Positions 1 to 64,000 of a stretch of DNA of 64,000 nt are shown in pieces. The position numbers and the translations under genes are program-made. Within the stretch, counting starts at the first letter, position 1. Every line of letters begins with the position of its first letter. The notes beneath the pieces are model-generated. The model searched no databases, was not told the DNA's origin, and saw only the letters and a program-made list of their open reading frames with translations. This DNA is from Candidatus Brocadia sapporoensis (GTDB lineage Bacteria; Planctomycetota; Brocadiia; Brocadiales; Brocadiaceae), in contig NZ_MJUW02000108.1 in NCBI RefSeq assembly GCF_001753675.2, forward strand, positions 1-64,000. The letters run 5' to 3'.

Positions 1-14
1 ACCATTTCTGGCCT

Positions 15-50
15 AATCCTGCAACAAGGCTTCGCCTTGTTTGCAGGATT
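15..50. repeat. Strong hairpin (imperfect inverted repeat)
   Basis: A 16-base left arm (15-30) pairs with a 17-base right arm (34-50) with one bulged base and a 3-base loop. There is no T-run after it, so it is not a standard intrinsic terminator on the plus strand. It may be an end of a repeat element or part of the 3' region of a gene left of the window. Confidence 0.6.
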
Positions 51-78
51 TAGGTGATATATTGCTAACGTATTGTAA

Positions 79-520
79 ATGTTTTTCGCTGAGTTTTGGA
101 AAACAAGAACGAACGACAGGGACAAACCATTGGAGTGTGTCAGTTGGAACGATGCGATAAGCCTATTGCAACTGTCGGAGCAAAAAGGTGGGGTTAGCCC
201 CGTTTATACTATCAATGATGACACGGTAAACACCGACTTCAGCGCCAAGAGAATTACCGTTGTCTAACCGATATCGAGTGGGAATGCGCTGTGAGGTGAA
301 AATGGGTACAAAAATACTCGTGAGGAGACGGAGAGCCTATTGGCAAAACGTGTGTTTTTCTGGACGGGAACGTTGGCGGGGTATAAAGAGGGCTATGGCG
401 CACTGCTCCGATCAGCTCGTTTGATCCCAATGTGTCTGGCCTGTAGGATATGACCGGTAATGTATGGGAGTGGTGCTGGGATTGGTATGACAAAGAGTAT
501 TATAAGAGTAGTCTCGGCCT
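79..520 (+). pseudogene. Broken formylglycine-generating-enzyme (SUMF1/EgtB-like) domain gene
   Basis: Translation in several frames gives pieces of a sulfatase-modifying-factor domain. The first reads KPLECVSWNDAI and SPVYTINDDTV near 79-250, followed in another frame by DIEWECA near 270. The last reads GNVWEWCWDWYDKEYYKSS at about 452-508, with a stop codon just before it where the family has a residue of a GLYDMTGNVWEW motif. At least two frame changes and one internal stop separate the pieces, so no functional product is expected. The C-terminal part of the domain is not recognisable, and the frame runs directly into a small inverted-repeat element at about 519. Intact members oxidise cysteine to formylglycine in sulfatases or act as generic C-type-lectin-fold domains. 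Which one this was cannot be told. Confidence 0.75.
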
Positions 521-680
521 GACTTTCGCAATTTGTGGCAAAAAAAGGTCATTTTTGGGCAAGAATCATTGTGAAAGTCTTGATATTCAAGGGGTGGATT
601 TTCAGAAAGCCTTGTAGTGCCGACCTTTTTGCATGACCCCTTGTTTTTCCAGGCACACCCCTCGAATTGCGAAAGTCGGG
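519..680. mobile_element. MITE-like element with terminal inverted repeats
   Basis: A 16-base end at about 520-535 is repeated inverted at about 665-680 with 15 of 16 bases matching; the core is GACTTTCGCAATT. The roughly 160 bp between carry no convincing reading frame. The left end abuts the last readable codons of the SUMF1-like pseudogene, as expected of a small non-autonomous element inserted in or beside it. I see no clear target-site duplication, and no transposase with these ends lies in the window. Confidence 0.5.
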
Positions 681-1103
681 TTAGCTGAGTAATTATTGGA
701 GGCATTGCCATATTGGTAGATACGGATAGTCACAAGAAAAAAACTTCCCGCTCGCCGTAATAATTAATAAATCCAAGACCTTCACATCCTATTTATTTTT
801 TACCCAGGAGTGAACATCTGCTAAAAGGATTCCGATCCTATCAAGGGCATACTCATCATCTTCTATCACGAACATCTCTTTTTTCTTATCATCGAGCAAC
901 TATCTCGTTTAAAATGAAGCAAAAAGGTTGATTCCAGCCATTTTTTAGAATTGTAAATGGACAACAACGAAGTTGGTAACACGCAATCACATAATTAGTT
1001 ATGATGATAAAAGGCTATTGGAATAATTATTGCTGCACGTTTTACTGAGACATTATAAGATTAGTTTGTTTTACTAGTAAAAAATTTTATGGAGGAAACG
1101 GTC
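681..1103. other. Degenerate gap with one short remnant
   Basis: No intact gene is visible. A 36-codon open stretch on the minus strand (789-899) is listed separately. The rest is AT-rich, has many stops in all frames and shows no repeat or RNA structure that I can support. Confidence 0.4.
789..899 (-). pseudogene. Possible response-regulator N-terminal remnant
   Basis: A minus-strand stretch of 36 codons between two stops contains KKKEMFVIEDDEYALDRIGI. This resembles the first strand and acidic pocket of a receiver domain (hydrophobic residues followed by EDD). It stops after about 15 more residues, has no start codon and no phosphoacceptor region. The match is short, and another origin is possible. 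Confidence 0.25.
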
Positions 1104-1590
1104 ATAAAAAAATAGAGACAGATATTCGGTCTAAATGTTTTTCAGCAATAAGTGTGGCATTGCTGGAAAAAGAAAAAAATGGAAAGGTGGTAAGGGGGGA
1201 AAGGGAATGAGGAAGGGGATTGGGAATAGTACAAATGCGATGCGGCAGGCAATGCTCAGATAGACTTGCATAAAAAGTTAAAACTTGAGATCGTTGTTCA
1301 GGATACAGATGGGGATCGGGTAGTTTGCATAATTATTGATGATGTATAAACGGGCGCAAATGGAGATGGTAAAATGTGTGTATTGCAGTAGAATCGATTA
1401 TTTGCTACACACCGGTGAAATGGGAAAACGTGCTATTGCAGAGGGAATGGGCGTTAAATTATTTACCGGAGAGAAAATAGAGGGTGATGAGATCGTTGAG
1501 GTTTGTGAGAAGATAATTGAAGATGAAGATTTTACTTATTCAAAATTACAAAAGAGTGATAATAATGTTAACAAATATATTCAACCATAA
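1104..1590 (+). pseudogene. Broken PII signalling protein (GlnB/GlnK family) upstream of amtB
   Basis: A good ribosome site (GGAGG at 1091-1095) precedes an ATA codon at 1104 where a start is expected, and the frame then reads like a PII N-terminus (KKIETDIRSKCFSAISVALLEKE split by later stops). A second frame at about 1265-1370 gives KLKLEIVVQDTDGDRVV and, after a stop, TGANGDGKM, which are the PII strand and the TGxxGDGKIFV signature. A third frame at about 1370-1440 gives a TGEMGKRAI ending like the PII RTGExGxxAI. Lost start, internal stops and at least two frameshifts make it dead. An 84-codon open frame (1336-1590) covers only the tail of it plus non-homologous sequence, and I do not regard it as a gene. 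PII proteins normally gate AmtB, which follows immediately. Confidence 0.7.
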
Positions 1591-1606
1591 AAGAAAGGAA
1601 ATACTC

Positions 1607-2989
1607 ATGCGTAACATATCATGGATGAAATTAAAATCTCTCGGATGGCTCATATTATATGGCCTCCCACTGGTTTTCTTTTGTATGCGTAATTCACATG
1701 CAGGCGATTCCAACGGTGCATTGACATTTTCTCTAAGTCTTGAAGGATTAAATGTCGCAGGAAATTTTGTTTGGGTGCTCATGGCAGCCTTCCTTATCCT
1801 GTTTATGCAGGCAGGATTTGTATTGTTGGGTGGACTTGTTAATTCCAAAAATATGCTCAGCTACATGACGCATTGCTTTATGGCAACGACGGCAGGCACC
1901 CTTATTTTTTGGCTCTTTGGTTTTGCTTTGATGTTCGGGGGTTCTGAACTTGGATCCGGGCTTGACAAGGGCAATTCCTTCATTGGCTACAGCGGTTTTA
2001 TGCTTCTCGGAGAGACTTACGATGTAAAAACCGTTTTACTCTTTGTCTTCATGGCTGTTGTTGCGACATTTATTGGTAGTATTATAGCCGGTGCTATAGC
2101 AGAAAGGATGAAATTCTCCGCTTATTTACTGGCGTGTTTTCTCGTGTATACCCTTGTTTATTCTTTCTATGGTCATTGGGTATGGGGTGAGGGTTGGCTG
2201 GCAAAGTTACCGTTTGGTGTCGGCGCCAAGGATTTTGCCGGTTCCGGTGTTGTACATGCAGCCGGTGGAATATGTGCCTTTATGGGTGCGTGGGCATTAG
2301 GTCCAAGAATCGGCAGATTTAACCCGGATGGTTCCGCGAATGCCTTACCAGGTCACAATATTGCTTATGTAATTCTTGGGACAATTATCCTTGCCTTTGG
2401 ATGGCTTGCTTATGATGCCGGAAGTACGCTTGCGATATCGGACTTGAGGTCTTCAATTATTGCAGCCAATACCTTTCTTTCTGGTGTCGCTGGTGCTGTT
2501 ATTGTCATCCTATATTACTACATAAAGACAAAAAAGGTCAATGTAGCCGAGGCATGTAACGGTTCTCTGGCTGGTTTTGTGGCGATTTCAGGGCCATGTG
2601 CATATGTTGCACCCTGGGCTGCCGTCATTATTGGAATTGCTGGGGGTTTGTTGATGTGCTGGTCCACGTGGCTGATTGAACACAAATTCAGGGTAGATGA
2701 TCCGCTTGGAGCAGTATCTGTCCATGGGGCTAACGGTCTATGGGGACTTCTCGCAGTCGGCATATTTGCTGATGGTTCATATGGTAATGTAAATGGATTA
2801 ATTACGGGTTCCGGGCAACAATTCTTTGCTCAGCTTATTGCTTTTCTCGCTGTCATTGTGTGGGCAGGTGGACTTGGCTTTGCCATTTTCTTCGGATTGA
2901 AACATACCATTGGCATAAGAGTCTCCAAAACAGAGGAAATTGACGGTCTGGATATTAATATCCATGGCACCAAATGTTATCCTTCATAA
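1607..2989 (+). CDS. amtB: Ammonium transporter AmtB/Amt family
   Basis: A 460-residue membrane channel for NH4+/NH3. An upstream in-frame ATG at 1517 exists, but ATG 1607 has a purine-rich ribosome site (AAGAAAGGAA, 1591-1600) and is followed by a plausible signal sequence (GWLILYGLPLVFF, then a cleavable SHAGD region), as in other Amt proteins. About eleven membrane segments follow. Family hallmarks are GHWVWGEGWL and DFAGSGVVHAAGG, which carry the conserved transport aspartate and first pore histidine, and SVHGANGLWG, which carries the second pore histidine. The C-terminal tail (VSKTEEIDGLDINIHGTKCYP) has the conserved EExxGLDxxxHG motif through which PII proteins regulate. The adjacent PII gene is broken, so any PII control must come from elsewhere. 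Function is clear from sequence. Confidence 0.95.
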   Translation: MRNISWMKLKSLGWLILYGLPLVFFCMRNSHAGDSNGALTFSLSLEGLNVAGNFVWVLMAAFLILFMQAGFVLLGGLVNSKNMLSYMTHCFMATTAGTLIFWLFGFALMFGGSELGSGLDKGNSFIGYSGFMLLGETYDVKTVLLFVFMAVVATFIGSIIAGAIAERMKFSAYLLACFLVYTLVYSFYGHWVWGEGWLAKLPFGVGAKDFAGSGVVHAAGGICAFMGAWALGPRIGRFNPDGSANALPGHNIAYVILGTIILAFGWLAYDAGSTLAISDLRSSIIAANTFLSGVAGAVIVILYYYIKTKKVNVAEACNGSLAGFVAISGPCAYVAPWAAVIIGIAGGLLMCWSTWLIEHKFRVDDPLGAVSVHGANGLWGLLAVGIFADGSYGNVNGLITGSGQQFFAQLIAFLAVIVWAGGLGFAIFFGLKHTIGIRVSKTEEIDGLDINIHGTKCYPS

Positions 2990-3319
2990 GAGAAAAATAG
3001 TGAAGTACTCTTAAGTTTTTTGTAAGCAACAGATTGCTTCACTGTCGCTCCACTCCTCGTAATGACGTTTGCTTGTGTACAGGTTTTATGAAACGTTATG
3101 CTAGGGGGTTATTTTAGTATTACATCATAACACAGCAAAACCGCAACCAAATCCCCCCACTAACAAGTGGGACAAAAGGGGTGTTGATCTTACTTCTGTA
3201 TGTATTGATCAGGGATTAGTTGCGGCGTTGCTGCTTTGGGAAATATCTCATTTGAGGTATGAAAAGTAAGGGATAATTCTAGGGTTAAATATTTTCGAAG
3301 AGCACATCCGGAAACGGGT
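2990..3319. other. Intergenic gap with one arm of a common bacterial intergenic repeat
   Basis: No gene is supported. Around 3027-3066 the sequence reads AACAGATTGCTTCACTGTCG followed by a CTCCTCGTAATGACG part. This is a variant of the palindromic intergenic repeat (AGATTGCTTCG...GCAATGACG) seen in many bacteria. I find only one arm, so it is probably a decayed copy. Confidence 0.4.
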
Positions 3320-3856
3320 ATGATAAAAATTACCATAAAAAAATCTTTCTTAGAACTCTTTGAGGGTGATATTACTGAACAGGAAACGGATGCTATCGTC
3401 AACGCTGCGAACTCAAGTCTTTTGGGTGGCGGTGGTGTAGACGGTGCAATCCACAGGGTAGGGGGACATGCAATACTGGAAAGCTGTAAAAAAATAGGAG
3501 GATGTCCAACGGGGGAGGCGCGAATAACCACAGGTGGGAACTTGAAGGCAAAGTACGTTATCCATACCGTTGGGCCGATTTATTATGATGGCAAGAGAAA
3601 CGAACCGGAATTACTGGCAAATGCGTACAAAAATAGCCTAGTCCTTGCATCTCAATATAAAATCAGAAGTCTGGCGTTTCCGTCTATCAGCACGGGCGCA
3701 TATGGTTTTCCCATGAACGAAGCTGCGGTAATAGCTTTAAAAACCGTGATAGCCTATTTAAGAATCCATGTGGATATCCAGGTAGTGCGTTTTGTTCTCT
3801 TTAATTTAAAGGCATTTCAAATTTACGAAAAAGCCTTAAAAGGACTTATAATATAG
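3320..3856 (+). CDS. Macro-domain protein (O-acetyl-ADP-ribose deacetylase-like)
   Basis: A 178-residue single macro domain. It shows the classic ADP-ribose pocket: GDIT near residue 15, DAIVNAANSSLLGGGGVDGAIH at about 24-45, with the asparagines and the GGGG-V-D loop of the MacroD/YmdB class, CPTGEARIT near 64-72, VIHTVGP near 80, and SISTGAYGFP near 121-130. Such proteins hydrolyse O-acetyl-ADP-ribose or remove ADP-ribose from proteins or nucleic acids. The usual length is 170-190 residues, so the gene looks complete. The ribosome site is weak (GGAAACGGGT just upstream). No operon partner is visible: it stands alone between amtB and the oppositely oriented ogt. Confidence 0.9.
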   Translation: MIKITIKKSFLELFEGDITEQETDAIVNAANSSLLGGGGVDGAIHRVGGHAILESCKKIGGCPTGEARITTGGNLKAKYVIHTVGPIYYDGKRNEPELLANAYKNSLVLASQYKIRSLAFPSISTGAYGFPMNEAAVIALKTVIAYLRIHVDIQVVRFVLFNLKAFQIYEKALKGLII

Positions 3857-4090
3857 AATACCGTGTTTTTCAAAACTGGATATCCGGGATGTTTTCCGGA
3901 CAATGAGCAATGAACTCATGAAAATGATTGATTTTGACCGGCTGAGTGTTACGCTTTTAGCAAAGAAAGTAGGCTATGTGAAAATTTTGTACTGCCTAAG
4001 GATTGCGTAACACAGCACCGGAAAATGGACTCTCATATCCTAACCCGAACGAGTCGGAAAGGAAAAAATCCGAAGTGCGAAGTTTGTGCG

Positions 4091-4675
4091 TCAGTTCTGA
4101 CTAAAATGACGACCGTGAGCGGTATAGCATTCCATTTCTAACAACCGTTTTTTTATAGAAATTCCAAAGGCATATCCGGTCAAAGAACCATTGGAACCGA
4201 TGACCCTGTGACAGGGGATAACAGGTGGCAAAGGGTTTTTATTATTTGCCATTCCCACGGCCCTTGCAGCCAGAGGATGCCCGATCTGTTCCGCAACCCA
4301 CTTATATGACCGATACTCTCCGTAAGGGATTTCTTGTAATTTTCTCCATACTTTTCTTTGGAACTCGGTACCTAGCCGTAGATCTAACGCGAAGTTGAAG
4401 TACACTTGTTTACCGTTAAAATATTCTTTCAAAAGCTCCACTTCAGATTTTAGAAGTGAATCATTTCTCTGAATTTTTACCGATGAGTAATGTCTTCCTA
4501 TCTTTGTAAGATTCAAACAGGAAAAAGGATGTTGAAATGTTTCTTTTGTATTGCAGGGAAATAAAATTTGGCAAATTCCTTTCGTGCTTTTTGCGATGTA
4601 TACCCGGCCGAAAGATGTAAGGAAGTTGCTATAAGAAATTGTTTCCGGATTATTTATCGGTGGTTTTGTGTCCAA
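4091..4675 (-). CDS. ogt: Methylated-DNA-protein-cysteine S-methyltransferase
   Basis: A 194-residue DNA repair protein that transfers the alkyl group from O6-alkylguanine to its own cysteine. The active-site PCHRV motif is at residues 154-158 (Cys155). Before it lie FQRKVWRKLQEIPYGEYRSY and the helix-turn-helix with the arginine finger (AARAVGMANNKNP). The N-terminal part is divergent, as usual. The start is a TTG at 4675 inside the end of the upstream minus-strand gene (26-base overlap), with a weak AGG site. No later in-frame ATG keeps the N-terminal domain, so translational coupling to the membrane protein gene is likely. Confidence 0.9.
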   Translation of the reverse strand: MDTKPPINNPETISYSNFLTSFGRVYIAKSTKGICQILFPCNTKETFQHPFSCLNLTKIGRHYSSVKIQRNDSLLKSEVELLKEYFNGKQVYFNFALDLRLGTEFQRKVWRKLQEIPYGEYRSYKWVAEQIGHPLAARAVGMANNKNPLPPVIPCHRVIGSNGSLTGYAFGISIKKRLLEMECYTAHGRHFSQN

Positions 4676-5459
4676 ACGTCAACCTGAAACCTTTAACAAA
4701 ACCTATGATCGTTAAAGTAATAAAAAGCAAGGTAGCTAGTGCTGAGATTGCGAGGGTAATGATTGCCCACAATTCTTTTATAAAAATATTCCATCCCCTG
4801 AATTTTAATAAAGATATATCAGCCTTCTCAAGGAAAAAGAGAATCAGCGAAATGATAGTAAATCCGAGAACAAGATGTTTAATGTCTTGTTTATGAGGCG
4901 ACATTGAAACAGTAAAAATAATAATTACCAATATGTAAAAGATGTGGCGTATGTCTTCTATATGAAGTTTGTTCCTGAAAGAATTAAGGGTGGTCCACAC
5001 GGTATCAAGTAATTGTCGTATGAGATCGAAAAATCCCTTGAACGTAAAGTGTATTTCCTGAGAGAATGTGGTGTCGAGAGGAATAGGGTTAGAGAGTATC
5101 TTTGATAAAAAATAGATGAAAAAGGCACACCCAAAAATGGGTGCAGCTGCAATGATAAAGTCAAAGAGAAAAGGTACTTTTGGTTTATCATATTTAATTC
5201 CCATGCTATCGGAAGTGAATAAATTCAGTTCTTTAATAGTTGTGCCGGTTATAAGACATAGCAATGCGTGACTAAGCTCGTGTACAATAGTGCCGGGAAA
5301 GAGGAATCCCTTCACCATCCTGGCATTAACATACTTTGTCCATAATCCATAAGTAGCAAAACTAAGGAAAATGACCATGATGAGACCGATTGCTAACGAA
5401 AAATATATCATAACGTAGCACAGCCACAACCAATCCCTGCTCAATACATACAGGGACAA
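4650..5459 (-). CDS. Membrane metalloprotease-like protein with HExxH motif (M50-like)
   Basis: A protein of 269 residues with several hydrophobic segments (about 12-40, 90-115, 170-190, 195-215 and 235-258). A zinc-binding HELSH motif lies at residues 60-64, followed by ALLCLITGTTIKEL. This arrangement is that of the M50-like 'peptidase' families with an HExxH at the edge of a membrane helix. A second metal ligand (NPDG or a similar motif) is not obvious, so activity is uncertain. The TTG start at 5459 is the most upstream in-frame start, and a GGAGGAG site lies about 20 bases before it, rather far. A later start would still keep the HELSH region. The gene overlaps ogt by 26 bases. Substrate unknown. 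Confidence 0.6.
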   Translation of the reverse strand: MSLYVLSRDWLWLCYVMIYFSLAIGLIMVIFLSFATYGLWTKYVNARMVKGFLFPGTIVHELSHALLCLITGTTIKELNLFTSDSMGIKYDKPKVPFLFDFIIAAAPIFGCAFFIYFLSKILSNPIPLDTTFSQEIHFTFKGFFDLIRQLLDTVWTTLNSFRNKLHIEDIRHIFYILVIIIFTVSMSPHKQDIKHLVLGFTIISLILFFLEKADISLLKFRGWNIFIKELWAIITLAISALATLLFITLTIIGFVKGFRLTFGHKTTDK

Positions 5460-5848
5460 GATGAACCACCCCTTTTTCTCCTCCTTTGCAAAGATGGGAG
5501 GATAGGATGTGGGGGTTGTAAAAAATTTTTTATGAGGTAATACTCTATGGTGTACCTTTTTCCGAATATGTGAGGGTTAGATTAGCAGATGCACCTTGGT
5601 ATGTCAACTCGAAAAGCATTTTAAAAAGGCTATTCTAAAGAATTGTTTGACGTAATGTAAATTGGTAACAAGATACTATTGTAAACGATAAAATATGAAG
5701 AATTGCTTTGCAATTTGGAACATGAAATATATAATACGGCTTTGGTTCACGGATGCAAAGGGTGAAATGGGAACAGATTGGCTCATTGTTCTCAGATAAT
5801 TCGCGGTTACCACGGTGAACTCCATGACAAGCGATGCTCAGATTCTAT
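5460..5848. other. Intergenic gap upstream of tRNA-Ala
   Basis: Apart from the likely tRNA promoter (5708-5735) I see no gene. AATTGC-TTT-GCAATT at 5701-5715 is a short perfect palindrome overlapping the -35 box. Confidence 0.4.
5708..5735 (+). promoter_or_regulatory. Likely sigma-70-type promoter before tRNA-Ala
   Basis: TTGCAA (5708-5713), a 16-base spacer and TATAAT (5730-5735). Transcription would start about 105 bases before the mature tRNA. Confidence 0.4.
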
Positions 5849-5923
<75 letters not shown>

Positions 5924-6059
5924 TTTTTAATAAAGCACTGTTTCGAGTATACCAACAGTTTCATACCCTCTGAAATTATCGGGGTAAGAAAGTTTTGTGT
6001 GCCTGTCTGATTATATTCTTACCGCGGTATAGCTGTAATCAATCCCAAGTCTCACTTTT

Positions 6060-7757
6060 TTAATTTACCGTTAACGATGGTAAATTGGCATAAACCCTGC
6101 AAATTGAATCAGAGAGCTTATCAGGATCGTGTCGGAGTAAATCTTGTTTTTCCCACAAGATGCGTTTCTGGCTAAGGTCCTCAACCAAGTCAGCTTTTTT
6201 AACGTTAATGTTTAAATTATAAACATCTTCATCCATTAAAACTACCTCGGCTCCTTCTTTCTGGTATTTATCCAGGATGTCTTTGCGGGGAATATTGTTA
6301 TTTACAATCATATAATCCAACACGCCTTCTCCAAGATATTTTATAATGGCGTTAACATGGTGTGAAACTTTATAGAGATCGGTTTGGCCTGGCTGAGTGA
6401 CAATATTGCAAATATATATCTTGGTCGCCTTGCTATTTCGAATGGCATTTCTGATGTCTGGAACCAGTAAGTTTGTGATAATGCTCGTATAAAGACTGCC
6501 AGGCCCTATTACAATAATGTCAGCCTTATGAATTTCTTCTATGGCCTCCGGCGGAGAATCTGCGTTGTCGTCTTTCAGGAAGACGTCTTTAATTGGTGAC
6601 TTACCTACTGCACGCACGTTAAATTCTTCTTCTACATAGGTTCCATCTTCCAGTTCTGCACAGATATGCGTATTCGCGAGTGTTGAAGGAAGCACCTTTC
6701 CCCGAATGTTTAATATTTTACTTGCCCTTTTAATGGCCTGCTCAAAACTTCCTGTTATGTCCGTTAATGCCGTCATCAATAAATTTCCAAGGCTCATTCC
6801 TTCCAGCGATCCTCTATCAAACCGGTATTGAAACAATTGATATAATTCTCGCTCCTGTTCTTCTGTTTCAGAAAGCGCTACCAGGCAGTTTCTTGCATCT
6901 CCTGGTGGTAGTATTCCAAACTCCTCTCTCAGGACACCTGAGCTTCTCCCCGAATCAGTAACAGTTACGACAGCGGTAAGGTGTTTGCTGTAAGTCTTTG
7001 AACCCTCAAGCATGATGGGGAGGCCGGTACCACCACCGATAGCGACAATCTTAAGCTTGTCAGGCGTCTTTCCCATGTTATTGAGTTGAAGAATGGTAGG
7101 AATCTGAAAAATACGTTTGATCTTATAGTCTGGCCTGTCACACTCGTTTACAGCAGGCTCGTTCTTAAATCTCCCATGCAGAATCTGGATGGTGGTCATA
7201 CCGAGTGATTTGGCGATTCGTAATTCATCCCGTGGTCTGTCGCCTACCATCACAGCCTCTCCCGGGCTGATATTGTGCCTTTTGAGAAGATCATACATGC
7301 AATCTTCCATAAGAAGTCCGATTTCCTGATCGTTAATTACAATTTCGTCAAAAAAAGGTTTTAAGCCCAGCATGTGTATCTTTTTTTCCTGACGCTCATG
7401 AACACCTACAGTTAACAGAAAAAGCCTATAGCCCCTTTCCCGTAATTCTTTAAGGGTAGAAATGGTATATGGAAAAGGTTGTATCTCAGAGACCTCACTG
7501 CTATTGTATGCCTTGTATGCAATATTGACCAATTTGTTATCTGCATAATATTTATTCACAATTTCGTTAAATACCAGATGATACGGGCCGTATTTTTCCG
7601 TAAGGTTCTTTTGAAGCTGATAAACCTCTTCTTCGGAACACGGGAGCCCTGCCTCCACCATTGCCCTGGCCGCACGCCTCCGTGATGCATCGATAAGCGA
7701 GCCGGTACAATCGTATAATGTGTCATCCAGATCAAAGACTACTGCCTTTATTTTCAT
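6060..7757 (-). CDS. HAD-like hydrolase fused to YvcK/CofD-like protein
   Basis: A 565-residue two-domain protein. Residues 1-225 form a HAD-superfamily domain: motif I DLDDTLYD (9-16), a motif II threonine near LLTVG (about 114-118) and motif IV VMVGDRPRDE (about 169-178). The usual motif III lysine in a KP context is not obvious, as the corresponding region reads IGLLMEDCMYDLL. Residues about 234-560 form a YvcK (gluconeogenesis factor) domain: KIVAIGGGTGLP, a TVTDSGRSSGVLREE region, GILPPGDARNCLVAL and later GPGSLYTSI. Normal YvcK proteins are about 320 residues and stand alone; they bind UDP-sugars and influence cell-wall and central carbon metabolism. The HAD half resembles pyrimidine 5'-nucleotidase-type phosphatases. 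The reading frame is continuous across the joint. What the phosphatase acts on is unknown. Confidence 0.88.
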   Translation of the reverse strand: MKIKAVVFDLDDTLYDCTGSLIDASRRRAARAMVEAGLPCSEEEVYQLQKNLTEKYGPYHLVFNEIVNKYYADNKLVNIAYKAYNSSEVSEIQPFPYTISTLKELRERGYRLFLLTVGVHERQEKKIHMLGLKPFFDEIVINDQEIGLLMEDCMYDLLKRHNISPGEAVMVGDRPRDELRIAKSLGMTTIQILHGRFKNEPAVNECDRPDYKIKRIFQIPTILQLNNMGKTPDKLKIVAIGGGTGLPIMLEGSKTYSKHLTAVVTVTDSGRSSGVLREEFGILPPGDARNCLVALSETEEQERELYQLFQYRFDRGSLEGMSLGNLLMTALTDITGSFEQAIKRASKILNIRGKVLPSTLANTHICAELEDGTYVEEEFNVRAVGKSPIKDVFLKDDNADSPPEAIEEIHKADIIVIGPGSLYTSIITNLLVPDIRNAIRNSKATKIYICNIVTQPGQTDLYKVSHHVNAIIKYLGEGVLDYMIVNNNIPRKDILDKYQKEGAEVVLMDEDVYNLNINVKKADLVEDLSQKRILWEKQDLLRHDPDKLSDSICRVYANLPSLTVN

Positions 7758-7956
7758 TTACTATATCCTTTTTTATATCTTCGTATTGAGTAACTATTTT
7801 CTATTTACTGTGAGATAACAACACATTGTCGTATTTCATAATAAAAACTTCTTTTTTGGGAAACTTTTTGCCACCCTCCGCTCCTTTTATTAAATGCGGG
7901 CAGATTGCGGTTTTGCAACGTTATGTGATATTTTAGTAAGCAAAAATAATACCGTA

Positions 7957-8640
7957 TTATTTCGATTGTTCTTTTCTTGCTTTATTTACCAACAAATGGG
8001 CTTGTCTTACTGGTTCTGGAATCCGATACCCATCGCATGTCGCCAGAGCGATACGAATTGCTAACGTCAAATTTATTTTGTGACCGGGAGATATAAAAAT
8101 GGGGTTTGTGTTTACTTTTGTTCTTAGCGCAGCCCCGACAACCTTATCCTTGAAAAAAAGCTTAGAATACGCACCGGCAATATTTTTTACACATTGGAAT
8201 TCTCCTACCAGCCGGCTTTTTGCACACCCAATGGCCCGTCTGTCAAGAATGAGCCCCATGTGTGACGCTAAGCCAAAATGACGCGGATGAGCTATCCCTT
8301 GTCCATCAAAAAGGATGACGTCAGGGTCGGTCTTTAGTTTTTTAAATGCCTTCAGCAATATAGGGGCTTCGCGAAATGAGAGGAGGCCTGGAATATACGG
8401 AAATCTCATCCTGCCAAAAGCCGTAGTCTCTTCAATCTTAACTAACCGTTTACCTAATTTATAGACAACGACACCAGCGAAAAAGAAATCACAATGCTTA
8501 TCATAAGAAACATCTGCTCCCGCTACTGTAGAGATTTTCCCTGCAATTCTTTTCAGAATAAGCTGTTCTCGTAAAGCTTCCTGAACCTTAATGGCCTTTT
8601 TGTAACCGAGACGCCATGAATGCAACTGGTTGAATTCCAT
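7957..8640 (-). CDS. nfi: Endonuclease V (deoxyinosine 3'-endonuclease)
   Basis: A 227-residue repair nuclease that nicks DNA one base 3' of deoxyinosine. Conserved blocks are present: VAGADVSYD near residue 38-46 (first catalytic aspartate), RFPYIPGLLSFRE near 90-102, DVILFDGQGIAHPRHFGLASHMG near 118-140 (metal-binding aspartate and the HPR block) and IGCAKSRL near 148-155. Length is typical (about 220-235). It is a single-gene unit on the minus strand, 199 bases from the HAD-YvcK gene. The start ATG is the only reasonable one. Confidence 0.93.
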   Translation of the reverse strand: MEFNQLHSWRLGYKKAIKVQEALREQLILKRIAGKISTVAGADVSYDKHCDFFFAGVVVYKLGKRLVKIEETTAFGRMRFPYIPGLLSFREAPILLKAFKKLKTDPDVILFDGQGIAHPRHFGLASHMGLILDRRAIGCAKSRLVGEFQCVKNIAGAYSKLFFKDKVVGAALRTKVNTNPIFISPGHKINLTLAIRIALATCDGYRIPEPVRQAHLLVNKARKEQSK

Positions 8641-8950
8641 TTTTCTTGTGCATGTTAATGGTATGTTAATTTTGTGAATGGGAGACCTTTGTTAAGGTTG
8701 TAATATAGTAAACGTAACAAATAAGCATACGTGCACGTGTCACATGAGGGCGACGGTCCGAAGTAATCCCCAGTGCTGGGATTGTTCCGCAGAGTTTACA
8801 CTGAGTAATGCGAATATGCTCGTAATGACATCGTTCTTTTTACGTTTACTATCGTTTGTCTGAACGTTTCATCACTTATTGACTATGAAGTTCTCGTGGG
8901 TATACCGCTCAAGCCAAATTCTTGTCCTATATATTCTATTCTCTCCCTTG
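8641..8950. other. Intergenic gap with a small hairpin
   Basis: No gene is supported. AATCCCCAG-TG-CTGGGATT at 8765-8783 forms a compact hairpin with one bulge. Flanking bases (GCTCGTAATGACA near 8849-8861) again resemble a decayed intergenic palindromic repeat like that at 3027-3066. Confidence 0.35.
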
Positions 8951-9478
8951 TTAAGGCGCTTCCAATTCTTCAACCTGCGGGAGGTCTTTAATATCTTTTA
9001 AGCCAAAATATTCAAGAAATTTTTTTGTCGTGCCATAGAGTAAAGGATGTCCTAACGATTCATCTCTTCCGACAACCTTAACCAGATCTTTGTCCATAAG
9101 TAATCTGATGATCTGGCCAGACTGAACCCCGCGGATAGATTCTAAATTTGCACGCAATATGGGTTGCTTGTAAGCGATTATTGCAAGAGTTTCCAGGGCA
9201 GCCTGTGAGAGTTTTGTTTCTCCCGATTTTTTCCGTAATTTTGCTATCCATTCATAGTATTCAGGTTTTGTAAAAAATTGATAACCACCGGCAATTTCTT
9301 CAATCTGGAATGAACTGCCATGCACATTGTAATCGTTTTTTAACTGTGCAACAGCTTCCTGAATCAGATCGCTATTGGCGTCTTCAATAATGTCTGTGAG
9401 TTTACGAAGAGAAATGGGCTCTTCTGCAGCAAATATTAAGGATTCAACAATGGGTTTAATTTCTTCAATGCTTTTCAT
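8951..9478 (-). CDS. scpB: Segregation and condensation protein B
   Basis: The ScpB subunit of the SMC-ScpAB condensin, with two winged-helix domains. The ATG at 9478 gives 175 residues beginning MKSIEEIKPIVESLIFAAEE, which matches the usual family N-terminus. A longer frame from TTG 9523 would overlap rnfG and has no ribosome site. Typical blocks are EPISLRKL, GGYQFFTKPEYYEWI, LSQAALETLAIIAYKQPI and the ending LLYGTTKKFLEYFGLKDIKDLP. It follows rnfG closely on the same strand. No scpA or smc lies in the window, so its place behind Rnf genes is probably only positional. Confidence 0.92.
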   Translation of the reverse strand: MKSIEEIKPIVESLIFAAEEPISLRKLTDIIEDANSDLIQEAVAQLKNDYNVHGSSFQIEEIAGGYQFFTKPEYYEWIAKLRKKSGETKLSQAALETLAIIAYKQPILRANLESIRGVQSGQIIRLLMDKDLVKVVGRDESLGHPLLYGTTKKFLEYFGLKDIKDLPQVEELEAP

Positions 9479-9507
9479 AGACTGCAAATATCTTTGCTCT
9501 TTAAAGC

Positions 9508-10236
9508 CTATTTTATCTCCCAAGCAGGGGGGTGAACCATGCCTTTTATTTTGTCTATCGCATTTTGTACAGCGTTAACCACTGCTCTTGTTGATATGGT
9601 AGCTCCGGTAATAGCCGTAATTTTTTCATTATCCCCTACCTTCGTTACAATCAGTTGATTGCAGGCTTTCTGTTTAAATTGCTGTTGAAACCAGGGTTGC
9701 GCTTTTTTCTCTTCTTTCAATAACCCGAATTTTTTTATTCTTTCAGGCTGTCTGAATGTTGGCAATTGCCATCCTTCTTCGCTATCCCAATCGACTGCCT
9801 TCGGTTCTTTACCAAAGATTATACTCCATAAGGTGGTTGTGCTTTCAACCTCCGTCATTTTTGTGCCAAGTCCGGGGGTCTCATTCTGAGCAAGAATAGT
9901 AATGCCAATAATTTTTCCGAGATTAGGTTCCATTCCAACCATGACTCTAATTTTACTTGAATATCCCTGAGCTTCTCCACATGCGGCATAACCAATAAGT
10001 TGCCCTGACTTGTTGAGTCCTTTATAAACGCGGTCCAGATCAGATGTTTCTGATGGTGTCACTTCATCGGGGGCGTCTTTCAGACCAGGCAATACCATAT
10101 ACAGTGCCTCGGTACGCACAGCCAGTTCCTTTTTCCTGATTGTATCTTTCGTAAGTAAGAAAATTGAGGATACGCCTAAGGAAGCCAAAAGGCAAACGGT
10201 CATCAGGGTAATGGTATACTGCACCTTTTTTTGCAT
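9508..10236 (-). CDS. rnfG: Electron transport complex subunit RnfG
   Basis: A 242-residue membrane-anchored flavoprotein subunit of the Rnf complex, which couples ferredoxin/NAD+ electron flow to an ion gradient. One N-terminal membrane segment (about 8-30, LMTVCLLASLGVSSIFLL) leads into an FMN_bind domain. The attachment motif TGATISTRAVVNAV near residue 210 carries the threonine that binds FMN through phosphoester. GLGTKM near 115 is also typical. ATG 10236 is preferred over an upstream in-frame start at 10290 because it lies one base after the rnfD stop and follows AAGG. RnfE, RnfA and RnfB do not follow; scpB comes next. Confidence 0.9.
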   Translation of the reverse strand: MQKKVQYTITLMTVCLLASLGVSSIFLLTKDTIRKKELAVRTEALYMVLPGLKDAPDEVTPSETSDLDRVYKGLNKSGQLIGYAACGEAQGYSSKIRVMVGMEPNLGKIIGITILAQNETPGLGTKMTEVESTTTLWSIIFGKEPKAVDWDSEEGWQLPTFRQPERIKKFGLLKEEKKAQPWFQQQFKQKACNQLIVTKVGDNEKITAITGATISTRAVVNAVQNAIDKIKGMVHPPAWEIK

Positions 10237-10237
10237 A

Positions 10238-11269
10238 TTAACCTTTTTTTCTCCTGGTTCCGTACAGCCTTGGTTTTGTATACCGGTCAATGAGAGGCGT
10301 TGCTGTGTTCATGAGCAATATGGAATAGCAGACACCTTCCGGATAGCCAGAATAGAAACGGATCAGCGCTGTAAGAATGCCAGCGCCAATTGCGAATATG
10401 ATAAGCCCCCGCTTTGTTAGAGGAGAGGTAACCATATCGGTAGCCATAAAGAATGCACCCAAAAACAAACCCCCGGAAAAAATATGATAAAAGGGGTTAT
10501 TCGCCCATGGAGTTACTTCCCGCTGGGGTAAAACGAGCACCATAACGAACATAGTTATAATATAGTAAACTGGGACATACCACTTGATGTAACATTTGTA
10601 GATTAAATAAGCACCGCCTAGTAAGAGAGCAATCACCGAGGTCTCACCAATACAACCAGGAATGTTTCCTACGAACAATTGGGTAAGGGTATAGATTTTT
10701 GCACCCGCTTCCTTTGTCAGCGGTGTCGCCTGCGTTATTGCATCCATCAGCTTTCCTTCAGAATCAATTCTGGTAATATTGTGGACGAGGTTGCCAATAC
10801 CGTGATGCATGATGCGCCAATCTGAGTTGATTGCGGCAGGATAGGCTACCTGCAAGAATGCTCGCGCAGCCAAAGCAGGATTCCAGATATTGTTTCCCAA
10901 ACCCCCAAAGGAGTGCTTTACAATGGCAATAGCAAAGAAAGACCCGATAACAGAAACATACCACGAAACGCCTGGTGGTAAAGTGTATGCAAGTAAAATC
11001 CCTGTTACAACCGCGCTACCATCTTTAATTGTGGGTATAACCGGTTGTTTCCGGAAGAACATAATGCCGGCTTCAGTAACAACAGACGTTAAACAGCAAA
11101 GAAAAATAACGGAAAGGCAATAATACCCGAAGGCAAAAGTGCCCGCGATTCCGGCCGGAAGCAATGAAAACACCACTGCCCACATAATCCGTGGAATATT
11201 TTCCCCATCATAGATATGAGGGGAAACGCTCATGATTAAATTATGACGAATTTCAGTTTGATTTGACAC
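10238..11269 (-). CDS. rnfD: Electron transport complex subunit RnfD
   Basis: A 343-residue integral membrane subunit of the NqrB/RnfD family with about eight to ten hydrophobic segments. The N-terminus NLIMSVSPHIYDGENIPRIM is typical of RnfD, and the C-terminus TDMVTSPLTKRGLIIFAIGAG matches the family block (ATDxxTSPxT..G). The covalent flavin site of the family is usually a threonine in an SGAT-like motif; here DAITQATPLT near residue 175 is the candidate. It ends one base before rnfG and starts 131 bases after rnfC, a longer gap than usual, in which I see no gene. Confidence 0.92.
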   Translation of the reverse strand: MSNQTEIRHNLIMSVSPHIYDGENIPRIMWAVVFSLLPAGIAGTFAFGYYCLSVIFLCCLTSVVTEAGIMFFRKQPVIPTIKDGSAVVTGILLAYTLPPGVSWYVSVIGSFFAIAIVKHSFGGLGNNIWNPALAARAFLQVAYPAAINSDWRIMHHGIGNLVHNITRIDSEGKLMDAITQATPLTKEAGAKIYTLTQLFVGNIPGCIGETSVIALLLGGAYLIYKCYIKWYVPVYYIITMFVMVLVLPQREVTPWANNPFYHIFSGGLFLGAFFMATDMVTSPLTKRGLIIFAIGAGILTALIRFYSGYPEGVCYSILLMNTATPLIDRYTKPRLYGTRRKKG

Positions 11270-11400
11270 AAATGTTTATATAAAAATCACAATAGTTTTC
11301 GGAAAATTACACAACAGACTAAAACCGCTGGAATGAACCTGCATGCCGATCAGCACTTATATCGGTATTCCTCAGAAAAAATATCTGCAAAGATTCTGCG

Positions 11401-12741
11401 TTATCCTTTAGCCTTGCGTTTTGCAATCTCACTTTTTGCAAATTTGATGAGATGCACAATTGGTCTTTTTGCCGGACATACATAACTGCAGCAACCACAT
11501 TCCTTGCACTCCATAACGTTATTATCAAGTGCCAGATCAAACTCTTTTGCTTCGCAGACAATGCTCAACTCACTGGGATTCAGTCCATAAGGACAGCTAT
11601 CTACACAACGTCCGCATCGGATGCATGCTCGGGATTCCCATTGTTGAGTTTCACGCAACGCAAGTATACCGCCCGTTCCTTTGATCGTAACAGCGGTATC
11701 GATATTTCCCTGTGCTATACCCATCATGGGACCGCCAAAGATAATCTTGTTAACGTCCGGGGTAAGTTTTGCCGCTTCTAATAATTGTCTGACCGGTGTC
11801 CCCACACGCACTAAAAAATTTTGCGGATCTTTAACTCCATTACCGGTAACGGTGACAATCCTTTCAATGAGTGGTCTGCTAAATTTTACCGCTTCATACA
11901 CAGCAAAAGCCGTCCCCACATTGACCACAACCACTCCTACCTCTAAAGGCAATTGTGTCGGCTTAAACTCACGGTTCAATAATGCCTTGATGAGTTGATG
12001 TTCTGCCCCCTGTGGGTACTTTACCTCCATAAGGTCTACTTTAATATTAGGGTCCTTTGCTACAGTATCCTTGAAAAGGTTATAAACGTCCCTTTTATTC
12101 TCCTCAATGCCAATATGCGCCTTCTTACACCCGATGCATCTCATTATCAGCTTTAAACCCTCTATTATCTCATGGGGTTTGTCGAGCATAAGACGGTAAT
12201 CACAGGTAAGAAAGGGTTCACACTCTGCGCCGTTCAAGACCATCGTGTCAATGCTCCTATCTTTTGGCGGGGTAAGTTTCACATGCGTAGGAAAGGTAGC
12301 GCCTCCCAGACCCACAATACCAGCAGATTGGATGCTGTGTCTGATTTCTTCAGGAGAAAGATTGTCGGTATCCGCAGCCACATTCATATCTTCCATCCAT
12401 ACATCTTCCCCGGAATTTTCGATAACGACAGCAGGGCATTTTATCCCTGTGACAGGATGCGGCCAGGGAACAACATCCACAACTTTTCCTGAAACAGATG
12501 CATGCACATGAGCAGAAATAAAACCTTGCGCATCGCCGATCATCTGTCCTTTTTTAACAAAATCTCCTTTTTTTACCACAGGTTTGGCGGGTGCGCCAAT
12601 ATGCTGGCTCATAACCAGATACACCGTCCTGGGGAGCGGGATGGCTGTCATTTGCTTGCCAAGAGTAAGGATCTTCCCGTCCTCTGCCGGATGGATACCG
12701 CCAAGAAACGTTTTTAATTGTGATTTAACAAGAGTCATCAT
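11401..12741 (-). CDS. rnfC: Electron transport complex subunit RnfC
   Basis: A 446-residue peripheral subunit, the NADH/ferredoxin-side entry point of Rnf. The N-terminal segment (GGIHPAEDGKILT) and VSGKVVDVVPWPHP are the RnfC barrel-sandwich part. VGLGGATFPTHVKL and LNGAECEPFLTCDYRLM form the FMN/NADH-binding region. Two ferredoxin-type clusters close it: C373-x2-C376-x2-C379-x3-C383-P and C412-x2-C415-x2-C418-x3-C422-P, enough for two 4Fe-4S clusters. The start is one of two adjacent ATG codons (12741, 12738), only four bases after the aminotransferase stop, so the genes are cotranscribed. Confidence 0.95.
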   Translation of the reverse strand: MMTLVKSQLKTFLGGIHPAEDGKILTLGKQMTAIPLPRTVYLVMSQHIGAPAKPVVKKGDFVKKGQMIGDAQGFISAHVHASVSGKVVDVVPWPHPVTGIKCPAVVIENSGEDVWMEDMNVAADTDNLSPEEIRHSIQSAGIVGLGGATFPTHVKLTPPKDRSIDTMVLNGAECEPFLTCDYRLMLDKPHEIIEGLKLIMRCIGCKKAHIGIEENKRDVYNLFKDTVAKDPNIKVDLMEVKYPQGAEHQLIKALLNREFKPTQLPLEVGVVVVNVGTAFAVYEAVKFSRPLIERIVTVTGNGVKDPQNFLVRVGTPVRQLLEAAKLTPDVNKIIFGGPMMGIAQGNIDTAVTIKGTGGILALRETQQWESRACIRCGRCVDSCPYGLNPSELSIVCEAKEFDLALDNNVMECKECGCCSYVCPAKRPIVHLIKFAKSEIAKRKAKG

Positions 12742-12745
12742 GGAT

Positions 12746-13942
12746 TCAGTGTTTATCCCTCAAGGCACGATCAATCTGACGAACGGCCTGTTTGAGACGT
12801 AACTCGTTCTCTACAATTGCCAACCTCAGATACCCTTCGCCATGCTCACCGAAGGCTGCCCCGGGGGCAACCGCTACTTCGGCATCATTAATAAGTTTAT
12901 ACGCAAAATCCACAGAACCCATCGACCTCCATTTTTCTGGAATGGGAGCCCATACAAACATCGATGCTTTTGGTTTCTTGACATTCCAACCGATGCGGTT
13001 CAGTCCGTCACAAAGTACATCCCTTCTGTTCTGATAAATTTGGGCCTGTTCTTTGGTATATTTATTACATTCCCGGAGTGCAATGATTGAGGCAATTTGC
13101 ACCGGTTGGAAGATGCCGTAATCGTAGTATCCCTTTACCTTCGCCAGGGTACTTACAATCTCCCTGTTTCCAACGCAAAAGCCGAGTCTCCAGCCGGCCA
13201 TGTTAAAAGATTTAGACATGGTATTGAACTCTACGCCTACATCTTTAGCGCCTTTCACCTGCAAAAAGCTGGGCGGTTTGTAACCGTCAAATGCAATTCC
13301 ACAGTAAGCAAAATCGTGGACAATAATAATATTATGCTTTCTGGCAAACGGTACAATCTCTTCAAAGAAACTTAGTTCAACAGTAATGGCGGTGGGATTA
13401 TGCGGGAAATTTAAAATGATAATTTTAGGCAAAGGGTTGAGATTTTTGGTTATATTAATAAGATTTGACAAAAACATTTCATCGTCTGTGAGTGGTACAC
13501 TTACAACATTACCGCCGGCAAGATTTACCGCATGGATGTGAATGGGAAAAGCAGGATTGGGAACAACAACGGTATCACCCGTTTCCAGCAACCCCAAACA
13601 GAGGTGAGATATCCCTTCCTTTGATCCAATGGTACACACCACTTCCTCAGGATCAAGGGTTACCGCAAATTGTTTTTCATAATATTTTGCAACCTCTCGC
13701 CTGAGATTAAATATGCCGTTAGCTGAAACCGTGTATCTGTGGTTTCTTGGGTCCTGTACTGCTTCACACAATTTCTGAATAACCGGCTGGGGTGTCGGGT
13801 CATTCGGATTCCCCATACCCAGATCAATTACATCTATATTATTCCGTCGTTTTTCATACTTTAATGCGTTTAATCGCCCAAACAGGTACGGAGGTAATTG
13901 TTTTACCCTTTCAGCAACACGAATAACAAACTCTTCAGGCAT
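12746..13942 (-). CDS. Class I/II PLP aminotransferase (AlaC-like)
   Basis: A 398-residue fold-type I aminotransferase. It shows IDLGMGNPNDPTP near 39-51, HRYTVSANGI near 68, NFPHNPTAI near 178 (the substrate-carboxylate NPT motif), DFAY near 210 and the PLP lysine in SKSFNMAGWRLGF near 243. The sequence most resembles AlaC (glutamate-pyruvate transaminase) and related enzymes. LL-diaminopimelate aminotransferase cannot be excluded and would be interesting next to a meso-DAP cell wall. Length is normal. It lies directly upstream of rnfC (four bases), which suggests cotranscription rather than shared function. Confidence 0.85.
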   Translation of the reverse strand: MPEEFVIRVAERVKQLPPYLFGRLNALKYEKRRNNIDVIDLGMGNPNDPTPQPVIQKLCEAVQDPRNHRYTVSANGIFNLRREVAKYYEKQFAVTLDPEEVVCTIGSKEGISHLCLGLLETGDTVVVPNPAFPIHIHAVNLAGGNVVSVPLTDDEMFLSNLINITKNLNPLPKIIILNFPHNPTAITVELSFFEEIVPFARKHNIIIVHDFAYCGIAFDGYKPPSFLQVKGAKDVGVEFNTMSKSFNMAGWRLGFCVGNREIVSTLAKVKGYYDYGIFQPVQIASIIALRECNKYTKEQAQIYQNRRDVLCDGLNRIGWNVKKPKASMFVWAPIPEKWRSMGSVDFAYKLINDAEVAVAPGAAFGEHGEGYLRLAIVENELRLKQAVRQIDRALRDKH

Positions 13943-14038
13943 GGTTTCTTTTCTATTCTTATGGAATCAAATGTGTCAATTTATTAAAGAGCCTTTTCGA
14001 TTTTCAGGTTATTCCCTAGAAGGCAAAATATTCAAAAA

Positions 14039-15007
14039 TTAATCGTTTCCTAAATTTTTTACGATTGACGCATTTTCAATAAGACTCATCAGCCACGGAC
14101 CTACTCTCTCTTTGTATTTTTGATTTCTGACAGCCTTTGCTAATTCTCCCTTGACAGACTTGAAGCTGTTATTACTCGGCGGCTTTCTGTCTGTGATTTT
14201 TATGATATGATAACCGTAGTCTGTTTTTATAATATCACTGATCTCGCCGACCTTTAAATGCGCCACATCTGTACCTATTCCATCCTTTGGACTAAAAGGC
14301 TGCATCTTTCCTCCCCGGGCGGCAGAAATACGGTCAACCGATTCATTTTTTGCAAGAGTAGCAAAATCGGCTCCGGCCTGCAATTTTTTAAGTGCATCTT
14401 CAGCCTCCCGGCGGGTTCTGAAGACGATCTGGCTGGCCTCAATCTTCTCGCCATATTGCAGATCGTATGCCTTCTGCAAATCTTCGTCTGTAACGGTAAT
14501 CGTTTTTTCCATAAGCCGTTCAGCAAGAAGTTCTACCTCCGCCTGTTTTCTCATCCTCGTGGACATTTTCTTTTTTACATTCTCAAGACTGCTGCCAACC
14601 TTGGCTAATTCTTTTTCGAGGTCTGCTCTGTCTTTTATCTGATACGTACGCAATAATCCTTCAATTTCATTATTGATAAGGGTTTCTAATTTCTGCTCTA
14701 TTTCTGTGTTTGTAATTTTGATTCCCTCTTTTTCCGCTGCCTGAAGAATCAGTGTTCTGCGAATAAGCACATCTAGTGCGTCCTCTCCGTAAGTATCTAT
14801 TAATAGGGTATAAAGTTCTTGCTTGGGAATCTTTTGGCCATTTACCACTGCCACAATGTTTGTATCTGTAACAACCTGTGACTCACCTTTTGGAGATTTC
14901 GTGGTATTTTTTGCCGCATTACCTATTGACTGACTAAAGAAGAAAACAACAGAAAATATTATGGGGAAAAAAGGACTTGTCTTAGAAATCTTCATAAGAA
15001 TAAACAT
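14039..15007 (-). CDS. Exported peptidyl-prolyl isomerase, parvulin/SurA type
   Basis: A 322-residue exported folding factor. An N-terminal signal sequence (FFPIIFSVVFFFSQSIGNA) is followed by a SurA_N-like helical region with IVAVVNGQKIPKQELYTLLI, then a charged helical linker. A single rotamase domain at about 190-290 contains ASQIVFRTRREAEDALKKL, GGKMQPFSP and DYGYHIIKITDRKPP, which is the parvulin core. It probably helps outer-membrane or exported proteins fold. ATG 15007 and ATG 14995 are both possible starts; neither has a clear ribosome site. It is first in the minus-strand run that continues through the aminotransferase to scpB, but a gap of 96 bases follows it. Confidence 0.88.
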   Translation of the reverse strand: MFILMKISKTSPFFPIIFSVVFFFSQSIGNAAKNTTKSPKGESQVVTDTNIVAVVNGQKIPKQELYTLLIDTYGEDALDVLIRRTLILQAAEKEGIKITNTEIEQKLETLINNEIEGLLRTYQIKDRADLEKELAKVGSSLENVKKKMSTRMRKQAEVELLAERLMEKTITVTDEDLQKAYDLQYGEKIEASQIVFRTRREAEDALKKLQAGADFATLAKNESVDRISAARGGKMQPFSPKDGIGTDVAHLKVGEISDIIKTDYGYHIIKITDRKPPSNNSFKSVKGELAKAVRNQKYKERVGPWLMSLIENASIVKNLGND

Positions 15008-15137
15008 TTCATGAAAAAAGATACCTGTAAATAGATAAAGGTAAAAATTTGATTTTGGATTATAACACAGAGAAAATTATAGTGTCAATGTTTTTGTAAT
15101 AGTCCTCAGTCGAGACGCAAGGAACGCAAAAAAATCT

Positions 15138-15278
15138 AAATAGTGTCTGAACGAAAACTACCAAAAATGTCATTTCGTGCGGAGCAAGAAATCTTTTGAG
15201 CATTGAAATCGTAGGGTTTGAAGATTTTTCCCTTCGGTCGAAATGACAAAAGTATGTGTTTTTGTTCCGACACTAAAT
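15138..15278. mobile_element. Palindromic MITE-like element
   Basis: About 141 bp with inverted ends (15138-15152 and 15264-15278; core TAGTGTC[T/G]GAAC). A nested perfect 9-bp pair lies inside (GTCATTTCG 15169-15177 with CGAAATGAC 15239-15247), and the inner arms are roughly complementary, so the whole unit can fold on itself. No reading frame is present. Inner words of the type GTCATTTCG...CTTCGGTCG occur in widespread bacterial intergenic repeats. Its ends differ from those of the element at 519-680. Confidence 0.55.
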
Positions 15279-15796
15279 AACGAAAAAGAATGTTATAGGA
15301 GACCATCTTCTTCGACAGAATTACAACGTTTTGTTAAAATTCCCGTATCCTAACTTCTATATTAAATGATCCGGAAAAACAAAATCTGATCATGAAATTC
15401 ATCGGATAACCCTGTCAGGGTTATTTTTATTCATAATTTTGTCTAATAATGTCAAGATTATTTTTGGTAAAGTTAAACGCAAAGAGTAACAATTTAGTCT
15501 TTAAAAAATTCGTATATTTCTATGCAATCGGCGTGAGATAAAATATGTTGTGTTTGTACGGAAACCAGCCGAAAGCAGAAAATACAATATGAAGAAGGTA
15601 AAAAGAATCGGAGAAAGATATTGGATATTTCAAGTGGGCGAAATAAATTATTGGCAGAAACAAAGAGTTTTGCTAGTAGCGAGCTGGTAAGAAGGGCAAA
15701 TAATAAAGCAGGCAAAGGACATTGGATAGGATGTGAGTGGCGATTTGAACAACAACGCAAGCTAGGGTAATACTAATATCGGAAGTAAAGGTATCC
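15279..15796. other. Decayed gap before the dead transposase
   Basis: No intact gene is visible. An 11-base word AACAATTTAGT at about 15488-15498 recurs at about 16454-16464, on the far side of the transposase remnant. It might be a trace of the original insertion, but this is weak. Confidence 0.3.
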
Positions 15797-16260
15797 ATGG
15801 CAGTCCGTGATGAGCTACCACCGATATTGAATGCATTACTCCATATCTATGTTACAGCAGAGTTGAATGAGGAGATATTCTGGATATTGGAGGCGAAAGT
15901 GCAGGTGGGAAAGAAAAAGACGGGGAGATATGGGATGGACTTGTGACAAACATTGGTTTTGTCGGCAATGAGGTCGGGGTTAGACGCCAATTACGATTTG
16001 CTGGAAGACTTTGCAAGTCACCATAGACTTATCCGGCAGTGTCGTGGGCAGAGACGACATTTGGAGAGGGCAAGAGATTTTCAATGTAGAGCATCAAGGA
16101 TAACGTAAGTTTATTAGATGAGGAGACCGTCAACAAGATCAACGAGGTGGCGGTAGGAGCGGGGCACAAGTTGGTTAAAAAAGACGGAGAACTTCATGGT
16201 AATGCAGACACTAAATATTCTGATAAAGTGTTCTCTTTCGTTATCAGCAAGATTCGGATA
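15797..16260 (+). pseudogene. Dead transposase, ISNCY-like
   Basis: From ATG 15797 one frame reads RDELPPILNALLHIYVT, then RYGMDL, a stop, then QTLVLSAMRSGLDANYDLLE and DFASHHRLIRQ. This is the N-terminal half of a transposase family with a GMDLWxILVLxxxRxxLxxxYDxLxDxANxHxxxRQ block. After a frameshift near 16090 another frame gives DNVSLLDEETVNKINEVAV and AGHKLVKKDGEL, the next conserved block (TLKDNVxLLxxExxxxINxxVVxxGHxLxKK). The catalytic C-terminal half is absent. The family assignment is from memory of this pattern. A second, shorter remnant of the same family is at 25774-25866. Confidence 0.65.
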
Positions 16261-16709
16261 TGGAATTGCTTTTTCGTTGTATCACAGCTAAAATTGGGGT
16301 GTTAATGTTTTAGATTAAACGTAACGTGGCGCTGCCCCGAACAAGTCTCCTTATCGGTAGGGCAGGCATTCTCGCTTGCTAAGTGCGATGCCAACCGAGA
16401 ACGACGGACTTACCTTATGGGGTGAAAAAGATTGTCAAAATATTTGTAAAAAGCAACAATTTAGTTTTTTGAAAAGGTAGCGTCGGTCCCTTGTGGTTGG
16501 CATCAGGGGGCTTTGTTGTATGCTCGGTCGAACGATAAACCACCTGTTTTGTTTTGTGTGAGTTACCCGGAAATGCAAGGATTTTTCAAAGAGCCAAATT
16601 GTTACGCGAAAAAAAGATTTTATACGGTAAACCATCACGAGCCAATGGCTCACAAAATGGCATAGAAAAGGTATCTTGGTGTCAATACTATAAAGAGGGA
16701 GAATTGTAC
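16261..16709. other. Gap between transposase remnant and mobA
   Basis: The mobA frame is open backwards to 16554, but the residues there do not resemble MobA. Nothing else is supported. Confidence 0.35.
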
Positions 16710-17306
16710 GTGACCGCGATTATTCTGGCAGGCGGGAAAAGCCTGAGGATGGGATACAATAAGGCATTTCTTAAATACGGAGTTAAAACGTTCATTGAAC
16801 ATCAAATTGCAAGGCTGACTAAAATCTTCGACGAAATCATCCTGTCGGCAAATGACGCCTCTGCCTATGCTTATCTGAATTTGCCTATCGTATCCGATGT
16901 CATATCCGGCAAAGGCCCGCTCAGCGGCATTTGTGCCGGACTTATACGCTCTACGAGTTCTCACTCCTTCGTAATCGCCTGTGACATGCCTTTTCTTGAT
17001 GAAAAAGTAATCCTTTGTCTCAAAGACCGGATCGATAACTATGATGTTGTTGTGCCGCAAACAAGCCGCGGGCTGGAGCCTCTTCATGCTTTTTATTCCA
17101 AGAATTGCATTCAACCGATCCGCCGATGCCTTGATGAAGGGAGATTGCGAATCATCGATTTCTTTGCAGACGTGAAGGTAAGAATTGTTTGTGAGCAGGA
17201 ATTAAACGGACTCGACGGATCCACATCATCCCTGACAAACCTGAATACTCCGGAAGAATACCAGAAATACCTCGATCATATGATATCAGATGAAAGAAAA
17301 TTATGA
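16710..17306 (+). CDS. mobA: Molybdenum cofactor guanylyltransferase
   Basis: A 198-residue nucleotidyltransferase that attaches GMP to molybdopterin to make the bis-MGD precursor used by nitrate reductases, formate dehydrogenases and nitrite oxidoreductases. The GTP-binding start is TAIILAGGKSLRMGYNKAFL (LAGGxSxRMGxxK signature). GKGPLSGICAGL near 66-77, FVIACDMPFLD near 92-102 (metal-binding aspartate), LEPLHAFY near 125 and the C-terminal DxNTPEEY equivalent (LNTPEEYQKYL) are present. I chose GTG 16710 because GAGGGAG lies eight bases before it and the MobA fold begins at once. A much longer upstream frame has no similarity. No other cofactor gene is nearby. Confidence 0.9.
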   Translation: MTAIILAGGKSLRMGYNKAFLKYGVKTFIEHQIARLTKIFDEIILSANDASAYAYLNLPIVSDVISGKGPLSGICAGLIRSTSSHSFVIACDMPFLDEKVILCLKDRIDNYDVVVPQTSRGLEPLHAFYSKNCIQPIRRCLDEGRLRIIDFFADVKVRIVCEQELNGLDGSTSSLTNLNTPEEYQKYLDHMISDERKL

Positions 17307-17834
17307 ACCAGATGTCACGTCTCTTCGCACAAAACATTGGTTACTTGATAACCGCTGCTGATGCATCGTAAAAGCCCAAAATTTTTCATGGAATGGATGA
17401 AATTGAGATTGTCCGGAATAGAGCTATTTTCATGCGGGATGGAGATTCTTGACAATATCAAACAACATGATATAGTAAAGCAAATGAAAGTGAAGTTTTT
17501 TGCGCTTTCTGCCGGGGGTTTCATTTCCTTTAACGAGAGACATCTTATGTGTCAGCATAAAAATAATAGAAAACAGATAACTCGTCGAATTAACGATTGA
17601 TTTTGATCCCGGCACTTGCCTCTTTGGAAACAGGCAGATGTGTTAGTTCTCGATCTTATGGATTACAATCAACTCCCTTATTATTTTGGCAAAATTCAGG
17701 TAATGATGATGATAAAGCGAGATACGACAGTAATGAAAAATAATGGTTTAATGGGTGTGTCCTGAGTAGGTTTCTATTGCATCATGTGAGCAAGACATTT
17801 TGTACCACAGAATTATTTAACGAAGAGGTATTTT
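17307..17834. other. Gap without supported gene
   Basis: An open frame of 79 codons (17361-17600) has no ribosome site and no recognisable features. I see no RNA gene, repeat or clear promoter. Confidence 0.35.
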
Positions 17835-18281
17835 ATGAAAGTAAAGCGCTTTAACAAGGGTTTGACAGGGTTATCTATTTTGTTCATAGGAGTAATGCTC
17901 TCACTGAAAACATCTTACAGTAGTCCGTCTGATGGGAAGAAAAAGGCGGAAACTATCGTGCCTGGTGTAACAATTGTATCGCTGGACGCGCCGCTGCGGG
18001 CAACCATCGGAAGGAGGGTTGTTATTGAAGTTGTTATTGGTAATGAGAGGGCAACGAAGGCAACAACCATTTTGACGGTAACATGCCCTACAACAAAACA
18101 GCAGATAGGCAGAGAAGCTAAAACGCTCGACACATTATCTTCCCAGAAAATTGTTTACAGTTGGAATACCGATGGTTTAAAAGAAGGAACTTATATTATT
18201 CGGGCAGAGTTGGAAAAGGTACCGGATGAGACCGTTCTTGATGATAACGTAAGACAGATTGAAATACTCATGCAAAGGTGA
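17835..18281 (+). CDS. Exported CARDB-like protein
   Basis: A 148-residue secreted protein. An N-terminal signal sequence (GLTGLSILFIGVMLSL) precedes one immunoglobulin-like domain. Its pattern fits CARDB/NEW3-type adhesion or scaffolding domains: VVIEVVIGNER, a middle strand TTILTVTC, then IVYSWNTDGLKEGTYIIRAELE and DETVLDDN, where such domains end in a G-x-Y-x-I-x-A strand and a D/N turn. There are only two hydrophobic segments in all, so it is not membrane-embedded. The start has GAAGAGG upstream. The gene stands alone, convergent with the TPR protein gene. A specific role is unknown. Confidence 0.65.
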   Translation: MKVKRFNKGLTGLSILFIGVMLSLKTSYSSPSDGKKKAETIVPGVTIVSLDAPLRATIGRRVVIEVVIGNERATKATTILTVTCPTTKQQIGREAKTLDTLSSQKIVYSWNTDGLKEGTYIIRAELEKVPDETVLDDNVRQIEILMQR

Positions 18282-18358
18282 GGAATGCTATCGCAATGAA
18301 GGAAACTCATTTTGATTTGACGACTCTGTGTTTAGGCGCTTTTTATGTAATCGAAGCG

Positions 18359-19210
18359 CTAATTGTTTCGACCTTTCAATCGTTCGTATTCAGCAAACTC
18401 TCGGTCAGCGTCGGGTTGCATCCCTTTCTTTTTGTAAGCAAGGCCTAAATTATAATGAGCATTTGCAAGATTCGGTTCCGCTGCGGCGACTTTCTGGAAC
18501 TCCTTTATTGCTGCATCATACATTCCCTTCCTGCCATACTCAATACCCTTCTCGTTGATCTTTTTAAGGTCTAATCCGTCAATTTTTACGTCTCTTTCTT
18601 CTTCGGGTTTTTCTCCTTCAGTTACTTTTGGAGAATAAGAGGGCAAAGCAGGTGTGGTTTCCGTATCTTTACTCAAAGAGCTCTTCGTAATGGTTGCTTT
18701 TGTTGCACTCTTGTTCATAGTAACCATTTTCTTTTGTGTCACTTTTGTATCCGGTTTTTTTTGGACGATCGGTTTTGTTTTTTGGGGCGCTTTTGCCATG
18801 GATACCCTGTTGAATGATTTCTTATTCGCTATTTCCAGGGATGCTACCTTTTCCTTCAATTTGGTATGTTCTTTTTCCAGGTTAGATACTTTCATTTTCA
18901 TTTGTGCATGCGCCCTGATCTGCTTATCCTTCGCAGAGGCGAGCTTATTGACCCTGGCTTCAAGGTTGTCTGATTTTTCCTTCAATTTGTCTAATGCCTG
19001 ACGGAGGTCAACTTGAGATTGGGGTAGGTCGCCTTGTTTAAATCCTTTTGTCTGTTCTGTATGCTTATAGGAACTTTCTTTACTATGAACCATCCCACAA
19101 GCAAGAGGCAGCGTTACTACCACAAAAAGAATTATGAATCTAACAGAAGTGCATTTCTGAAATTTTCTTGTTTTCACGGCCTTCTTCCTCCATGAAAAGA
19201 TTGAAGGCAA
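18359..19210 (-). CDS. Membrane-anchored coiled-coil and TPR protein
   Basis: A 283-residue protein. A hydrophobic N-terminal segment (FIILFVVVTLPLACG, about 25-40) could be a signal or anchor. A cysteine sits at its end, but the lipobox is not canonical. A long charged coiled coil follows (about 65-125, LRQALDKLKEKSDNLEARVN, heptad pattern), then a Lys/Thr/Pro-rich linker. One to two TPR units close it at about 215-283 (YGRKGMYDAAIKEFQKVAAA, ANAHYNLGLAYKKKGM). The layout recalls YbgF/CpoB-type periplasmic proteins that link envelope constriction and peptidoglycan synthesis, but no Tol-Pal genes are nearby. Role unknown. Confidence 0.75.
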   Translation of the reverse strand: MPSIFSWRKKAVKTRKFQKCTSVRFIILFVVVTLPLACGMVHSKESSYKHTEQTKGFKQGDLPQSQVDLRQALDKLKEKSDNLEARVNKLASAKDKQIRAHAQMKMKVSNLEKEHTKLKEKVASLEIANKKSFNRVSMAKAPQKTKPIVQKKPDTKVTQKKMVTMNKSATKATITKSSLSKDTETTPALPSYSPKVTEGEKPEEERDVKIDGLDLKKINEKGIEYGRKGMYDAAIKEFQKVAAAEPNLANAHYNLGLAYKKKGMQPDADREFAEYERLKGRNN

Positions 19211-19500
19211 GTAGAGTCATCTATTGCGGTTATTTAAATTAATACATTAGACTTATGTATCGTTAAAGATATATTACATTTACAAATAGATTTTGCAAGT
19301 AATTTCAGCTAAATTTTCAAAATTTGTTATGGACAATTTCCTTCATTACCTTAGTTCAGAGATGCTTTTAAAATACTGCGGGAGTGATTTTGGGGAAAAA
19401 GAGGGGATATTACCATAAATTTGAATATTTGCTGGTGCTTTTTGATATCGCATTTGAAAAATGAGGGGCCTTATTGCGAATATGGAAATTATCTGAAATA
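19211..19500. other. Gap between TPR gene and HDOD-GGDEF gene
   Basis: It should hold the minus-strand promoter for the TPR gene, but no -35/-10 pair there is convincing. No gene is seen. Confidence 0.3.
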
Positions 19501-21042
19501 TTAAAACCAGCTCCTCTTTTGGGTATAAGCGGTAACCCTGTTACGTCCTTTCTTCTTCGACTCGTAGAGCGCCTTATCCGCAAAAGCAACAAGATCGCTA
19601 TTTTTGAATTCTTTATTTGAGGGCTGCACCGTAGCCACGCCAAAACTTGCCGTTACCTTGTATTCTTTAATACCATCATTAAAAATATTCGAAGCGATAC
19701 ATTGCCGTAATTTTTCAGCAATTTTTACCGTTTCCTCCTGAGTTGTTTCAACAAGAACGATGGCAAATTCCTCGCCGCCATAACGTGCGACAATGTCATA
19801 GTCACGGATATTGTTTTTTATCAGCCTGCACGTTTCTTTCAAGATGGAATCACCCGTTTGATGTCCGTATTTATCGTTAAAGCTTTTAAAATGGTCAATA
19901 TCTATGAGGATAAGACTCACAGGCGTCCGCTTACGCAATGATCTGCGTATCTCTGTCTCAAGAAAATTTTGGAAATAACGGTGATTATATATCTCCGTCA
20001 ATCCATCGGTATGCACAAGCTTTTCGAGCTGTTTGTTTTTCTGTTCGAGGTCTTTGGTCAGTTTTTGCAACTCTATCTTGGCGGAAATGAGTTCCTTATT
20101 AATCTGTTCGTATGACAGGTTAATAAGGCTTAAGGCAATATTTGCCTCCTGCAGGATCAATTCAATCGGCTTGGGATTTTCTATATGCAAATCGAAAAAG
20201 GTAGCTATTTCGATTATTTCCGAATGAACTTTTTCCAATATCCCGTCAATGATCTTATCATTAAAGCCAAGCATTGTCTTGGATTTTTCAATAAATTTAT
20301 CATGATTTTCCTGGGGTTGAAAAGCGCTAAGGACATTCGCAATCAGTCCCGATAAATAGACAACCTTTGTCGCAAGCCTTATTTTATTGTCGTTGCCCGG
20401 ATAGCCCTCCGGATTATGGTGGTACAGTATCGGGAACAGGAGCCCGGCAGGGAATCCCCAATTACGGCTAACTTCATGCCCGATAAATGCATGGTTCGCC
20501 CCAATAATCAGGTCTTCAATCGCAAGCACATCCCATGGTGTTTCTGATAACGTTTTCAAGACTCGTTCGTATTGTTCCGGGAATGTGCGCACAAGAATTA
20601 ACTCTCCGATATTCTGCAGGAGCGCCGCGATAAATACTTCCTCCGGCTCGGATTTGTCAATTTCCGACATAATGAGTTTTGCTGCAACAGCCGCAGAAAG
20701 GGATTTCTGCCAAAATTTTTCATAACGAAAGCATCCCTGCTTCTCATTCGCTTTAATTTCAAGAAACGAAACGGAAAGAACCAGACTTCTGATTGCGTTT
20801 TTCCCCATATTTGTCACTGCCTGGTGTACGGTGCCTATTTTGCTGGAAAAGCCGTAGAAGGCAGAGTTGGCAATCCTCAGCACCTTTGCGGATAATGAAA
20901 TGTCTTTCGAAAGCAACTGAACAATTTCACTGATGCTCGTTTCTGGTTTCGATGTGACCGAAATGAGTTTTGATGCTACCGTTGGTAAGGTGGGTAATCC
21001 GGGAGAGTCAAGCACGGCCTTTAGCACTTCATTTTTCAGCAT
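19501..21042 (-). CDS. HDOD domain-diguanylate cyclase fusion
   Basis: A 513-residue cytoplasmic signalling protein. Residues about 15-215 form an HDOD domain (SISEIVQLLSKDISLSAKVLRIANSAFYG; later LLQNIGELIL and GHEVSRNWGFP). Residues 310-345 are a coiled coil. Residues 340-510 are a GGDEF domain that makes cyclic di-GMP from two GTP. The active site is GGEEF (422-426), the metal aspartates lie in LILIDIDHFKSFND (377-390), and an intact product-inhibition site RDYD (413-416) lies five residues before GGEEF. The enzyme therefore looks active and feedback-controlled. HDOD domains act as scaffolds that sense partners or growth state; what this one senses is unknown. AGAGGA upstream of ATG 21042 supports the start. 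Confidence 0.93.
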   Translation of the reverse strand: MLKNEVLKAVLDSPGLPTLPTVASKLISVTSKPETSISEIVQLLSKDISLSAKVLRIANSAFYGFSSKIGTVHQAVTNMGKNAIRSLVLSVSFLEIKANEKQGCFRYEKFWQKSLSAAVAAKLIMSEIDKSEPEEVFIAALLQNIGELILVRTFPEQYERVLKTLSETPWDVLAIEDLIIGANHAFIGHEVSRNWGFPAGLLFPILYHHNPEGYPGNDNKIRLATKVVYLSGLIANVLSAFQPQENHDKFIEKSKTMLGFNDKIIDGILEKVHSEIIEIATFFDLHIENPKPIELILQEANIALSLINLSYEQINKELISAKIELQKLTKDLEQKNKQLEKLVHTDGLTEIYNHRYFQNFLETEIRRSLRKRTPVSLILIDIDHFKSFNDKYGHQTGDSILKETCRLIKNNIRDYDIVARYGGEEFAIVLVETTQEETVKIAEKLRQCIASNIFNDGIKEYKVTASFGVATVQPSNKEFKNSDLVAFADKALYESKKKGRNRVTAYTQKRSWF

Positions 21043-21374
21043 GAATAATTCCTCTTTTTATCAATCGGCTATTCATTAAACATTTTACGAAATTTTCAGC
21101 ATTATATAAAAAATATATTGCAAATACCACTATTCTTCATAACGCCCGTTATCATGGTCCAAATCGGGCATCCGACAGGGAGAAAGCAAAATCTTTAACT
21201 ATGCTGCAATGCGGTGTTCTGGTGGCGAAGGAAATTTATGGTACGGCAAACGGTTTACCGCATTCTCAGTAACCTGTTATCATGATACAGAGAGGCAGAG
21301 ACGGACGGAGTTTATCTGCCCTGAACTTGTATGATGCCTTAATACCCTTTGCAAATCTCTGCGGTTGAATATGA
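21043..21374. other. Intergenic gap
   Basis: No gene is supported up to the promoter at 21375. Several short GC-rich palindromic words occur (near 21160 and 21280), but none forms a clear element. Confidence 0.3.
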
Positions 21375-21403
21375 TTGCAATTCTTAAGATTGATTCTTAC
21401 AAT
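21375..21403 (+). promoter_or_regulatory. Sigma-70-type promoter for the RNase H-like gene
   Basis: TTGCAA (21375-21380), a 17-base spacer and TACAAT (21398-21403). The predicted transcript starts near 21410, at the left arm of the structured leader. Confidence 0.5.
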
Positions 21404-21407
21404 GTGC

Positions 21408-21502
21408 TGTAAGTTTTTAACATATTTCCCAGCGCGGCGTAGTCGTAAGAAAATCCTCCTTAGAATAAACTAAGAGGTGCAGGAGGTTGTAAAAAACTTA
21501 CA
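21408..21502 (+). promoter_or_regulatory. Structured 5' leader, nested stems
   Basis: TGTAAGTTTTT (21408-21418) pairs perfectly over 11 bases with AAAAACTTACA (21492-21502). Inside, CCTCCTTAG (about 21455-21463) and CTAAGAGG (about 21470-21477) form a second hairpin with a six-base loop and one bulge. An anti-ribosome-site word (CCTCC) lies opposite AGGAGG (21481-21486). The preferred start codon at 21543 follows 41 bases later, after AAGGGGGG. It could be a translational control or attenuation element. I do not recognise a known riboswitch class. Confidence 0.45.
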
Positions 21503-21542
21503 AAAAAAGATTTTTTGCAATCATACTATAAAGGGGGGTGTC

Positions 21543-22154
21543 GTGGTTACTAAAAATATATCTTCGCGGAAATTAGTGATGCTAATTTCAAAATATTTAG
21601 ACATTGAAAAATTGATCGAAGAAAATCCTTCGGTTACCAGAAAAATGATCGACGATCTTTTTCTCGAAATTTTAAAAACGAAAACGGAAACAGATCCTGT
21701 GGATATCGGTCTGCCACGACAAGATATTCCGCAGCACGGGCAAAAATGCATAAGCGAACTTATTATTCACACGGATGGGGCATCGAGGGGGAATCCGGGT
21801 AAGGCAGGTATTGGCGTTGCTATCTTCAATGAAGACTATCAACTTGTCGAGGACGTATGCAGGTTTATTGGGAAGGCCACAAATAATGTGGCCGAATATC
21901 AGGCTATGATACTTGCTGCCCAAAAAGCCATTGTCTACCGCGCTAAAAAGGTTATCTTCAAAACTGACAGCGAACTTCTGGTGCGGCAACTCAACGGGGT
22001 ATATCGTGTAAAAAGCTCAAATATTCTGTCCCTTTATGGCGACCTTGTAACGCTATTGAATAAAATACCGATATGGAAGATTCAGCATGTGCGCAGAGAG
22101 GAAAATATCATTGCCGATGCTTTAGCAAACCGGGGCATTGATTCAATGATATAA
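21543..22154 (+). CDS. RNase HI-like protein
   Basis: A 203-residue protein with a C-terminal RNase H fold of the short bacterial/archaeal type-1 class (YpeP/RnhA-like, reverse-transcriptase-like family). Catalytic residues are present: IIHTDGASRGNPGKAG (first Asp), NNVAEYQAMI (Glu), FKTDSELLVRQLNGVY (Asp) and ENIIADALAN (last Asp). It would cut the RNA strand of RNA-DNA hybrids. The N-terminal 60 residues (SRKLVMLISKYLDIEKLIEE, SVTRKMIDDLFLEIL) form a helical extension that is not part of the fold and may be a binding module. The frame is open from a GTG at 21477, but GTG 21543 directly follows AAGGGGGG and is preferred. The structured leader upstream may control it. Confidence 0.85.
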   Translation: MVTKNISSRKLVMLISKYLDIEKLIEENPSVTRKMIDDLFLEILKTKTETDPVDIGLPRQDIPQHGQKCISELIIHTDGASRGNPGKAGIGVAIFNEDYQLVEDVCRFIGKATNNVAEYQAMILAAQKAIVYRAKKVIFKTDSELLVRQLNGVYRVKSSNILSLYGDLVTLLNKIPIWKIQHVRREENIIADALANRGIDSMI

Positions 22155-22173
22155 CCTGGCGTTAAATAAATGA

Positions 22174-22202
22174 TTGACTAATACTTACAGGTATGATATA
22201 GT
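22174..22202 (+). promoter_or_regulatory. Promoter for lolD-ilvE
   Basis: TTGACT (22174-22179), exactly 17 bases, then TATAGT (22197-22202). It lies in the 84-base gap after the RNase H gene. Transcription should start near 22209. Confidence 0.65.
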
Positions 22203-22238
22203 CATCCTTTGCAATTTTAAAATGGCTGCTCATTGTAC

Positions 22239-22961
22239 ATGATTATGATGTCTAAGAATTTTGAAAACAACGAAACATTGTTACAGGCAAAAGATGTATT
22301 TAAGGAATACGCGAATGGTGAGCGTACTGTGCCGGTTTTGCGAGGGATTAACTTAGCCATTAAAAAAGGTGAGATTGTAGTAATTGTGGGTGCCTCTGGT
22401 GCTGGTAAAAGTACCCTATTGCATATCCTGGGGATTTTGGATACACCAACCTCTGGTTCTGTATTCTATAAAGGAATAAACCTGACTCAGCTAAGCGAGA
22501 AGAAACAGGCTGATATGCGTAACCGTGTCTTCGGTTTTGTTTTCCAGTTTTATCATCTCCTGCCCGATTTTACTGCCTTGGAGAATATTTTATTGCCAAG
22601 CCTTATAGGAAGCAGATTCTTAAGGAATGAAACAGTAACGAAAAATTGTAGAGAACGGGCAATTTCCCTGTTGGAGCGCGTTGGCATGAGAGACCGGTTT
22701 ACGCATAAACCATCGCAACTTTCCGGTGGTGAAAGACAACGGGTTGCCATCATTCGGGCGCTGATTAATAATCCGGAATTGTTGCTGTGCGACGAGCCCA
22801 CAGGCAACCTGGATACAAAGACGGGCCATGAAATCCGGGAATTGATCTGGGATGTGAACAAAACAATGAATCAAACGGTTGTGATTGTTACCCATGACGA
22901 AGAAATGGCAAAAAACGCTGGACGAGTTGTGAGAATGGTGGATGGGGGCATTGTTGAGTAA
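22239..22961 (+). CDS. lolD: ABC transporter ATP-binding protein, LolD-like
   Basis: An ATPase of about 240 residues of the MacB/LolD class. Walker [10 protein letters not shown] is near residue 51, the Q-loop lies in [18 protein letters not shown], the signature LSGGERQR is near 150, Walker [13 protein letters not shown] near 171 and the switch histidine in [22 protein letters not shown] is especially LolD-like; LolCDE extracts lipoproteins from the inner membrane. No LolC/E-type permease lies next to it, so it is an orphan here and its partner is not known. ATG codons at 22239, 22245 and 22248 are all possible starts, none with a clear ribosome site. It shares a promoter with ilvE, 29 bases downstream. 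Confidence 0.85.
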
Positions 22962-22990
22962 AAGGATGAGAAAGGAGTAGAAATTTAGAG

Positions 22991-23854
22991 ATGAGTTTGA
23001 AGATTTACCTAAATGGCAAAATACTTCCTCAAGAAGATGCTAAAATATCAGTTTTCGACCACGGACTGCTTTACGGAGACGGGGTGTTTGAAGGGATTCG
23101 TGCCTATAACGGAAAAATATTCATGCTGCAGCAACACATGGATAGACTTTATGATTCTGCAAAGGCAATTGCCCTCAAGATACCCATAACTAAGGATGAA
23201 ATGGCAGAGGCTATTAAAAAAACCATGGCTGCTAATAATCTAACAGATTCTTACATCCGCCTTGTCGTTACCCGAGGTGTTGGAAAACTTGGATTAGACC
23301 CTAACAAATGTGCGGTGCCGCAGATTATCATTATCACGGATACGATTGAGTTATACTCAAAAGCTCTGTATGAAAGAGGGCTTGATATTGTTACGGTTAC
23401 CACGATCAGAAACCATTTTTCCGCCCTTGACCCCAAAATTAAATCTCTCAATTATCTCAATAATATTTTGGCAAAACTAGAGTCTATTGAAGCAGGGGCT
23501 GGAGAAGCGTTAATGCTGAATAAGGATGGTTATGTAGCAGAATGTGCGGGTGATAATATTTTCATTTTAAAGGATAATATCCTTCTAACGCCCCCGCCAA
23601 GCGCCGGAATATTAATTGGTATTACAAGAAATGTCGTAATGGAACTGGCTGTAAAGATGGGGGTACAGGCTAAAGAGTGTCTGATGACCCGGTATGATGT
23701 TTATATTGCCGATGAGTGCTTTTTGACAGGAACGGCAGCAGAAATTATTCCCGTGGTAAAAATCGATGGTCGTATAATTGGAAATGGTAAACCTGGGAAA
23801 GTTACCCTTGAACTATTAAAATGGTATCGTGATCAGACCAGAAATGGCTATTAG
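22991..23854 (+). CDS. ilvE: Branched-chain amino acid aminotransferase
   Basis: A 287-residue fold-type IV PLP enzyme that carries out the last step of valine, leucine and isoleucine synthesis. It shows ISVFDHGLLYGDGVFEGIRAYNG near 21-43, RLVVTRGVG near 95-103, the PLP lysine in KSLNYLNNILAKLES near 156-170, the phosphate-binding end EcagDNIF near 189 and FLTGTAAEIIPV near 240. The class also contains D-amino-acid transaminase and aminodeoxychorismate lyase, but length and motifs favour IlvE. AAAGGAG lies about 15 bases before the ATG. The stop overlaps the convergent lspA stop by four bases. Confidence 0.9.
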   Translation: MSLKIYLNGKILPQEDAKISVFDHGLLYGDGVFEGIRAYNGKIFMLQQHMDRLYDSAKAIALKIPITKDEMAEAIKKTMAANNLTDSYIRLVVTRGVGKLGLDPNKCAVPQIIIITDTIELYSKALYERGLDIVTVTTIRNHFSALDPKIKSLNYLNNILAKLESIEAGAGEALMLNKDGYVAECAGDNIFILKDNILLTPPPSAGILIGITRNVVMELAVKMGVQAKECLMTRYDVYIADECFLTGTAAEIIPVVKIDGRIIGNGKPGKVTLELLKWYRDQTRNGY

Positions 23855-24327
23855 TTAGCTGCCCTTGTCTTCGAAGCCGAAAAGGTAGAAAAAACCATAA
23901 AAAATATACCAATGCAAATCAGGCTGTCAGCAACATTAAAAGTTGGCCAGTGGTATTTACTTCCAACGTGGAAATCGATAAAATCCCTAACGTAGCCGTA
24001 CCATATCCGATCCCATAAATTCCCTATAGCCCCCGCCAAAACAAGACTTAAAGCAAGATTCGACACAAAAGGAGACTTGTCGGATTTAACATAAATACCG
24101 ATAATCAGGGCAATTGCTATAATTGAAAAAATAATAAAGACGTTGTTTTTGTCTGGAAACATTCCAAAAACTACACCAGTATTTTTACTTTGCAATATAT
24201 TGATTAATCCGGGAATTAACGGTATGTTATCGATTTCATTTATTTTAGAGAACACCATCCATTTTGTTGCAATGTCGAAGGCAACACCAATCACCACAAC
24301 AAAAATAAAGGAAACCACGGCTTTCAT
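23851..24327 (-). CDS. lspA: Lipoprotein signal peptidase (signal peptidase II)
   Basis: A 158-residue membrane aspartyl protease that cleaves the signal peptide of lipoproteins in front of the modified cysteine. Four hydrophobic segments are present. Catalytic aspartates sit in GAIGNLWDRIWYGYVRDFIDF (VRDFIDF block) and FNVADSLICIG (NxAD block), and NTGVVFGMF is the family NxGxxFG motif. ATG 24327 is chosen: it starts ten bases after the dksA-type gene ends and gives the normal length, whereas an upstream in-frame start at 24390 would add residues unlike the family. Together with LolD it handles lipoproteins, but on the other strand. Confidence 0.93.
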   Translation of the reverse strand: MKAVVSFIFVVVIGVAFDIATKWMVFSKINEIDNIPLIPGLINILQSKNTGVVFGMFPDKNNVFIIFSIIAIALIIGIYVKSDKSPFVSNLALSLVLAGAIGNLWDRIWYGYVRDFIDFHVGSKYHWPTFNVADSLICIGIFFMVFSTFSASKTRAAN

Positions 24328-24337
24328 AAAAGTTGTT

Positions 24338-24712
24338 TTAAACGTTATCTGTCTCCTCTTCTCTTTGACAATCAATGCAAAGCTTTGCATAAGGTACAGC
24401 TTTTAGACGTTCTTTATTTATTTTTTTCCCGCATGACTCACAAACACCAAACGTGCCTTCCTCAATTTTTTCCAAGGCTGTATCAATGTTGCGGACGCTT
24501 TCTTCCCCGCTTTGAATGAGCTCAATCATAAGATCTCTTTCGTAATTGTCTGTGCCAACATCTGCCATATGTATCGGAACATTGGATAAATCTCCCGATG
24601 CATCTTGCCTAGATCTTTTTAATGCCTCCCCCTGCATAGAATCTACTTTTCCTACGAGCCTTTCCCTTAAAGAAAGGAGGAGTTTTTTAAACTGAGCAAA
24701 TTCTTCTTTCAT
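24338..24712 (-). CDS. DksA/TraR-type zinc-finger protein
   Basis: A 124-residue protein. An N-terminal coiled coil (MKEEFAQFKKLLLSLRERL, then LMIELIQSGEESVRNIDTAL) and a C4 zinc finger CESCGKKI...LCIDCQ near residues 88-112 (C-x2-C-x17-C-x2-C) define the family. DksA proteins enter the RNA polymerase secondary channel and potentiate (p)ppGpp. This one has the short form (about 125 residues) found in many phyla and in general-stress proteins such as YteA; the DxxDxA tip motif of true DksA is only partly present. ATG 24712 follows GGAGAATAAA and is preferred over a start at 24754. A good promoter lies 170 bases upstream and lspA follows. Confidence 0.88.
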   Translation of the reverse strand: MKEEFAQFKKLLLSLRERLVGKVDSMQGEALKRSRQDASGDLSNVPIHMADVGTDNYERDLMIELIQSGEESVRNIDTALEKIEEGTFGVCESCGKKINKERLKAVPYAKLCIDCQREEETDNV

Positions 24713-24882
24713 TTTATTCTCCGAGAATGAATTTAAAAATAACATCTGAATCACATCTATTCCATCTTACTACTCCATGAGTTCTGTTATGAAGGCAGTA
24801 CTTTTTGGGAGGTGTATTGCTTGTGCAAAAAGCTTGCATAATTCCCTGAGCATTTAATCGGACTGTAGGGACTGTAGGCGGA

Positions 24883-24911
24883 ATGATAGCATATAATATA
24901 AATTTAGTCAA
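24883..24911 (-). promoter_or_regulatory. Promoter for dksA-type gene and lspA
   Basis: On the minus strand, TTGACT (24911-24906), 17 bases, TATCAT (24888-24883). It gives a leader of about 165 bases. Confidence 0.6.
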
Positions 24912-24996
24912 TAGAATTTGGGATTGAACTGGTTGAAATGTGGGGTGATAACATTGAATTTGTCTGGTTTTTATTTTCTGGCAAATTTTGTAAAAT

Positions 24997-25033
24997 AAAA
25001 AACGGGTAATGTTTAGAACACCACCCGTTTTTA
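24997..25033 (-). terminator. Rho-independent terminator, likely bidirectional
   Basis: Six-base ACGGGT (25002-25007) pairs with ACCCGT (25023-25028); the stem extends through flanking A/T bases to about ten pairs, with a 15-base loop. T-runs follow on both strands. On the minus strand it ends the small cysteine gene at 25065. Confidence 0.7.
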
Positions 25034-25064
25034 TTGTTTTAAATCGTGCATTGATACAAGATTT

Positions 25065-25256
25065 TTACTGTTCCTTTTTTCTTTCCCTTGTTTTTTCCGG
25101 GACTATATCATTTATCTGCCAGTTGCGTTCAAAGGCAGTGCAAGACTTATAAGCCACGTCACGCATAAGAATATTACAAAAAGCAACTTTACCATCTAAA
25201 ACGATCGCATAATTGCATCCAAAACAAATGCTCTTCTTAGCTTTTTTATTTTTCAT
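25065..25256 (-). CDS. Small cysteine-rich protein of unknown function
   Basis: A 63-residue protein with four cysteines (CFGCNYAIVLDGKVAFC and KSCTAFE). It resembles a small metal- or Fe-S-binding domain of the C-x2-C...C...C type. AAGGAG lies ten bases before ATG 25256, a promoter lies upstream and a strong terminator downstream, so it is a real, monocistronic gene. I do not recognise the family. The lysine-rich ends suggest a soluble cytoplasmic protein. Confidence 0.65.
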   Translation of the reverse strand: MKNKKAKKSICFGCNYAIVLDGKVAFCNILMRDVAYKSCTAFERNWQINDIVPEKTRERKKEQ

Positions 25257-25307
25257 CTACTCGTGCTCCTTAAGGGTTAGTAGAAAATAAAAATTATATA
25301 CAATGGA

Positions 25308-25337
25308 ATTTTACCGAATGGATATAGTGTAAGTCAA
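25308..25337 (-). promoter_or_regulatory. Promoter for the small cysteine-rich gene
   Basis: On the minus strand TTGACT (25337-25332), 18 bases, TAAAAT (25313-25308). A further TATAAT word lies about 17 bases downstream, so the exact start point is uncertain. Confidence 0.45.
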
Positions 25338-25479
25338 CGTAAAACCGATACTGCTATTTAAATTTAACGTTAAGAATTCTGAACTCCAGTCCTGAATAGG
25401 GCAGAGAGGGTTTTCCTCACGCTGCACTCCGATCCGTACTGGTGAATTCCCTGCATGGAGTTTTAGTGTCAATGATTAC

Positions 25480-25697
25480 CTATTCAGCATTGACTGAGTA
25501 ACTTTGTTATCAACCAAATTGAGTTTACTGGTAAGGATCTGATAGTCATAATAGTTCTGGATTCCATAGCTGTATCCCGGAATAATCTTCACGAAGGTAT
25601 CGACGTCGGAATGGATGAGGGTTTTGTCAGACGACGCCTTCATGTCAACATTATAAACAGAGGCAATAGCAAGCGGTGTTCTTTCTGTGTCACTTAT
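25480..25697 (-). pseudogene. C-terminal fragment of an unidentified gene
   Basis: A minus-strand frame open for 72 codons to a stop, without a start codon. It reads SDTERTPLAIASVYNVDMKA, then DTFVKIIPGYSYGIQNYYDY and QILTSKLNLVDNKV at the end. It looks coding in composition and preserved at the 3' end, so it is probably a 5'-truncated gene. The tail vaguely recalls helices of outer-membrane efflux proteins, but I cannot name it. Confidence 0.35.
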
Positions 25698-25773
25698 TCA
25701 CGCAGCCCAGGTAAAACGACTCGGGTCTGCTGAACGCAATTACCCAAAAGATCAAGGGTTGATCTTATGCTGG

Positions 25774-25866
25774 TACGGGATGGATTTGCGGTATATTCTG
25801 GTATTATCGTCCGTGAGGTTGGGACGGGAAGCCAGTTATGACAGCCTGAAGGATTTTGTCAGGTGA
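25774..25866 (+). pseudogene. Fragment of the same transposase family as at 15797
   Basis: The 30-codon frame reads YGMDLRYILVLSSVRLGREA then SYDSLKDFV. It aligns with the GMDL...LVLS...R...YDLLEDF block of the dead transposase at 15797-16260. Both flanks are non-homologous. Confidence 0.55.
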
Positions 25867-25991
25867 AAAAACTCCGCTGTTGCTTTTTAAAAAAGCGCAT
25901 TTTCATTCAAGCGTTCTTTATGTTAGGGTATATAAACAATTTCTTTGCCGTTAATATTTTGTGGAATAAATAATGTCAGCACGGTTTTTGT

Positions 25992-26019
25992 TTGCATAAA
26001 TGGTTAATCTTATTATAAT
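25992..26019 (+). promoter_or_regulatory. Promoter for pckA
   Basis: TTGCAT (25992-25997), 16 bases, perfect TATAAT (26014-26019). The leader to the start codon is about 73 bases. Confidence 0.6.
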
Positions 26020-26098
26020 AAAAGGATTTTATGCGAGATTTGCCGCCTTTCAGAGACATCTGGAATAATGCTCATTACCTTAGATAAGGGGATTAACC

Positions 26099-27754
26099 AT
26101 GTCATCAGCAACACCTTTACCCGCAAAAGAATTTCAGACAGTTGGCCGGATCATAGAATACTTAAGGGGCGCCCAGAATGTTATTCATTCCCGGGACTGG
26201 ACGTTACGCCGTAGTGCCGAGCGGTTTGCGTCATTTACGAAATATGGGAACATAACGGTTCATTCAACCGTAAAGAATCGTAGTGCCAAGGTGACGGTCT
26301 ATGTGGGAAGCGATGCTGTTAGTCAGAAGAAACTTAATCCGCAACAAACAGAGATTATGGATAATCTTCCCAGAACTTTAGCTGCTGTTGAAGAGTATGT
26401 TAAACGAGCACCCATGGTTTGCGTTAATCGAACCATGGGGAATAATGATGAGTTTTCACCGGACTGCAATATTTTTGTTTCCATCCAGAGACCTGAAATG
26501 GTCCGGCTTGCTTACATGACATGGGCGACGCTCTTTCCGGTCAGGGGCGATCATGAGCCAAAGCAGTATATTGTGTATATTCCCGAGTGGCAGGAGGGAG
26601 AACGGCAGATTCTGGTTTTCCCGGAGATCAGCACGACCGTTGTTTTGGGTACGGATTATTATGGCGAATCCAAAAAAGGATTCCTGAGAATGGCCATGTG
26701 GAATGCCAAGCAGAGAGGTATGCTTGGTTTGCACGTTGGGTCGAAGATTTTGAAGGTAAGGCGACCTGACGGTCGTCCTGGAAGATACGGCATGCTCATT
26801 TTTGGGATGAGCGGCACAGGGAAAACAACGCATACTTGCCACACGCATGGATTAAATGACAAGGACGAAGGTATTGAGATACTTCAGGATGATGTAGTGT
26901 TTCTCAGGAAGGATGGTTCCGCTTATGGTTCTGAACGTGGATTCTATTTGAAAACGGAAGGGCTTGACCCCATTACTCAGCCAATTATTTATAAAGCAGT
27001 GACGTCCCGTAATGCCATTTTTGAAAACGTGATGACCGATTATGAAGGAAACCTCTATTTTGAAGACGACACCTTAACCAGTAACGGGCGAGGGATTATG
27101 ATGCGTGAGGATCTGAGTCCGTATATTTCTAACAGCATTAATTTGCCTCCTATCAATGAAATGGATGGGCTGATTGTTGTCTTTATTACTCGTCGTCATA
27201 CCGTAGTGCCTCTCGCTGCCAAGCTGACGCCAGAACAAGCAGCTGCAACCTTTATGTTGGGCGAATCGATTGAAACATCAGCAGGTGATCCGAAACGTGC
27301 GGGAGAATCTATCCGGGAGGTAGGCACTAATCCATTTATTATCGGAGATAAAGCGTATGAAGGAAACTGGTTTTACGATTTCGTGAAACGGCACGAAGGA
27401 AAAGTTTGGTGTTATCAGTTAAATACCGGCGGTGTTGGTGAGATTATTGAAAATCAGCCAAACGGTGCAAAGGTGTTTAAACGTAAGGTTCAACGGATTG
27501 AAATTCCGGAGATGGCGGCTATTATCCGTGGAATTGTACGCGGTACTACGAAATGGGGCAAAGACAAATACTGGAATCTTGAAGTTCCTGTGTTTGTGGA
27601 TGGCATGGATATGTCTAAATATCATGTGGAAAAATTTTATGATGTGGATAGTATCATCAATCAAGTCTCTGATTTGCGATGTGAACGTGTCGATTATACG
27701 GAGAAATTTGCTGCATTGGATAAAACCATTATTAAAGCTGCAGAAACCATGTAA
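26099..27754 (+). CDS. pckA: Phosphoenolpyruvate carboxykinase (ATP type)
   Basis: A 551-residue enzyme that interconverts oxaloacetate and phosphoenolpyruvate with ATP/ADP, a link between the TCA cycle and gluconeogenesis. The nucleotide loop GMSGTGKTT is at residues 236-244, followed by the metal-binding EILQDDVVF near 263. Upstream, TWATLFPVRGD (near 141-151) and GTDYYGESKKGFLRM (near 184-198) are family blocks that contact oxaloacetate. The substrate-binding part of the N-terminus (NRTMGNNDEFSPDC) is divergent compared with E. coli-type PckA. Length is normal (about 530-550). AAGGGG stands nine bases before ATG. It has its own promoter, and the downstream Rrf2 gene has another. Confidence 0.93.
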   Translation: MSSATPLPAKEFQTVGRIIEYLRGAQNVIHSRDWTLRRSAERFASFTKYGNITVHSTVKNRSAKVTVYVGSDAVSQKKLNPQQTEIMDNLPRTLAAVEEYVKRAPMVCVNRTMGNNDEFSPDCNIFVSIQRPEMVRLAYMTWATLFPVRGDHEPKQYIVYIPEWQEGERQILVFPEISTTVVLGTDYYGESKKGFLRMAMWNAKQRGMLGLHVGSKILKVRRPDGRPGRYGMLIFGMSGTGKTTHTCHTHGLNDKDEGIEILQDDVVFLRKDGSAYGSERGFYLKTEGLDPITQPIIYKAVTSRNAIFENVMTDYEGNLYFEDDTLTSNGRGIMMREDLSPYISNSINLPPINEMDGLIVVFITRRHTVVPLAAKLTPEQAAATFMLGESIETSAGDPKRAGESIREVGTNPFIIGDKAYEGNWFYDFVKRHEGKVWCYQLNTGGVGEIIENQPNGAKVFKRKVQRIEIPEMAAIIRGIVRGTTKWGKDKYWNLEVPVFVDGMDMSKYHVEKFYDVDSIINQVSDLRCERVDYTEKFAALDKTIIKAAETM

Positions 27755-27762
27755 TAAAATAG

Positions 27763-27790
27763 TTGACATTCTTCCTAAATGTGTTATTCT
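27763..27790 (+). promoter_or_regulatory. Promoter for the rrf2-ABC transporter genes
   Basis: Consensus TTGACA (27763-27768), 16 bases, TATTCT (27785-27790). It lies within the 87 bases after pckA. Confidence 0.65.
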
Positions 27791-27818
27791 TCCGCAAATG
27801 TCCATTAATTCTATATAG

Positions 27819-27838
27819 ATTGTCTAAAAATAGTCAAC
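27819..27838 (+). promoter_or_regulatory. Possible Rrf2/IscR-type operator
   Basis: An imperfect palindrome with half-sites TGTCTA and TAGTCAAC separated by four A. The right half matches the conserved half-site of IscR-type operators (YAGTCRR), and a GTTGAC word, its inverse, overlaps the -35 box at 27762-27767. The regulator gene starts four bases later, so autoregulation is likely. This is inference. Confidence 0.4.
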
Positions 27839-27841
27839 AAT

Positions 27842-28300
27842 ATGAAACTCTCAAAAAAAAGCGATTACGCCCTGCGTGCAATAATCTATCTGTCGATGCA
27901 CTATAATAAGGGGGCTATCCAAATTAGAGAAATTTCTGCGAATGAAAAGATACCACAAAAATTTTTAGAAAATATCCTTCTTGTCTTAAGAAAGGCAGGT
28001 ATACTGAACAGCAAGATAGGTTTGAAGGGCGGCTATGAACTTGCACGTTCGCCTGATTTAATTACCTTGGGGGAAGTGATTCGCGCACTCGATGGGGCAA
28101 TTGCGCCGGTAGATTGCGTCAGCAAAATATCATATAAGCCTTGTTCAGAAGAAGTTACCTGTGTTATTCGTGGTGTAATGTTGGATATTCGTAACGCTAT
28201 AACGGATGTTCTAGATAGAATGACTTTTGCAGATATGTGTAGCCGTGTCAGAGACTCTATGGAAAAAAAAGAAAGCAACGTATTGACCTACGCTATTTAA
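27842..28300 (+). CDS. Rrf2-family transcription regulator with cysteine cluster
   Basis: A 152-residue winged-helix regulator. The N-terminus MKLSKKSDYALRAIIYLS and the wing region KIGLKGGYELARSPDLITLGEVIRALDG (residues 58-85) are classical Rrf2. Three cysteines (C92, C101, C107, spacing C-x8-C-x5-C) lie where IscR and NsrR bind a 2Fe-2S or 4Fe-4S cluster, so it may sense iron-sulfur status, nitric oxide or redox state. It begins four bases after a candidate operator and stands directly before an ABC transporter (60-base gap), its likely target. Confidence 0.92.
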   Translation: MKLSKKSDYALRAIIYLSMHYNKGAIQIREISANEKIPQKFLENILLVLRKAGILNSKIGLKGGYELARSPDLITLGEVIRALDGAIAPVDCVSKISYKPCSEEVTCVIRGVMLDIRNAITDVLDRMTFADMCSRVRDSMEKKESNVLTYAI

Positions 28301-28360
28301 TAAATTTTCTATAATTATCTACTAAATTTGTAGAGTTTATAGTATTTTGTGGAAGATGTG

Positions 28361-29395
28361 ATGAAAATGTTTAGACTGTTGGTCTGCTTGTCAACGCTGT
28401 GTATTTTTTTGATATGTGGTGTTGGCTGTGCAAAAAGAGTTGATAACTCTACAATCAGGATCGGATATTTTCCTAATATAAATCATGCGCAGATAGTTGT
28501 TGGAATGGCTGAGGGTACCTTTGCTGCGTACCTGGGGCCAAAGGTTAAAATAAAGACAACGCTTTTTAATGCAGGGCCGTCTCTTATTGAGGCGGTATTT
28601 TCTGGAGATATCGACATTGCTTGTGTAGGACCAAGTCCGGTTATAAACGGCTATGTGCGGTCAGGTGGAAAGGCATTAAAGGTAATTGCAGGTGTAACAA
28701 GCGGTGGTTCTCTCTTTGTTGTAAGAAAGGATTCTCACATAAAAAAGGTTGCGGACCTTGACGGAAAGAGGATTGCAACTCCTCAGCTTGGAAATACACA
28801 GGATATTGCCCTTCGTGCGTATATCAAAAAATTCGGTTTAAAGCCAAGAGAAAAAGGTGGCACGGTTGATATCCTTCCCTTGCGTAATCCTGATATTTTA
28901 AATCTTTTTATGAGGAAACAACTCGATGGGGCATGGGTACCGGAACCGTGGGCGTCAAGAATTATCAGGCAGGCAGAGGGAGAGGTCTTTCTTGACGAAA
29001 GAACCTTGTGGGAAGACGGACAATTTAGTTCAACGCTTATGATTGTGGGTACAGATTTTTTAGAGAGGCATCCTGATTACGTCAAACGGTGGTTGGCAGC
29101 ACACGTGAAAATAACCCGCTGGATTCATCAACATCCAAGAAAGGCTGTGAAAGTTGTTTGTGAACAGATCAAGGCTATTTCTGGTGTATCTCTTCCTCAG
29201 GAAATTATTAAGGATGCGTTCTTAAGGCTTGAAGCTACGTATGATCCCATCGTCCCGTCTCTGCTTTCTTATGCAGAAATGGCATATGATGCAGGTTTTT
29301 TAGGAAATCAAAGATTTGATTTGTCTGGTTTGGTTGACTTGAGATTACTCAATGAGGTGTTGAAAGAAAGGGCTTTACCACTGATAAATGAGTAA
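28361..29395 (+). CDS. ABC transporter substrate-binding lipoprotein (SsuA/NrtA/TauA class)
   Basis: A 344-residue exported lipoprotein. The signal ends in a lipobox (LICGVGC, cysteine about residue 24) and the periplasmic domain has the NMT1/SsuA pattern: IRIGYFPNINHAQIVVGMAEG, SLIEAVFSGDIDIACVGPSP, GVTSGGSLFVVRKDS, DLDGKRIATPQLGNTQDIAL, and DGAWVPEPWASRI. Members bind sulfonates, nitrate, bicarbonate, taurine or thiamine precursors; the ligand cannot be predicted with confidence. I chose ATG 28361, preceded by GGAAG, over GTG 28349. It is the first gene of a three-gene importer. Confidence 0.88.
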   Translation: MKMFRLLVCLSTLCIFLICGVGCAKRVDNSTIRIGYFPNINHAQIVVGMAEGTFAAYLGPKVKIKTTLFNAGPSLIEAVFSGDIDIACVGPSPVINGYVRSGGKALKVIAGVTSGGSLFVVRKDSHIKKVADLDGKRIATPQLGNTQDIALRAYIKKFGLKPREKGGTVDILPLRNPDILNLFMRKQLDGAWVPEPWASRIIRQAEGEVFLDERTLWEDGQFSSTLMIVGTDFLERHPDYVKRWLAAHVKITRWIHQHPRKAVKVVCEQIKAISGVSLPQEIIKDAFLRLEATYDPIVPSLLSYAEMAYDAGFLGNQRFDLSGLVDLRLLNEVLKERALPLINE

Positions 29396-29428
29396 TGCAT
29401 AATTTAGGGTTTTGGGAGGTGATGATTA

Positions 29429-30370
29429 ATGTCAGAAAGTGTAGGAGTTGACGACCTGATTGAATTGGATTACAGAAAGACTGATAAGGGGCAGGAAATA
29501 TCAGAGACAAATAGTGCAAAGCCGGATTTGTGCATTCAACATGTATCAAAATCGTTTCAGTCAAAAAACGGAAGTGTTTATGTGCTGGAAGACATAAATC
29601 TTGAAATTAACCAAGGGGAATTTGTGTGTCTTGTAGGGCCGTCAGGATGCGGGAAGACTACCCTTATGAATATCGTTGCCGGGTTGGAAAAGGCAGATTC
29701 CGGCGAGGTATGGGTTAATGGCCGCAGAATTCTTGGTGCGGGGCCAGACCGGGTTGTTATATTCCAGGAAGCAGCTCTGTTTCCCTGGCTCAATGTAATA
29801 AAAAATGTTGAATTCGGTTTAAAGCTGAAGGGTGTCAGCAGCAGCAAGCGACGAACTATTGCCCTTGAATATCTCAAGATGGTGCATTTAACAAAATTTC
29901 AGAAGTCTCATATCCATGAACTCTCTGGTGGTATGAAGCAGCGTGTGGCAATAGCGAGAGCACTTGCAATGAATCCTGGGATGCTTTTGATGGATGAGCC
30001 ATTCTCTGCACTAGATGCTCAAACGAGATGGATACTCCATTATGAATTGCAGAATATCTGGATGAAGACGAAGAAGACGATCCTGTTCGTCACCCATAAT
30101 ATCCGCGAGGCCGTATGTTTGGCGGATCGCATATTTATTCTTTCCACTTCACCAGGCAAAATCAAGAAGGAATTTTCTATAGATTTACCAAGACCCCGTG
30201 ATGATAACGATGTAAATGTGGCAGAATATTCTACAAGGATTATGAAGGAGTTAAAGGCCGAAATTGATAAGGTTGTGAAATGTGAGATGGATGCAGATTC
30301 ATGTGTGGAATGTGATATCAAATGCACAACGGTAGAGCCTGTAAAAACGGATATTGGGGGGGGGATTTAA
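29429..30370 (+). CDS. ABC transporter ATPase (SsuB/NrtD/TauB class) with cysteine-rich tail
   Basis: A 313-residue ATPase. Walker A GPSGCGKTT (70-78), Q-loop FQEAALFPW (112-120), signature LSGGMKQR (165-172), Walker B MLLMDEPFSALD (185-196) and switch histidine H223 make it complete. The N-terminus has about 30 extra residues before CIQHVSKSF. The C-terminal tail carries four cysteines in 15 residues (C285, C292, C295, C299; C-x6-C-x2-C-x3-C), a likely metal or Fe-S site that typical SsuB/NrtD proteins lack. It follows the binding-protein gene by 33 bases and precedes the permease by two. Confidence 0.92.
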   Translation: MSESVGVDDLIELDYRKTDKGQEISETNSAKPDLCIQHVSKSFQSKNGSVYVLEDINLEINQGEFVCLVGPSGCGKTTLMNIVAGLEKADSGEVWVNGRRILGAGPDRVVIFQEAALFPWLNVIKNVEFGLKLKGVSSSKRRTIALEYLKMVHLTKFQKSHIHELSGGMKQRVAIARALAMNPGMLLMDEPFSALDAQTRWILHYELQNIWMKTKKTILFVTHNIREAVCLADRIFILSTSPGKIKKEFSIDLPRPRDDNDVNVAEYSTRIMKELKAEIDKVVKCEMDADSCVECDIKCTTVEPVKTDIGGGI

Positions 30371-30372
30371 AA

Positions 30373-31131
30373 ATGTACAGTATGCTGAAAAGGGTGATTT
30401 TTTTCATCTTGCTTGCGGGTCTCTGGGAACTGTTGTTTTGGTTGGGGATATGGCCGGAATATGTCCTTCCGTCTCCTGTTTCAGTAGGAAAAACATTGGT
30501 GCGTGGATTTCAGGATCAGAGCCTCCTGATTGGCGTTGCAATAAGCATGAAGAGGATTGCCATTGGGTATGGAATTTCTCTTGGCGTTGGTGTTTTCGTG
30601 GGTTTACTTATCGGGAGATTCCGAATCTTTGAAGATACGCTCGGCTCTCTGATCTCCGGTTTACAAACTTTGCCTACAATTTGCTGGTTACCTCTTTCCT
30701 TGCTTTGGTTTGGTTTAAATGACAATGCGATTATCTTTCTGGTTTTTATGGGTGCGGTGCTTTCTATTGCTACCGGCACGGATTCCGGAGTAAAAAATGT
30801 TCCCCCGCTCTATATTCGCGCCGCGAAGACCATGGGAGCAAAAAAATGGAAGTTATATCTTGAGGTGATCATTCCGGCTGCCTTCCCACACATTGTTATC
30901 GGAATGAAGCAAGGCTGGTCCTTTGCCTGGCGTTCGTTAATGGCAGGCGAATTATTAATTGTATGTCTTGGATTAGGGCATCTTTTGATGCTCGGGCGAG
31001 AACTCAATGATATGAGTCAGGTCATTGCCGTGATGCTGGTAATTATCTTGATCGGTATCTTAGTCGATAGACTGTTTTTCATGAAAATAGAAAGGCATAT
31101 ACGCGAACGTTGGGGATTGGTTAAGTCTTAA
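30373..31131 (+). CDS. ABC transporter permease (SsuC/NrtB/TauC class)
   Basis: A 252-residue inner-membrane permease with about six membrane segments. The EAA loop, where the ATPase docks, is seen as YIRAAKTMGAKKWKLYLEVIIPAAFPHIVIGMKQG near 154-188. WELLFWLGIWPEYVLPSPVSV near 17-37 is the typical N-terminal block (lpsPxxv). ATG 30373 follows a G-rich ribosome site and starts two bases after the ATPase stop; a longer frame beginning inside the ATPase gene is unlikely. It ends three bases before the convergent redox mini-protein gene. Confidence 0.92.
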   Translation: MYSMLKRVIFFILLAGLWELLFWLGIWPEYVLPSPVSVGKTLVRGFQDQSLLIGVAISMKRIAIGYGISLGVGVFVGLLIGRFRIFEDTLGSLISGLQTLPTICWLPLSLLWFGLNDNAIIFLVFMGAVLSIATGTDSGVKNVPPLYIRAAKTMGAKKWKLYLEVIIPAAFPHIVIGMKQGWSFAWRSLMAGELLIVCLGLGHLLMLGRELNDMSQVIAVMLVIILIGILVDRLFFMKIERHIRERWGLVKS

Positions 31132-31134
31132 AAT

Positions 31135-31326
31135 TCAGGCATTCACCTCAACGGGTAATTCCATATTTTGCATGGAAGCTTGTACTAAGGCCTCCTGGTC
31201 AATTTCATCTTCAGGCTGTTTTATGCGGTCTGCATCCCTTTCAACAAAGCTTATTCCTTCTGACCGGTATTTCTTCTTTAAAATCTCACATTTTGGACAG
31301 TCCGGAGCTGTATAGAGGTATTTCAT
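31135..31326 (-). CDS. Small glutaredoxin/thioredoxin-like protein with CPKC motif
   Basis: A 63-residue protein starting MKYLYTAPDCPKCEILKKKY, with redox motif C-P-K-C at the start of the first helix and GISFVERDADRI after it, as in glutaredoxin-like NrdH-type proteins. It is shorter than glutaredoxin (about 80), and the last strand and helix seem to be missing or replaced by an acidic tail. GGGAGACTTACTC precedes ATG 31326; an upstream in-frame TTG is less likely. It may reduce cysteines in the neighbouring transporter or in class II ribonucleotide reductase, but that is inference. Confidence 0.75.
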   Translation of the reverse strand: MKYLYTAPDCPKCEILKKKYRSEGISFVERDADRIKQPEDEIDQEALVQASMQNMELPVEVNA

Positions 31327-31511
31327 GAGTAAGTCTCCCAAGGTCTAATCATATACAAAAAACTACCAAAGGCGCTTATTGTACTAGAAGAAATGATTCT
31401 TTCAAGGATAATTTTCTAAGACTGCCCTGATATAGAAATTCTGGGATAATTATTTGACGGGATGCATTGCGTGTGTTATATTTCATGCACATTTTTGAGA
31501 GGGCAAATTTT

Positions 31512-31799
31512 ATGATGAGACTTATCGGATTACTTATCGCAGCCGCTGTTGCCGTTTGGGTATACACAGATGCAAAAAAAAGAGGCTATAAGACTCCTGC
31601 CGCTATCGGTTGGATGATAGGAGTTTTTCTGCTTATGATTGTCGTTTTACCAGTTTATTTGATTATGAGAACGAGGCAAGGTAAACAAATAGAGGTCCTG
31701 ACACCATGTAAGTATTGTGGAAAATATTATGAGGGCACTCCTTTGTATTGTCCCAACTGCGGGCATAAAGTCGGGGGATATTCATTTAAAGAGGAATAG
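31512..31799 (+). CDS. Small membrane protein with C-terminal zinc ribbon
   Basis: A 95-96-residue protein. Two membrane segments (LIGLLIAAAVAVWVYTDA and AIGWMIGVFLLMIVVLPVYLI) are followed by a basic stretch and a zinc ribbon PCKYCGKYY...LYCPNCGHKV (C-x2-C-x10-C-x2-C). Two adjacent ATG codons (31512, 31515) follow GAGAGGG. It stops two bases before the yqeY start, so the two genes are likely cotranscribed. No specific function is known for this layout. Confidence 0.75.
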   Translation: MMRLIGLLIAAAVAVWVYTDAKKRGYKTPAAIGWMIGVFLLMIVVLPVYLIMRTRQGKQIEVLTPCKYCGKYYEGTPLYCPNCGHKVGGYSFKEE

Positions 31800-31801
31800 C
31801 T

Positions 31802-32242
31802 ATGCATTTAAAAGAGCGGATAACTGAAGAGTTGAAAAGCGCTATGAAGGCGCAGGATAAACTAAGGACATCGGTACTGCGTATGATCCTTGCTGATATT
31901 AAGATTGCAGATACGTCAGGGAAGCCTAGGGACCAAATTGATTATGTGGACGTCGTTCGCGGATACTGCAAGAAATTAAAGAAATCCCGCGAGGAGTATG
32001 AAAAACTGCACTTGCCGGAAAAAGTGAAGGAGTTGGACAGGGAGATTGCAATTGTTGAGGAGTACCTGCCGAAACAATTGTCTGACGATGAAATTCAGAA
32101 GATCGTTAATGAGGTCATTGAAACAAACAACTATACCGCTAAGGATATGGGTGTGGCAATGAAGCTTATCATGAGCAAATACGGAGGAGAAGTGGATGGT
32201 AAAAAGGTTCAGACGTATTTAAAAGAAAGATTGAAATGCTGA
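31802..32242 (+). CDS. yqeY: YqeY/GatB-tail-like protein
   Basis: A 146-residue protein similar to the C-terminal (Asn/Gln amidotransferase-tail) domain of GatB. Blocks KERITEELKSAMKAQDKLRTSVLRMILADI, IAIVEEYLPKQLSDDEI and MGVAMKLIMSKYGGEVDGKKV are those of YqeY, a stand-alone version of the domain that may bind tRNA. GAGGAATAGCT lies just before ATG, overlapping the end of the upstream gene. No other gat gene is near. Confidence 0.9.
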   Translation: MHLKERITEELKSAMKAQDKLRTSVLRMILADIKIADTSGKPRDQIDYVDVVRGYCKKLKKSREEYEKLHLPEKVKELDREIAIVEEYLPKQLSDDEIQKIVNEVIETNNYTAKDMGVAMKLIMSKYGGEVDGKKVQTYLKERLKC

Positions 32243-32349
32243 GGAGGCTTTGGTCGGGAAATTCTAAATGTTGCAGTAAAAGGGAATAAAAGGCTTTTTT
32301 GTGAATGCTACAGAGTGAAGAGAAAGGATCGCAAGAGGATTGGTAATAA

Positions 32350-34119
32350 TTAACTTATCAATTGTTTTGCGCAGGTACATTCAATGGATAGAACTTGTGA
32401 TACACGGCTTTTGTCTCTATATACCGTGATACCCTTACACCTGCTTTTATAAGCGAATAAGAATACATTCCTTACATCATCCACGTTAGACTCTTTTGGA
32501 AAATTAATGGTTTTTGATACACCGCTATCGATGTATTTTTGGCATGTCGCCTGTATTTTAATCTGCTGCTTTGGAGAAACATCATGGGCGGTGATAAATA
32601 TTTTTTTAACATCTTCGGGCACCCCGTGAATATTTTGTAAAGATCCATTCCTGAAAACTTCTTCTATCAGCTTTTCTGAATAAAAACCCCTTTTTTTTGC
32701 AAGGTATTCAAAAAAGGGATGTATTTCCGGTAATCCACCTTCTACCAGGACGTGTCGGGTATAAGCAACGGAAAAGATAGGTTCAATACCACTGGAACAA
32801 TGTGCAATGATGCTAATGGTACCAGTTGGTGCGATTGTAGTTCGTGACGCATTTCTAAAGCGGTGGCTATTGGGTGCGGCATAAATGCTTTTTTGATAGT
32901 TTGGAAATACACCACGTTCTTCTGCAAGTTTGGCAGAGGCATCATTTGCCTTTTGGGAAAAGAAACGCATGATTTTATCTGTGCATTGAATGGCCTTCTC
33001 GGAATTGTATGAAATACCAAGCTTGATAAACAAATCAGCAAGTCCCATGATCCCGAGTCCTATCTTCCGATTACCCTTTGTCAGGCGCTCGATTTGGGGT
33101 AATGGATATTTATTTATATCTATGATATTGTCAAGAAAATGCACAGCAAGACGAGTAGTCTTTTCAAGACAATCCCAATCGATTTCATAGGTTTCCCCCT
33201 TTCGTTTCGTCATTCTGGAGAGATTAATAGACCCCAGGACACACGCCTCGAAAGGTAATAGCGGTTGTTCTCCGCATGGATTAGTTCCTTCAATTTCTCC
33301 AAGAACCGGTGTCGGATTGGCGGCATTGATGGTATCCAGAAACAGGATGCCCGGCTCCCCGTTTTCCCATGCAGAATGTACAATTTGTTCAAAGAGGTTT
33401 CTCGCGTTTACGGTCTTAACAACTGCTTTTGTTCTGGGGTTGATTAGCGGAAAGTCTTCGTTCTTTTCTACGGCATGCATAAAGGCATCAGTGATTCCGA
33501 CGGAGATGTTAAAATTTGTTAATATCCCTTCGACACGTTTTGCAGTAATGAAATCGAGGATATCGGGGTGATCAATACGCAATACCGCCATGTTTGCCCC
33601 GCGGCGGAAGCCTCCCTGATTGATAGCCTCTGTAGCCTCGTTGAAGACCTTCATAAAGGAAACCGGGCCGCTGGCATAACCACCAGAAGCACTTACCAGG
33701 TCATTTTTTGGTCGAATACGCGAAAATGAAAAACCTGTGCCGCCCCCGCTTTTATGGATCAAAGCTGCTTGTTTTACGGCTTCAAAGATGCTCTCGACAG
33801 AATCCTCTATGGGGAGCACGAAACATCCAAATAATTGTTGCAGATCCCTTCCTGCGTTCATCAGGGTAGGGGAGTTTGGCAGGAATCGGAGGGACGTCAA
33901 AAGGGTGTAAAATTGTTCTTCCCGTGACACAATATCAGCCCTTTTGTTATACAGCAAATCCACGGATGCGATATTTTTTGCTATTCGGCGGAACATATCT
34001 TCCGGCGATTCAACAGGGCGCCCTGCAACATCCTTTTTTAAATATCTTTTTTCAAGCACTAACCGTGCATTTGGTGATAAAGAAAAGCCATTATTTTCCA
34101 CGGCAACTTTTTCTGTCAT
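32350..34119 (-). CDS. nrdJ: Vitamin B12-dependent ribonucleotide reductase (class II)
   Basis: A 589-residue enzyme that makes deoxyribonucleotides using adenosylcobalamin to form the active-site radical. N-terminal RFLPNSPTLMNAG and QLFGCFVLPI, SGGGTGFSFSRIRP, the active-site NPCGEQPLLPFEACVLGSINLS, NRKIGLGIMGLADLF and APTGTISIIAHCSSGIEP are hallmark blocks. C-terminal CxC-type cysteines (ECTCAKQ) can regenerate the active site. The class is oxygen-independent, consistent with an anaerobe. No cobalamin riboswitch is apparent upstream (34120-34215). It converges with yqeY; the 107-base gap between shows no clear terminator. Confidence 0.95.
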   Translation of the reverse strand: MTEKVAVENNGFSLSPNARLVLEKRYLKKDVAGRPVESPEDMFRRIAKNIASVDLLYNKRADIVSREEQFYTLLTSLRFLPNSPTLMNAGRDLQQLFGCFVLPIEDSVESIFEAVKQAALIHKSGGGTGFSFSRIRPKNDLVSASGGYASGPVSFMKVFNEATEAINQGGFRRGANMAVLRIDHPDILDFITAKRVEGILTNFNISVGITDAFMHAVEKNEDFPLINPRTKAVVKTVNARNLFEQIVHSAWENGEPGILFLDTINAANPTPVLGEIEGTNPCGEQPLLPFEACVLGSINLSRMTKRKGETYEIDWDCLEKTTRLAVHFLDNIIDINKYPLPQIERLTKGNRKIGLGIMGLADLFIKLGISYNSEKAIQCTDKIMRFFSQKANDASAKLAEERGVFPNYQKSIYAAPNSHRFRNASRTTIAPTGTISIIAHCSSGIEPIFSVAYTRHVLVEGGLPEIHPFFEYLAKKRGFYSEKLIEEVFRNGSLQNIHGVPEDVKKIFITAHDVSPKQQIKIQATCQKYIDSGVSKTINFPKESNVDDVRNVFLFAYKSRCKGITVYRDKSRVSQVLSIECTCAKQLIS

Positions 34120-34215
34120 AAAATAGTAGAACGATGGAAGATTAAAAAGATAGAAACACCATTAATTTTTATCAACTATCTTTGACCGATTTATTGTAGC
34201 GGTGATTTATTCATG

Positions 34216-35319
34216 CTAAATAATCATCATACAATCACCGTAGCTAAAAAAACGGTAACCACGGTTTTTTGCTATTTCATAAGCGTTTAAAATATTTTCC
34301 CTTCCTGCAAAAGCACAAACCAGCACAAGCAGGGTGGTTTTAGGAAGATGAAAATTAGTAAGCAGAACGTCAACATACTGGAAATGATATGGTGGGTAAA
34401 TGAAGAGATTTGTCCTGCCCGAGGTTTGGGGAGTCTGGTTGTTTATAGCAACCGACTCAAGAACACGGCAGGAAGTACTTCCTACGGCGATCACACGATT
34501 CCGGCGCTCCTTTGTCTTTTTTATTTTTTCCATAATTTCTTGAGAACATTCGTAGTGTTCTTTATGCATCTGATGTTTTTGGATGTCTTCTGTTTTCATA
34601 GGCATAAAAGTACCCATTCCCACATGCAGAGTAACAAATCCTATCTCTACGCCTTGATTCTTTAGCTTCTCAAGGGTATCGTGGCTAAAATGCAACCCTG
34701 CCGTAGGTGCAGCAATTGCTCCTTCATTTTGTGCAAATACCGTCTGATATCGTTCCTTGTCGGACGAATAACATGTCCCGTTTTTGCCCGTGCGTTTTAT
34801 GTAGGGAGGCAAAGGCATTTTTCCGGTCTGGACGAGCAAGTCTTTTATAGGGTGATTTTTATCAAATTGAATAAGCCATGAACCGTCTTCGTTTTTCATG
34901 AGAAGTTTCGCAGGAAGTACGTTGTCTGCGACAATAATTTCTTCCCCTGCCTTTAATTTAGCGTTTGATTTGATTAATACCTTCCATTGGTTTTCCTCTT
35001 CACCTTCTTCTGTGAGTAATAATTCAAGGGATGCACCACTGATTCTTTTTCCCGTTAGCAATGCCGGTATTACCTTCGTATTGTTCAGAACGAGGAAATC
35101 TCCCGGACAGAGATATTCAGTAATTTCATAAAATCTGCGATGTTCGATCCTTCCAGAATTCCGGTACAGTATTAACAGTCTTGCATCTTCACGGTTTTCT
35201 AACGGGTGTTGTGCGATCAATTCCCTGGGCAGATCGTAAGTGTAGTCGGATAGTTTTGAGTAAAATTGCACAGGTTTTTTTGCTGTAAAATCCATTTTTT
35301 TTGAAAATAATGATAACAT
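34216..35319 (-). CDS. queA: tRNA preQ1 ribosyltransferase-isomerase
   Basis: A 367-residue enzyme that transfers ribosyl from S-adenosylmethionine to preQ1 in tRNA to give epoxyqueuosine. Conserved blocks include YDLPRELIAQHPLENREDARLL, DFLVLNNTKVIPALLTGKR, APTAGLHFSHDTLEKL, TLHVGMGTFMPM, AVGSTSCRVLES and LTNFHLPKTTLLVLVCAFAG. It is about 20 residues longer at the N-terminus than usual; ATG 35295 is an alternative start. It precedes nrdJ on the same strand (96-base gap). No other queuosine gene is in the window. Confidence 0.95.
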   Translation of the reverse strand: MLSLFSKKMDFTAKKPVQFYSKLSDYTYDLPRELIAQHPLENREDARLLILYRNSGRIEHRRFYEITEYLCPGDFLVLNNTKVIPALLTGKRISGASLELLLTEEGEEENQWKVLIKSNAKLKAGEEIIVADNVLPAKLLMKNEDGSWLIQFDKNHPIKDLLVQTGKMPLPPYIKRTGKNGTCYSSDKERYQTVFAQNEGAIAAPTAGLHFSHDTLEKLKNQGVEIGFVTLHVGMGTFMPMKTEDIQKHQMHKEHYECSQEIMEKIKKTKERRNRVIAVGSTSCRVLESVAINNQTPQTSGRTNLFIYPPYHFQYVDVLLTNFHLPKTTLLVLVCAFAGRENILNAYEIAKNRGYRFFSYGDCMMII

Positions 35320-35515
35320 CTCAAAAAAAAAGAATCAAGGTGTATAAATTTATTGCGAATTCAAAATAGGATATGAGAAATATTTAAATATTTCCAAATA
35401 AATATCCTAGTGAGCGTGGTGGTATATATAGTATCTAAGAAAAGCGATGAAACAACAGTTTGTATGCTAAAATGGCGTCTTATTGCGCGAATGAAAGGAG
35501 GGATAAAAATATTGC

Positions 35516-35544
35516 TTGACAAATAAATAAAAAAGTTTATTGTC
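35516..35544 (+). promoter_or_regulatory. Promoter of the division and cell-wall cluster
   Basis: TTGACA (35516-35521), 17 bases, TATTGT (35539-35544). Transcription would start near 35551, the first base of the MraZ boxes. Confidence 0.7.
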
Positions 35545-35550
35545 ATAGCC

Positions 35551-35580
35551 GAAGTGGTGTAAAGTGGTGAAAAGTGGGAG
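35551..35580 (+). promoter_or_regulatory. Three 10-bp MraZ-type boxes
   Basis: Three tandem decamers, GAAGTGGTGT, AAAGTGGTGA and AAAGTGGGAG, in perfect 10-bp register and sharing AAGTGG. MraZ proteins bind such 10-bp-spaced GTGG repeats in front of their own operon. The boxes sit on the predicted start point, and the last also supplies the GGGAG ribosome site of mraZ. Repression by MraZ is expected. Confidence 0.75.
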
Positions 35581-35590
35581 AAAATGAAAA

Positions 35591-36028
35591 ATGTTCACCG
35601 GCGAATATCATCACACGATAGATGACAAAAACAGGCTTGCCATTCCTGTTCCTCTTCGTGAGAGTATAGATGTTAATTTGGAGGGGAAAGGGTTTTTCCT
35701 GACCAGAGGGCTTGATGGTTGTCTGTTTATGTTTACACCAAGTTCATGGCACAACGTAGTTTCAAAAATCGAACAGCACTCTTTTGCTGACATGAAGGCG
35801 CGTCAATTCCAGCGTCTTTTTTTTTCCGCTGCCCAGAAAATTCCTGAATGTGACCCGCAGGGTCGGATACTAATTCCTCAGATCTTAAAAGATCATGCAA
35901 AGATTAAAAAGAACGTTGTGATTGCAGGGTTAAATACACGTATCGAAATATGGAATGAAAAAAGTTGGAACGATTTTACAACAGCATATGGAAAGGCGTA
36001 TGAAGAAATTGCAGAAGGCCTATTTTAA
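35591..36028 (+). CDS. mraZ: Transcription regulator MraZ
   Basis: A 145-residue DNA-binding protein with two AbrB-like repeats. The first reads MFTGEYHHTIDDKNRLAIPVPLRE with RGLDGCLFMF, the second FFSAAQKIPECDPQGRILIPQIL with a DxxGRxxIP motif. It regulates the cell-division cluster that begins with it by binding the decamer boxes immediately upstream. GGGAG stands ten bases before ATG 35591; an ATG at 35584 lies in another frame. Length is normal. Confidence 0.95.
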   Translation: MFTGEYHHTIDDKNRLAIPVPLRESIDVNLEGKGFFLTRGLDGCLFMFTPSSWHNVVSKIEQHSFADMKARQFQRLFFSAAQKIPECDPQGRILIPQILKDHAKIKKNVVIAGLNTRIEIWNEKSWNDFTTAYGKAYEEIAEGLF

Positions 36029-36087
36029 TTGCAAAAAGTCATCAATCGGAAAACGGTGCGCCCCTTTTCTATAAATAATGCTATGAC

Positions 36088-36987
36088 ATGGAATACCTGG
36101 CAAACGATCTTGTTCACATACCGGTATTAGCTGAGGAAGTGCTGAATTATTTACAACCACAGTCAGGGCATATTATTTTAGACTGCACCATTGGTAATGG
36201 CGGGCATGCAATTAAAATATTAGAGAAAATAAAGTCTGGTGGATTTCTGGTTGGCATTGATAAGGATATGGAAATATTACAAATTGCAAAGCAAAATCTA
36301 TCAAAAACTGCGGGTACTTTTAAGCTTTATCATACGGATTATTCCGAGGTTGAGAGAGTATTGCATCAGGCTGGAGTAGAGAGGGTTAACGGAGTATTGC
36401 TTGATTTGGGAGCGTCTTCAATGCAGTTTGATCAGGCGGAGCGGGGTTTCAGCTTTGCTAAGGATGGGCCACTTGACATGAGGATGGATCGGTCTCTGCC
36501 CGGTACTGCACGGGATTTAATCAGAAGGTTGTCTGAACGGGAATTGGAAGAGATATTGAAAAAATATGGTGAAGAGCGATGGTCGAAAAGGATTGCAAGA
36601 GCAGTCCAAAGAGGGGAAAAGGAGGGTGGGATTACTTCAACACGGCAACTGGCTGCAGTCGTTGAACGAGTTGTACCACGAGGAAAAAGCAAAATTCATC
36701 CTGCAACAAGAGTATTTCAGGCACTGAGAATTGCGGTGAATAAGGAACTGGAGAGTTTGGAAGTTTTTTTAGATAAAATCCATAACTATATGCAGATAGG
36801 GGCTCGCATTGTAATTATCAGTTTTCATTCTCTTGAGGATCGTATCGTAAAGAAGAAATTCATGGAAAGAGCGAATCATAAGGTATTCAAGATACTTACA
36901 AAGAAGCCGGTGACTCCCGGTGAGGCGGAGTTAGAAAAAAACGTCCGATGCAGGAGCGCAAAACTTAGAGCGGCAGAAAGGATTTAA
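36088..36987 (+). CDS. rsmH: 16S rRNA (cytosine-1402-N4)-methyltransferase
   Basis: A 299-residue methyltransferase (MraW) for 16S rRNA position 1402. It shows HIPVLAEEVLNYL at the start, the SAM loop DCTIGNGGHA near 33-42, VLLDLGASSMQFDQAERGFSF near 99-119, DGPLDMRMD near 121, HPATRVFQALRIAVNKEL near 209 and the C-terminal SFHSLEDRIVK. All family blocks are present. It follows mraZ by 59 bases and ends one base before ftsL. Confidence 0.95.
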   Translation: MEYLANDLVHIPVLAEEVLNYLQPQSGHIILDCTIGNGGHAIKILEKIKSGGFLVGIDKDMEILQIAKQNLSKTAGTFKLYHTDYSEVERVLHQAGVERVNGVLLDLGASSMQFDQAERGFSFAKDGPLDMRMDRSLPGTARDLIRRLSERELEEILKKYGEERWSKRIARAVQRGEKEGGITSTRQLAAVVERVVPRGKSKIHPATRVFQALRIAVNKELESLEVFLDKIHNYMQIGARIVIISFHSLEDRIVKKKFMERANHKVFKILTKKPVTPGEAELEKNVRCRSAKLRAAERI

Positions 36988-36988
36988 T

Positions 36989-37357
36989 ATGGGAATATCA
37001 AGAATGTTATTGATGTTTACTATTACCGTCTTTATGGCTATTTTTGTCGTATCAGAGCGGAATAAAATTATCGAAACAGGGTACATCGTGGCGAAATTGC
37101 AAAGGAATTGTGATGAGCTATCAGAGAAGAACAGAAAGCTGGGCTACTATGTTGATCGGTTAAAATCTCCTGAGGTTATTGTCTATAAGGTACTATCTCT
37201 AAAACTGCCTCTGGTTCCCCAGGAAGACGAATCCGGGATGATTGCCGGACGCATAAAACTGAAAGATGATGTAAGGAAGGCAATGAAAACGGTTGTTCAC
37301 AAAGATATATTTACGCAAAAGGTGTCCAGACTGGAGTGTTGTTCATTGCATAATTAA
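36989..37357 (+). CDS. ftsL: Cell division protein FtsL-like
   Basis: A 122-residue bitopic membrane protein: N-terminal membrane segment (LMFTITVFMAIFVVS), then a coiled coil (KLQRNCDELSEKNRKLGYYVDRL) with leucine heptads, as in FtsL. Sequence similarity is low as usual; position between rsmH and ftsI, size and layout make the call. FtsL with FtsB and FtsQ activates FtsWI. AAGGA precedes ATG. The C-terminal 40 residues beyond the coiled coil, ending in two cysteines, are longer than in typical FtsL. Confidence 0.8.
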   Translation: MGISRMLLMFTITVFMAIFVVSERNKIIETGYIVAKLQRNCDELSEKNRKLGYYVDRLKSPEVIVYKVLSLKLPLVPQEDESGMIAGRIKLKDDVRKAMKTVVHKDIFTQKVSRLECCSLHN

Positions 37358-37358
37358 A

Positions 37359-37502
37359 ATGTCGGGTGTTTCGTGGCTTATGTTGTGCCCTCCTCCCGGA
37401 CGCTTTTGGGGCAAAGTTGTTTTTTGTCTCGAAAGCGTCCGTAAATATTTTATTTACCTTTTTGATTTAGTTTCATACGCCTTTGTGGGAGTGTCAGCGT
37501 GA
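37359..37502 (+). CDS. Possible 47-residue protein between ftsL and ftsI
   Basis: A reading frame starting ATG one base after the ftsL stop and ending in a TGA that overlaps the ftsI GTG start (GTGA), so it fills the gap between the two genes exactly. It begins MSGVSWLMLCPPPGRF and ends in a hydrophobic stretch (YFIYLFDLVSYAFVGVSA) that could be a membrane helix. No ribosome site of its own is clear, but coupling to ftsL is possible. The same DNA can form a 10-bp hairpin. Codon use is not clearly diagnostic. Confidence 0.4.
   Translation: MSGVSWLMLCPPPGRFWGKVVFCLESVRKYFIYLFDLVSYAFVGVSA
37397..37441 (+). repeat. 10-bp perfect inverted repeat inside the dcw operon
   Basis: CGGACGCTTT (37397-37406) and AAAGCGTCCG (37432-37441) with a 25-base loop, 58 bases before ftsI. 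No T-run follows, so it is not a terminator. It may affect mRNA processing or translation of ftsI. Confidence 0.5.
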
Positions 37503-39214
37503 TACCATTAAGAAAGCACAAATTTTGGGCGAATATTACGGGTGTTTTTCTTGTCATTACGTTTCTTGCTTTAGCTGTTCATCTCGGGCATATTCAGTTA
37601 ATTGAGCATGATAAATACTGTAAATTAGCTAAAGGGCAGCAACGGAAGAAAATTGAGTTGCCTGCACGAAGGGGTACCATCCTTGATAGGAACGGGCTTA
37701 CCCTTGCAGACTCTTTACAGGTGTCATCTGTTTATGCCGATCCCGCAGAAATTGAAGACATTCCTACGGTAGCATATCATCTGAGTAAGGTATTAAAGCT
37801 GAGCTCTGCTAAGATAGCGAAACTCCTGAATAAGGATAAGCGATTTGTTTGGATTAAACGGAAAATTGGTGATGATGAGCTTCGTGCGGTCACGAAATTG
37901 CCTCTAAAAGGGGTCTATACAAAACACGAGTATCATCGTTTTTATCCTAACGGGAGATTGGGGAGTCACGTTCTTGGCTTCACCAATATTGACGAGAGAG
38001 GACTCGAAGGAGTTGAGCTTTCCTTTAATGACGTATTGTCAGGAGAACCAGGGTATAAACTGATCAATCGTGATGCGCTGCAACGTCAGATCGTCACACC
38101 GGATGCAGAGATTCAGTTGCCCCGGCACGGAAACCAGGTTGTATTGACCATTGATGCCAACATCCAGCGCTTTACGGAAGAAGAGCTTGAAATTGCTTTT
38201 GATAAATGGAAGCCAGTGTCTGCCACAGCGGTTGTTATGAATCCCATGACCGGTGAAGTGCTGGCAATGGCCAATTATCCTTCATTTGATCCAAACCATT
38301 TCGAAAAATATCCTTCATATGCAAGGAGAAATTTAGCTGTCACGGATTGCTATGAGCCGGGTTCATTAATGAAACCCATCGTGGTTTCTGGCGTCTTTGA
38401 GCACGGGTTGGCGAGACCTGACGAAGTTATTTATTGCGAAAACGGCGCTGCTGTGATAGAGGGGAGAAGTTTGCACGATGCCCATGAATACGGGAATCTT
38501 ACGATTTCTGATGTTATTGCACATTCAAGTAATATAGGAATGGCTAAAGTGGGATTGCGAATGGGAAATGAAAAGATGTACCGGTACCTTAAGCAATTCA
38601 AGTTTGGCGTGAAAACAGGGATCGAACTTCCAGGTGAAATAGGAGGTGTTTTTCATCCTCTGAAACAATGGTCGAAGAAATATTCTCTTATATCGGTTTC
38701 AATCGGGCATGAGATTGCGGTTACCCCGCTCCAGTTTCTTACGGCTTTTTGCTGCATCCCAAACGGTGGACAATTGATCAGGCCGAAGATTATTAAGGCA
38801 ACAATAAGCAATGGTAATACGAGAAAAGAATGTTTCCAATCTTCGCAAGGTGTTGAACGAGTAATGAGTTCACATGTTGCACGCACAATTATGAATCCCA
38901 TACTGATGAAGGTTGTTACCGATGGCACCGGAGAGAACGCGAAGCTTCTGGAATATGATGTTGCTGGAAAGACGGGGACATCACAGAAAGTCTTCAGTGG
39001 CGGGAGATATTCTCATGATAAACATGTCGGATCTTTTATTGCCTATGCGCCTGCCGAGCGTCCCCGCATTTGTGTGCTGGTTATGATCAACGAGCCTCAA
39101 AGCAGGGAGTACTATGGTGGTACAGTTGCAGCCCCCGTCGTCAGGGAAATTATTCTACGGTCGCTTGTTTATCTTGGTGAGGAGCCATCCAGGTTTAAAA
39201 TGGCAATGCAATGA
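37499..39214 (+). CDS. ftsI: Peptidoglycan transpeptidase FtsI (PBP3-like)
   Basis: A 571-residue class B penicillin-binding protein that crosslinks septal peptidoglycan. It has an N-terminal membrane anchor (about 12-30), a pedestal domain starting ARRGTILDRNG, and a transpeptidase domain with all catalytic motifs: S289-L-M-K292 (in YEPGSLMKP; most relatives have STxK), S343-S-N345 and K491-T-G493. All active-site residues are present, so it should be active. The start is GTG 37499 after GGGAG. FtsI is absent from most planctomycetes other than the anammox group, so its presence with the full Mur set indicates a peptidoglycan wall. Confidence 0.95.
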   Translation: MIPLRKHKFWANITGVFLVITFLALAVHLGHIQLIEHDKYCKLAKGQQRKKIELPARRGTILDRNGLTLADSLQVSSVYADPAEIEDIPTVAYHLSKVLKLSSAKIAKLLNKDKRFVWIKRKIGDDELRAVTKLPLKGVYTKHEYHRFYPNGRLGSHVLGFTNIDERGLEGVELSFNDVLSGEPGYKLINRDALQRQIVTPDAEIQLPRHGNQVVLTIDANIQRFTEEELEIAFDKWKPVSATAVVMNPMTGEVLAMANYPSFDPNHFEKYPSYARRNLAVTDCYEPGSLMKPIVVSGVFEHGLARPDEVIYCENGAAVIEGRSLHDAHEYGNLTISDVIAHSSNIGMAKVGLRMGNEKMYRYLKQFKFGVKTGIELPGEIGGVFHPLKQWSKKYSLISVSIGHEIAVTPLQFLTAFCCIPNGGQLIRPKIIKATISNGNTRKECFQSSQGVERVMSSHVARTIMNPILMKVVTDGTGENAKLLEYDVAGKTGTSQKVFSGGRYSHDKHVGSFIAYAPAERPRICVLVMINEPQSREYYGGTVAAPVVREIILRSLVYLGEEPSRFKMAMQ

Positions 39215-39324
39215 TTGTGTCAACTCATGCTGTGCTCGTGCACAAAAAAGATGCGATCATGCCGAAAACAAGATTCTCTGTGATAAAGTATGTGAAATAT
39301 CCGGGTTGGCCTGATATGTGCTGA
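39211..39324 (+). CDS. Possible 37-residue reading frame after ftsI
   Basis: An ATG overlaps the ftsI stop codon (ATGA) and opens a 37-codon frame (MIVSTHAVLVHKKDAIMPK at the start) that stops four bases before the strong ribosome site of the next gene. The tight overlap suggests translational coupling, but the product is short, its own ribosome site is weak, and no family is recognised. Confidence 0.3.
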   Translation: MIVSTHAVLVHKKDAIMPKTRFSVIKYVKYPGWPDMC

Positions 39325-39342
39325 ATTGAGGAGGAAAAGACG

Positions 39343-39639
39343 ATGCAAAAAGAAATCGAAAAGCAGAAGCCTGTTTTGAGACACAATTGGTATAAAACGG
39401 AAAAAGAGCTTGAAGTGACCCTGACGTACAATCGAGAGATTTTGGACAAGCTTTTGCGGGAATATGCCGGCGAAGTAGATAAGGTGAACAAAAAGAGATA
39501 TGTAAACGAACGAATCATTCGGCCGGGAAGTGCGAAACATCAGGGTTTCGATGCAACCTTGAAAATGAATTTTTTCTCTCCGTCAAGGGAAAAGTGGAAT
39601 TTTGCAGAAAGCAAGGTAGATGTTTACAAGATTAAGTGA
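39343..39639 (+). CDS. Small basic protein of unknown function between ftsI and murE
   Basis: A 98-residue soluble protein starting MQKEIEKQKPVLRHNWYKTE. The ribosome site is excellent (GAGGAGG, eight bases before ATG), and its end overlaps the murE start by 20 bases, so it is embedded in the operon. It is rich in Lys, Arg and Glu, has one likely long helix (ILDKLLREYAGEVDKVNKKR) and an aromatic C-terminal part (MNFFSPSREKWNF). It has no membrane segment, signal or cysteine. I do not recognise the family. Its place in a division cluster suggests a role in septal wall synthesis. Confidence 0.75.
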   Translation: MQKEIEKQKPVLRHNWYKTEKELEVTLTYNREILDKLLREYAGEVDKVNKKRYVNERIIRPGSAKHQGFDATLKMNFFSPSREKWNFAESKVDVYKIK

Positions 39640-41089
39640 CCTTTGTTCCTGTTTGAAAGAATGCCAGTCTTGTAATTTTGTGGAAAAAGAAGTATATGGC
39701 ATAACACACGACTCCCGAAAGGTAAAGAAGGGTTATGTGTTTGTTGCTGTTCAAGGCCACAAGATCGACGGGCATGAATTTGTTGCAAATGCAATTGAGA
39801 ATGGGGCTATTGCCCTTGTTGTAGAAAAAAAAATTGAAGATGCTACAGAAATACCTCAGATTATAGTGCCGAATACACGTTTTGCACTTGCCGTCATGAG
39901 TAGCCGTTTTTATGGAGAACCTTCTTCGCGGATGACGGTGATTGGCATTACGGGAACGAACGGGAAAACGACAACCTCCTATCTTACAAAGTCAATTATC
40001 AATGCCTCTGGTAATGAAACAGGACTGATTGGTACAATTCAGTATCAGATGGGCAGCAGAGCAATACCTGCACGGGAAACAACGCCTGAATCTGCGGAAC
40101 TGCATGGGTATTTCGCTGAGATGCTTGAATCAGGCATAAAATATGCGGTAATAGAGGTATCCTCTCATGCCCTTTCTCAGTTTCGTATAGAAGGGGTTTG
40201 TTTTCGTTCTGCAATCTTTACGAACTTATCTGTTGAGCACCTTGATTATCATACGAATATCCAAAATTACAGAAATGAAAAACTCAAACTGGTAAAGCGG
40301 CTAGGTCCTGATGCGTTTGCGATATTGAATGCGGATGATAATGCCAGCAAACATTTTGCCGAGTGCACAAAATCTCAAATAGTTTGGTATGGTATAAAGA
40401 AAAAGAATGCTGAAGTGACTGCCGAAATACTTCAGACAAGCGTCAATGCAACACGAATATTGCTGAATTCTCCCTGGGGTAAAGTACCGATTCATTTGAA
40501 TTTGATCGGGAAGCATAATGTTTATAATGCAGTTGCAGCGGCAGCAAATGGATTAGCATTGGGTTTCAACATTGATACGGTAAAAACGGGTATTGAATCG
40601 TTACAAACGGTACCCGGACGCCTGGAAAAAATTGACTGTGGACAGGATTATCCTGTCTATGTTGATTTTGCCCATACTCATCAGGCGCTCCAGGTTGTTT
40701 TGCGTACCCTTCGGGATGTAGCGAAAGGACGTATTATCCTGGTTTTCGGATGTGGTGGTGATAGAGACCGGAAGAAAAGGCCAAAGATGGGGCATATTGC
40801 AGAAAAATATTCAGACCTTTTCTGGATAACCAGTGATAATCCGCGTTCAGAAGACCCCTCTCATATAATCTGCGAGATTCAAAGAGGAGTAAAGAAAGCA
40901 TCGTGTTTTCGAGTGCAGGCTGATAGAAAAACTGCTATTGAAGAAGCCATTTCAGAGGCGAAAAATGGTGATGTTGTGATCATTGCAGGAAAGGGTCATG
41001 AACAAAACCAGATAGCGAAGGGTGTCACAATGTCCTTTGATGATCGCGAGGTTGTAAGGCAAATTTTACAGAGAAGAATGGTATCGTAG
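39620..41089 (+). CDS. murE: UDP-MurNAc-tripeptide synthetase (meso-DAP adding)
   Basis: A 489-residue Mur ligase that adds the third amino acid to the peptidoglycan stem. It shows ITHDSRKVKKGYVFVAVQGHKIDGHEF near 29-55, the ATP loop GITGTNGKTTTSY near 110-122, TTPESAELH near 152-160, the carbamylated-lysine region DYHTNIQNYRNEKLKLV, and TSDNPRSEDP near 405-414. The DNPR motif is the signature of enzymes that add meso-diaminopimelate rather than lysine. GAAAGCAAGG lies before the ATG. It overlaps the preceding small gene by 20 bases and is followed by murF after 20 bases. Confidence 0.95.
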   Translation: MFTRLSDLCSCLKECQSCNFVEKEVYGITHDSRKVKKGYVFVAVQGHKIDGHEFVANAIENGAIALVVEKKIEDATEIPQIIVPNTRFALAVMSSRFYGEPSSRMTVIGITGTNGKTTTSYLTKSIINASGNETGLIGTIQYQMGSRAIPARETTPESAELHGYFAEMLESGIKYAVIEVSSHALSQFRIEGVCFRSAIFTNLSVEHLDYHTNIQNYRNEKLKLVKRLGPDAFAILNADDNASKHFAECTKSQIVWYGIKKKNAEVTAEILQTSVNATRILLNSPWGKVPIHLNLIGKHNVYNAVAAAANGLALGFNIDTVKTGIESLQTVPGRLEKIDCGQDYPVYVDFAHTHQALQVVLRTLRDVAKGRIILVFGCGGDRDRKKRPKMGHIAEKYSDLFWITSDNPRSEDPSHIICEIQRGVKKASCFRVQADRKTAIEEAISEAKNGDVVIIAGKGHEQNQIAKGVTMSFDDREVVRQILQRRMVS

Positions 41090-41109
41090 ATTACAGAACG
41101 AGATACAAA

Positions 41110-42486
41110 ATGGAAGACCTGTATTTTCATGAGATTATAGAAGCCGTCGGTGGACAAAACGTATGTGCCGGAAAGAATGAAAGGGTAAAAGGTGTATCGA
41201 TAGACAGCCGGACTATTCGAAAGGGTGACCTGTTTTTTGCACTCAAAGGGGAACGTGTTGATGGTCATCAGTTTATCGTACCGGCAATGAATGCCGGAGC
41301 AGTGGGCGCCGTGGTTTCGCGGGGGGGAGAAATTGATTTTGGATATGAGCAATTTCCTATAATTTGTGTAAATGATACCGCGACCGCACTTGGAGAATTA
41401 GCAAGGTATTACCGAAAAAAATTATCTGCAAAAATTATTGGTATCACCGGGAGTAACGGAAAAACAACTACGAAAGAAATGACGTATCATGTGTTATCTC
41501 AGTTCGGTTCGGTAGTAAGGTCACAAAGAAGCTTTAATAATTTTATTGGCGTACCGCTAACAATATTTGAGATAGAAAATAGGCATCAATACGGGGTGCT
41601 TGAAATGGGCACAAATGCTCCGGGAGAAATTCGGCGACTGACGGAAATTGCCGTTCCTCATATTGCGGTTATTCTCAACGTTTCCAAAACTCATCTGGAG
41701 GGCCTTGGGAGTATGGAAGGGGTTGCATCGGCAAAGGGAGAAATATTGGAAAATCTCAGCAAGGGAGGGGTATTTGTATATAACATTGATGATCCCTGGT
41801 GTGTTAAAATTGCCCATGCATTTAAAGGGGAAAAAGTAAGTTTTGGATTCAGTCCCTATGCGCACATTCGATGTACGAACACAAAGAAAGAAACCGAAGG
41901 ATATCGTTTAACAATTAACGGAGACCTTGAAATTGATTTTCCGGTGCCTGGCTATCATAATATCCGCAACGGTTTGGCGTCTTTTGCGATTTGTTATGCA
42001 TTAGGCCACGATATTTACCAGCTAAAAGAGCCGTTTTCTTCCTTTAAACTTCCTCAGATGAGAATGGAGCGTCAGCATATTGGAAATATTACCCTTATCA
42101 ATGACGCATACAATGCAAATCCTGAATCTGTTCGTACAGCGCTGGCATATCTTCATGAAATGGATACAAAGGGCAGAAAGGTGTTTATTTGTGGCGACAT
42201 GTTAGAATTGGGAAGTGAGACAGTTCCGTTACATAGGGAGATTGGGGAAACGGTAGCTCATTCTGGCATTGACTTGTTGTGGACGGTAGGAGTGTATGCC
42301 GCTGAAACTGCAAGGGCTGCAAAATTGTCCGGTATGCCGGGGAAACGGGTAGTTTGCTTTAAAGATGTGGCTGAAATTGTTGCCTCTGAAATAAGCGAAT
42401 TTAAAGAAAATGACACGGTATTAATCAAGGGTTCCAGAGGGATGCGCATGGAAAACATTATTGAGAAGTTCAGAAGATATTTATAA
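41110..42486 (+). CDS. murF: UDP-MurNAc-pentapeptide synthetase
   Basis: A 458-residue Mur ligase that adds D-Ala-D-Ala. It shows SIDSRTIRKGDLFFALKGERVDGHQF, ATP loop GITGSNGKTTTKEM near 115-128, NNFIGVPLTIFEIENRHQYGVLEMGTN near 147-173, INDAYNANPESVRTAL near 331-346, GDMLELGSETVPLHREIG and the ending VLIKGSRGMRMENI. It is complete and of standard length. It is followed by an 81-base gap before mraY that holds no gene. Confidence 0.95.
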   Translation: MEDLYFHEIIEAVGGQNVCAGKNERVKGVSIDSRTIRKGDLFFALKGERVDGHQFIVPAMNAGAVGAVVSRGGEIDFGYEQFPIICVNDTATALGELARYYRKKLSAKIIGITGSNGKTTTKEMTYHVLSQFGSVVRSQRSFNNFIGVPLTIFEIENRHQYGVLEMGTNAPGEIRRLTEIAVPHIAVILNVSKTHLEGLGSMEGVASAKGEILENLSKGGVFVYNIDDPWCVKIAHAFKGEKVSFGFSPYAHIRCTNTKKETEGYRLTINGDLEIDFPVPGYHNIRNGLASFAICYALGHDIYQLKEPFSSFKLPQMRMERQHIGNITLINDAYNANPESVRTALAYLHEMDTKGRKVFICGDMLELGSETVPLHREIGETVAHSGIDLLWTVGVYAAETARAAKLSGMPGKRVVCFKDVAEIVASEISEFKENDTVLIKGSRGMRMENIIEKFRRYL

Positions 42487-42567
42487 AGCAGGTAATATTC
42501 ATGCACTTATTAAGGTTTTGGTCTGGGATGGTTCAATTAAGATTCTGTTAAAAAAGGTAAAAGGGCT

Positions 42568-43644
42568 TTGCTATACAATCTATTTTCTTCGGTAAATTCG
42601 CCAGAAATTCTCAAATATATATCCTCTCGTTCATGTTTGGCGGCATTTACTGCATTTTGCATCAGTATATTTTTTGGTCACTGGTTTATCAAAAAACTTC
42701 GGGCATTAAAGGTTGGTGAAGATACAACAAAAACTGACTCAGAAGAACTTAAACGCATGCATTCCGACAAAAAAAACACACCGACAATGGGAGGAATTAT
42801 TGTTATTGTGTCCATCCTGGTTTCCACCCTGCTTTGGTGTAATATTTATAATGAATACATCTTTTTGATCCTGTTTACCCTAATATGGCTTGGTGTTCTT
42901 GGGTTTATTGATGATTACATCAAGCTTACCCAGGTAAAAGCCTCAGGTTTGACGGACAGTTCAAAATTATTGTTTCAATCAGCATTGGGGCTTATTTTGG
43001 GATTAATATTATATTTTCACATGAAAAAGTTTACCTGGGGCACGCATCTCATAATTCCTCGGATGAAGGACTTTCATCTTGATTTAGGGCCGTTCTACAT
43101 TGTTGTCGTTGCCTTTTTTATCGTAGGGATGTCAAATGCCGTAAATCTTACGGATGGATTGGATGGTTTGGCAATAGGATGCGGCATTATTGCAGGAATA
43201 GCTTTTGCTGTTATTGCCTATATTTCAGGACGGGTAGATTTTAGTAATTATTTAAGGGTTCCTTATATTCCTGGCAGTGGAGAATTGTGTGTTTTTTGTG
43301 CTGCCCTTGTAGGAGGAGGTTTGGGGTTCTTGTGGTACAATTGTTTTCCTGCACAGATTTTTATGGGGGATACCGGCTCACTAACCCTGGGTGGTGTACT
43401 TGGATTGGTTGCGATCATAGTAAAGCAAGAGGTGTTAATGATTGTGATTGGTGGCATTTTTATTGCTGAGGCAGTTTCTGTCATCATGCAGGTTTCCTGT
43501 TATAAGATGACAAAGAAAAGAATTTTTCGCTGCGCACCCCTGCATCATCACTTCCAGTTTAAGGGCTGGCATGAGTCGAAGGTAACGGTGAGGTTTTGGG
43601 TGGCCGCAGCATTGCTGGCAGTATGTAGCTTTATATTATTGTAA
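42568..43644 (+). CDS. mraY: Phospho-MurNAc-pentapeptide transferase
   Basis: A 358-residue, roughly ten-segment membrane enzyme that makes lipid I from UDP-MurNAc-pentapeptide and undecaprenyl phosphate. Signature blocks are KKNTPTMGGI, GFIDDYIKL (catalytic aspartates), NAVNLTDGLDGLA, FMGDTGSLTLGG and the histidine block APLHHHFQFKGWHE. The start is TTG 42568 after AAGGTAAAAGGGC; no better ATG keeps the first membrane segment. It ends 14 bases before ftsW. Confidence 0.93.
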   Translation: MLYNLFSSVNSPEILKYISSRSCLAAFTAFCISIFFGHWFIKKLRALKVGEDTTKTDSEELKRMHSDKKNTPTMGGIIVIVSILVSTLLWCNIYNEYIFLILFTLIWLGVLGFIDDYIKLTQVKASGLTDSSKLLFQSALGLILGLILYFHMKKFTWGTHLIIPRMKDFHLDLGPFYIVVVAFFIVGMSNAVNLTDGLDGLAIGCGIIAGIAFAVIAYISGRVDFSNYLRVPYIPGSGELCVFCAALVGGGLGFLWYNCFPAQIFMGDTGSLTLGGVLGLVAIIVKQEVLMIVIGGIFIAEAVSVIMQVSCYKMTKKRIFRCAPLHHHFQFKGWHESKVTVRFWVAAALLAVCSFILL

Positions 43645-43658
43645 AAGGATATCTGTCC

Positions 43659-44858
43659 GTGAAACCATGGCATATTATTGTCTACATCGTGGTTGTTCTG
43701 TTGGGGTTTAGCGTTGTTACGGTATATAGTACCGATATGACAACTTCCGGATCCGGCGGGACGGGTTATCAATTCATAAAGCACCTTTTATGGATTGGTA
43801 TAGCTTCCTTACTGTTGGTAATAATGTCAAAAATTGATTATCACTACTTGCAGAAATTAAGTATCCCTATTCTTGTCGTGTCTTTTGTCCTGCTTGTGAT
43901 GGTATTATTACCTGGGATCGGAACGGTTACCAATGGTGCACGGAGATGGATTCGTTTTAACCGTATTTTGGGTATCCAGCCGTCAGAATTTGCAAAATTG
44001 GCTGTTATTATCTTTGTTTCGAGTTATATAGCAAAAAACCAGAGCCGGATGTCTAAATTTACCTATGGTTTTATATTCCCCATCATGGTGGTAGCTGTAA
44101 TAAGCGCTCTTGTACTGAAGGAGCCGGATTTCGGGACTGCCGCATTTCTTGCAATACTATCTGTGATTATGCTTATTGCCGGAGGAACAAGAATAATTTT
44201 TGTTCTTTTTACTGTTATGGCTGTTACACCATGCGTACACAAAATGTTGTTTGATGTTCCATTTAGAAAAATAAGACTATTGTCATTTCTTGACCCCTGG
44301 AAGGACCCTTCTGGAACAGGATATCAGATAATTCAATCGTACATTGCTCTTGGTTCCGGTGGATTGACAGGGTTGGGCCCGGGAAGTAGCAGACAAAAAC
44401 TCTTTTTTTTACCGGAAAGCAATAGTGATTTTATTTTTACCATTATTGGAGAGGAGTTCGGTTTTCTTGGCGTGATTGTTATTATCGGTCTGTTTTTATC
44501 CTTGGTATGGTATGGATTAAAGATTGTGCACACAGCAAAAGATATCTTTGGCTTTTTTTTAGGGCTTGGGATTACGGTAATGTTTGGACTACAGGCGGCT
44601 CTCAACATGGCTGTAATCTCAGGTTTGGTGCCAACAAAAGGTATTCCTTTGCCTTTTCTCAGCTCCGGGGGGTCCTCTTTGCTGTTTTCTATGATGGGGA
44701 TTGGTATATTATTGAATATTGCCAAACAATCTGAGGTAAGTGAGACGGTAAGTTTGGTAACGGATAGGGAGGAGCCACCGAAAAAAGAACTTGAAAAAAT
44801 GATGCCTCTCGGGATTTGGTCTAAGATGATAACAAAAGTAGCAGATTTTTCTTGGTAA
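43659..44858 (+). CDS. ftsW: Septal peptidoglycan polymerase FtsW
   Basis: A 399-residue SEDS-family glycan polymerase with about ten membrane segments. It shows GTVTNGARRWIRF near 88-100, GIQPSEFAKLAVI near 106-118, LKEPDFGTA near 149-157, SYIALGSGGLTGLGPGSSRQKLFFLPESNSDFIFTIIGEEFGFLG near 228-272 and the ending LPFLSSGGSSLL. GTG 43659 follows AAAAGGAT. It works with FtsI; together they form the core septal wall synthase. A cytoplasmic tail of about 40 residues follows the last helix. Confidence 0.95.
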   Translation: MKPWHIIVYIVVVLLGFSVVTVYSTDMTTSGSGGTGYQFIKHLLWIGIASLLLVIMSKIDYHYLQKLSIPILVVSFVLLVMVLLPGIGTVTNGARRWIRFNRILGIQPSEFAKLAVIIFVSSYIAKNQSRMSKFTYGFIFPIMVVAVISALVLKEPDFGTAAFLAILSVIMLIAGGTRIIFVLFTVMAVTPCVHKMLFDVPFRKIRLLSFLDPWKDPSGTGYQIIQSYIALGSGGLTGLGPGSSRQKLFFLPESNSDFIFTIIGEEFGFLGVIVIIGLFLSLVWYGLKIVHTAKDIFGFFLGLGITVMFGLQAALNMAVISGLVPTKGIPLPFLSSGGSSLLFSMMGIGILLNIAKQSEVSETVSLVTDREEPPKKELEKMMPLGIWSKMITKVADFSW

Positions 44859-44976
44859 ATAGCAAGCTGACTTGTCAGGGATTGTGTGTAAATATTGGAC
44901 GTAGCGTGGTTTCATAATGCGTCACGCATGTTTACTTTTTGTACCGCATTTGTAAAGAAAAAAGGGGTATAAAAAA

Positions 44977-46101
44977 ATGAAAATAATTTTTGCAGGGGGT
45001 GGTACTGGTGGGCATTTAATGGCAGGGTTGAGTGCAGCAGAAGAAATTCTTTCACGATTTCACGAGGCAGAGATTGTGTTTTTTGGGTCTGATAGAAAAT
45101 TAGAAAAACGCTGTGTGGAGCAAAAAGGGTTCCGGTATCGTCAAGTTCGGGCAAAAAAATGGGGGAAATCGATTCAGCAGATAATTACCTGTATTGGCTC
45201 AACAGTTCTTGGCATTTTTGACTCACTCTTTGCGGTACGAAATTTTAATCCTGACATTGTCGTTGGCTTGGGTGGATATGTGTCCGTTGCTCCAGTTATT
45301 GCAGCAAAATTGCTCGGTATCCCGTCGGTGTTACTTGAACAAAATGTAATTCCGGGAAAAGCGAACCGGTTTTTGTCTCGATGGGTAGATGAGGTGTATT
45401 GCCATTGGCGTGGTTCACTCAAGTGGTTTACCCAAGCAAAGGTTGTTCGTGTAACAGGGACGCCGATCCGAAAGGATATCCTGTCTAGTAAAAAAATGCG
45501 TTCTGTCGAGAAGTTTGGTCTGAGTGCCTCTAAAAAAACCATTCTGATTACCGGGGGTAGTCAGGGCGCACAGGCAATCAACGAAACATTCTTACGATGT
45601 TTGCCCAAGCTGGAATCTTTGCATAACGATCTGCAGATTATCCACTGTACCGGTGAATACGGTTACGAGACTGCAAAGGCAGCATATAAACAAACGAAGA
45701 TAGAGGCATTCGTTTGTAGTTATCTTGATGATATGGGCGCTGCTTTTAGTATGGCGGATATCATTCTTTGCAGGGCTGGTGCGACTACCATTGCGGAAAT
45801 TACTGCGCTAGGTATTCCTGCAATCTTAATACCTTATCCGTACGCTGCGGATAACCACCAATATTGGAATGCAATGGAACTGGTAAGCAACGGCGGAGGA
45901 TATTTATTACAGCAGCTTGACGTAACACCGGAAAAAATCATGGAGCTTATTGCCGACATCCTTGATAATAAAGAGAAGTATGATAGGATGAGAATGTTAA
46001 ACAAGAGAATGGGGATTCCTAATGCATCTTCAAATGTTGTGGATAACATTTGCAGACTGATTGGTCTAAAGAGTGCACAAATCGCACTCATTGCTGGCTA
46101 A
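44977..46101 (+). CDS. murG: UDP-GlcNAc-MurNAc-pentapeptide-lipid GlcNAc transferase
   Basis: A 374-residue GT28 enzyme that makes lipid II. The N-terminal GGGTGGHLMAGLSAAEEI is the glycine-rich acceptor loop. VVGLGGYVSVAPVIAA near 88-103, LLEQNVIPGKANR near 116-128, ITGGSQGAQAINE near 190, SMADIILCRAGATTIAEITALGIPAILIPYPYAADNHQ near 250-287 complete the fold. AAGGGG precedes the ATG. The 118-base gap from ftsW holds no gene. Confidence 0.95.
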   Translation: MKIIFAGGGTGGHLMAGLSAAEEILSRFHEAEIVFFGSDRKLEKRCVEQKGFRYRQVRAKKWGKSIQQIITCIGSTVLGIFDSLFAVRNFNPDIVVGLGGYVSVAPVIAAKLLGIPSVLLEQNVIPGKANRFLSRWVDEVYCHWRGSLKWFTQAKVVRVTGTPIRKDILSSKKMRSVEKFGLSASKKTILITGGSQGAQAINETFLRCLPKLESLHNDLQIIHCTGEYGYETAKAAYKQTKIEAFVCSYLDDMGAAFSMADIILCRAGATTIAEITALGIPAILIPYPYAADNHQYWNAMELVSNGGGYLLQQLDVTPEKIMELIADILDNKEKYDRMRMLNKRMGIPNASSNVVDNICRLIGLKSAQIALIAG

Positions 46102-46214
46102 TTTTACCGGTAAACAGTGTGTTGGCAAGAAATGAAAATAAAACAACGGTTATTACCCAATAAACGAATTTCCAATAATACCAGTTATTTTACATAAAAA
46201 GAGGGTATTGCATT

Positions 46215-47657
46215 ATGAATTCATCAGAGAGTGGAAAAATGGAGCCGATGTCAACATCGTTGTTGGAAAGCCAGTTTAATTGTCGTCCCTTGCGCGGGCA
46301 TTGCGTATACTTTATTGGGATTGGTGGTATCGGAATGAGTGCCGTTGCGCGCATCCTTATTAATGAGGGTTGTATCGTTTCTGGTTCTGATTTACGGATA
46401 TCACCGCTAACTTCCAGTCTTGAAGGATTGGGAGCAAAGATTAATACCAAGCAAGATGGAAGTTTTATGTCATCGGAAACGGACATGGTCGTGGTATCGG
46501 CATCTATTACTGAAGATAATCCGGATCTTAAAACTGCCCGTAAACTGGGGATAAAAGTGGTAAAATACTCGCAAATTCTCGGTTCATTAATGAAAGAAAA
46601 ACGTGGTGTTGCGATCAGCGGCACTCACGGAAAGACAACGACAAGCGCAATGATTTCCACCATTCTAAAAACGTCGGGACTGGATCCTACCTTCGTCATC
46701 GGCGGAGAAGTGCCTGACATTGGTGGCAATGCACATCTGGGGAAGGGAAATTTATTTGTTGCAGAGGCTTGTGAATATGACAGGTCGTTTTTAAATCTTA
46801 CTCCACAGGTGGGGGTAATTACTAATATTGAAGAGGATCATTTAGATTATTATGAAAATATTGAGAAAATAATCCATGCCTTCGGGGACTTTGCTTCCTC
46901 GATTTCAGAAGATGGTTTATTGGTTGTGAATGATCACGACAATAACACCGTTGTTGCCGCACGAAGAGCGAATTGTAAGGTAGAAACCTTTTCTCTTGAC
47001 AATGCTTCTGATTGGTGTGGGGAAGTGCTTTCAGGAAGCAGCGGTCTGAAAAGATTCAGGGTCTTTTACAGGGATGCATTTTTTCATGAATTTTCGTTAC
47101 AAATACCAGGATCTCATAATGTATTGAACGCATTGGCGGCAACTGCTGTGTGTACTTTTATCGGAGTGGATAAGGATTCTATTAAAACTGCATTAGCGTC
47201 TTTTCGTGGCGCAAATCGGAGGTTCCAAATTGTTGGTGTGAAGAATGGTATTACGGTAATTGATGATTATGCACATCATCCAACCGAGATACGCGTCACC
47301 TTAAGAGCGGCGCGGGAACTTTATCCTGAAAAAAGAATATGGTGTGTATTTCAACCCCATCAATTTAGTAGAACTCGGCACTTATTGAAAGAATTTGCAC
47401 GATCCTTTCAAAACGCAAACAGGGTAATTCTTGCGGATATTTATGCAACGCGGGATAATGATTACGAAAAAACCGCTATGAATGCTACGAAATTATATGA
47501 AGAGACCCGTAACTCAGGTATAGATATCCAATATATTCCTCAATTGAGCGATATCGTGAATGTGCTTTATTCTAGTGTAAGCCCGGGAGACATTGTCATG
47601 ACAATGGGTGCTGGCGATGTTTGGAAAGTTGCTTATGATTTAGTTTCAAGATTCTAA
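46215..47657 (+). CDS. murC: UDP-MurNAc-L-alanine ligase
   Basis: A 480-residue Mur ligase that adds the first stem amino acid. It shows FIGIGGIGMSAVARIL near 33-48, ATP loop ISGTHGKTTTSAM near 133-145, EACEYDRSFLNL near 182-193, NIEEDHLDYY near 202, and DDYAHHPTEIRVTLRA near 352. The N-terminus has about 15 additional residues before the usual start. GAGGG lies eight bases before the ATG. The following gene is ddl, 17 bases downstream; murB, often placed here, is missing. Confidence 0.95.
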   Translation: MNSSESGKMEPMSTSLLESQFNCRPLRGHCVYFIGIGGIGMSAVARILINEGCIVSGSDLRISPLTSSLEGLGAKINTKQDGSFMSSETDMVVVSASITEDNPDLKTARKLGIKVVKYSQILGSLMKEKRGVAISGTHGKTTTSAMISTILKTSGLDPTFVIGGEVPDIGGNAHLGKGNLFVAEACEYDRSFLNLTPQVGVITNIEEDHLDYYENIEKIIHAFGDFASSISEDGLLVVNDHDNNTVVAARRANCKVETFSLDNASDWCGEVLSGSSGLKRFRVFYRDAFFHEFSLQIPGSHNVLNALAATAVCTFIGVDKDSIKTALASFRGANRRFQIVGVKNGITVIDDYAHHPTEIRVTLRAARELYPEKRIWCVFQPHQFSRTRHLLKEFARSFQNANRVILADIYATRDNDYEKTAMNATKLYEETRNSGIDIQYIPQLSDIVNVLYSSVSPGDIVMTMGAGDVWKVAYDLVSRF

Positions 47658-47674
47658 AATGGAGGCGGAATGCG

Positions 47675-48679
47675 ATGAAGCCAAAAAATGTTGTGGTTTT
47701 GATGGGTGGGGTGTCTTCTGAGCGTGAAATTTCATTACGTTCTGGTAATGCCGTGGCAAAGGCATTAGCAGATGCGGGTTTTACCGTTTCCTGTATTGAT
47801 GTGAAAGATGAAAAGATTGATGAACTCAATCAGAGAGAAAAAGAGGTGGCTTTTATTGCATTACATGGATATTTTGGTGAAGATGGTGGTGTACAACAAC
47901 TCCTGGAATTAAAGGGTATTCCCTATACCGGCTCAGGGATTAATGCCAGCAAGCTAGCAATGGACAAATTAGCAACAAAAAATTGCTTTGTCGAGGCAGG
48001 TCTCAAAACCCCGGACTATGTCGCCGTGACGGAGTTTCAAGAGGAAGATGAGATGCAACATGAAATCATGCGGCTTGGATTGCCGGTTGTTTTAAAACCC
48101 ATACGGAATGGTTCCAGTATTGGTATATCTATAATAAAAGATATCAGGAATCTCCAAATAGGCATGAAAAAGGCATTTGAGTTTGGATACGAGGTGCTAG
48201 TAGAGAAATACATAAAGGGGCGTGAATTGACCGTTGGGATATTAGAGGACAAGGCATTGCCGATTATTGAGGTTAAACCGGCAGTGGAATTTTTTAATTA
48301 TGATGCTAAATACAAGGATAACAGGACAGAATATCTGATTGTAGAAAAAACATCGGTGGAAAGTGGTAGGGAAGCTGGTAATTCACGCCTCAAGATAGGA
48401 TTTCTTCCATTCTCTCTCTATGCGAAAGCACAAGAATTGGCCCTTTGTGCTCACAGAGTACTTGGGTGCAGAGGATTCTCGAGAGTAGATATGCTGCTGG
48501 ACGAAAAGAATGAATTGTATCTATTGGAAGTAAACACCATTCCCGGTTTTACCGAAAAAAGCTTACTGCCTAAGGCGGCAAAGGCCGCCGGTATATCATT
48601 CTCTGCGCTGTGTGAAAAAATCGTTGATCTTGCTTTTCAGAGCGCTCTTGTAAGTGTTAATGAAACAATACAGAATTAA
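47675..48679 (+). CDS. ddl: D-alanine-D-alanine ligase
   Basis: A 334-residue ATP-grasp enzyme that forms the D-Ala-D-Ala dipeptide for MurF. It shows VLMGGVSSEREISLRSGNAVA near 7-27, ALHGYFGEDGGVQQLLEL near 61-78, YTGSGINASKLAMDK near 85-99, KPIRNGSSIGISII near 145-158 and the end DMLLDEKNELYLLEVNTIPGFTEKSLLPKAA near 271-301. GGAGG precedes the ATG. Its TAA stop overlaps the ftsQ ATG (TAATG), suggesting coupling. Confidence 0.95.
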   Translation: MKPKNVVVLMGGVSSEREISLRSGNAVAKALADAGFTVSCIDVKDEKIDELNQREKEVAFIALHGYFGEDGGVQQLLELKGIPYTGSGINASKLAMDKLATKNCFVEAGLKTPDYVAVTEFQEEDEMQHEIMRLGLPVVLKPIRNGSSIGISIIKDIRNLQIGMKKAFEFGYEVLVEKYIKGRELTVGILEDKALPIIEVKPAVEFFNYDAKYKDNRTEYLIVEKTSVESGREAGNSRLKIGFLPFSLYAKAQELALCAHRVLGCRGFSRVDMLLDEKNELYLLEVNTIPGFTEKSLLPKAAKAAGISFSALCEKIVDLAFQSALVSVNETIQN

Positions 48680-49605
48680 TGCCTCTTATGATGCAGTTCT
48701 CTATCCTTTCAGCGTTTGTGAGTACTTTTTCAGGCAAGATACACGCAATAAAAGGGACTCTGTACCCTTTTTTTTCCCGTTTCGTCGTATCTTCCTGCAT
48801 AATAATTTTTATGATATGGGGTATACAAAAGATCTGGTATTCCCTGATAGAATTAAGTATTTTCCAGGTGAGTCCCGCCACCTTTTCTTTCCACACGCCC
48901 TCTTGGATGAATGATCATTTTACGGATGATATAAAACATCTGGTAGCCTTGAATGATCAATATGGCATGTATGAAAATAATTTAACCAAAAAAATAGCGG
49001 AAATTTATGGACGCCTTGTTTTGGTTAAGAACGTGGAATCGGTTAAAAGAGTTTTTCCTAATAAGCTGGCTATCAAATTCGTGCTACGCAAACCTATGGC
49101 AATTGTTAAAAGTAGAAATAACCTATATCTCGTTGATCACGAAGGGGTTTTATTGCCAAAAGAATATTACACATTAAAAAATACCGAATATGATAGTCCT
49201 TATATCCAGAGTAACAAGCTTGCAAGATTACCTTTGTACGGAAAAGAATGGGATGACAAGGGTGTTAAGGCAGGGATAGCCTTGGTGAAATTCCTTAGGG
49301 CGAATAATATTCATAATATCTTTAAAATTGTATCCGTTGATGTATCAAACATGTGCAAAAGGAACTCTGCCGGTAAGAGTGATATTGTTTTATGGACGGA
49401 AAACAATACCCAAATTCGTTGGGGATGCTCTCCACTGTGCAACGAACAGAATGAACTTTCCGATGAAGAGAAGTTACAAAACCTCTTAAGCATTGCAAAA
49501 ACAGAAGGCACAAATCTCAGGCTTATGGAATACGTTGATGTTCGTTGGAAGAAACCCTTGGGCAAACGATGGGTAAAGAGTAACGATATAACGGAAGAAC
49601 CTTAA
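48679..49605 (+). CDS. ftsQ: Cell division protein FtsQ/DivIB-like
   Basis: A 308-residue bitopic protein. It has a basic N-terminal region, one membrane segment (FVVSSCIIIFMIWGIQKIWY, about 35-54), a POTRA-like region (about 60-130, with NLTKKIAEIYGRLVLVKNVESVKRVFPNKLAIKFVLRKPMA) and a C-terminal FtsQ-type beta domain (about 135-300, with LYLVDHEGVLLPKEY). In E. coli FtsQ links early and late divisome proteins. The ftsA and ftsZ genes that usually follow are absent here; a promoter and tRNA-Leu come next. The start overlaps ddl by one base. Confidence 0.85.
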   Translation: MPLMMQFSILSAFVSTFSGKIHAIKGTLYPFFSRFVVSSCIIIFMIWGIQKIWYSLIELSIFQVSPATFSFHTPSWMNDHFTDDIKHLVALNDQYGMYENNLTKKIAEIYGRLVLVKNVESVKRVFPNKLAIKFVLRKPMAIVKSRNNLYLVDHEGVLLPKEYYTLKNTEYDSPYIQSNKLARLPLYGKEWDDKGVKAGIALVKFLRANNIHNIFKIVSVDVSNMCKRNSAGKSDIVLWTENNTQIRWGCSPLCNEQNELSDEEKLQNLLSIAKTEGTNLRLMEYVDVRWKKPLGKRWVKSNDITEEP

Positions 49606-49713
49606 AAACATATTTTGCACGTTCAGATCCAGGTAATAATTCTCCCCCCCTCCGTGGACCGCCTTTATTTATGCCTTATCAACAGGTATTCCGGAAAAGG
49701 AATGAAAATTATT

Positions 49714-49741
49714 TTGACTTTTCACGGTGCAATGTTAAAAT
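49714..49741 (+). promoter_or_regulatory. Promoter for tRNA-Leu
   Basis: TTGACT (49714-49719), 16 bases, TAAAAT (49736-49741); transcription starts about 40 bases before the tRNA. Confidence 0.55.
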
Positions 49742-49787
49742 TAGTAAGTGTCTTTCTTTAAATCAGATATGATCAATTCAACAATAA

Positions 49788-49873
49788 GCGGAAGTGGCGG
49801 AATCGGCAGACGCGCTAGTTTGAGGGGCTAGTGTCAATAAAACGACGTGGGGGTTCAAGTCCCCCCTTCCGCA
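49788..49873 (+). tRNA. tRNA-Leu (anticodon GAG)
   Basis: A class II tRNA of 86 bases. Acceptor GCGGAAG/CTTCCGC, anticodon stem CTAGT/GCTAG with loop TTGAGGG (anticodon GAG), long variable arm (TGTC..GACG region), T arm GGGGG-TTCAAGT-CCCCC, discriminator A. CCA is not encoded. Confidence 0.92.
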
Positions 49874-50022
49874 TTACTTTGTGTTTGCCCACCCATAGTA
49901 AAGAAGATCAAGCATATTGCATATTTTGAAACGCATGTTGGCCGCACTTCCTTAATCAATGTATAGTACGGATAAATGAGGACGGTATTAAAAAAATTTA
50001 CCCATTTATGGGAGATTTGTTG

Positions 50023-52068
50023 ATGGACAAATGCATATTCCTCACAGGGGTAATTATTCTGTTGTTCTTTGGTGGTTGTAAAGAGACACAGATAAGACAA
50101 TCCGATTTTGTACCGTTTAAAGCCCCGGTTACTCTTTCTACGACGACAGAAGAAGTCGGAAGGAAGCCATGGGAATTTGAAATATCACCGAAAAAAGAAG
50201 TTCCTGATGAGAAAAAGGAAGGGATGCCGGAAGAATTTCTCTATAAAGAAGAACTCAAAAAGCCCGAACCTGCTATCCGAAAACCAGAATATACAGGAGA
50301 GAAAATCGACATCGCCTTTAATTTTGATAACGCGGAATTAAAAGACGTTTTACAGATTATCCTGGGTGAAATTCTGAATATGAACTACATTTTAGACAAA
50401 CGAGTAGGGGGAACGATCAATCTTCACGCCACGGGACAGGTCTATAAAGAAGAGCTCATTTCTATGCTTAATACTCTTTTGTATGTATATGATTTTGCGA
50501 TCATGAAGGATGGTGATTTATATAGAATACTGCCCAAGTCAGAAACTCGTTCTGAGACAAATATTGTGGTTTATGGCGATAAAATTCCCCCGTATGATAA
50601 AAATATCATAATCCAAATTGTTCCCCTTCAGTATGAAAATCCAAAAAATTTAAATGCAACCCTAAGGCCTTTTATGACGAGTGTAGGGAATATTGTTACC
50701 CACGGTGACGCTCCCTTTATCGTAATCGTCGAAGCCGCGTCAAACATGGAAAAACTGCTCACGCTAGTAAAAACCTTTGATATGCCTTTTTTTGCCGGTA
50801 AAGCCATGAAATTCTATAATTTGAAATATGCCGATGGGAAAAATGTGGCAAAAGACCTTACTGCCCTTGCACAATCATTAGGAGCAAAAGCTGGCGCTGA
50901 AGGAGAGCTGAGTTTTATACCGTTTTCTGATTCAAATAAGATATTGGTTGTTACGAAAATGCCGGATTTTTTACCAAAAATCGATCTTTGGATAAAGAAT
51001 ATTGATGTTCCTCCTTCAGAGTTGGAGGAAGATGCCAAGGTGTATGTGTATAAAGTTCAACACCAAAAAGCCGAAACGATTGTCCCTGTTCTTACACAAA
51101 TTTATAGTGAAAAAATGGCTGCGCAACCTAAAGTGACAGGAAAGAAACAGCCCGAGGCAATGAAGGTTGTGGCAGACCCGAAAACCAATACCGTTGTTGT
51201 AAAAGCTTTGCCTACGGATTATCGGGCGATAAAGATGATTATAGAGGCGATAGATGCCACGCCGCAACAGGTATTTTTAGAGGCGCTTATCTTGGAAATC
51301 GGAATTGATGACAGCTTAGAGTATAAGTCAGAGTGGACACTGAATGCCGGAAGTTTGAAATTATTTCAATTATTTACCCCCGAACAGAAACAACTCGCAA
51401 GAGAGGCTGGTAAGCCCACGTTATTTTATAGCAAGGGGAGTTTTTCACTCCTTATGAACATCCTTGCCTCAAATAAAAAAGTGAAATTATTATCAGCGCC
51501 ACATATTCTCGTGCGGGATGAACAGCCGGCACATATTCAGGTTGGTGAAGAAGTGCCAATTAAAACTGCCACAACCCAACAACAGGGCACCACGTACGTT
51601 TTACAACAGATACAGTACCGCGATACGGGTATTATTCTCACCGTTACACCACACATTGCTGAAAATGATTATATTACCCTGGACATAAAGCAAGAAGTGA
51701 GTAACGCAGATAAAACTACAACAGGGGTGAATGATTCACCAACCTTTACGACTCGCCAGGCAGAAACCTCCCTTGTGGTAAAGAGCAGCTATACAATAAG
51801 TTTGGGTGGTATCATACAGCAAAGCGATGAAAAAAGTATTAGTAAAGTACCGCTTCTGGGCGATATCCCTCTTGTGGGGAATCTATTTAAAGCTACCTCC
51901 ATTAAAAATGTGAGGCGAGAATTGTTGATGCTCATAACACCTTATATTGCAAATAATGCAGAAGAGGCGGATGTCTTAACCAATGCCTTCCAGAAGAAAT
52001 TAAAGGAGATAGAGCCACTCGTTACGCAAGGGGTAGATGAAGTTAAGAAATACGAAAGCCAAGAGTAA
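50023..52068 (+). CDS. gspD: Type II secretion secretin (GspD), lipoprotein
   Basis: The 681-residue outer-membrane channel of the type II secretion system. The N-terminus is a lipoprotein signal (LFFGGC). A proline/lysine-rich linker (about 40-95) leads to an N0-like domain (IDIAFNFDNAELKDVLQIIL), then N1-N3 repeats (IVPLQYENPKNLNATLRPFM; FYNLKYADGKNVAKDLTALA; VYKVQHQKAETIVPVLTQIY). The secretin domain has LLSAPHILVRDEQPAHIQVGEEVP and ILTVTPHIAENDYITLDIKQEVS, ending LGDIPLVGNLFKATSIKNVRRELLMLITP. ATG 50023 follows GGGAG; an ATG at 50008 is less likely. It heads the operon. Confidence 0.93.
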   Translation: MDKCIFLTGVIILLFFGGCKETQIRQSDFVPFKAPVTLSTTTEEVGRKPWEFEISPKKEVPDEKKEGMPEEFLYKEELKKPEPAIRKPEYTGEKIDIAFNFDNAELKDVLQIILGEILNMNYILDKRVGGTINLHATGQVYKEELISMLNTLLYVYDFAIMKDGDLYRILPKSETRSETNIVVYGDKIPPYDKNIIIQIVPLQYENPKNLNATLRPFMTSVGNIVTHGDAPFIVIVEAASNMEKLLTLVKTFDMPFFAGKAMKFYNLKYADGKNVAKDLTALAQSLGAKAGAEGELSFIPFSDSNKILVVTKMPDFLPKIDLWIKNIDVPPSELEEDAKVYVYKVQHQKAETIVPVLTQIYSEKMAAQPKVTGKKQPEAMKVVADPKTNTVVVKALPTDYRAIKMIIEAIDATPQQVFLEALILEIGIDDSLEYKSEWTLNAGSLKLFQLFTPEQKQLAREAGKPTLFYSKGSFSLLMNILASNKKVKLLSAPHILVRDEQPAHIQVGEEVPIKTATTQQQGTTYVLQQIQYRDTGIILTVTPHIAENDYITLDIKQEVSNADKTTTGVNDSPTFTTRQAETSLVVKSSYTISLGGIIQQSDEKSISKVPLLGDIPLVGNLFKATSIKNVRRELLMLITPYIANNAEEADVLTNAFQKKLKEIEPLVTQGVDEVKKYESQE

Positions 52069-52558
52069 AAGCGGATTTACTATTCTGGAGGTTATGGTCG
52101 CCCTGGCCATTGTGGGAATTTCTATCGGGATTTTTTTTAGTTTGATCGCTAATTCATCAAGATTAAAAGAAAAAATTGATAGACATGCAGAATTATTGCT
52201 TCTTGCCAGAACAAAAACGGAAGAAGCTTTGTTGGGAATCCTTGGAAAAAAATACGAAAAGGGAGATAAGGAAAAAACTTTTGAGGGTACAACAAAGGAT
52301 GGGGTGCAGTGGAAGGTATCGGAGGTAGACGAATATGAAAAAGCAAGGGATACGATCGATTTATATAATAAAACTACCGATAAAGATTCCATGGAAGTTC
52401 CACTCAAAGGAACTACGTTATTAAGCATATTTGTTGGAGGGATACGTATTGAAACGATGTATTTTTCTAAAGAATCTGGTATCTCCCCTGATGAATCAAA
52501 AGACGAAGACTCAGAAGAAAAGGAGAAAATATCAGACCAGATATTTCACCGTAAATGA
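52037..52558 (+). CDS. gspI: Type II secretion minor pseudopilin GspI-like
   Basis: A 173-residue pseudopilin. The prepilin signal KSKSG is cleaved before FTILEVMVALAIVGISIGIF, with the conserved glutamate at +5. The body has RLKEKIDRHAELLLLARTKTEEALLG, typical of GspI, then a weakly conserved soluble domain with a very acidic tail. AAGGGG precedes the start; it overlaps gspD by 32 bases. It belongs to the pseudopilus tip complex with GspJ and GspK. Confidence 0.8.
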   Translation: MKLRNTKAKSKSGFTILEVMVALAIVGISIGIFFSLIANSSRLKEKIDRHAELLLLARTKTEEALLGILGKKYEKGDKEKTFEGTTKDGVQWKVSEVDEYEKARDTIDLYNKTTDKDSMEVPLKGTTLLSIFVGGIRIETMYFSKESGISPDESKDEDSEEKEKISDQIFHRK

Positions 52559-53271
52559 GACAAAAAAAAGGCTTTACTCTATTTGAATTACTTATAGCCC
52601 TTTTCATTGGAACTCTTTTGATAATGGCAGGCTCTTATGCAATACGAATGGGTTTGTTTTCTATGGAAAGGGATGAAACCTGGTTCAATGAATCAACAAA
52701 AGAAAAAGCCGTTTACGATTTCTTCTGGCAACAGGTCTCTTCGCTGTACGTTCAGAATGTACCAAAGAAAAAAATTGGGAATGCTGAAGGAAATGAGAAT
52801 ATTAAAACAAAGGAAAATGTCTATTTTACTGGGAAAAAGGATTTTCTTACCTTTGTATCTCCCCTTTCTTTTACGAGGCACTATGGCCAGGGTTTAACAA
52901 TTGCCAATTATAAAATTAAGGTGAATGATAATGGTCTTTGGGATCTCGTGTACTCAGAACTTAAAGTTAACCCTACGGTATTAATTACCTTATCTGAAGA
53001 ATCAGAAGGTTTGTTACGTGCAGATAAAGATTCTGCCGTATTTTTTAAAGATTGTGATAAAATTTCATTCGCTTATCTTGATACCGTGGATAATGAACTT
53101 GATGACAAAGAAGATATTCAAAAAAAATTTCAGAGTGTTGATGTTATAGAGGGCACAGATTTACAATGGAAAGAAGAAATGAGCAAAAAAGCCCCTCTGG
53201 CGATAAAATTATTGGTGTCAAAATACGGAAAGGAACACGAGCTGGTATCATCAATCATGGTTATGTATTAA
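52555..53271 (+). CDS. gspJ: Type II secretion minor pseudopilin GspJ-like
   Basis: A 238-residue pseudopilin with the prepilin start RQKKG/FTLFELLIALFIGTLLIMAGSYA (+5 Glu). The soluble domain begins RMGLFSMERDETWF as in GspJ. The start ATG overlaps the gspI stop (ATGA). It is longer than GspJ of enterobacteria (about 200). The next gene starts inside its last 100 bases in another frame. Confidence 0.8.
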   Translation: MRQKKGFTLFELLIALFIGTLLIMAGSYAIRMGLFSMERDETWFNESTKEKAVYDFFWQQVSSLYVQNVPKKKIGNAEGNENIKTKENVYFTGKKDFLTFVSPLSFTRHYGQGLTIANYKIKVNDNGLWDLVYSELKVNPTVLITLSEESEGLLRADKDSAVFFKDCDKISFAYLDTVDNELDDKEDIQKKFQSVDVIEGTDLQWKEEMSKKAPLAIKLLVSKYGKEHELVSSIMVMY

Positions 53272-54239
53272 TTTTTAGCCTCTGGGCAATTGTAATTCTT
53301 GGGTTTATTGCGGTAGGCCTTACCCGTAGTACGGGTATTGCTATTAAAACGGAAATTGCTTTTACGGAGCGTGTAAAAAATATCTATGCAGCACGTGGCG
53401 CCTGTATGTATGCAATGCAAAAATTATTGCAGCCAAATGACAGGGAAAGAGATGCGAAAGCCGGTGATAGAGAGGCGCTAAAAAAGAAGAGAGGCGCAGG
53501 AGAAGATGCAAGTCTGCGGGAAAAAAGGAGACACAGCAATTCGTGGGTGCCCAGTAACATTCCGTATTCAATCCAGATAGGAGAGAGAGATTGTAAGGTA
53601 TCCATCAATGATGAAAGTGGAAAATTAAATATAAACAGGATAACGGATGATACGAGAGCCAATTTCATAAAGGTTCTCACTTCTTGTAAGCTCAAAGAAC
53701 ATGAAGCAGAAACCATAACAGATTCTATCCTGGATTGGTTAGATAAGGATGAGTTACATCACATTAATGGTGCAGAAAAAGATTATTATGCCACGTTACC
53801 TGATCCCTATGAACCGAAGAACGGACCCTTTGAGTCACTTGAAGAGCTGACCTTAGTTAAAGGCGTTACTCCACAAATATTTGACTTACTGCGGGACCAT
53901 CTGACAATTTACGGATCAGGGAAGATCAACGTAAATTTTGCATCAAAAGAGGCGCTCCTCTATATACCTGCGATTACAGAAAGGATTGCTGATTTCATAA
54001 TTCAGTTGAGAAATAAACGAGGGAAAATTAAAAAGCTAGATACCTTAAAGGAAATATTCAGGTATTTTGGCATTATTGGAAAGGATTATGAAGCGATTCT
54101 GCAATACATAACGTTGGATAATTCGAATTATATTATGATCAATTCGATCGCTTCTTCAGGAAAAATAAAAAATGGATACAGAGTGCTTGTACTAAAGGGC
54201 ATGGGACATTGTAAAATTCTTGCAACATATCCTGAATAA
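53166..54239 (+). CDS. gspK: Type II secretion pseudopilin GspK-like
   Basis: A 357-residue protein. The hydrophobic N-terminal helix HGYVLIFSLWAIVILGFIAVGL follows a 30-residue basic leader; GspK proteins lack the standard +5 glutamate. The soluble part has INDESGKLNINRIT, DSILDWLDKDELHHINGAEKDYY and a helix-hairpin-helix-like NGPFESLEELTLVKGVTPQIFDLLRDHLTIYGSGKINVNFASKEAL near 215-265, as in GspK. A Lys/Arg/Glu-rich stretch (residues 85-125) interrupts the domain. The start overlaps gspJ by 106 bases, unusually long; a nearer start codon was not found. Confidence 0.82.
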   Translation: MERRNEQKSPSGDKIIGVKIRKGTRAGIINHGYVLIFSLWAIVILGFIAVGLTRSTGIAIKTEIAFTERVKNIYAARGACMYAMQKLLQPNDRERDAKAGDREALKKKRGAGEDASLREKRRHSNSWVPSNIPYSIQIGERDCKVSINDESGKLNINRITDDTRANFIKVLTSCKLKEHEAETITDSILDWLDKDELHHINGAEKDYYATLPDPYEPKNGPFESLEELTLVKGVTPQIFDLLRDHLTIYGSGKINVNFASKEALLYIPAITERIADFIIQLRNKRGKIKKLDTLKEIFRYFGIIGKDYEAILQYITLDNSNYIMINSIASSGKIKNGYRVLVLKGMGHCKILATYPE

Positions 54240-54259
54240 GCTACCTAAATTCTGGAATC

Positions 54260-55525
54260 ATGAAAATACCATTTGCTAGTATATTTTCTCAAAAGGCCAT
54301 GGGTTTATCTCTCCTTGGAAATGACCTTATTATAACGACCATCTGGAAGAAACTTATTGCCTACTCGCATGAAACTGTCAAAATTAATGATTTTATGACT
54401 AAGGATATCATGCAATTAAAACATGCATTTTCCCCAAAAGGAAATTTTGCAGGAGATATTATTCTATCCTTGCCGCGGGAGTTTTCTATTGTCCGGGAAA
54501 TAGAATATCCCCATTCGAATCTGAAGGAGTTACGAGATGCGCTTGCGTACCAACTGGATAGTTTTATTCCTTTTAGTAATGAAGATGTTTATTTTGATCT
54601 TCATTCATTGCATCACAGCAGGCAGGATGCTAAGGTGCTCATTGTAGCTATAAAAAAAATAGAATTGGATGCTATCTTGTCAAGACTACAAGCGATTGAG
54701 ATTGTTCCCGCCCGTGTCATGATCTCTCCTTTTGCTTTTCTCCCTATTCTGGAGGAAAAAAAGGGTCATATCGTTTTGATCAACAAAAATGCGAGGAATT
54801 ACAGCTATAATTTATTTGAAAATAATCATCTGGTATTCTCATCTGTTATGAAAACGGAGGCAGAATTAACCAACCGGATTGAGGCGAACATTCCAGATGA
54901 AATATTGTTGGCAAATGTCAGTAATGATATTTTACCAAACGGAAGCACGATTTCCGCTCAATCATTGGATGAGTATTTGGAATCGTATGGTGCTGCTCTG
55001 TATGGTTTGGCAGAATATCCGTGTAATCTGAGCCTCATTAGGTCATCCAGAAAGAGGTTAAATGTCCAAACTGTTTTAATGTTCTTTTTAATAGGATTCC
55101 TGATATGTTTTGCATTTCTTATTCCTTACATACAGAAGGTGAATAATGTATCGGTATTAAAAACGATCGATACTCAGATTAAAGCAATTAAAAAAGATGT
55201 GACTGCTGTGGAGAAACTTCAGGATCGTATTGCAGTACTTGATAGGGCAGTTGATAATGTTAATAAAATTAAAGAAGACTATATTCCGCGGATTGATGTT
55301 ATTCTGGAATTGGCAAAAGTACTCCCGAATGATGCATGGGTAAAGTCCCTTACTATTGTGGAAAATAGTTTTGAAGTAGAAGGCGATGCAGTGTCGTCAA
55401 CGAATTTAATACCTATCTTGGAAAACTCACCGCTTTTTTCAGGAGTGGGGCTGGCTTCTCCTGTTACAAAAACACAAAGTGGCAGGGAAAAATTCCGGAT
55501 AAAAGGGAATATTCAAAGACAATAA
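54260..55525 (+). CDS. gspL: Type II secretion protein GspL-like (PilM/PilN fusion)
   Basis: A 421-residue inner-membrane component. The cytoplasmic actin-like part (about 1-265) has MGLSLLGNDLIITTIWKK and AYQLDSFIPFSNEDVYFD, as in PilM/GspL. A membrane segment follows (VLMFFLIGFLICFAFLIPYI, about 273-292), then a periplasmic coiled coil and PilN-like fold (DRAVDNVNKIKEDYIPRIDVILELAKVLPNDAWV). GspL recruits the ATPase GspE to the membrane; no gspE lies in this window. It is 20 bases from gspK and three from gspM. Confidence 0.8.
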   Translation: MKIPFASIFSQKAMGLSLLGNDLIITTIWKKLIAYSHETVKINDFMTKDIMQLKHAFSPKGNFAGDIILSLPREFSIVREIEYPHSNLKELRDALAYQLDSFIPFSNEDVYFDLHSLHHSRQDAKVLIVAIKKIELDAILSRLQAIEIVPARVMISPFAFLPILEEKKGHIVLINKNARNYSYNLFENNHLVFSSVMKTEAELTNRIEANIPDEILLANVSNDILPNGSTISAQSLDEYLESYGAALYGLAEYPCNLSLIRSSRKRLNVQTVLMFFLIGFLICFAFLIPYIQKVNNVSVLKTIDTQIKAIKKDVTAVEKLQDRIAVLDRAVDNVNKIKEDYIPRIDVILELAKVLPNDAWVKSLTIVENSFEVEGDAVSSTNLIPILENSPLFSGVGLASPVTKTQSGREKFRIKGNIQRQ

Positions 55526-55528
55526 GAT

Positions 55529-56131
55529 ATGGGAAAATTTCCGGAACTTCTTTATAAAATCAAAATGAGGGAGCGCGTGCTTTTGATTGTAGCCGTCTTC
55601 GTTCTCCTGTTCATAGGTATCGACAGGGCCGTGATTACACCCTTTTTTACATCGATTAATGAAACAAAAGAGAGGCTTGAGACACAAAAACAACTTCTGA
55701 AAAAATATTATTCATTCATAGCAAATAAAAAACAATATGAGACCAGGTTGAATGACCTTGAGCGCTATTATACAGAATATCAAGAAAAATTCCTTTCCGA
55801 GGTAACGGAAGAACTTGCCTCTGCAAAATTACAAGAAATTATAAATAACCTGGCCAACAAGAACGGACTTGTCGTATCAAGAAGCACAGCTTTAAAAAAA
55901 GAGATAATTAACAAAAAACCATATCTTATTGTGCTATCCATTAATTTTGAAATAAGTAATCTGGATAGTTCCCTGAAACTCCAGAATTTTCTCTATGATA
56001 TAGAATATAACAACGAGAAACTGCTTTTTCTCGATAATCTTAAAATAAAAACCCTGGGGTTAAATGTTGTAAAAGGCGCTACTATTTCTTCCACGTTGAT
56101 GGCTATTGCTTCAATCGAAAAAAAGTCGTGA
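55529..56131 (+). CDS. gspM: Type II secretion protein GspM-like (PilO-like)
   Basis: A 200-residue bitopic protein: a short cytoplasmic start, one membrane helix (VLLIVAVFVLLFIGIDRAVI, about 18-37), a coiled coil (NETKERLETQKQLLKKYYSFI) and a ferredoxin-like periplasmic domain. Similarity to GspM is only in layout, size and position between gspL and gspC. GspM and GspL form an inner-membrane dimer that organises the assembly platform. Confidence 0.7.
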   Translation: MGKFPELLYKIKMRERVLLIVAVFVLLFIGIDRAVITPFFTSINETKERLETQKQLLKKYYSFIANKKQYETRLNDLERYYTEYQEKFLSEVTEELASAKLQEIINNLANKNGLVVSRSTALKKEIINKKPYLIVLSINFEISNLDSSLKLQNFLYDIEYNNEKLLFLDNLKIKTLGLNVVKGATISSTLMAIASIEKKS

Positions 56132-56135
56132 TTTT

Positions 56136-56762
56136 ATGAAGTCTCTGAATAAAAAAGTATTGTGGGTTGCTTTTGAATCATTCAGTAAAAAGATAAAGCA
56201 ATGGAAGCATTATCTGCCGATTATAAATCTGTTTTTATTTACTAGTGTTGTAAGCCTTGCAATTCTCTGCGTATTTCTCGTGTATCATCCTCCCGAAATT
56301 AACAAGATTCCTGACAAGGAGGATGGTGGAATGCCTGTAAAGAATAATCTGTTGCCTTCCCTCCGGTCGGATACTAAACCAATAAATAATTATGAGCTTA
56401 TATTATCAAACAACCCTTTCTCTCCGAACCGTACTGTCTGGACTCCGTTCGATATAAAGACAGAGGTAAAGGCAGAACAAAGACAAGTGGTGGAAGGGGT
56501 TGGACAACCGTTAGAAAATCAACAAAAACCAAGGGGAATACCAAAAAAAATTATCTTACGGGGAATCCTGATTCTCGGAAATACGCGAAAGGCTCTTATT
56601 GAAAACCCGGATCTGACAGCCAGTAAAAAACCGTTTATCTTTGTAGAAGAAGGCGAGGAAATCGCAGAATATAGAGTAAAAACAATAGAACCGGATCAAG
56701 TAAAGCTTGATTGGTATGGCGAGGAACAGGTTGTAGTCATGAGATCGAACATTAAAAAATAA
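56136..56762 (+). CDS. gspC: Type II secretion protein GspC-like
   Basis: A 208-residue bitopic protein. The membrane helix INLFLFTSVVSLAILCVFLVY is followed by a homology-region-like domain: IILRGILILGNTRKALIEN and FVEEGEEIAEYRVKTIEPDQVKL, the pattern of the GspC HR domain (LxGxxxxxxxxxAIIExxx and GxxIxgxxvxxIxxdxV). There is no C-terminal PDZ or coiled-coil domain. GspC bridges the inner platform and secretin. ATG 56136 starts five bases after the gspM stop; a TTG 30 bases earlier is less likely. Its position near the end of the operon is unusual, as gspC normally leads. Confidence 0.75.
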   Translation: MKSLNKKVLWVAFESFSKKIKQWKHYLPIINLFLFTSVVSLAILCVFLVYHPPEINKIPDKEDGGMPVKNNLLPSLRSDTKPINNYELILSNNPFSPNRTVWTPFDIKTEVKAEQRQVVEGVGQPLENQQKPRGIPKKIILRGILILGNTRKALIENPDLTASKKPFIFVEEGEEIAEYRVKTIEPDQVKLDWYGEEQVVVMRSNIKK

Positions 56763-56768
56763 ACGTTT

Positions 56769-57971
56769 ATGAGTATTTTTCGATATAAATTATTAACCGT
56801 ATCCAGCGGTATTGTGGAAGGAGAAAAAGAAGCGCTGAGTAAGATAGACCTGATTAACGAACTCCGTAAATCAGGACACATTATTTTGCATATTCAGCAG
56901 GCAGATAAAAATAAAAAATTTGGATTTTTCCTGAACCGTGTGAATAAAAAAGCTGTCTTGCCTTTCACCCAGGAGCTTGCTACCCTGCTCGATGGTGGTG
57001 TGCCTCTTGACAAAAGTTTATCCATTCTATTGTCCGGACAAAGCAAGAATATGATTAGGGATGTTATTGAGGATTTGCTAAATGGGATTAAGTCCGGAAA
57101 ATCCTTTGCCGAAACACTCACGAATCATGTTAAGCTTTTCTCCAGTGTTTATATCAATATGGTGCGTGCCGGAGAAGAAGGTGGGGTGTTGCCGCAAGTA
57201 CTCAAGAGATTGGGGGTGTTTCAGGAAAGGTTGCAGAAAGTACGCGGTGAAATTATTTCTGCAATGATTTATCCTCTTTTGCTAAGCATCACGGGTCTTG
57301 TGTGTGTGGGAGCGCTTATTGTGTATGTTATTCCTAAGTTTGCGCAGATCTTTGAGGGTATGGGCATTTCCCTTCCTTTTTCGACCATGATACTCATGGG
57401 TATAAGCAAATATTCTATTCGATACGGTTGGGTTTTCATCCTTGTAGCAGTGATTGCGTTCTTTTCTTATAAAAAAGCAATGAAGGATAACCATGTTGCT
57501 ATAAAATTAGATCAAAAGAAGTTACAATTGCCGTTTATTGGTAATCTTTTGTGGAAAATGCAGATATCAAGATTTGCCAGAACCCTTGGCACTTTATTGG
57601 AAAACGGTGTGCCATTATTAAAATCGATGGATATTGTTAAAGATGTATTATCCAATCGGTATCTCGCTGACATTTCAGGAAATGTAAAAGCAAGCGTAAA
57701 AGAAGGAGCAGGACTTACCATATCTCTTGCAAAAAGAGGTTTCTTGCCTGAAATTGCCGTCCACTTGCTGAAAGTAGGAGAAGAAACGGGAAATTTGGAC
57801 CGAATGCTTTTAAAAGTTGCAGATAATTTCGATGCCGAAGTTGAACAACGAATGAAGCGTCTGGTGACCTTAGTCGAACCTGTACTTATCTTGCTGATGG
57901 GGGCAGTTATTGGTGTTGTTGTAATTTCTATGTTGACGGCAATCCTTAGTGTGAATGATCTACGATTTTGA
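56769..57971 (+). CDS. gspF: Type II secretion inner-membrane platform protein GspF
   Basis: A 400-residue membrane protein with two repeats of the GspF domain: LPFTQELATLLDGGVPLDKSLSIL near 61-84 with VYINMVRAGEEGGVLPQVLKRLGVFQER near 126-153, and ISRFARTLGTLLENGVPLLKSMDIV near 264-288 with VHLLKVGEETGNLDRMLLKVADNFDAEVEQRMKRLVTLVEPVLILLMGAVIGVVVISML near 331-390. Three membrane segments follow the known topology. The N-terminal region, about 60 residues, binds GspE. It starts six bases after gspC and overlaps the next gene by four bases. Confidence 0.93.
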   Translation: MSIFRYKLLTVSSGIVEGEKEALSKIDLINELRKSGHIILHIQQADKNKKFGFFLNRVNKKAVLPFTQELATLLDGGVPLDKSLSILLSGQSKNMIRDVIEDLLNGIKSGKSFAETLTNHVKLFSSVYINMVRAGEEGGVLPQVLKRLGVFQERLQKVRGEIISAMIYPLLLSITGLVCVGALIVYVIPKFAQIFEGMGISLPFSTMILMGISKYSIRYGWVFILVAVIAFFSYKKAMKDNHVAIKLDQKKLQLPFIGNLLWKMQISRFARTLGTLLENGVPLLKSMDIVKDVLSNRYLADISGNVKASVKEGAGLTISLAKRGFLPEIAVHLLKVGEETGNLDRMLLKVADNFDAEVEQRMKRLVTLVEPVLILLMGAVIGVVVISMLTAILSVNDLRF

Positions 57972-58711
57972 AGAATGTTCAAATTGAAGAATGCTACATA
58001 TCCATAATAATTCCGGCTTACAATGAGGAAAAGAGATTATTACGTACCCTTAACAAAATTTGTGCGTATTTTTCTCAGCAGGATTTTATCTGCGAAATTA
58101 TTGTTGTAGATGACGGTTCTACGGATAATACTTCTCAAGTAATAAGGAATTTTGCGCTTTCAAACAATCACGTAGTAGTCTTAACAAACGAACAGAACAG
58201 CGGTAAGGGTTATTCCGTGAGAAAAGGTATGTTGTCTGCAAAGGGCAAATATGTTTTTTTTACTGACGCAGATCTTTCTACCCCGATTGAGGAGATAGAA
58301 AAGTGCCTGCCGTATCTTACCCATGATTATGATGTGGTTATCGGATCACGAAGCATGCCCGAATCCAACATCCTGATTCATCAGCCCTGGTACCGTGAAA
58401 AGATGGGGAAGATCTTTAATGTTATAGTGAATGCGGTGTTGCTCAAGGGAATTGTAGATACGCAATGTGGATTTAAAGGATTCAGACGAGAGATTGTTGA
58501 AAAAGTTTTTAGCAGGTGCAGCATTGATGGTTTTTCATTTGATGTGGAAGTTCTTTATTTATCACGAAAATTTAATTTTAAGATAAAGGAAATTCCCATT
58601 CGATGGGAAAATTCTGCTTTAAGCAAGGTAAATCCAATCAAAGATTCTCTTCAGATGTTTAAGGATCTGTTCCGAATAAAAATCAAAGATTTAAAAGGAT
58701 ACTATCGGTAA
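57968..58711 (+). CDS. Family 2 glycosyltransferase, Alg5-like (polyprenyl-phosphate glucosyltransferase)
   Basis: A 247-residue enzyme of the DPM1/ALG5 class that moves a hexose from a nucleotide sugar to a polyprenyl phosphate. IIIPAYNEEKRLLRTL near 13-28, EIIVVDDGSTDNTS near 44-57, NSGKGYSVRKGML near 78-90, the metal-binding FFTDADLSTP near 97-106, IGSRSMPES and DTQCGFKGFRREIVEKVF near 159-176 are Alg5 hallmarks. No membrane helix is seen. The start is TTG 57968, overlapping the gspF stop. It is the last gene of the operon, before two convergent membrane glycosyltransferase genes whose lipid-linked sugar donor it may make. Confidence 0.85.
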   Translation: MKNVQIEECYISIIIPAYNEEKRLLRTLNKICAYFSQQDFICEIIVVDDGSTDNTSQVIRNFALSNNHVVVLTNEQNSGKGYSVRKGMLSAKGKYVFFTDADLSTPIEEIEKCLPYLTHDYDVVIGSRSMPESNILIHQPWYREKMGKIFNVIVNAVLLKGIVDTQCGFKGFRREIVEKVFSRCSIDGFSFDVEVLYLSRKFNFKIKEIPIRWENSALSKVNPIKDSLQMFKDLFRIKIKDLKGYYR

Positions 58712-58713
58712 CG

Positions 58714-60708
58714 TTACCTTTTATGGAATAGAATCTGACCCGGGACGAGAGATTCTTTTTCTCCCGGTGGTGTCCATAAAAATTCCATAATAGCGCCTCC
58801 TCCCCCATCAAAATATTTTATTCGCACAGGATGAAAACCCTCATCAAGAGGTATAACGCCGGAAATGTACCTTGTTGCATGAATATCGTCGTTATCAACG
58901 ACCATGTTCCCATCGATGTAAACTACAGAACCGTCATCTGATCTTGTTGCAAATTGATAAACCCCTTTTTGAGTAATGGAGAGGTACCCCTCCCATTCGA
59001 TACCAAAGGGGGATCTATAAGGCTTTTTTGTCTCGTCATTATAGATAAAGGAAACGGAATCTTTTTCCACCCGTGACGAAAAAGGTGTTCCGATACACTC
59101 TATATTATAATAGTATTTTGCAATTAATCCCCGTTCCAGTTCTTTCTCTGAAATTTTAGCAAGTGACGGAGTATTTGTCTTTGCGGTTATTTCTTTTCCA
59201 AATCCAGTTTCATATAAACCCTGTTGTATATACGCTGTGAGCCAGACGCCCGGCCGCAGTGCGAAACGTTCTTTCTTGTAATTCCCCTTTAATTTTTTCT
59301 TTAATTCCGTTTCACTGGTTTTGTCAACGATAATGACCGGGGCATTAGGATTTTCAATAATACCGCCCCAGAATTTTGCATTCTTGTATTCTCTGAGATA
59401 CCAGGGCAACGGCCAGTATTCTCTCGAAACGACGTTGATGGCCATATTCTGCCCGCAGGTATTCGATAAGGATTTTAATCTGTCTAGTAAATTATAAATA
59501 TCCCTCTTGGTTTGAACATAGACAAGTTCATACCGTTCATCATCGTAATTGTTAAAATTCAGCATAAGAGACTGGTAACAGGAAAAACCAAAAATACCAA
59601 TGAAGAGAGGGTAAAAGATTGCATAATGCCATTTCTCTTTCATCATTCCGAATATCGAATTTACAAAAATTCCTCCCATAATAGAAAGTGGAAGTAAGAT
59701 ATTTAAAATCAGCCAGGGCGTTTTGTAGGGTATAAGGGAATAGGTTACGTAAATGAGAATAGCCCATGCCGCAATGAAAACCGTAAATTTGTTGCCATGA
59801 CGGAATGAATAGTAAAATCCAGCAATTCCTAAAGCCAGTGTTGGAAATTCAAATTTATAAAGTAACTTAAAATAGTAAAAAAACGGTTTGGTATGTCCAC
59901 CGCTGTGTGTGCCGGTTTTTGTCCATATCTTCAGGGTAGTTAAAATGCTCTTGATGCCTGAATAATAGGTAAAAAACGATGAATAAAACAAGAAGGTAAT
60001 CAGAATGAGTATTCCTACGCTGATACCCACAGCGTATCTGTTTTTCTTACAATGATTCGCAAATGCTGTAAAGGTGTCTTTACAGTACAAAAACCTGACA
60101 CCTTTCGATAAGGAAATCATTTCATAGCAATACGCAAAGGCTAAGGACAATGCGTAAACAGCAAAAGTAAGGATATATGTTTCTTTTATCGTTATGACAA
60201 ATGCAATGCTTGTTGCAGCAAAATAGATATACCGTGATTTCTTTGTTTCCGTGTAAAGGAAAAAAGAAACCACTACAGCCAGGGAAAAGAAAACCAGATA
60301 AATTTCGTGGATAGTATCTCTTGAGAAGAATGCGTTTGCAGGGGAGATGGCAACTAACAGTCCTGTTGTCAGGAGGCCCATCGTACCTAATCGTCTCCGT
60401 AGCGGAAAGAATAAAGCCACAATCATGACCCCGAACAATGCGGGCATTAACCGGAAAGTAAAATCTGAAATACCAAAGAGGTAAAATGGGATTAAACCAA
60501 TATAATAGAGAAAGGGACCGTGATAATTGGCAGGATCATAATGATAATAGTTTCTGTCGAACAAATTGAGCAGAAAAAAACTGTTTACTCCTTCGTCTGA
60601 ATGAAAAGGTCTGAGGCCAATGTCCCAGAAACGGAGAAAAGACGCAATGAAAACGGGCACAAAAAAGGCAATAAGTAGTGTAATTTTTTGAATTCGTTTT
60701 TCTTTCAT
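58714..60708 (-). CDS. Membrane glycosyltransferase (Agl23/GT39-like) with C-terminal PA14 domain
   Basis: A 664-residue protein. Residues 1-385 are a polytopic domain, and its first loop FHSDEGVNSFFLLNLFDRNYYHYDPANYHGPFLYYIG carries the acidic DE and a YDPxxxHGPFxYY block typical of the TIGR03663 (Agl23) and GT39-type mannosyltransferases that use lipid-linked sugars. A soluble region follows. Residues about 525-660 are a PA14 domain (AKYYYNIECIGTPF, GVYQFATRSDDGSVVYIDG, VRIKYFDGGGGAIMEFLW), a carbohydrate-binding beta fold expected outside the membrane. PA14 is not usual in this enzyme class. The PA14 part is closely similar to that of the protein at 61196. Confidence 0.82.
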   Translation of the reverse strand: MKEKRIQKITLLIAFFVPVFIASFLRFWDIGLRPFHSDEGVNSFFLLNLFDRNYYHYDPANYHGPFLYYIGLIPFYLFGISDFTFRLMPALFGVMIVALFFPLRRRLGTMGLLTTGLLVAISPANAFFSRDTIHEIYLVFFSLAVVVSFFLYTETKKSRYIYFAATSIAFVITIKETYILTFAVYALSLAFAYCYEMISLSKGVRFLYCKDTFTAFANHCKKNRYAVGISVGILILITFLFYSSFFTYYSGIKSILTTLKIWTKTGTHSGGHTKPFFYYFKLLYKFEFPTLALGIAGFYYSFRHGNKFTVFIAAWAILIYVTYSLIPYKTPWLILNILLPLSIMGGIFVNSIFGMMKEKWHYAIFYPLFIGIFGFSCYQSLMLNFNNYDDERYELVYVQTKRDIYNLLDRLKSLSNTCGQNMAINVVSREYWPLPWYLREYKNAKFWGGIIENPNAPVIIVDKTSETELKKKLKGNYKKERFALRPGVWLTAYIQQGLYETGFGKEITAKTNTPSLAKISEKELERGLIAKYYYNIECIGTPFSSRVEKDSVSFIYNDETKKPYRSPFGIEWEGYLSITQKGVYQFATRSDDGSVVYIDGNMVVDNDDIHATRYISGVIPLDEGFHPVRIKYFDGGGGAIMEFLWTPPGEKESLVPGQILFHKR

Positions 60709-60723
60709 GGTTTGAAGGCAAGG

Positions 60724-60751
60724 GATTAAAGATTAAAGATTAAAGATTAAA
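60724..60751. repeat. Tandem repeat, GATTAAA x4
   Basis: Four perfect head-to-tail copies of a seven-base unit, with a fifth partial copy, between the Agl23-like gene start (60708) and the four-helix-bundle gene end (60763). Copy number could vary between strains. Confidence 0.7.
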
Positions 60752-60762
60752 GAAAAATAATT

Positions 60763-61179
60763 CTATTGTTGTTTGGTTTTTGATGCAATTGAACGCGTAA
60801 CGAGGGTTATTTCTTTTGATTCCTGGATTACATACCTGCGTGTATCTTCGTTTCCCAGGTGGAGTTTGTTTATAACCTTATACCAAAAACGGGTTTCCCG
60901 TGATTCCCTCAAGCTTATTGCTACTCTTGCATGGAATTCCCTTGGTATTGATGCCTGACTTTTTTCATAAATAGCGCCAATTGAAGTAGCAGCTTTTGAG
61001 AATTGGTAACGAAACACGCCATATTCCTTTCTGCAAGGAGAAGTTTCTAAGAATTTAATAGCATTTACCGTAAAATTAACTAAGCGTTCTTTCAAATCAA
61101 TTTTATAGTTTTCCGCCGTATCTAAAATAATCAATTCCCCACTTTTAATTTCAATATTCTGTTTCATTGACAATCCCAT
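60763..61179 (-). CDS. Four-helix-bundle protein (S23/TIGR02436 family)
   Basis: A 138-residue (or 134 from ATG 61167) all-helical protein of the 'four helix bundle / 23S rRNA intervening-sequence' family. Blocks YQFSKAATSIGAIYEKSQAS and FHARVAISLRESRETRFWY are characteristic. Family members are often encoded within 23S rRNA intervening sequences or beside mobile or variable loci; the molecular role is unknown. Ribosome site AGAGGG lies at 61183-61188. It separates the two PA14-tailed glycosyltransferase genes on the same strand. Confidence 0.85.
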   Translation of the reverse strand: MGLSMKQNIEIKSGELIILDTAENYKIDLKERLVNFTVNAIKFLETSPCRKEYGVFRYQFSKAATSIGAIYEKSQASIPREFHARVAISLRESRETRFWYKVINKLHLGNEDTRRYVIQESKEITLVTRSIASKTKQQ

Positions 61180-61195
61180 TTCCCTCTTTTTAACT

Positions 61196-63592
61196 TCAAT
61201 CTTTTATCTTCAAGCTTTCTTCCGGTATCTTTTCTTCCACATCTCCGGGCGTTACCCACAAGAGCTTGAGAAATGCCCCGCCGCCGGCATCAAAATATTT
61301 GATTGTTATTTTGTGTGCGCCTTTTTCTAACGAACAGATACCTGTAGCAGACTTCGTTGCATGAAGACCGCCATTGTCTATTATCAGCGCATTATCCAAA
61401 AAAAGCCAGGAACCATCATCTGATGTTATCTTAAATGTGTATATGCCCGGAGTGTGGATATCGATAAAACCTTCGACAATAACGCCAAACGGGCTTGATA
61501 CGGGCTTACTATCTTCATCGGTCCAATTGAATTCAATATCCTTAACAATCTCCTCATACGCTGGTTCACCTTCAAAATGTATGTTATCATAATATCGTGC
61601 ACGTAATCCATACTTTTGGTTACCCAAATTATTTTTTATACTCGTTTTAGAAATCAGTGATTGTCTGGTTTGCTGGTTGGTAAGGTCGTAGATGGTATAA
61701 TTTTTAGTGGTGATAATGGCAGGGTAATTGGTGTCAAAGAATACCTTGTTTGCACCCATACGCTTTTCATGCGGGCCAATCGAAACATAAGAGGGTTTGT
61801 AGATATTTATCAGTGCCGTAGTATCGGATTTCCCTTTTAGCATCGTCTTGATGTCCTGTTCGCGTTTGTTCGCGTCGCTATAGCCATGACTCCAGATATG
61901 CGCAGGATAACCCATTAAAGATTTTCTTCCGGACAAAAAAACCGGATGGTTAAATATGGGTGCATTTAAAAACACGGCGTCTGGTGATGTTTCGGCTATA
62001 ATTCGTCTGGCAAGATTGGTTTCCTCCGTGCTAAATTCCTTCCACCCCGTGATGGGAGCTATGGCATATTTAAAGACGTCGATACCGCCTGCCGCTGTAA
62101 GGGAAGACACAATTAAGAAAAAGCCCGCTTTTGAAAGTAACTTGAGACTACCATTCTCATATAAATAAGTAAGTGCAAGTGCTGCTGCGGGTATGGTACC
62201 AAGGAGCCAATAAATCAATATTTTAATATTGTCCCAATTCCATGGTGCAAAAAGTATGAAATTAGGCAAAAGAAAAAGAATCAAAAACGCCGCTATAAAA
62301 AATCCCGCCCTTTGTGATGAACAATCGTTTGCCCTGGTGAAAAGAATGATAAGCCCGCTGATAAGTACTGGCCAGAAAAGGCTCGTATTTTTTATCCAGA
62401 ACCACAAGAAATTTTCTTTCCCTGACATCCAGCCAAAACTGAGTTTAAAAAAACTCCCACCACCAACGTGTCCTGACAGATAATACACTTGCGGCAACGA
62501 CAGGATAAAGGCGGGCAGAAAGAATAAAAACCATCTACGCCAGTCCCAGAATATAATGCCTAATGGTATCGTGACCATCAATACGGTCAGGAAACTATGT
62601 GAATGAAGGAAAGGAAGTGCGCCAGCAAGGATGCCGGCAAAGAGAAATTCCCTCCACTGCTTGTGTTCGATACCCGTGTAAAGGAAAGAAAAGATCGATA
62701 TCGTGACAGGGAAACCAAATAAAAATGGCCGCTGTGGGATATTAAGGCAAGTCAGTGGTGTGATCCAATGGTAATTCAGCGAGGGAATCTTCGTGTAATC
62801 GCGAGGGATGTGCATAAGAAATGACCATAGCGTATGAGATGTGCTTGCAAGATCATGAAAGAAATAATAAAAACCAAAACCACCGGAAAAAAAGAAGAGA
62901 AAGACAGAAAGAATTGCAGCAAGCCTTTTTTTCACCAAACGATAGGTAAAGTAGTAGAGGGCACCATACAATGAAGCCGTAAGCAATAAGCCGGGAATGA
63001 AGAGTATGTCATCAAAATTTAAGCCTAACTTCAGAAAAATTGCAGAAAGAAAATCGGATAGAAATGGATAAACGAGTTTTTCTCCTGCAAAAGAGGGGTC
63101 CTGCGGAGGGATATTGTTTCCGTAAACAAACGAGGTGATATAGGCCAAATGGAGCGGCAGATCGCCATAGTTATTCGGAAGCCCGATATACATCCCATCT
63201 GTTTTCCAAATGATTGTTCTGGAGAAGAGGCGCCAGAATATTATAGTGAAAAAAGAAAATACTGCAAGATGTACAAAGTAAGATACCTTATTGAGAAGAA
63301 AATCGTTCTTTATCTCCCTTGTTTCATTCAGTATCTTTTCTTTAAACGATGTCCATGTAATTAAGAGAAAGAATAAACAAAAAAAAACGAGCAAGCTTGC
63401 TGAGAGATAAATGCACTTGAACTGAAGTCGCCAAAGCAGGGAAAAGAGGTAAACAAGCCAGGTCTGGAGTCCTAATCCTATAGGCACTCCATAAGTAATT
63501 CTTTCAAAAATGGAGTACCTTGATGTCAGAAGATAAGTAAGGAAATACCCGGCCGAAATAGAAATAATAATAAAGGAGATGACATACACCAT
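61196..63592 (-). CDS. Large membrane protein (glycosyltransferase-like) with C-terminal PA14 domain
   Basis: A 798-residue protein. Residues 1-500 hold about a dozen membrane segments. The first large loop has LPLHLAYITSFVYGNNIPPQDPSFAGEKLVYPFLSDFLSAIFL, a pattern of the D-x-x-x-H, NxPPxDPxFAGxxLxYPxxxD type seen in YfhO/DUF2298-like and GT83-like membrane glycosyltransferases. GYPAHIWSHGYSDANKREQDI sits in the soluble loop after the last segment. Residues 662-798 are a PA14 domain (ARYYDNIHFEGEP, GIYTFKITSDDGSWLFLDN, ITIKYFDAGGGAFLKLLW). The exact enzyme family is not certain, and the sugar and acceptor are unknown. Confidence 0.75.
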   Translation of the reverse strand: MVYVISFIIISISAGYFLTYLLTSRYSIFERITYGVPIGLGLQTWLVYLFSLLWRLQFKCIYLSASLLVFFCLFFLLITWTSFKEKILNETREIKNDFLLNKVSYFVHLAVFSFFTIIFWRLFSRTIIWKTDGMYIGLPNNYGDLPLHLAYITSFVYGNNIPPQDPSFAGEKLVYPFLSDFLSAIFLKLGLNFDDILFIPGLLLTASLYGALYYFTYRLVKKRLAAILSVFLFFFSGGFGFYYFFHDLASTSHTLWSFLMHIPRDYTKIPSLNYHWITPLTCLNIPQRPFLFGFPVTISIFSFLYTGIEHKQWREFLFAGILAGALPFLHSHSFLTVLMVTIPLGIIFWDWRRWFLFFLPAFILSLPQVYYLSGHVGGGSFFKLSFGWMSGKENFLWFWIKNTSLFWPVLISGLIILFTRANDCSSQRAGFFIAAFLILFLLPNFILFAPWNWDNIKILIYWLLGTIPAAALALTYLYENGSLKLLSKAGFFLIVSSLTAAGGIDVFKYAIAPITGWKEFSTEETNLARRIIAETSPDAVFLNAPIFNHPVFLSGRKSLMGYPAHIWSHGYSDANKREQDIKTMLKGKSDTTALINIYKPSYVSIGPHEKRMGANKVFFDTNYPAIITTKNYTIYDLTNQQTRQSLISKTSIKNNLGNQKYGLRARYYDNIHFEGEPAYEEIVKDIEFNWTDEDSKPVSSPFGVIVEGFIDIHTPGIYTFKITSDDGSWLFLDNALIIDNGGLHATKSATGICSLEKGAHKITIKYFDAGGGAFLKLLWVTPGDVEEKIPEESLKIKD

Positions 63593-63887
63593 AATATTTG
63601 TGTTTTGACGTCAGGAAATTTCAAATGGAGGTTATAGATCGGAATTTATTCCGTATAAGTAGCATAAATATCACACCCTAACGAGATACATACGCACTGA
63701 TAAAAATATGGGCGAAGCATTTGTGCAAGATTAGTTTGTGCACACGATAGCGAATACTTCATCCTTACGCTATACGGCAAAACATCTCCTTTGTTAGGTT
63801 TTTTTCAAAAAGTCAATTGTCATAATTTTTCAAAATATACAATCTTTTGAGTTTGTTTTCAATAAAACATACAAATTATTTGATTTC

Positions 63888-63916
63888 TTTACAAATAGTT
63901 CTAATAAGAATATAAT
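63888..63916 (+). promoter_or_regulatory. Promoter near the right edge
   Basis: TTTACA (63888-63893), 17 bases, perfect TATAAT (63911-63916). It probably drives a gene that starts at or beyond the window edge. Confidence 0.5.
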
Positions 63917-63977
63917 TTCAACAATAAAAAAGCATTTATATTACCGCGATTATTAAAGAAACAGAGCAATCTCTACA

Positions 63978-64000
63978 ATGGAATTCACAAAATCAAAGGG
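63978..64000 (+). CDS. Possible gene start running off the window
   Basis: ATG at 63978 is open to the edge (MEFTKSK). It lies about 55 bases after the predicted start point. No clear ribosome site is present, so it is only a possibility. Confidence 0.25.

Follow-up and report, generated by a model that had tools for sequence, protein, structure and literature searches.

The locus and its question

The dcw cluster in the window (the 64,000-nucleotide stretch of Candidatus Brocadia sapporoensis DNA analyzed here) raises the question of whether the small frames on both sides of ftsI are division genes of an anammox bacterium that lacks FtsZ. In these FtsZ-less bacteria, the septal transpeptidase gene is flanked by one conserved, unnamed protein (s98) and by one conserved RNA element, and the two are definite targets in the question of how anammox bacteria divide without FtsZ. 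The reading that we tentatively favor, at slightly less than even odds, is that s98, a real gene, codes for an operon-dedicated adaptor and that the RNA element sets ftsI expression; the two shorter frames are not genes.

The cluster is organized as mraZ, mraW, ftsL, ftsI, s98, murE, murF, mraY, ftsW, murG, murC, ddl, and a probable ftsQ. Family scans covered ftsL, ftsI, and the small frames; the remaining names come from open reading frames and gene order, and those of mraZ, mraW, murE, and murF also from homologous clusters in relatives. The ftsL gene (36989 to 37357, + strand; DivIC/FtsL-like, 122 codons) is named from its position between mraW and ftsI, its conserved synteny, and matches that are all below cut-off (DivIC, Pfam E 0.004; FtsL, NCBIfam E 0.008 to 0.014). 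The septal transpeptidase is encoded by ftsI (37499 to 39214, + strand, GTG start; Pfam Transpeptidase 1.1e-72 and PBP_dimer 1.7e-20), and murE (39620 to 41089, + strand), named by homology and dcw position, is an open reading frame whose homologues lie directly 3′ of s98 or ftsI in relatives.

Standard dcw clusters have ftsA and ftsZ at the position held here by a tRNA (49788 to 49873), which lies 3′ of the probable ftsQ and is followed by apparent secretion- or pilus-like genes. The genome (2.93 Mb, 99.1% complete) contains a hydrazine synthase alpha match and has no match to the tubulin family (PF00091), and thus belongs to an anammox bacterium without FtsZ, in agreement with the first-pass annotation, which had read the locus as lacking ftsZ. 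Most of the genomes compared are metagenome-assembled, and the labels Brocadiaceae and Scalindua-type rest on those records of the loci that carry names.

A conserved gene between ftsI and murE

The s98 gene (39343 to 39639, + strand; 98 codons) runs from an ATG at 39343 to a TGA at 39639, is preceded by GAGGAGGAAAAGACG, and overlaps murE (ATG 39620) by 20 bases, exactly as the first-pass annotation had placed it. Sequence searches identify homologues in relatives with up to 71% identity, and s98 lies 3′ of ftsI in every one of the 30 Brocadiaceae loci retrieved, that of the window among them; murE follows in 29 of these, the contig ending in the remaining one. Named records with s98 include Brocadia, Jettenia, Kuenenia, Loosdrechtia, and Scalindua. 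Scalindua-type loci keep the order ftsI-X-murE with an s98 homologue as X, and a further family has, in two genomes, a very divergent copy 3′ of ftsI, with murE 1.0 to 1.2 kb downstream. The dN/dS values (Nei-Gojobori, conserved core) are 0.13 to 0.21 between the window and its three nearest relatives, and range from 0.01 to 0.24 over 16 pairs. The product is small, without a long hydrophobic stretch, and its variable tail shows no conservation. Because of the syntenic homologues and the dN/dS of the nearest relatives, s98 stands above chance, and it is a real, conserved protein-coding gene under purifying selection. It had been called solid beforehand, and syntenic orthologues, a frame kept in relatives, and a dN/dS well away from 1 bear this out.

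The 20-base overlap with murE is variable between genomes and is no fixed feature, the distance between the two genes in Brocadiaceae ranging from -20 to +32. In the three nearest relatives the s98 stop lies directly before the murE ATG, and the overlap in the window is due to one extra base in its s98 tail; Jettenia and Loosdrechtia s98 genes also overlap murE by 20 bases. The dcw copy of s98 usually touches murE. The ftsI-s98 spacer (39215 to 39342) contains a block, AAAAGGAGGTGAT...TTGAAAA...TATGTGATAAAGTAT, that is common to many Brocadiaceae and degraded in the window; it is SD-like and promoter-like, without a conserved start codon.

A conserved RNA element upstream of ftsI

A single-copy element (37384 to 37453, + strand) is located between ftsL and ftsI, with CCUCCUCCC ahead of the hairpin and the layout GCCCTCCTCCC, a long hairpin (stem 37397 to 37441), and an A/T-rich tail. 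A covariance model, built from most of the sequences that it finds, matches the window (itself in the model) at 3.2e-20 and detects a single full copy per genome in 27 of the 33 Brocadiaceae genomes, with only one weak partial match in other families; in two genomes outside the model the element likewise lies between ftsL and ftsI. It is absent from the Jettenia and Loosdrechtia genomes and is therefore not indispensable. Four stem pairs show changes in both partners, and 97.9% of cells are paired; the two-sided changes, which are counts of sequences and not of events, amount to 20 cells where shuffling gives a mean of 4.9, and sliding the partner arm lowers pairing to 34 to 56%. RNA folding gives the window a z-score of -4.8 and a relative one of -6.3. 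The compensatory changes support a conserved structured RNA 5′ of ftsI, which could plausibly act as a leader or in the manner of an attenuator.

The 5′ arm of the long stem is also part of an alternative 7-bp hairpin, paired in 21 of 21 rows, with one compensatory change only; a two-state attenuator with two mutually exclusive hairpins is possible. In our favored reading, the hairpin would set ftsI expression within the operon through attenuation or RNA processing. It is also quite possible, if short of probable, that the hairpin is an ordinary weak terminator or an mRNA 3′-end stabilizer after ftsL with no regulatory switch: the long stem is far stabler than the alternative hairpin (-28.3 versus -8.2 kcal/mol), and the + strand terminator scan picks out a 20-bp stem with UAAAUAUUUU behind it, although chance alone would give 2.2 such sites in the region, which has 2. 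However, CCUCCUCCC is nearly invariant and the 5′ arm strictly conserved, which exceeds the needs of a plain stem, and one locus (L050) keeps the alternative hairpin by a two-sided change that costs one long-stem pair, a single event.

The element resembles attenuators and leader RNAs of cell wall operons in being an intergenic hairpin, with a possible exclusive alternative, before a cell wall gene, but it differs in its interrupted U-tract and in having no Rfam match (36900 to 39700) at E values up to 10. Alphaproteobacterial CCUCCUCCC (anti-Shine-Dalgarno) small RNAs also carry a CCUCCUCCC string near a stable stem, but these belong to a different phylum and the likeness is a resemblance only. 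The conserved, covarying hairpin is overlain by a 47-codon frame, something the first-pass annotation could not see.

The s98 family in other operons

The s98 protein belongs to an undescribed family that is confined to anammox bacteria in the searches made, as its earlier description as lineage specific had anticipated. Matches among 392 genomes of the phylum occur only in the window's order, and none of the members scanned reached a family in Pfam, NCBIfam, or PHROGs. Matches in Pirellula (30% identity; L116 to L118) were rejected as spurious, lying inside a different, longer protein. Within the same bacterial group, paralogues occupy the flagellin-fliD and fliD-fliS gaps of a fliC-X-fliD-X-fliS arrangement, lie between gas vesicle genes and beside dnaA, occur in Mu-like prophages, and stand alone near a rarA-like gene. 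In a tree of the family (59 columns, mixed support) the flagellar and dcw copies group mostly by operon and not by genome. By eye, the dcw copies share Q-x-[FY]-D-x-[TS]-L-x-I at the end of the conserved part, a motif not present in the short fliD-fliS copies.

A prophage-type copy (G000:C48:677-985; L066) is present in the genome of the window itself, where it adjoins a Mor-type activator gene, and one viral contig has a family member identical to the prophage copy of this genome. A viral origin of the family was considered and set aside, as phage records gave no usable match.

Since paralogues are present in non-division operons, the family is not, taken as a whole, a division-specific one, and their occurrence in other anammox operons and prophages suggests a set of operon-dedicated accessory proteins. 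The function and partners of s98 are what we infer throughout: family members would act by protein-protein contact with the products of neighboring genes, and the dcw copy may tune peptidoglycan precursor or septal synthesis, on the MurE or the FtsI side, without replacing FtsZ. Against such an adaptor role, the prophage, dnaA, and stand-alone copies do not suggest a single type of partner, an RNA- or DNA-binding regulator would give the same operon pattern, and the grouping by operon comes from a tree of only 59 columns.

Flagellar chaperones offer a partial parallel. FliS, FliT, and FlgN are small helical proteins encoded beside flagellin and FliD, and in Scalindua-type genomes two s98 paralogues flank fliD. 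However, s98 members have no match above threshold to the FliS, FliT, or FlgN family profiles (3 of the 45 members match FliT, all below threshold and at best with 0.059), and FliS and a FlgN-family protein are separately present in the same cluster as the flagellar paralogues.

We consider it unlikely that the family instead binds RNA or DNA and that each copy regulates its host operon. Small operon-embedded genes near flagellin, gas vesicle, dnaA, and prophage genes are a pattern typical of dedicated regulators, and the SD-like and promoter-like block 5′ of s98 is conserved in many genomes, but the members scanned match neither a helix-turn-helix nor an RNA-binding family in Pfam, NCBIfam, or PHROGs, the helix pattern is by eye unlike a classical helix-turn-helix, and s98 reads as not markedly basic. 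On the pattern and the lack of family matches, the reading of s98 as a helix-turn-helix protein was rejected.

s98 and the absence of FtsZ

The first-pass annotation had proposed that small proteins beside the septal transpeptidase, in a lineage without ftsZ, are candidate division factors, and location beside ftsI in ftsZ-less genomes and conservation across most anammox families do speak for s98 as a lineage-specific factor that organizes the septum in place of FtsZ. In 59 genomes from the order, no match rises to the tubulin cut-off. Among these bacteria is a sister family of small-genome relatives without ftsZ, 6 of 9 genomes of which have hydrazine synthase. In eight sister-family genomes the ftsI and murE matches are 47 to 128 bases apart with no gene between them, and the s98 profile has no match in the four that were searched. 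The junction described beforehand as empty in standard clusters is thus empty in this anammox family too. An unrooted tree of MraW, FtsI, and MurE groups the sister family with one biotin-carrier genome (support 83), apart from the rest, and one gain or one loss of s98 would fit this distribution. In the locus L142 (G034), from one genome of another family, the ftsI-murE junction is filled by a gene (2622 to 3080) that is biotin-carrier-like by sequence reading.

With no ftsZ and no gene between ftsI and murE in the sister family, the presence of s98 does not go along with FtsZ loss, and the simplest division-factor reading is weakened: a replacement for FtsZ should be present wherever FtsZ is missing in the lineage, and eight genomes have no gene at that junction. 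The step from a missing ftsZ to a division factor is further undercut by the paralogues at flagellar, gas vesicle, dnaA, and prophage loci, and the closest coupling of s98 is to murE, the gene of a precursor enzyme. A septum organizer standing in for FtsZ is therefore improbable.

Predicted fold and similarity to VEL domains

AlphaFold models predict a short, all-helical s98 core. The dcw copy is modeled as four helices and a disordered tail, with a pLDDT of about 90 in the conserved part, and a flagellar paralogue as a confident three-helix core (mean pLDDT 93.5). Fold searches with models of the family returned nothing convincing, and none of the fold matches of the core tells a binding partner.

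Profile searches gave one lead. A wide s98 profile run against the PDB (177,635 sequences) placed five plant VEL chains on top (E 3.7e-4 to 3.4e-3), the next match being at E 0.07; the reversed-sequence control of this profile gave a best E of 0.012. The hhalign probability for the family against VEL is 91 to 93%, and the Pfam family that most members match is VIN3_C, in every case below threshold. VEL domains (VIN3, VRN5, VEL1; PF23380) and the s98 family share [KR]-x-x-F-[IL]-x-W-Y-x-x-x-A-T-x-x-E-[IL] at a helix-cap-helix junction, and in our own mapping a conserved basic residue of the family aligns with VIN3 R554, on the head surface. VEL domains have four helices and form head-to-tail polymers (PMC7614096).

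It is nonetheless very improbable that the s98 core is a small bacterial VEL relative whose head-to-tail polymers scaffold operon products. The alignment covers only 22 to 31 residues, the curated VEL cut-off (PF23380) is reached by no protein in the 59 genomes, and a narrower s98 profile (E 0.0087) does no better than the reversed control. Foldseek with the good, three-helix model does not return VEL chains (the first model gave VEL structures at E 7.2, TM 0.2), and the paralogue core has three helices where VEL has four. The family, which is bacterial, thus differs from plant VEL domains in helix number and has neither a fold match nor a curated score, and the similarity is a lead, not membership. 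To the extension in which the proteins are VEL-like operon-dedicated scaffolds, with the dcw copy polymerizing beside FtsI and MurE and helping septal wall organization without FtsZ, we give slighter credence still.

The two micro-frames beside ftsI

The two shortest frames lie where the first-pass annotation had found them. The 47-codon frame (37359 to 37502, + strand) has its ATG at 37359, one base past the ftsL stop (37357), and its end overlaps the ftsI start (GTG 37499) as GTGA; the 37-codon frame (39211 to 39324, + strand) has its ATG at 39211 within an ATGA overlap at the ftsI stop. "Tentative," the grade that they had been given, was apt, for frame conservation fails in the nearest relatives. 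Two of these (L101 and L102) lack the ATG of the 47-codon frame, which also has stops in L102, and loop lengths differ by amounts that are not multiples of three. In L101 and L102 the 37-codon frame runs for 10 codons before it closes, and the ATGA at the ftsI stop is absent in L090, L092, L094, L095, and L100. That both encode real peptides can be dismissed: the frames are open in the window with neat ftsI overlaps, and tblastn with the 47-codon frame returns matches in relatives, but starts are lost, stops and loop indels break the frames, and the apparent conservation is explained by the hairpin, with its covarying pairs, that underlies it. Judged by comparison of the sequences, neither micro-frame is a gene. 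In one Scalindua sediminis-type locus (L032), the ftsL-ftsI gap contains by eye an apparent histidine-kinase ATPase frame.
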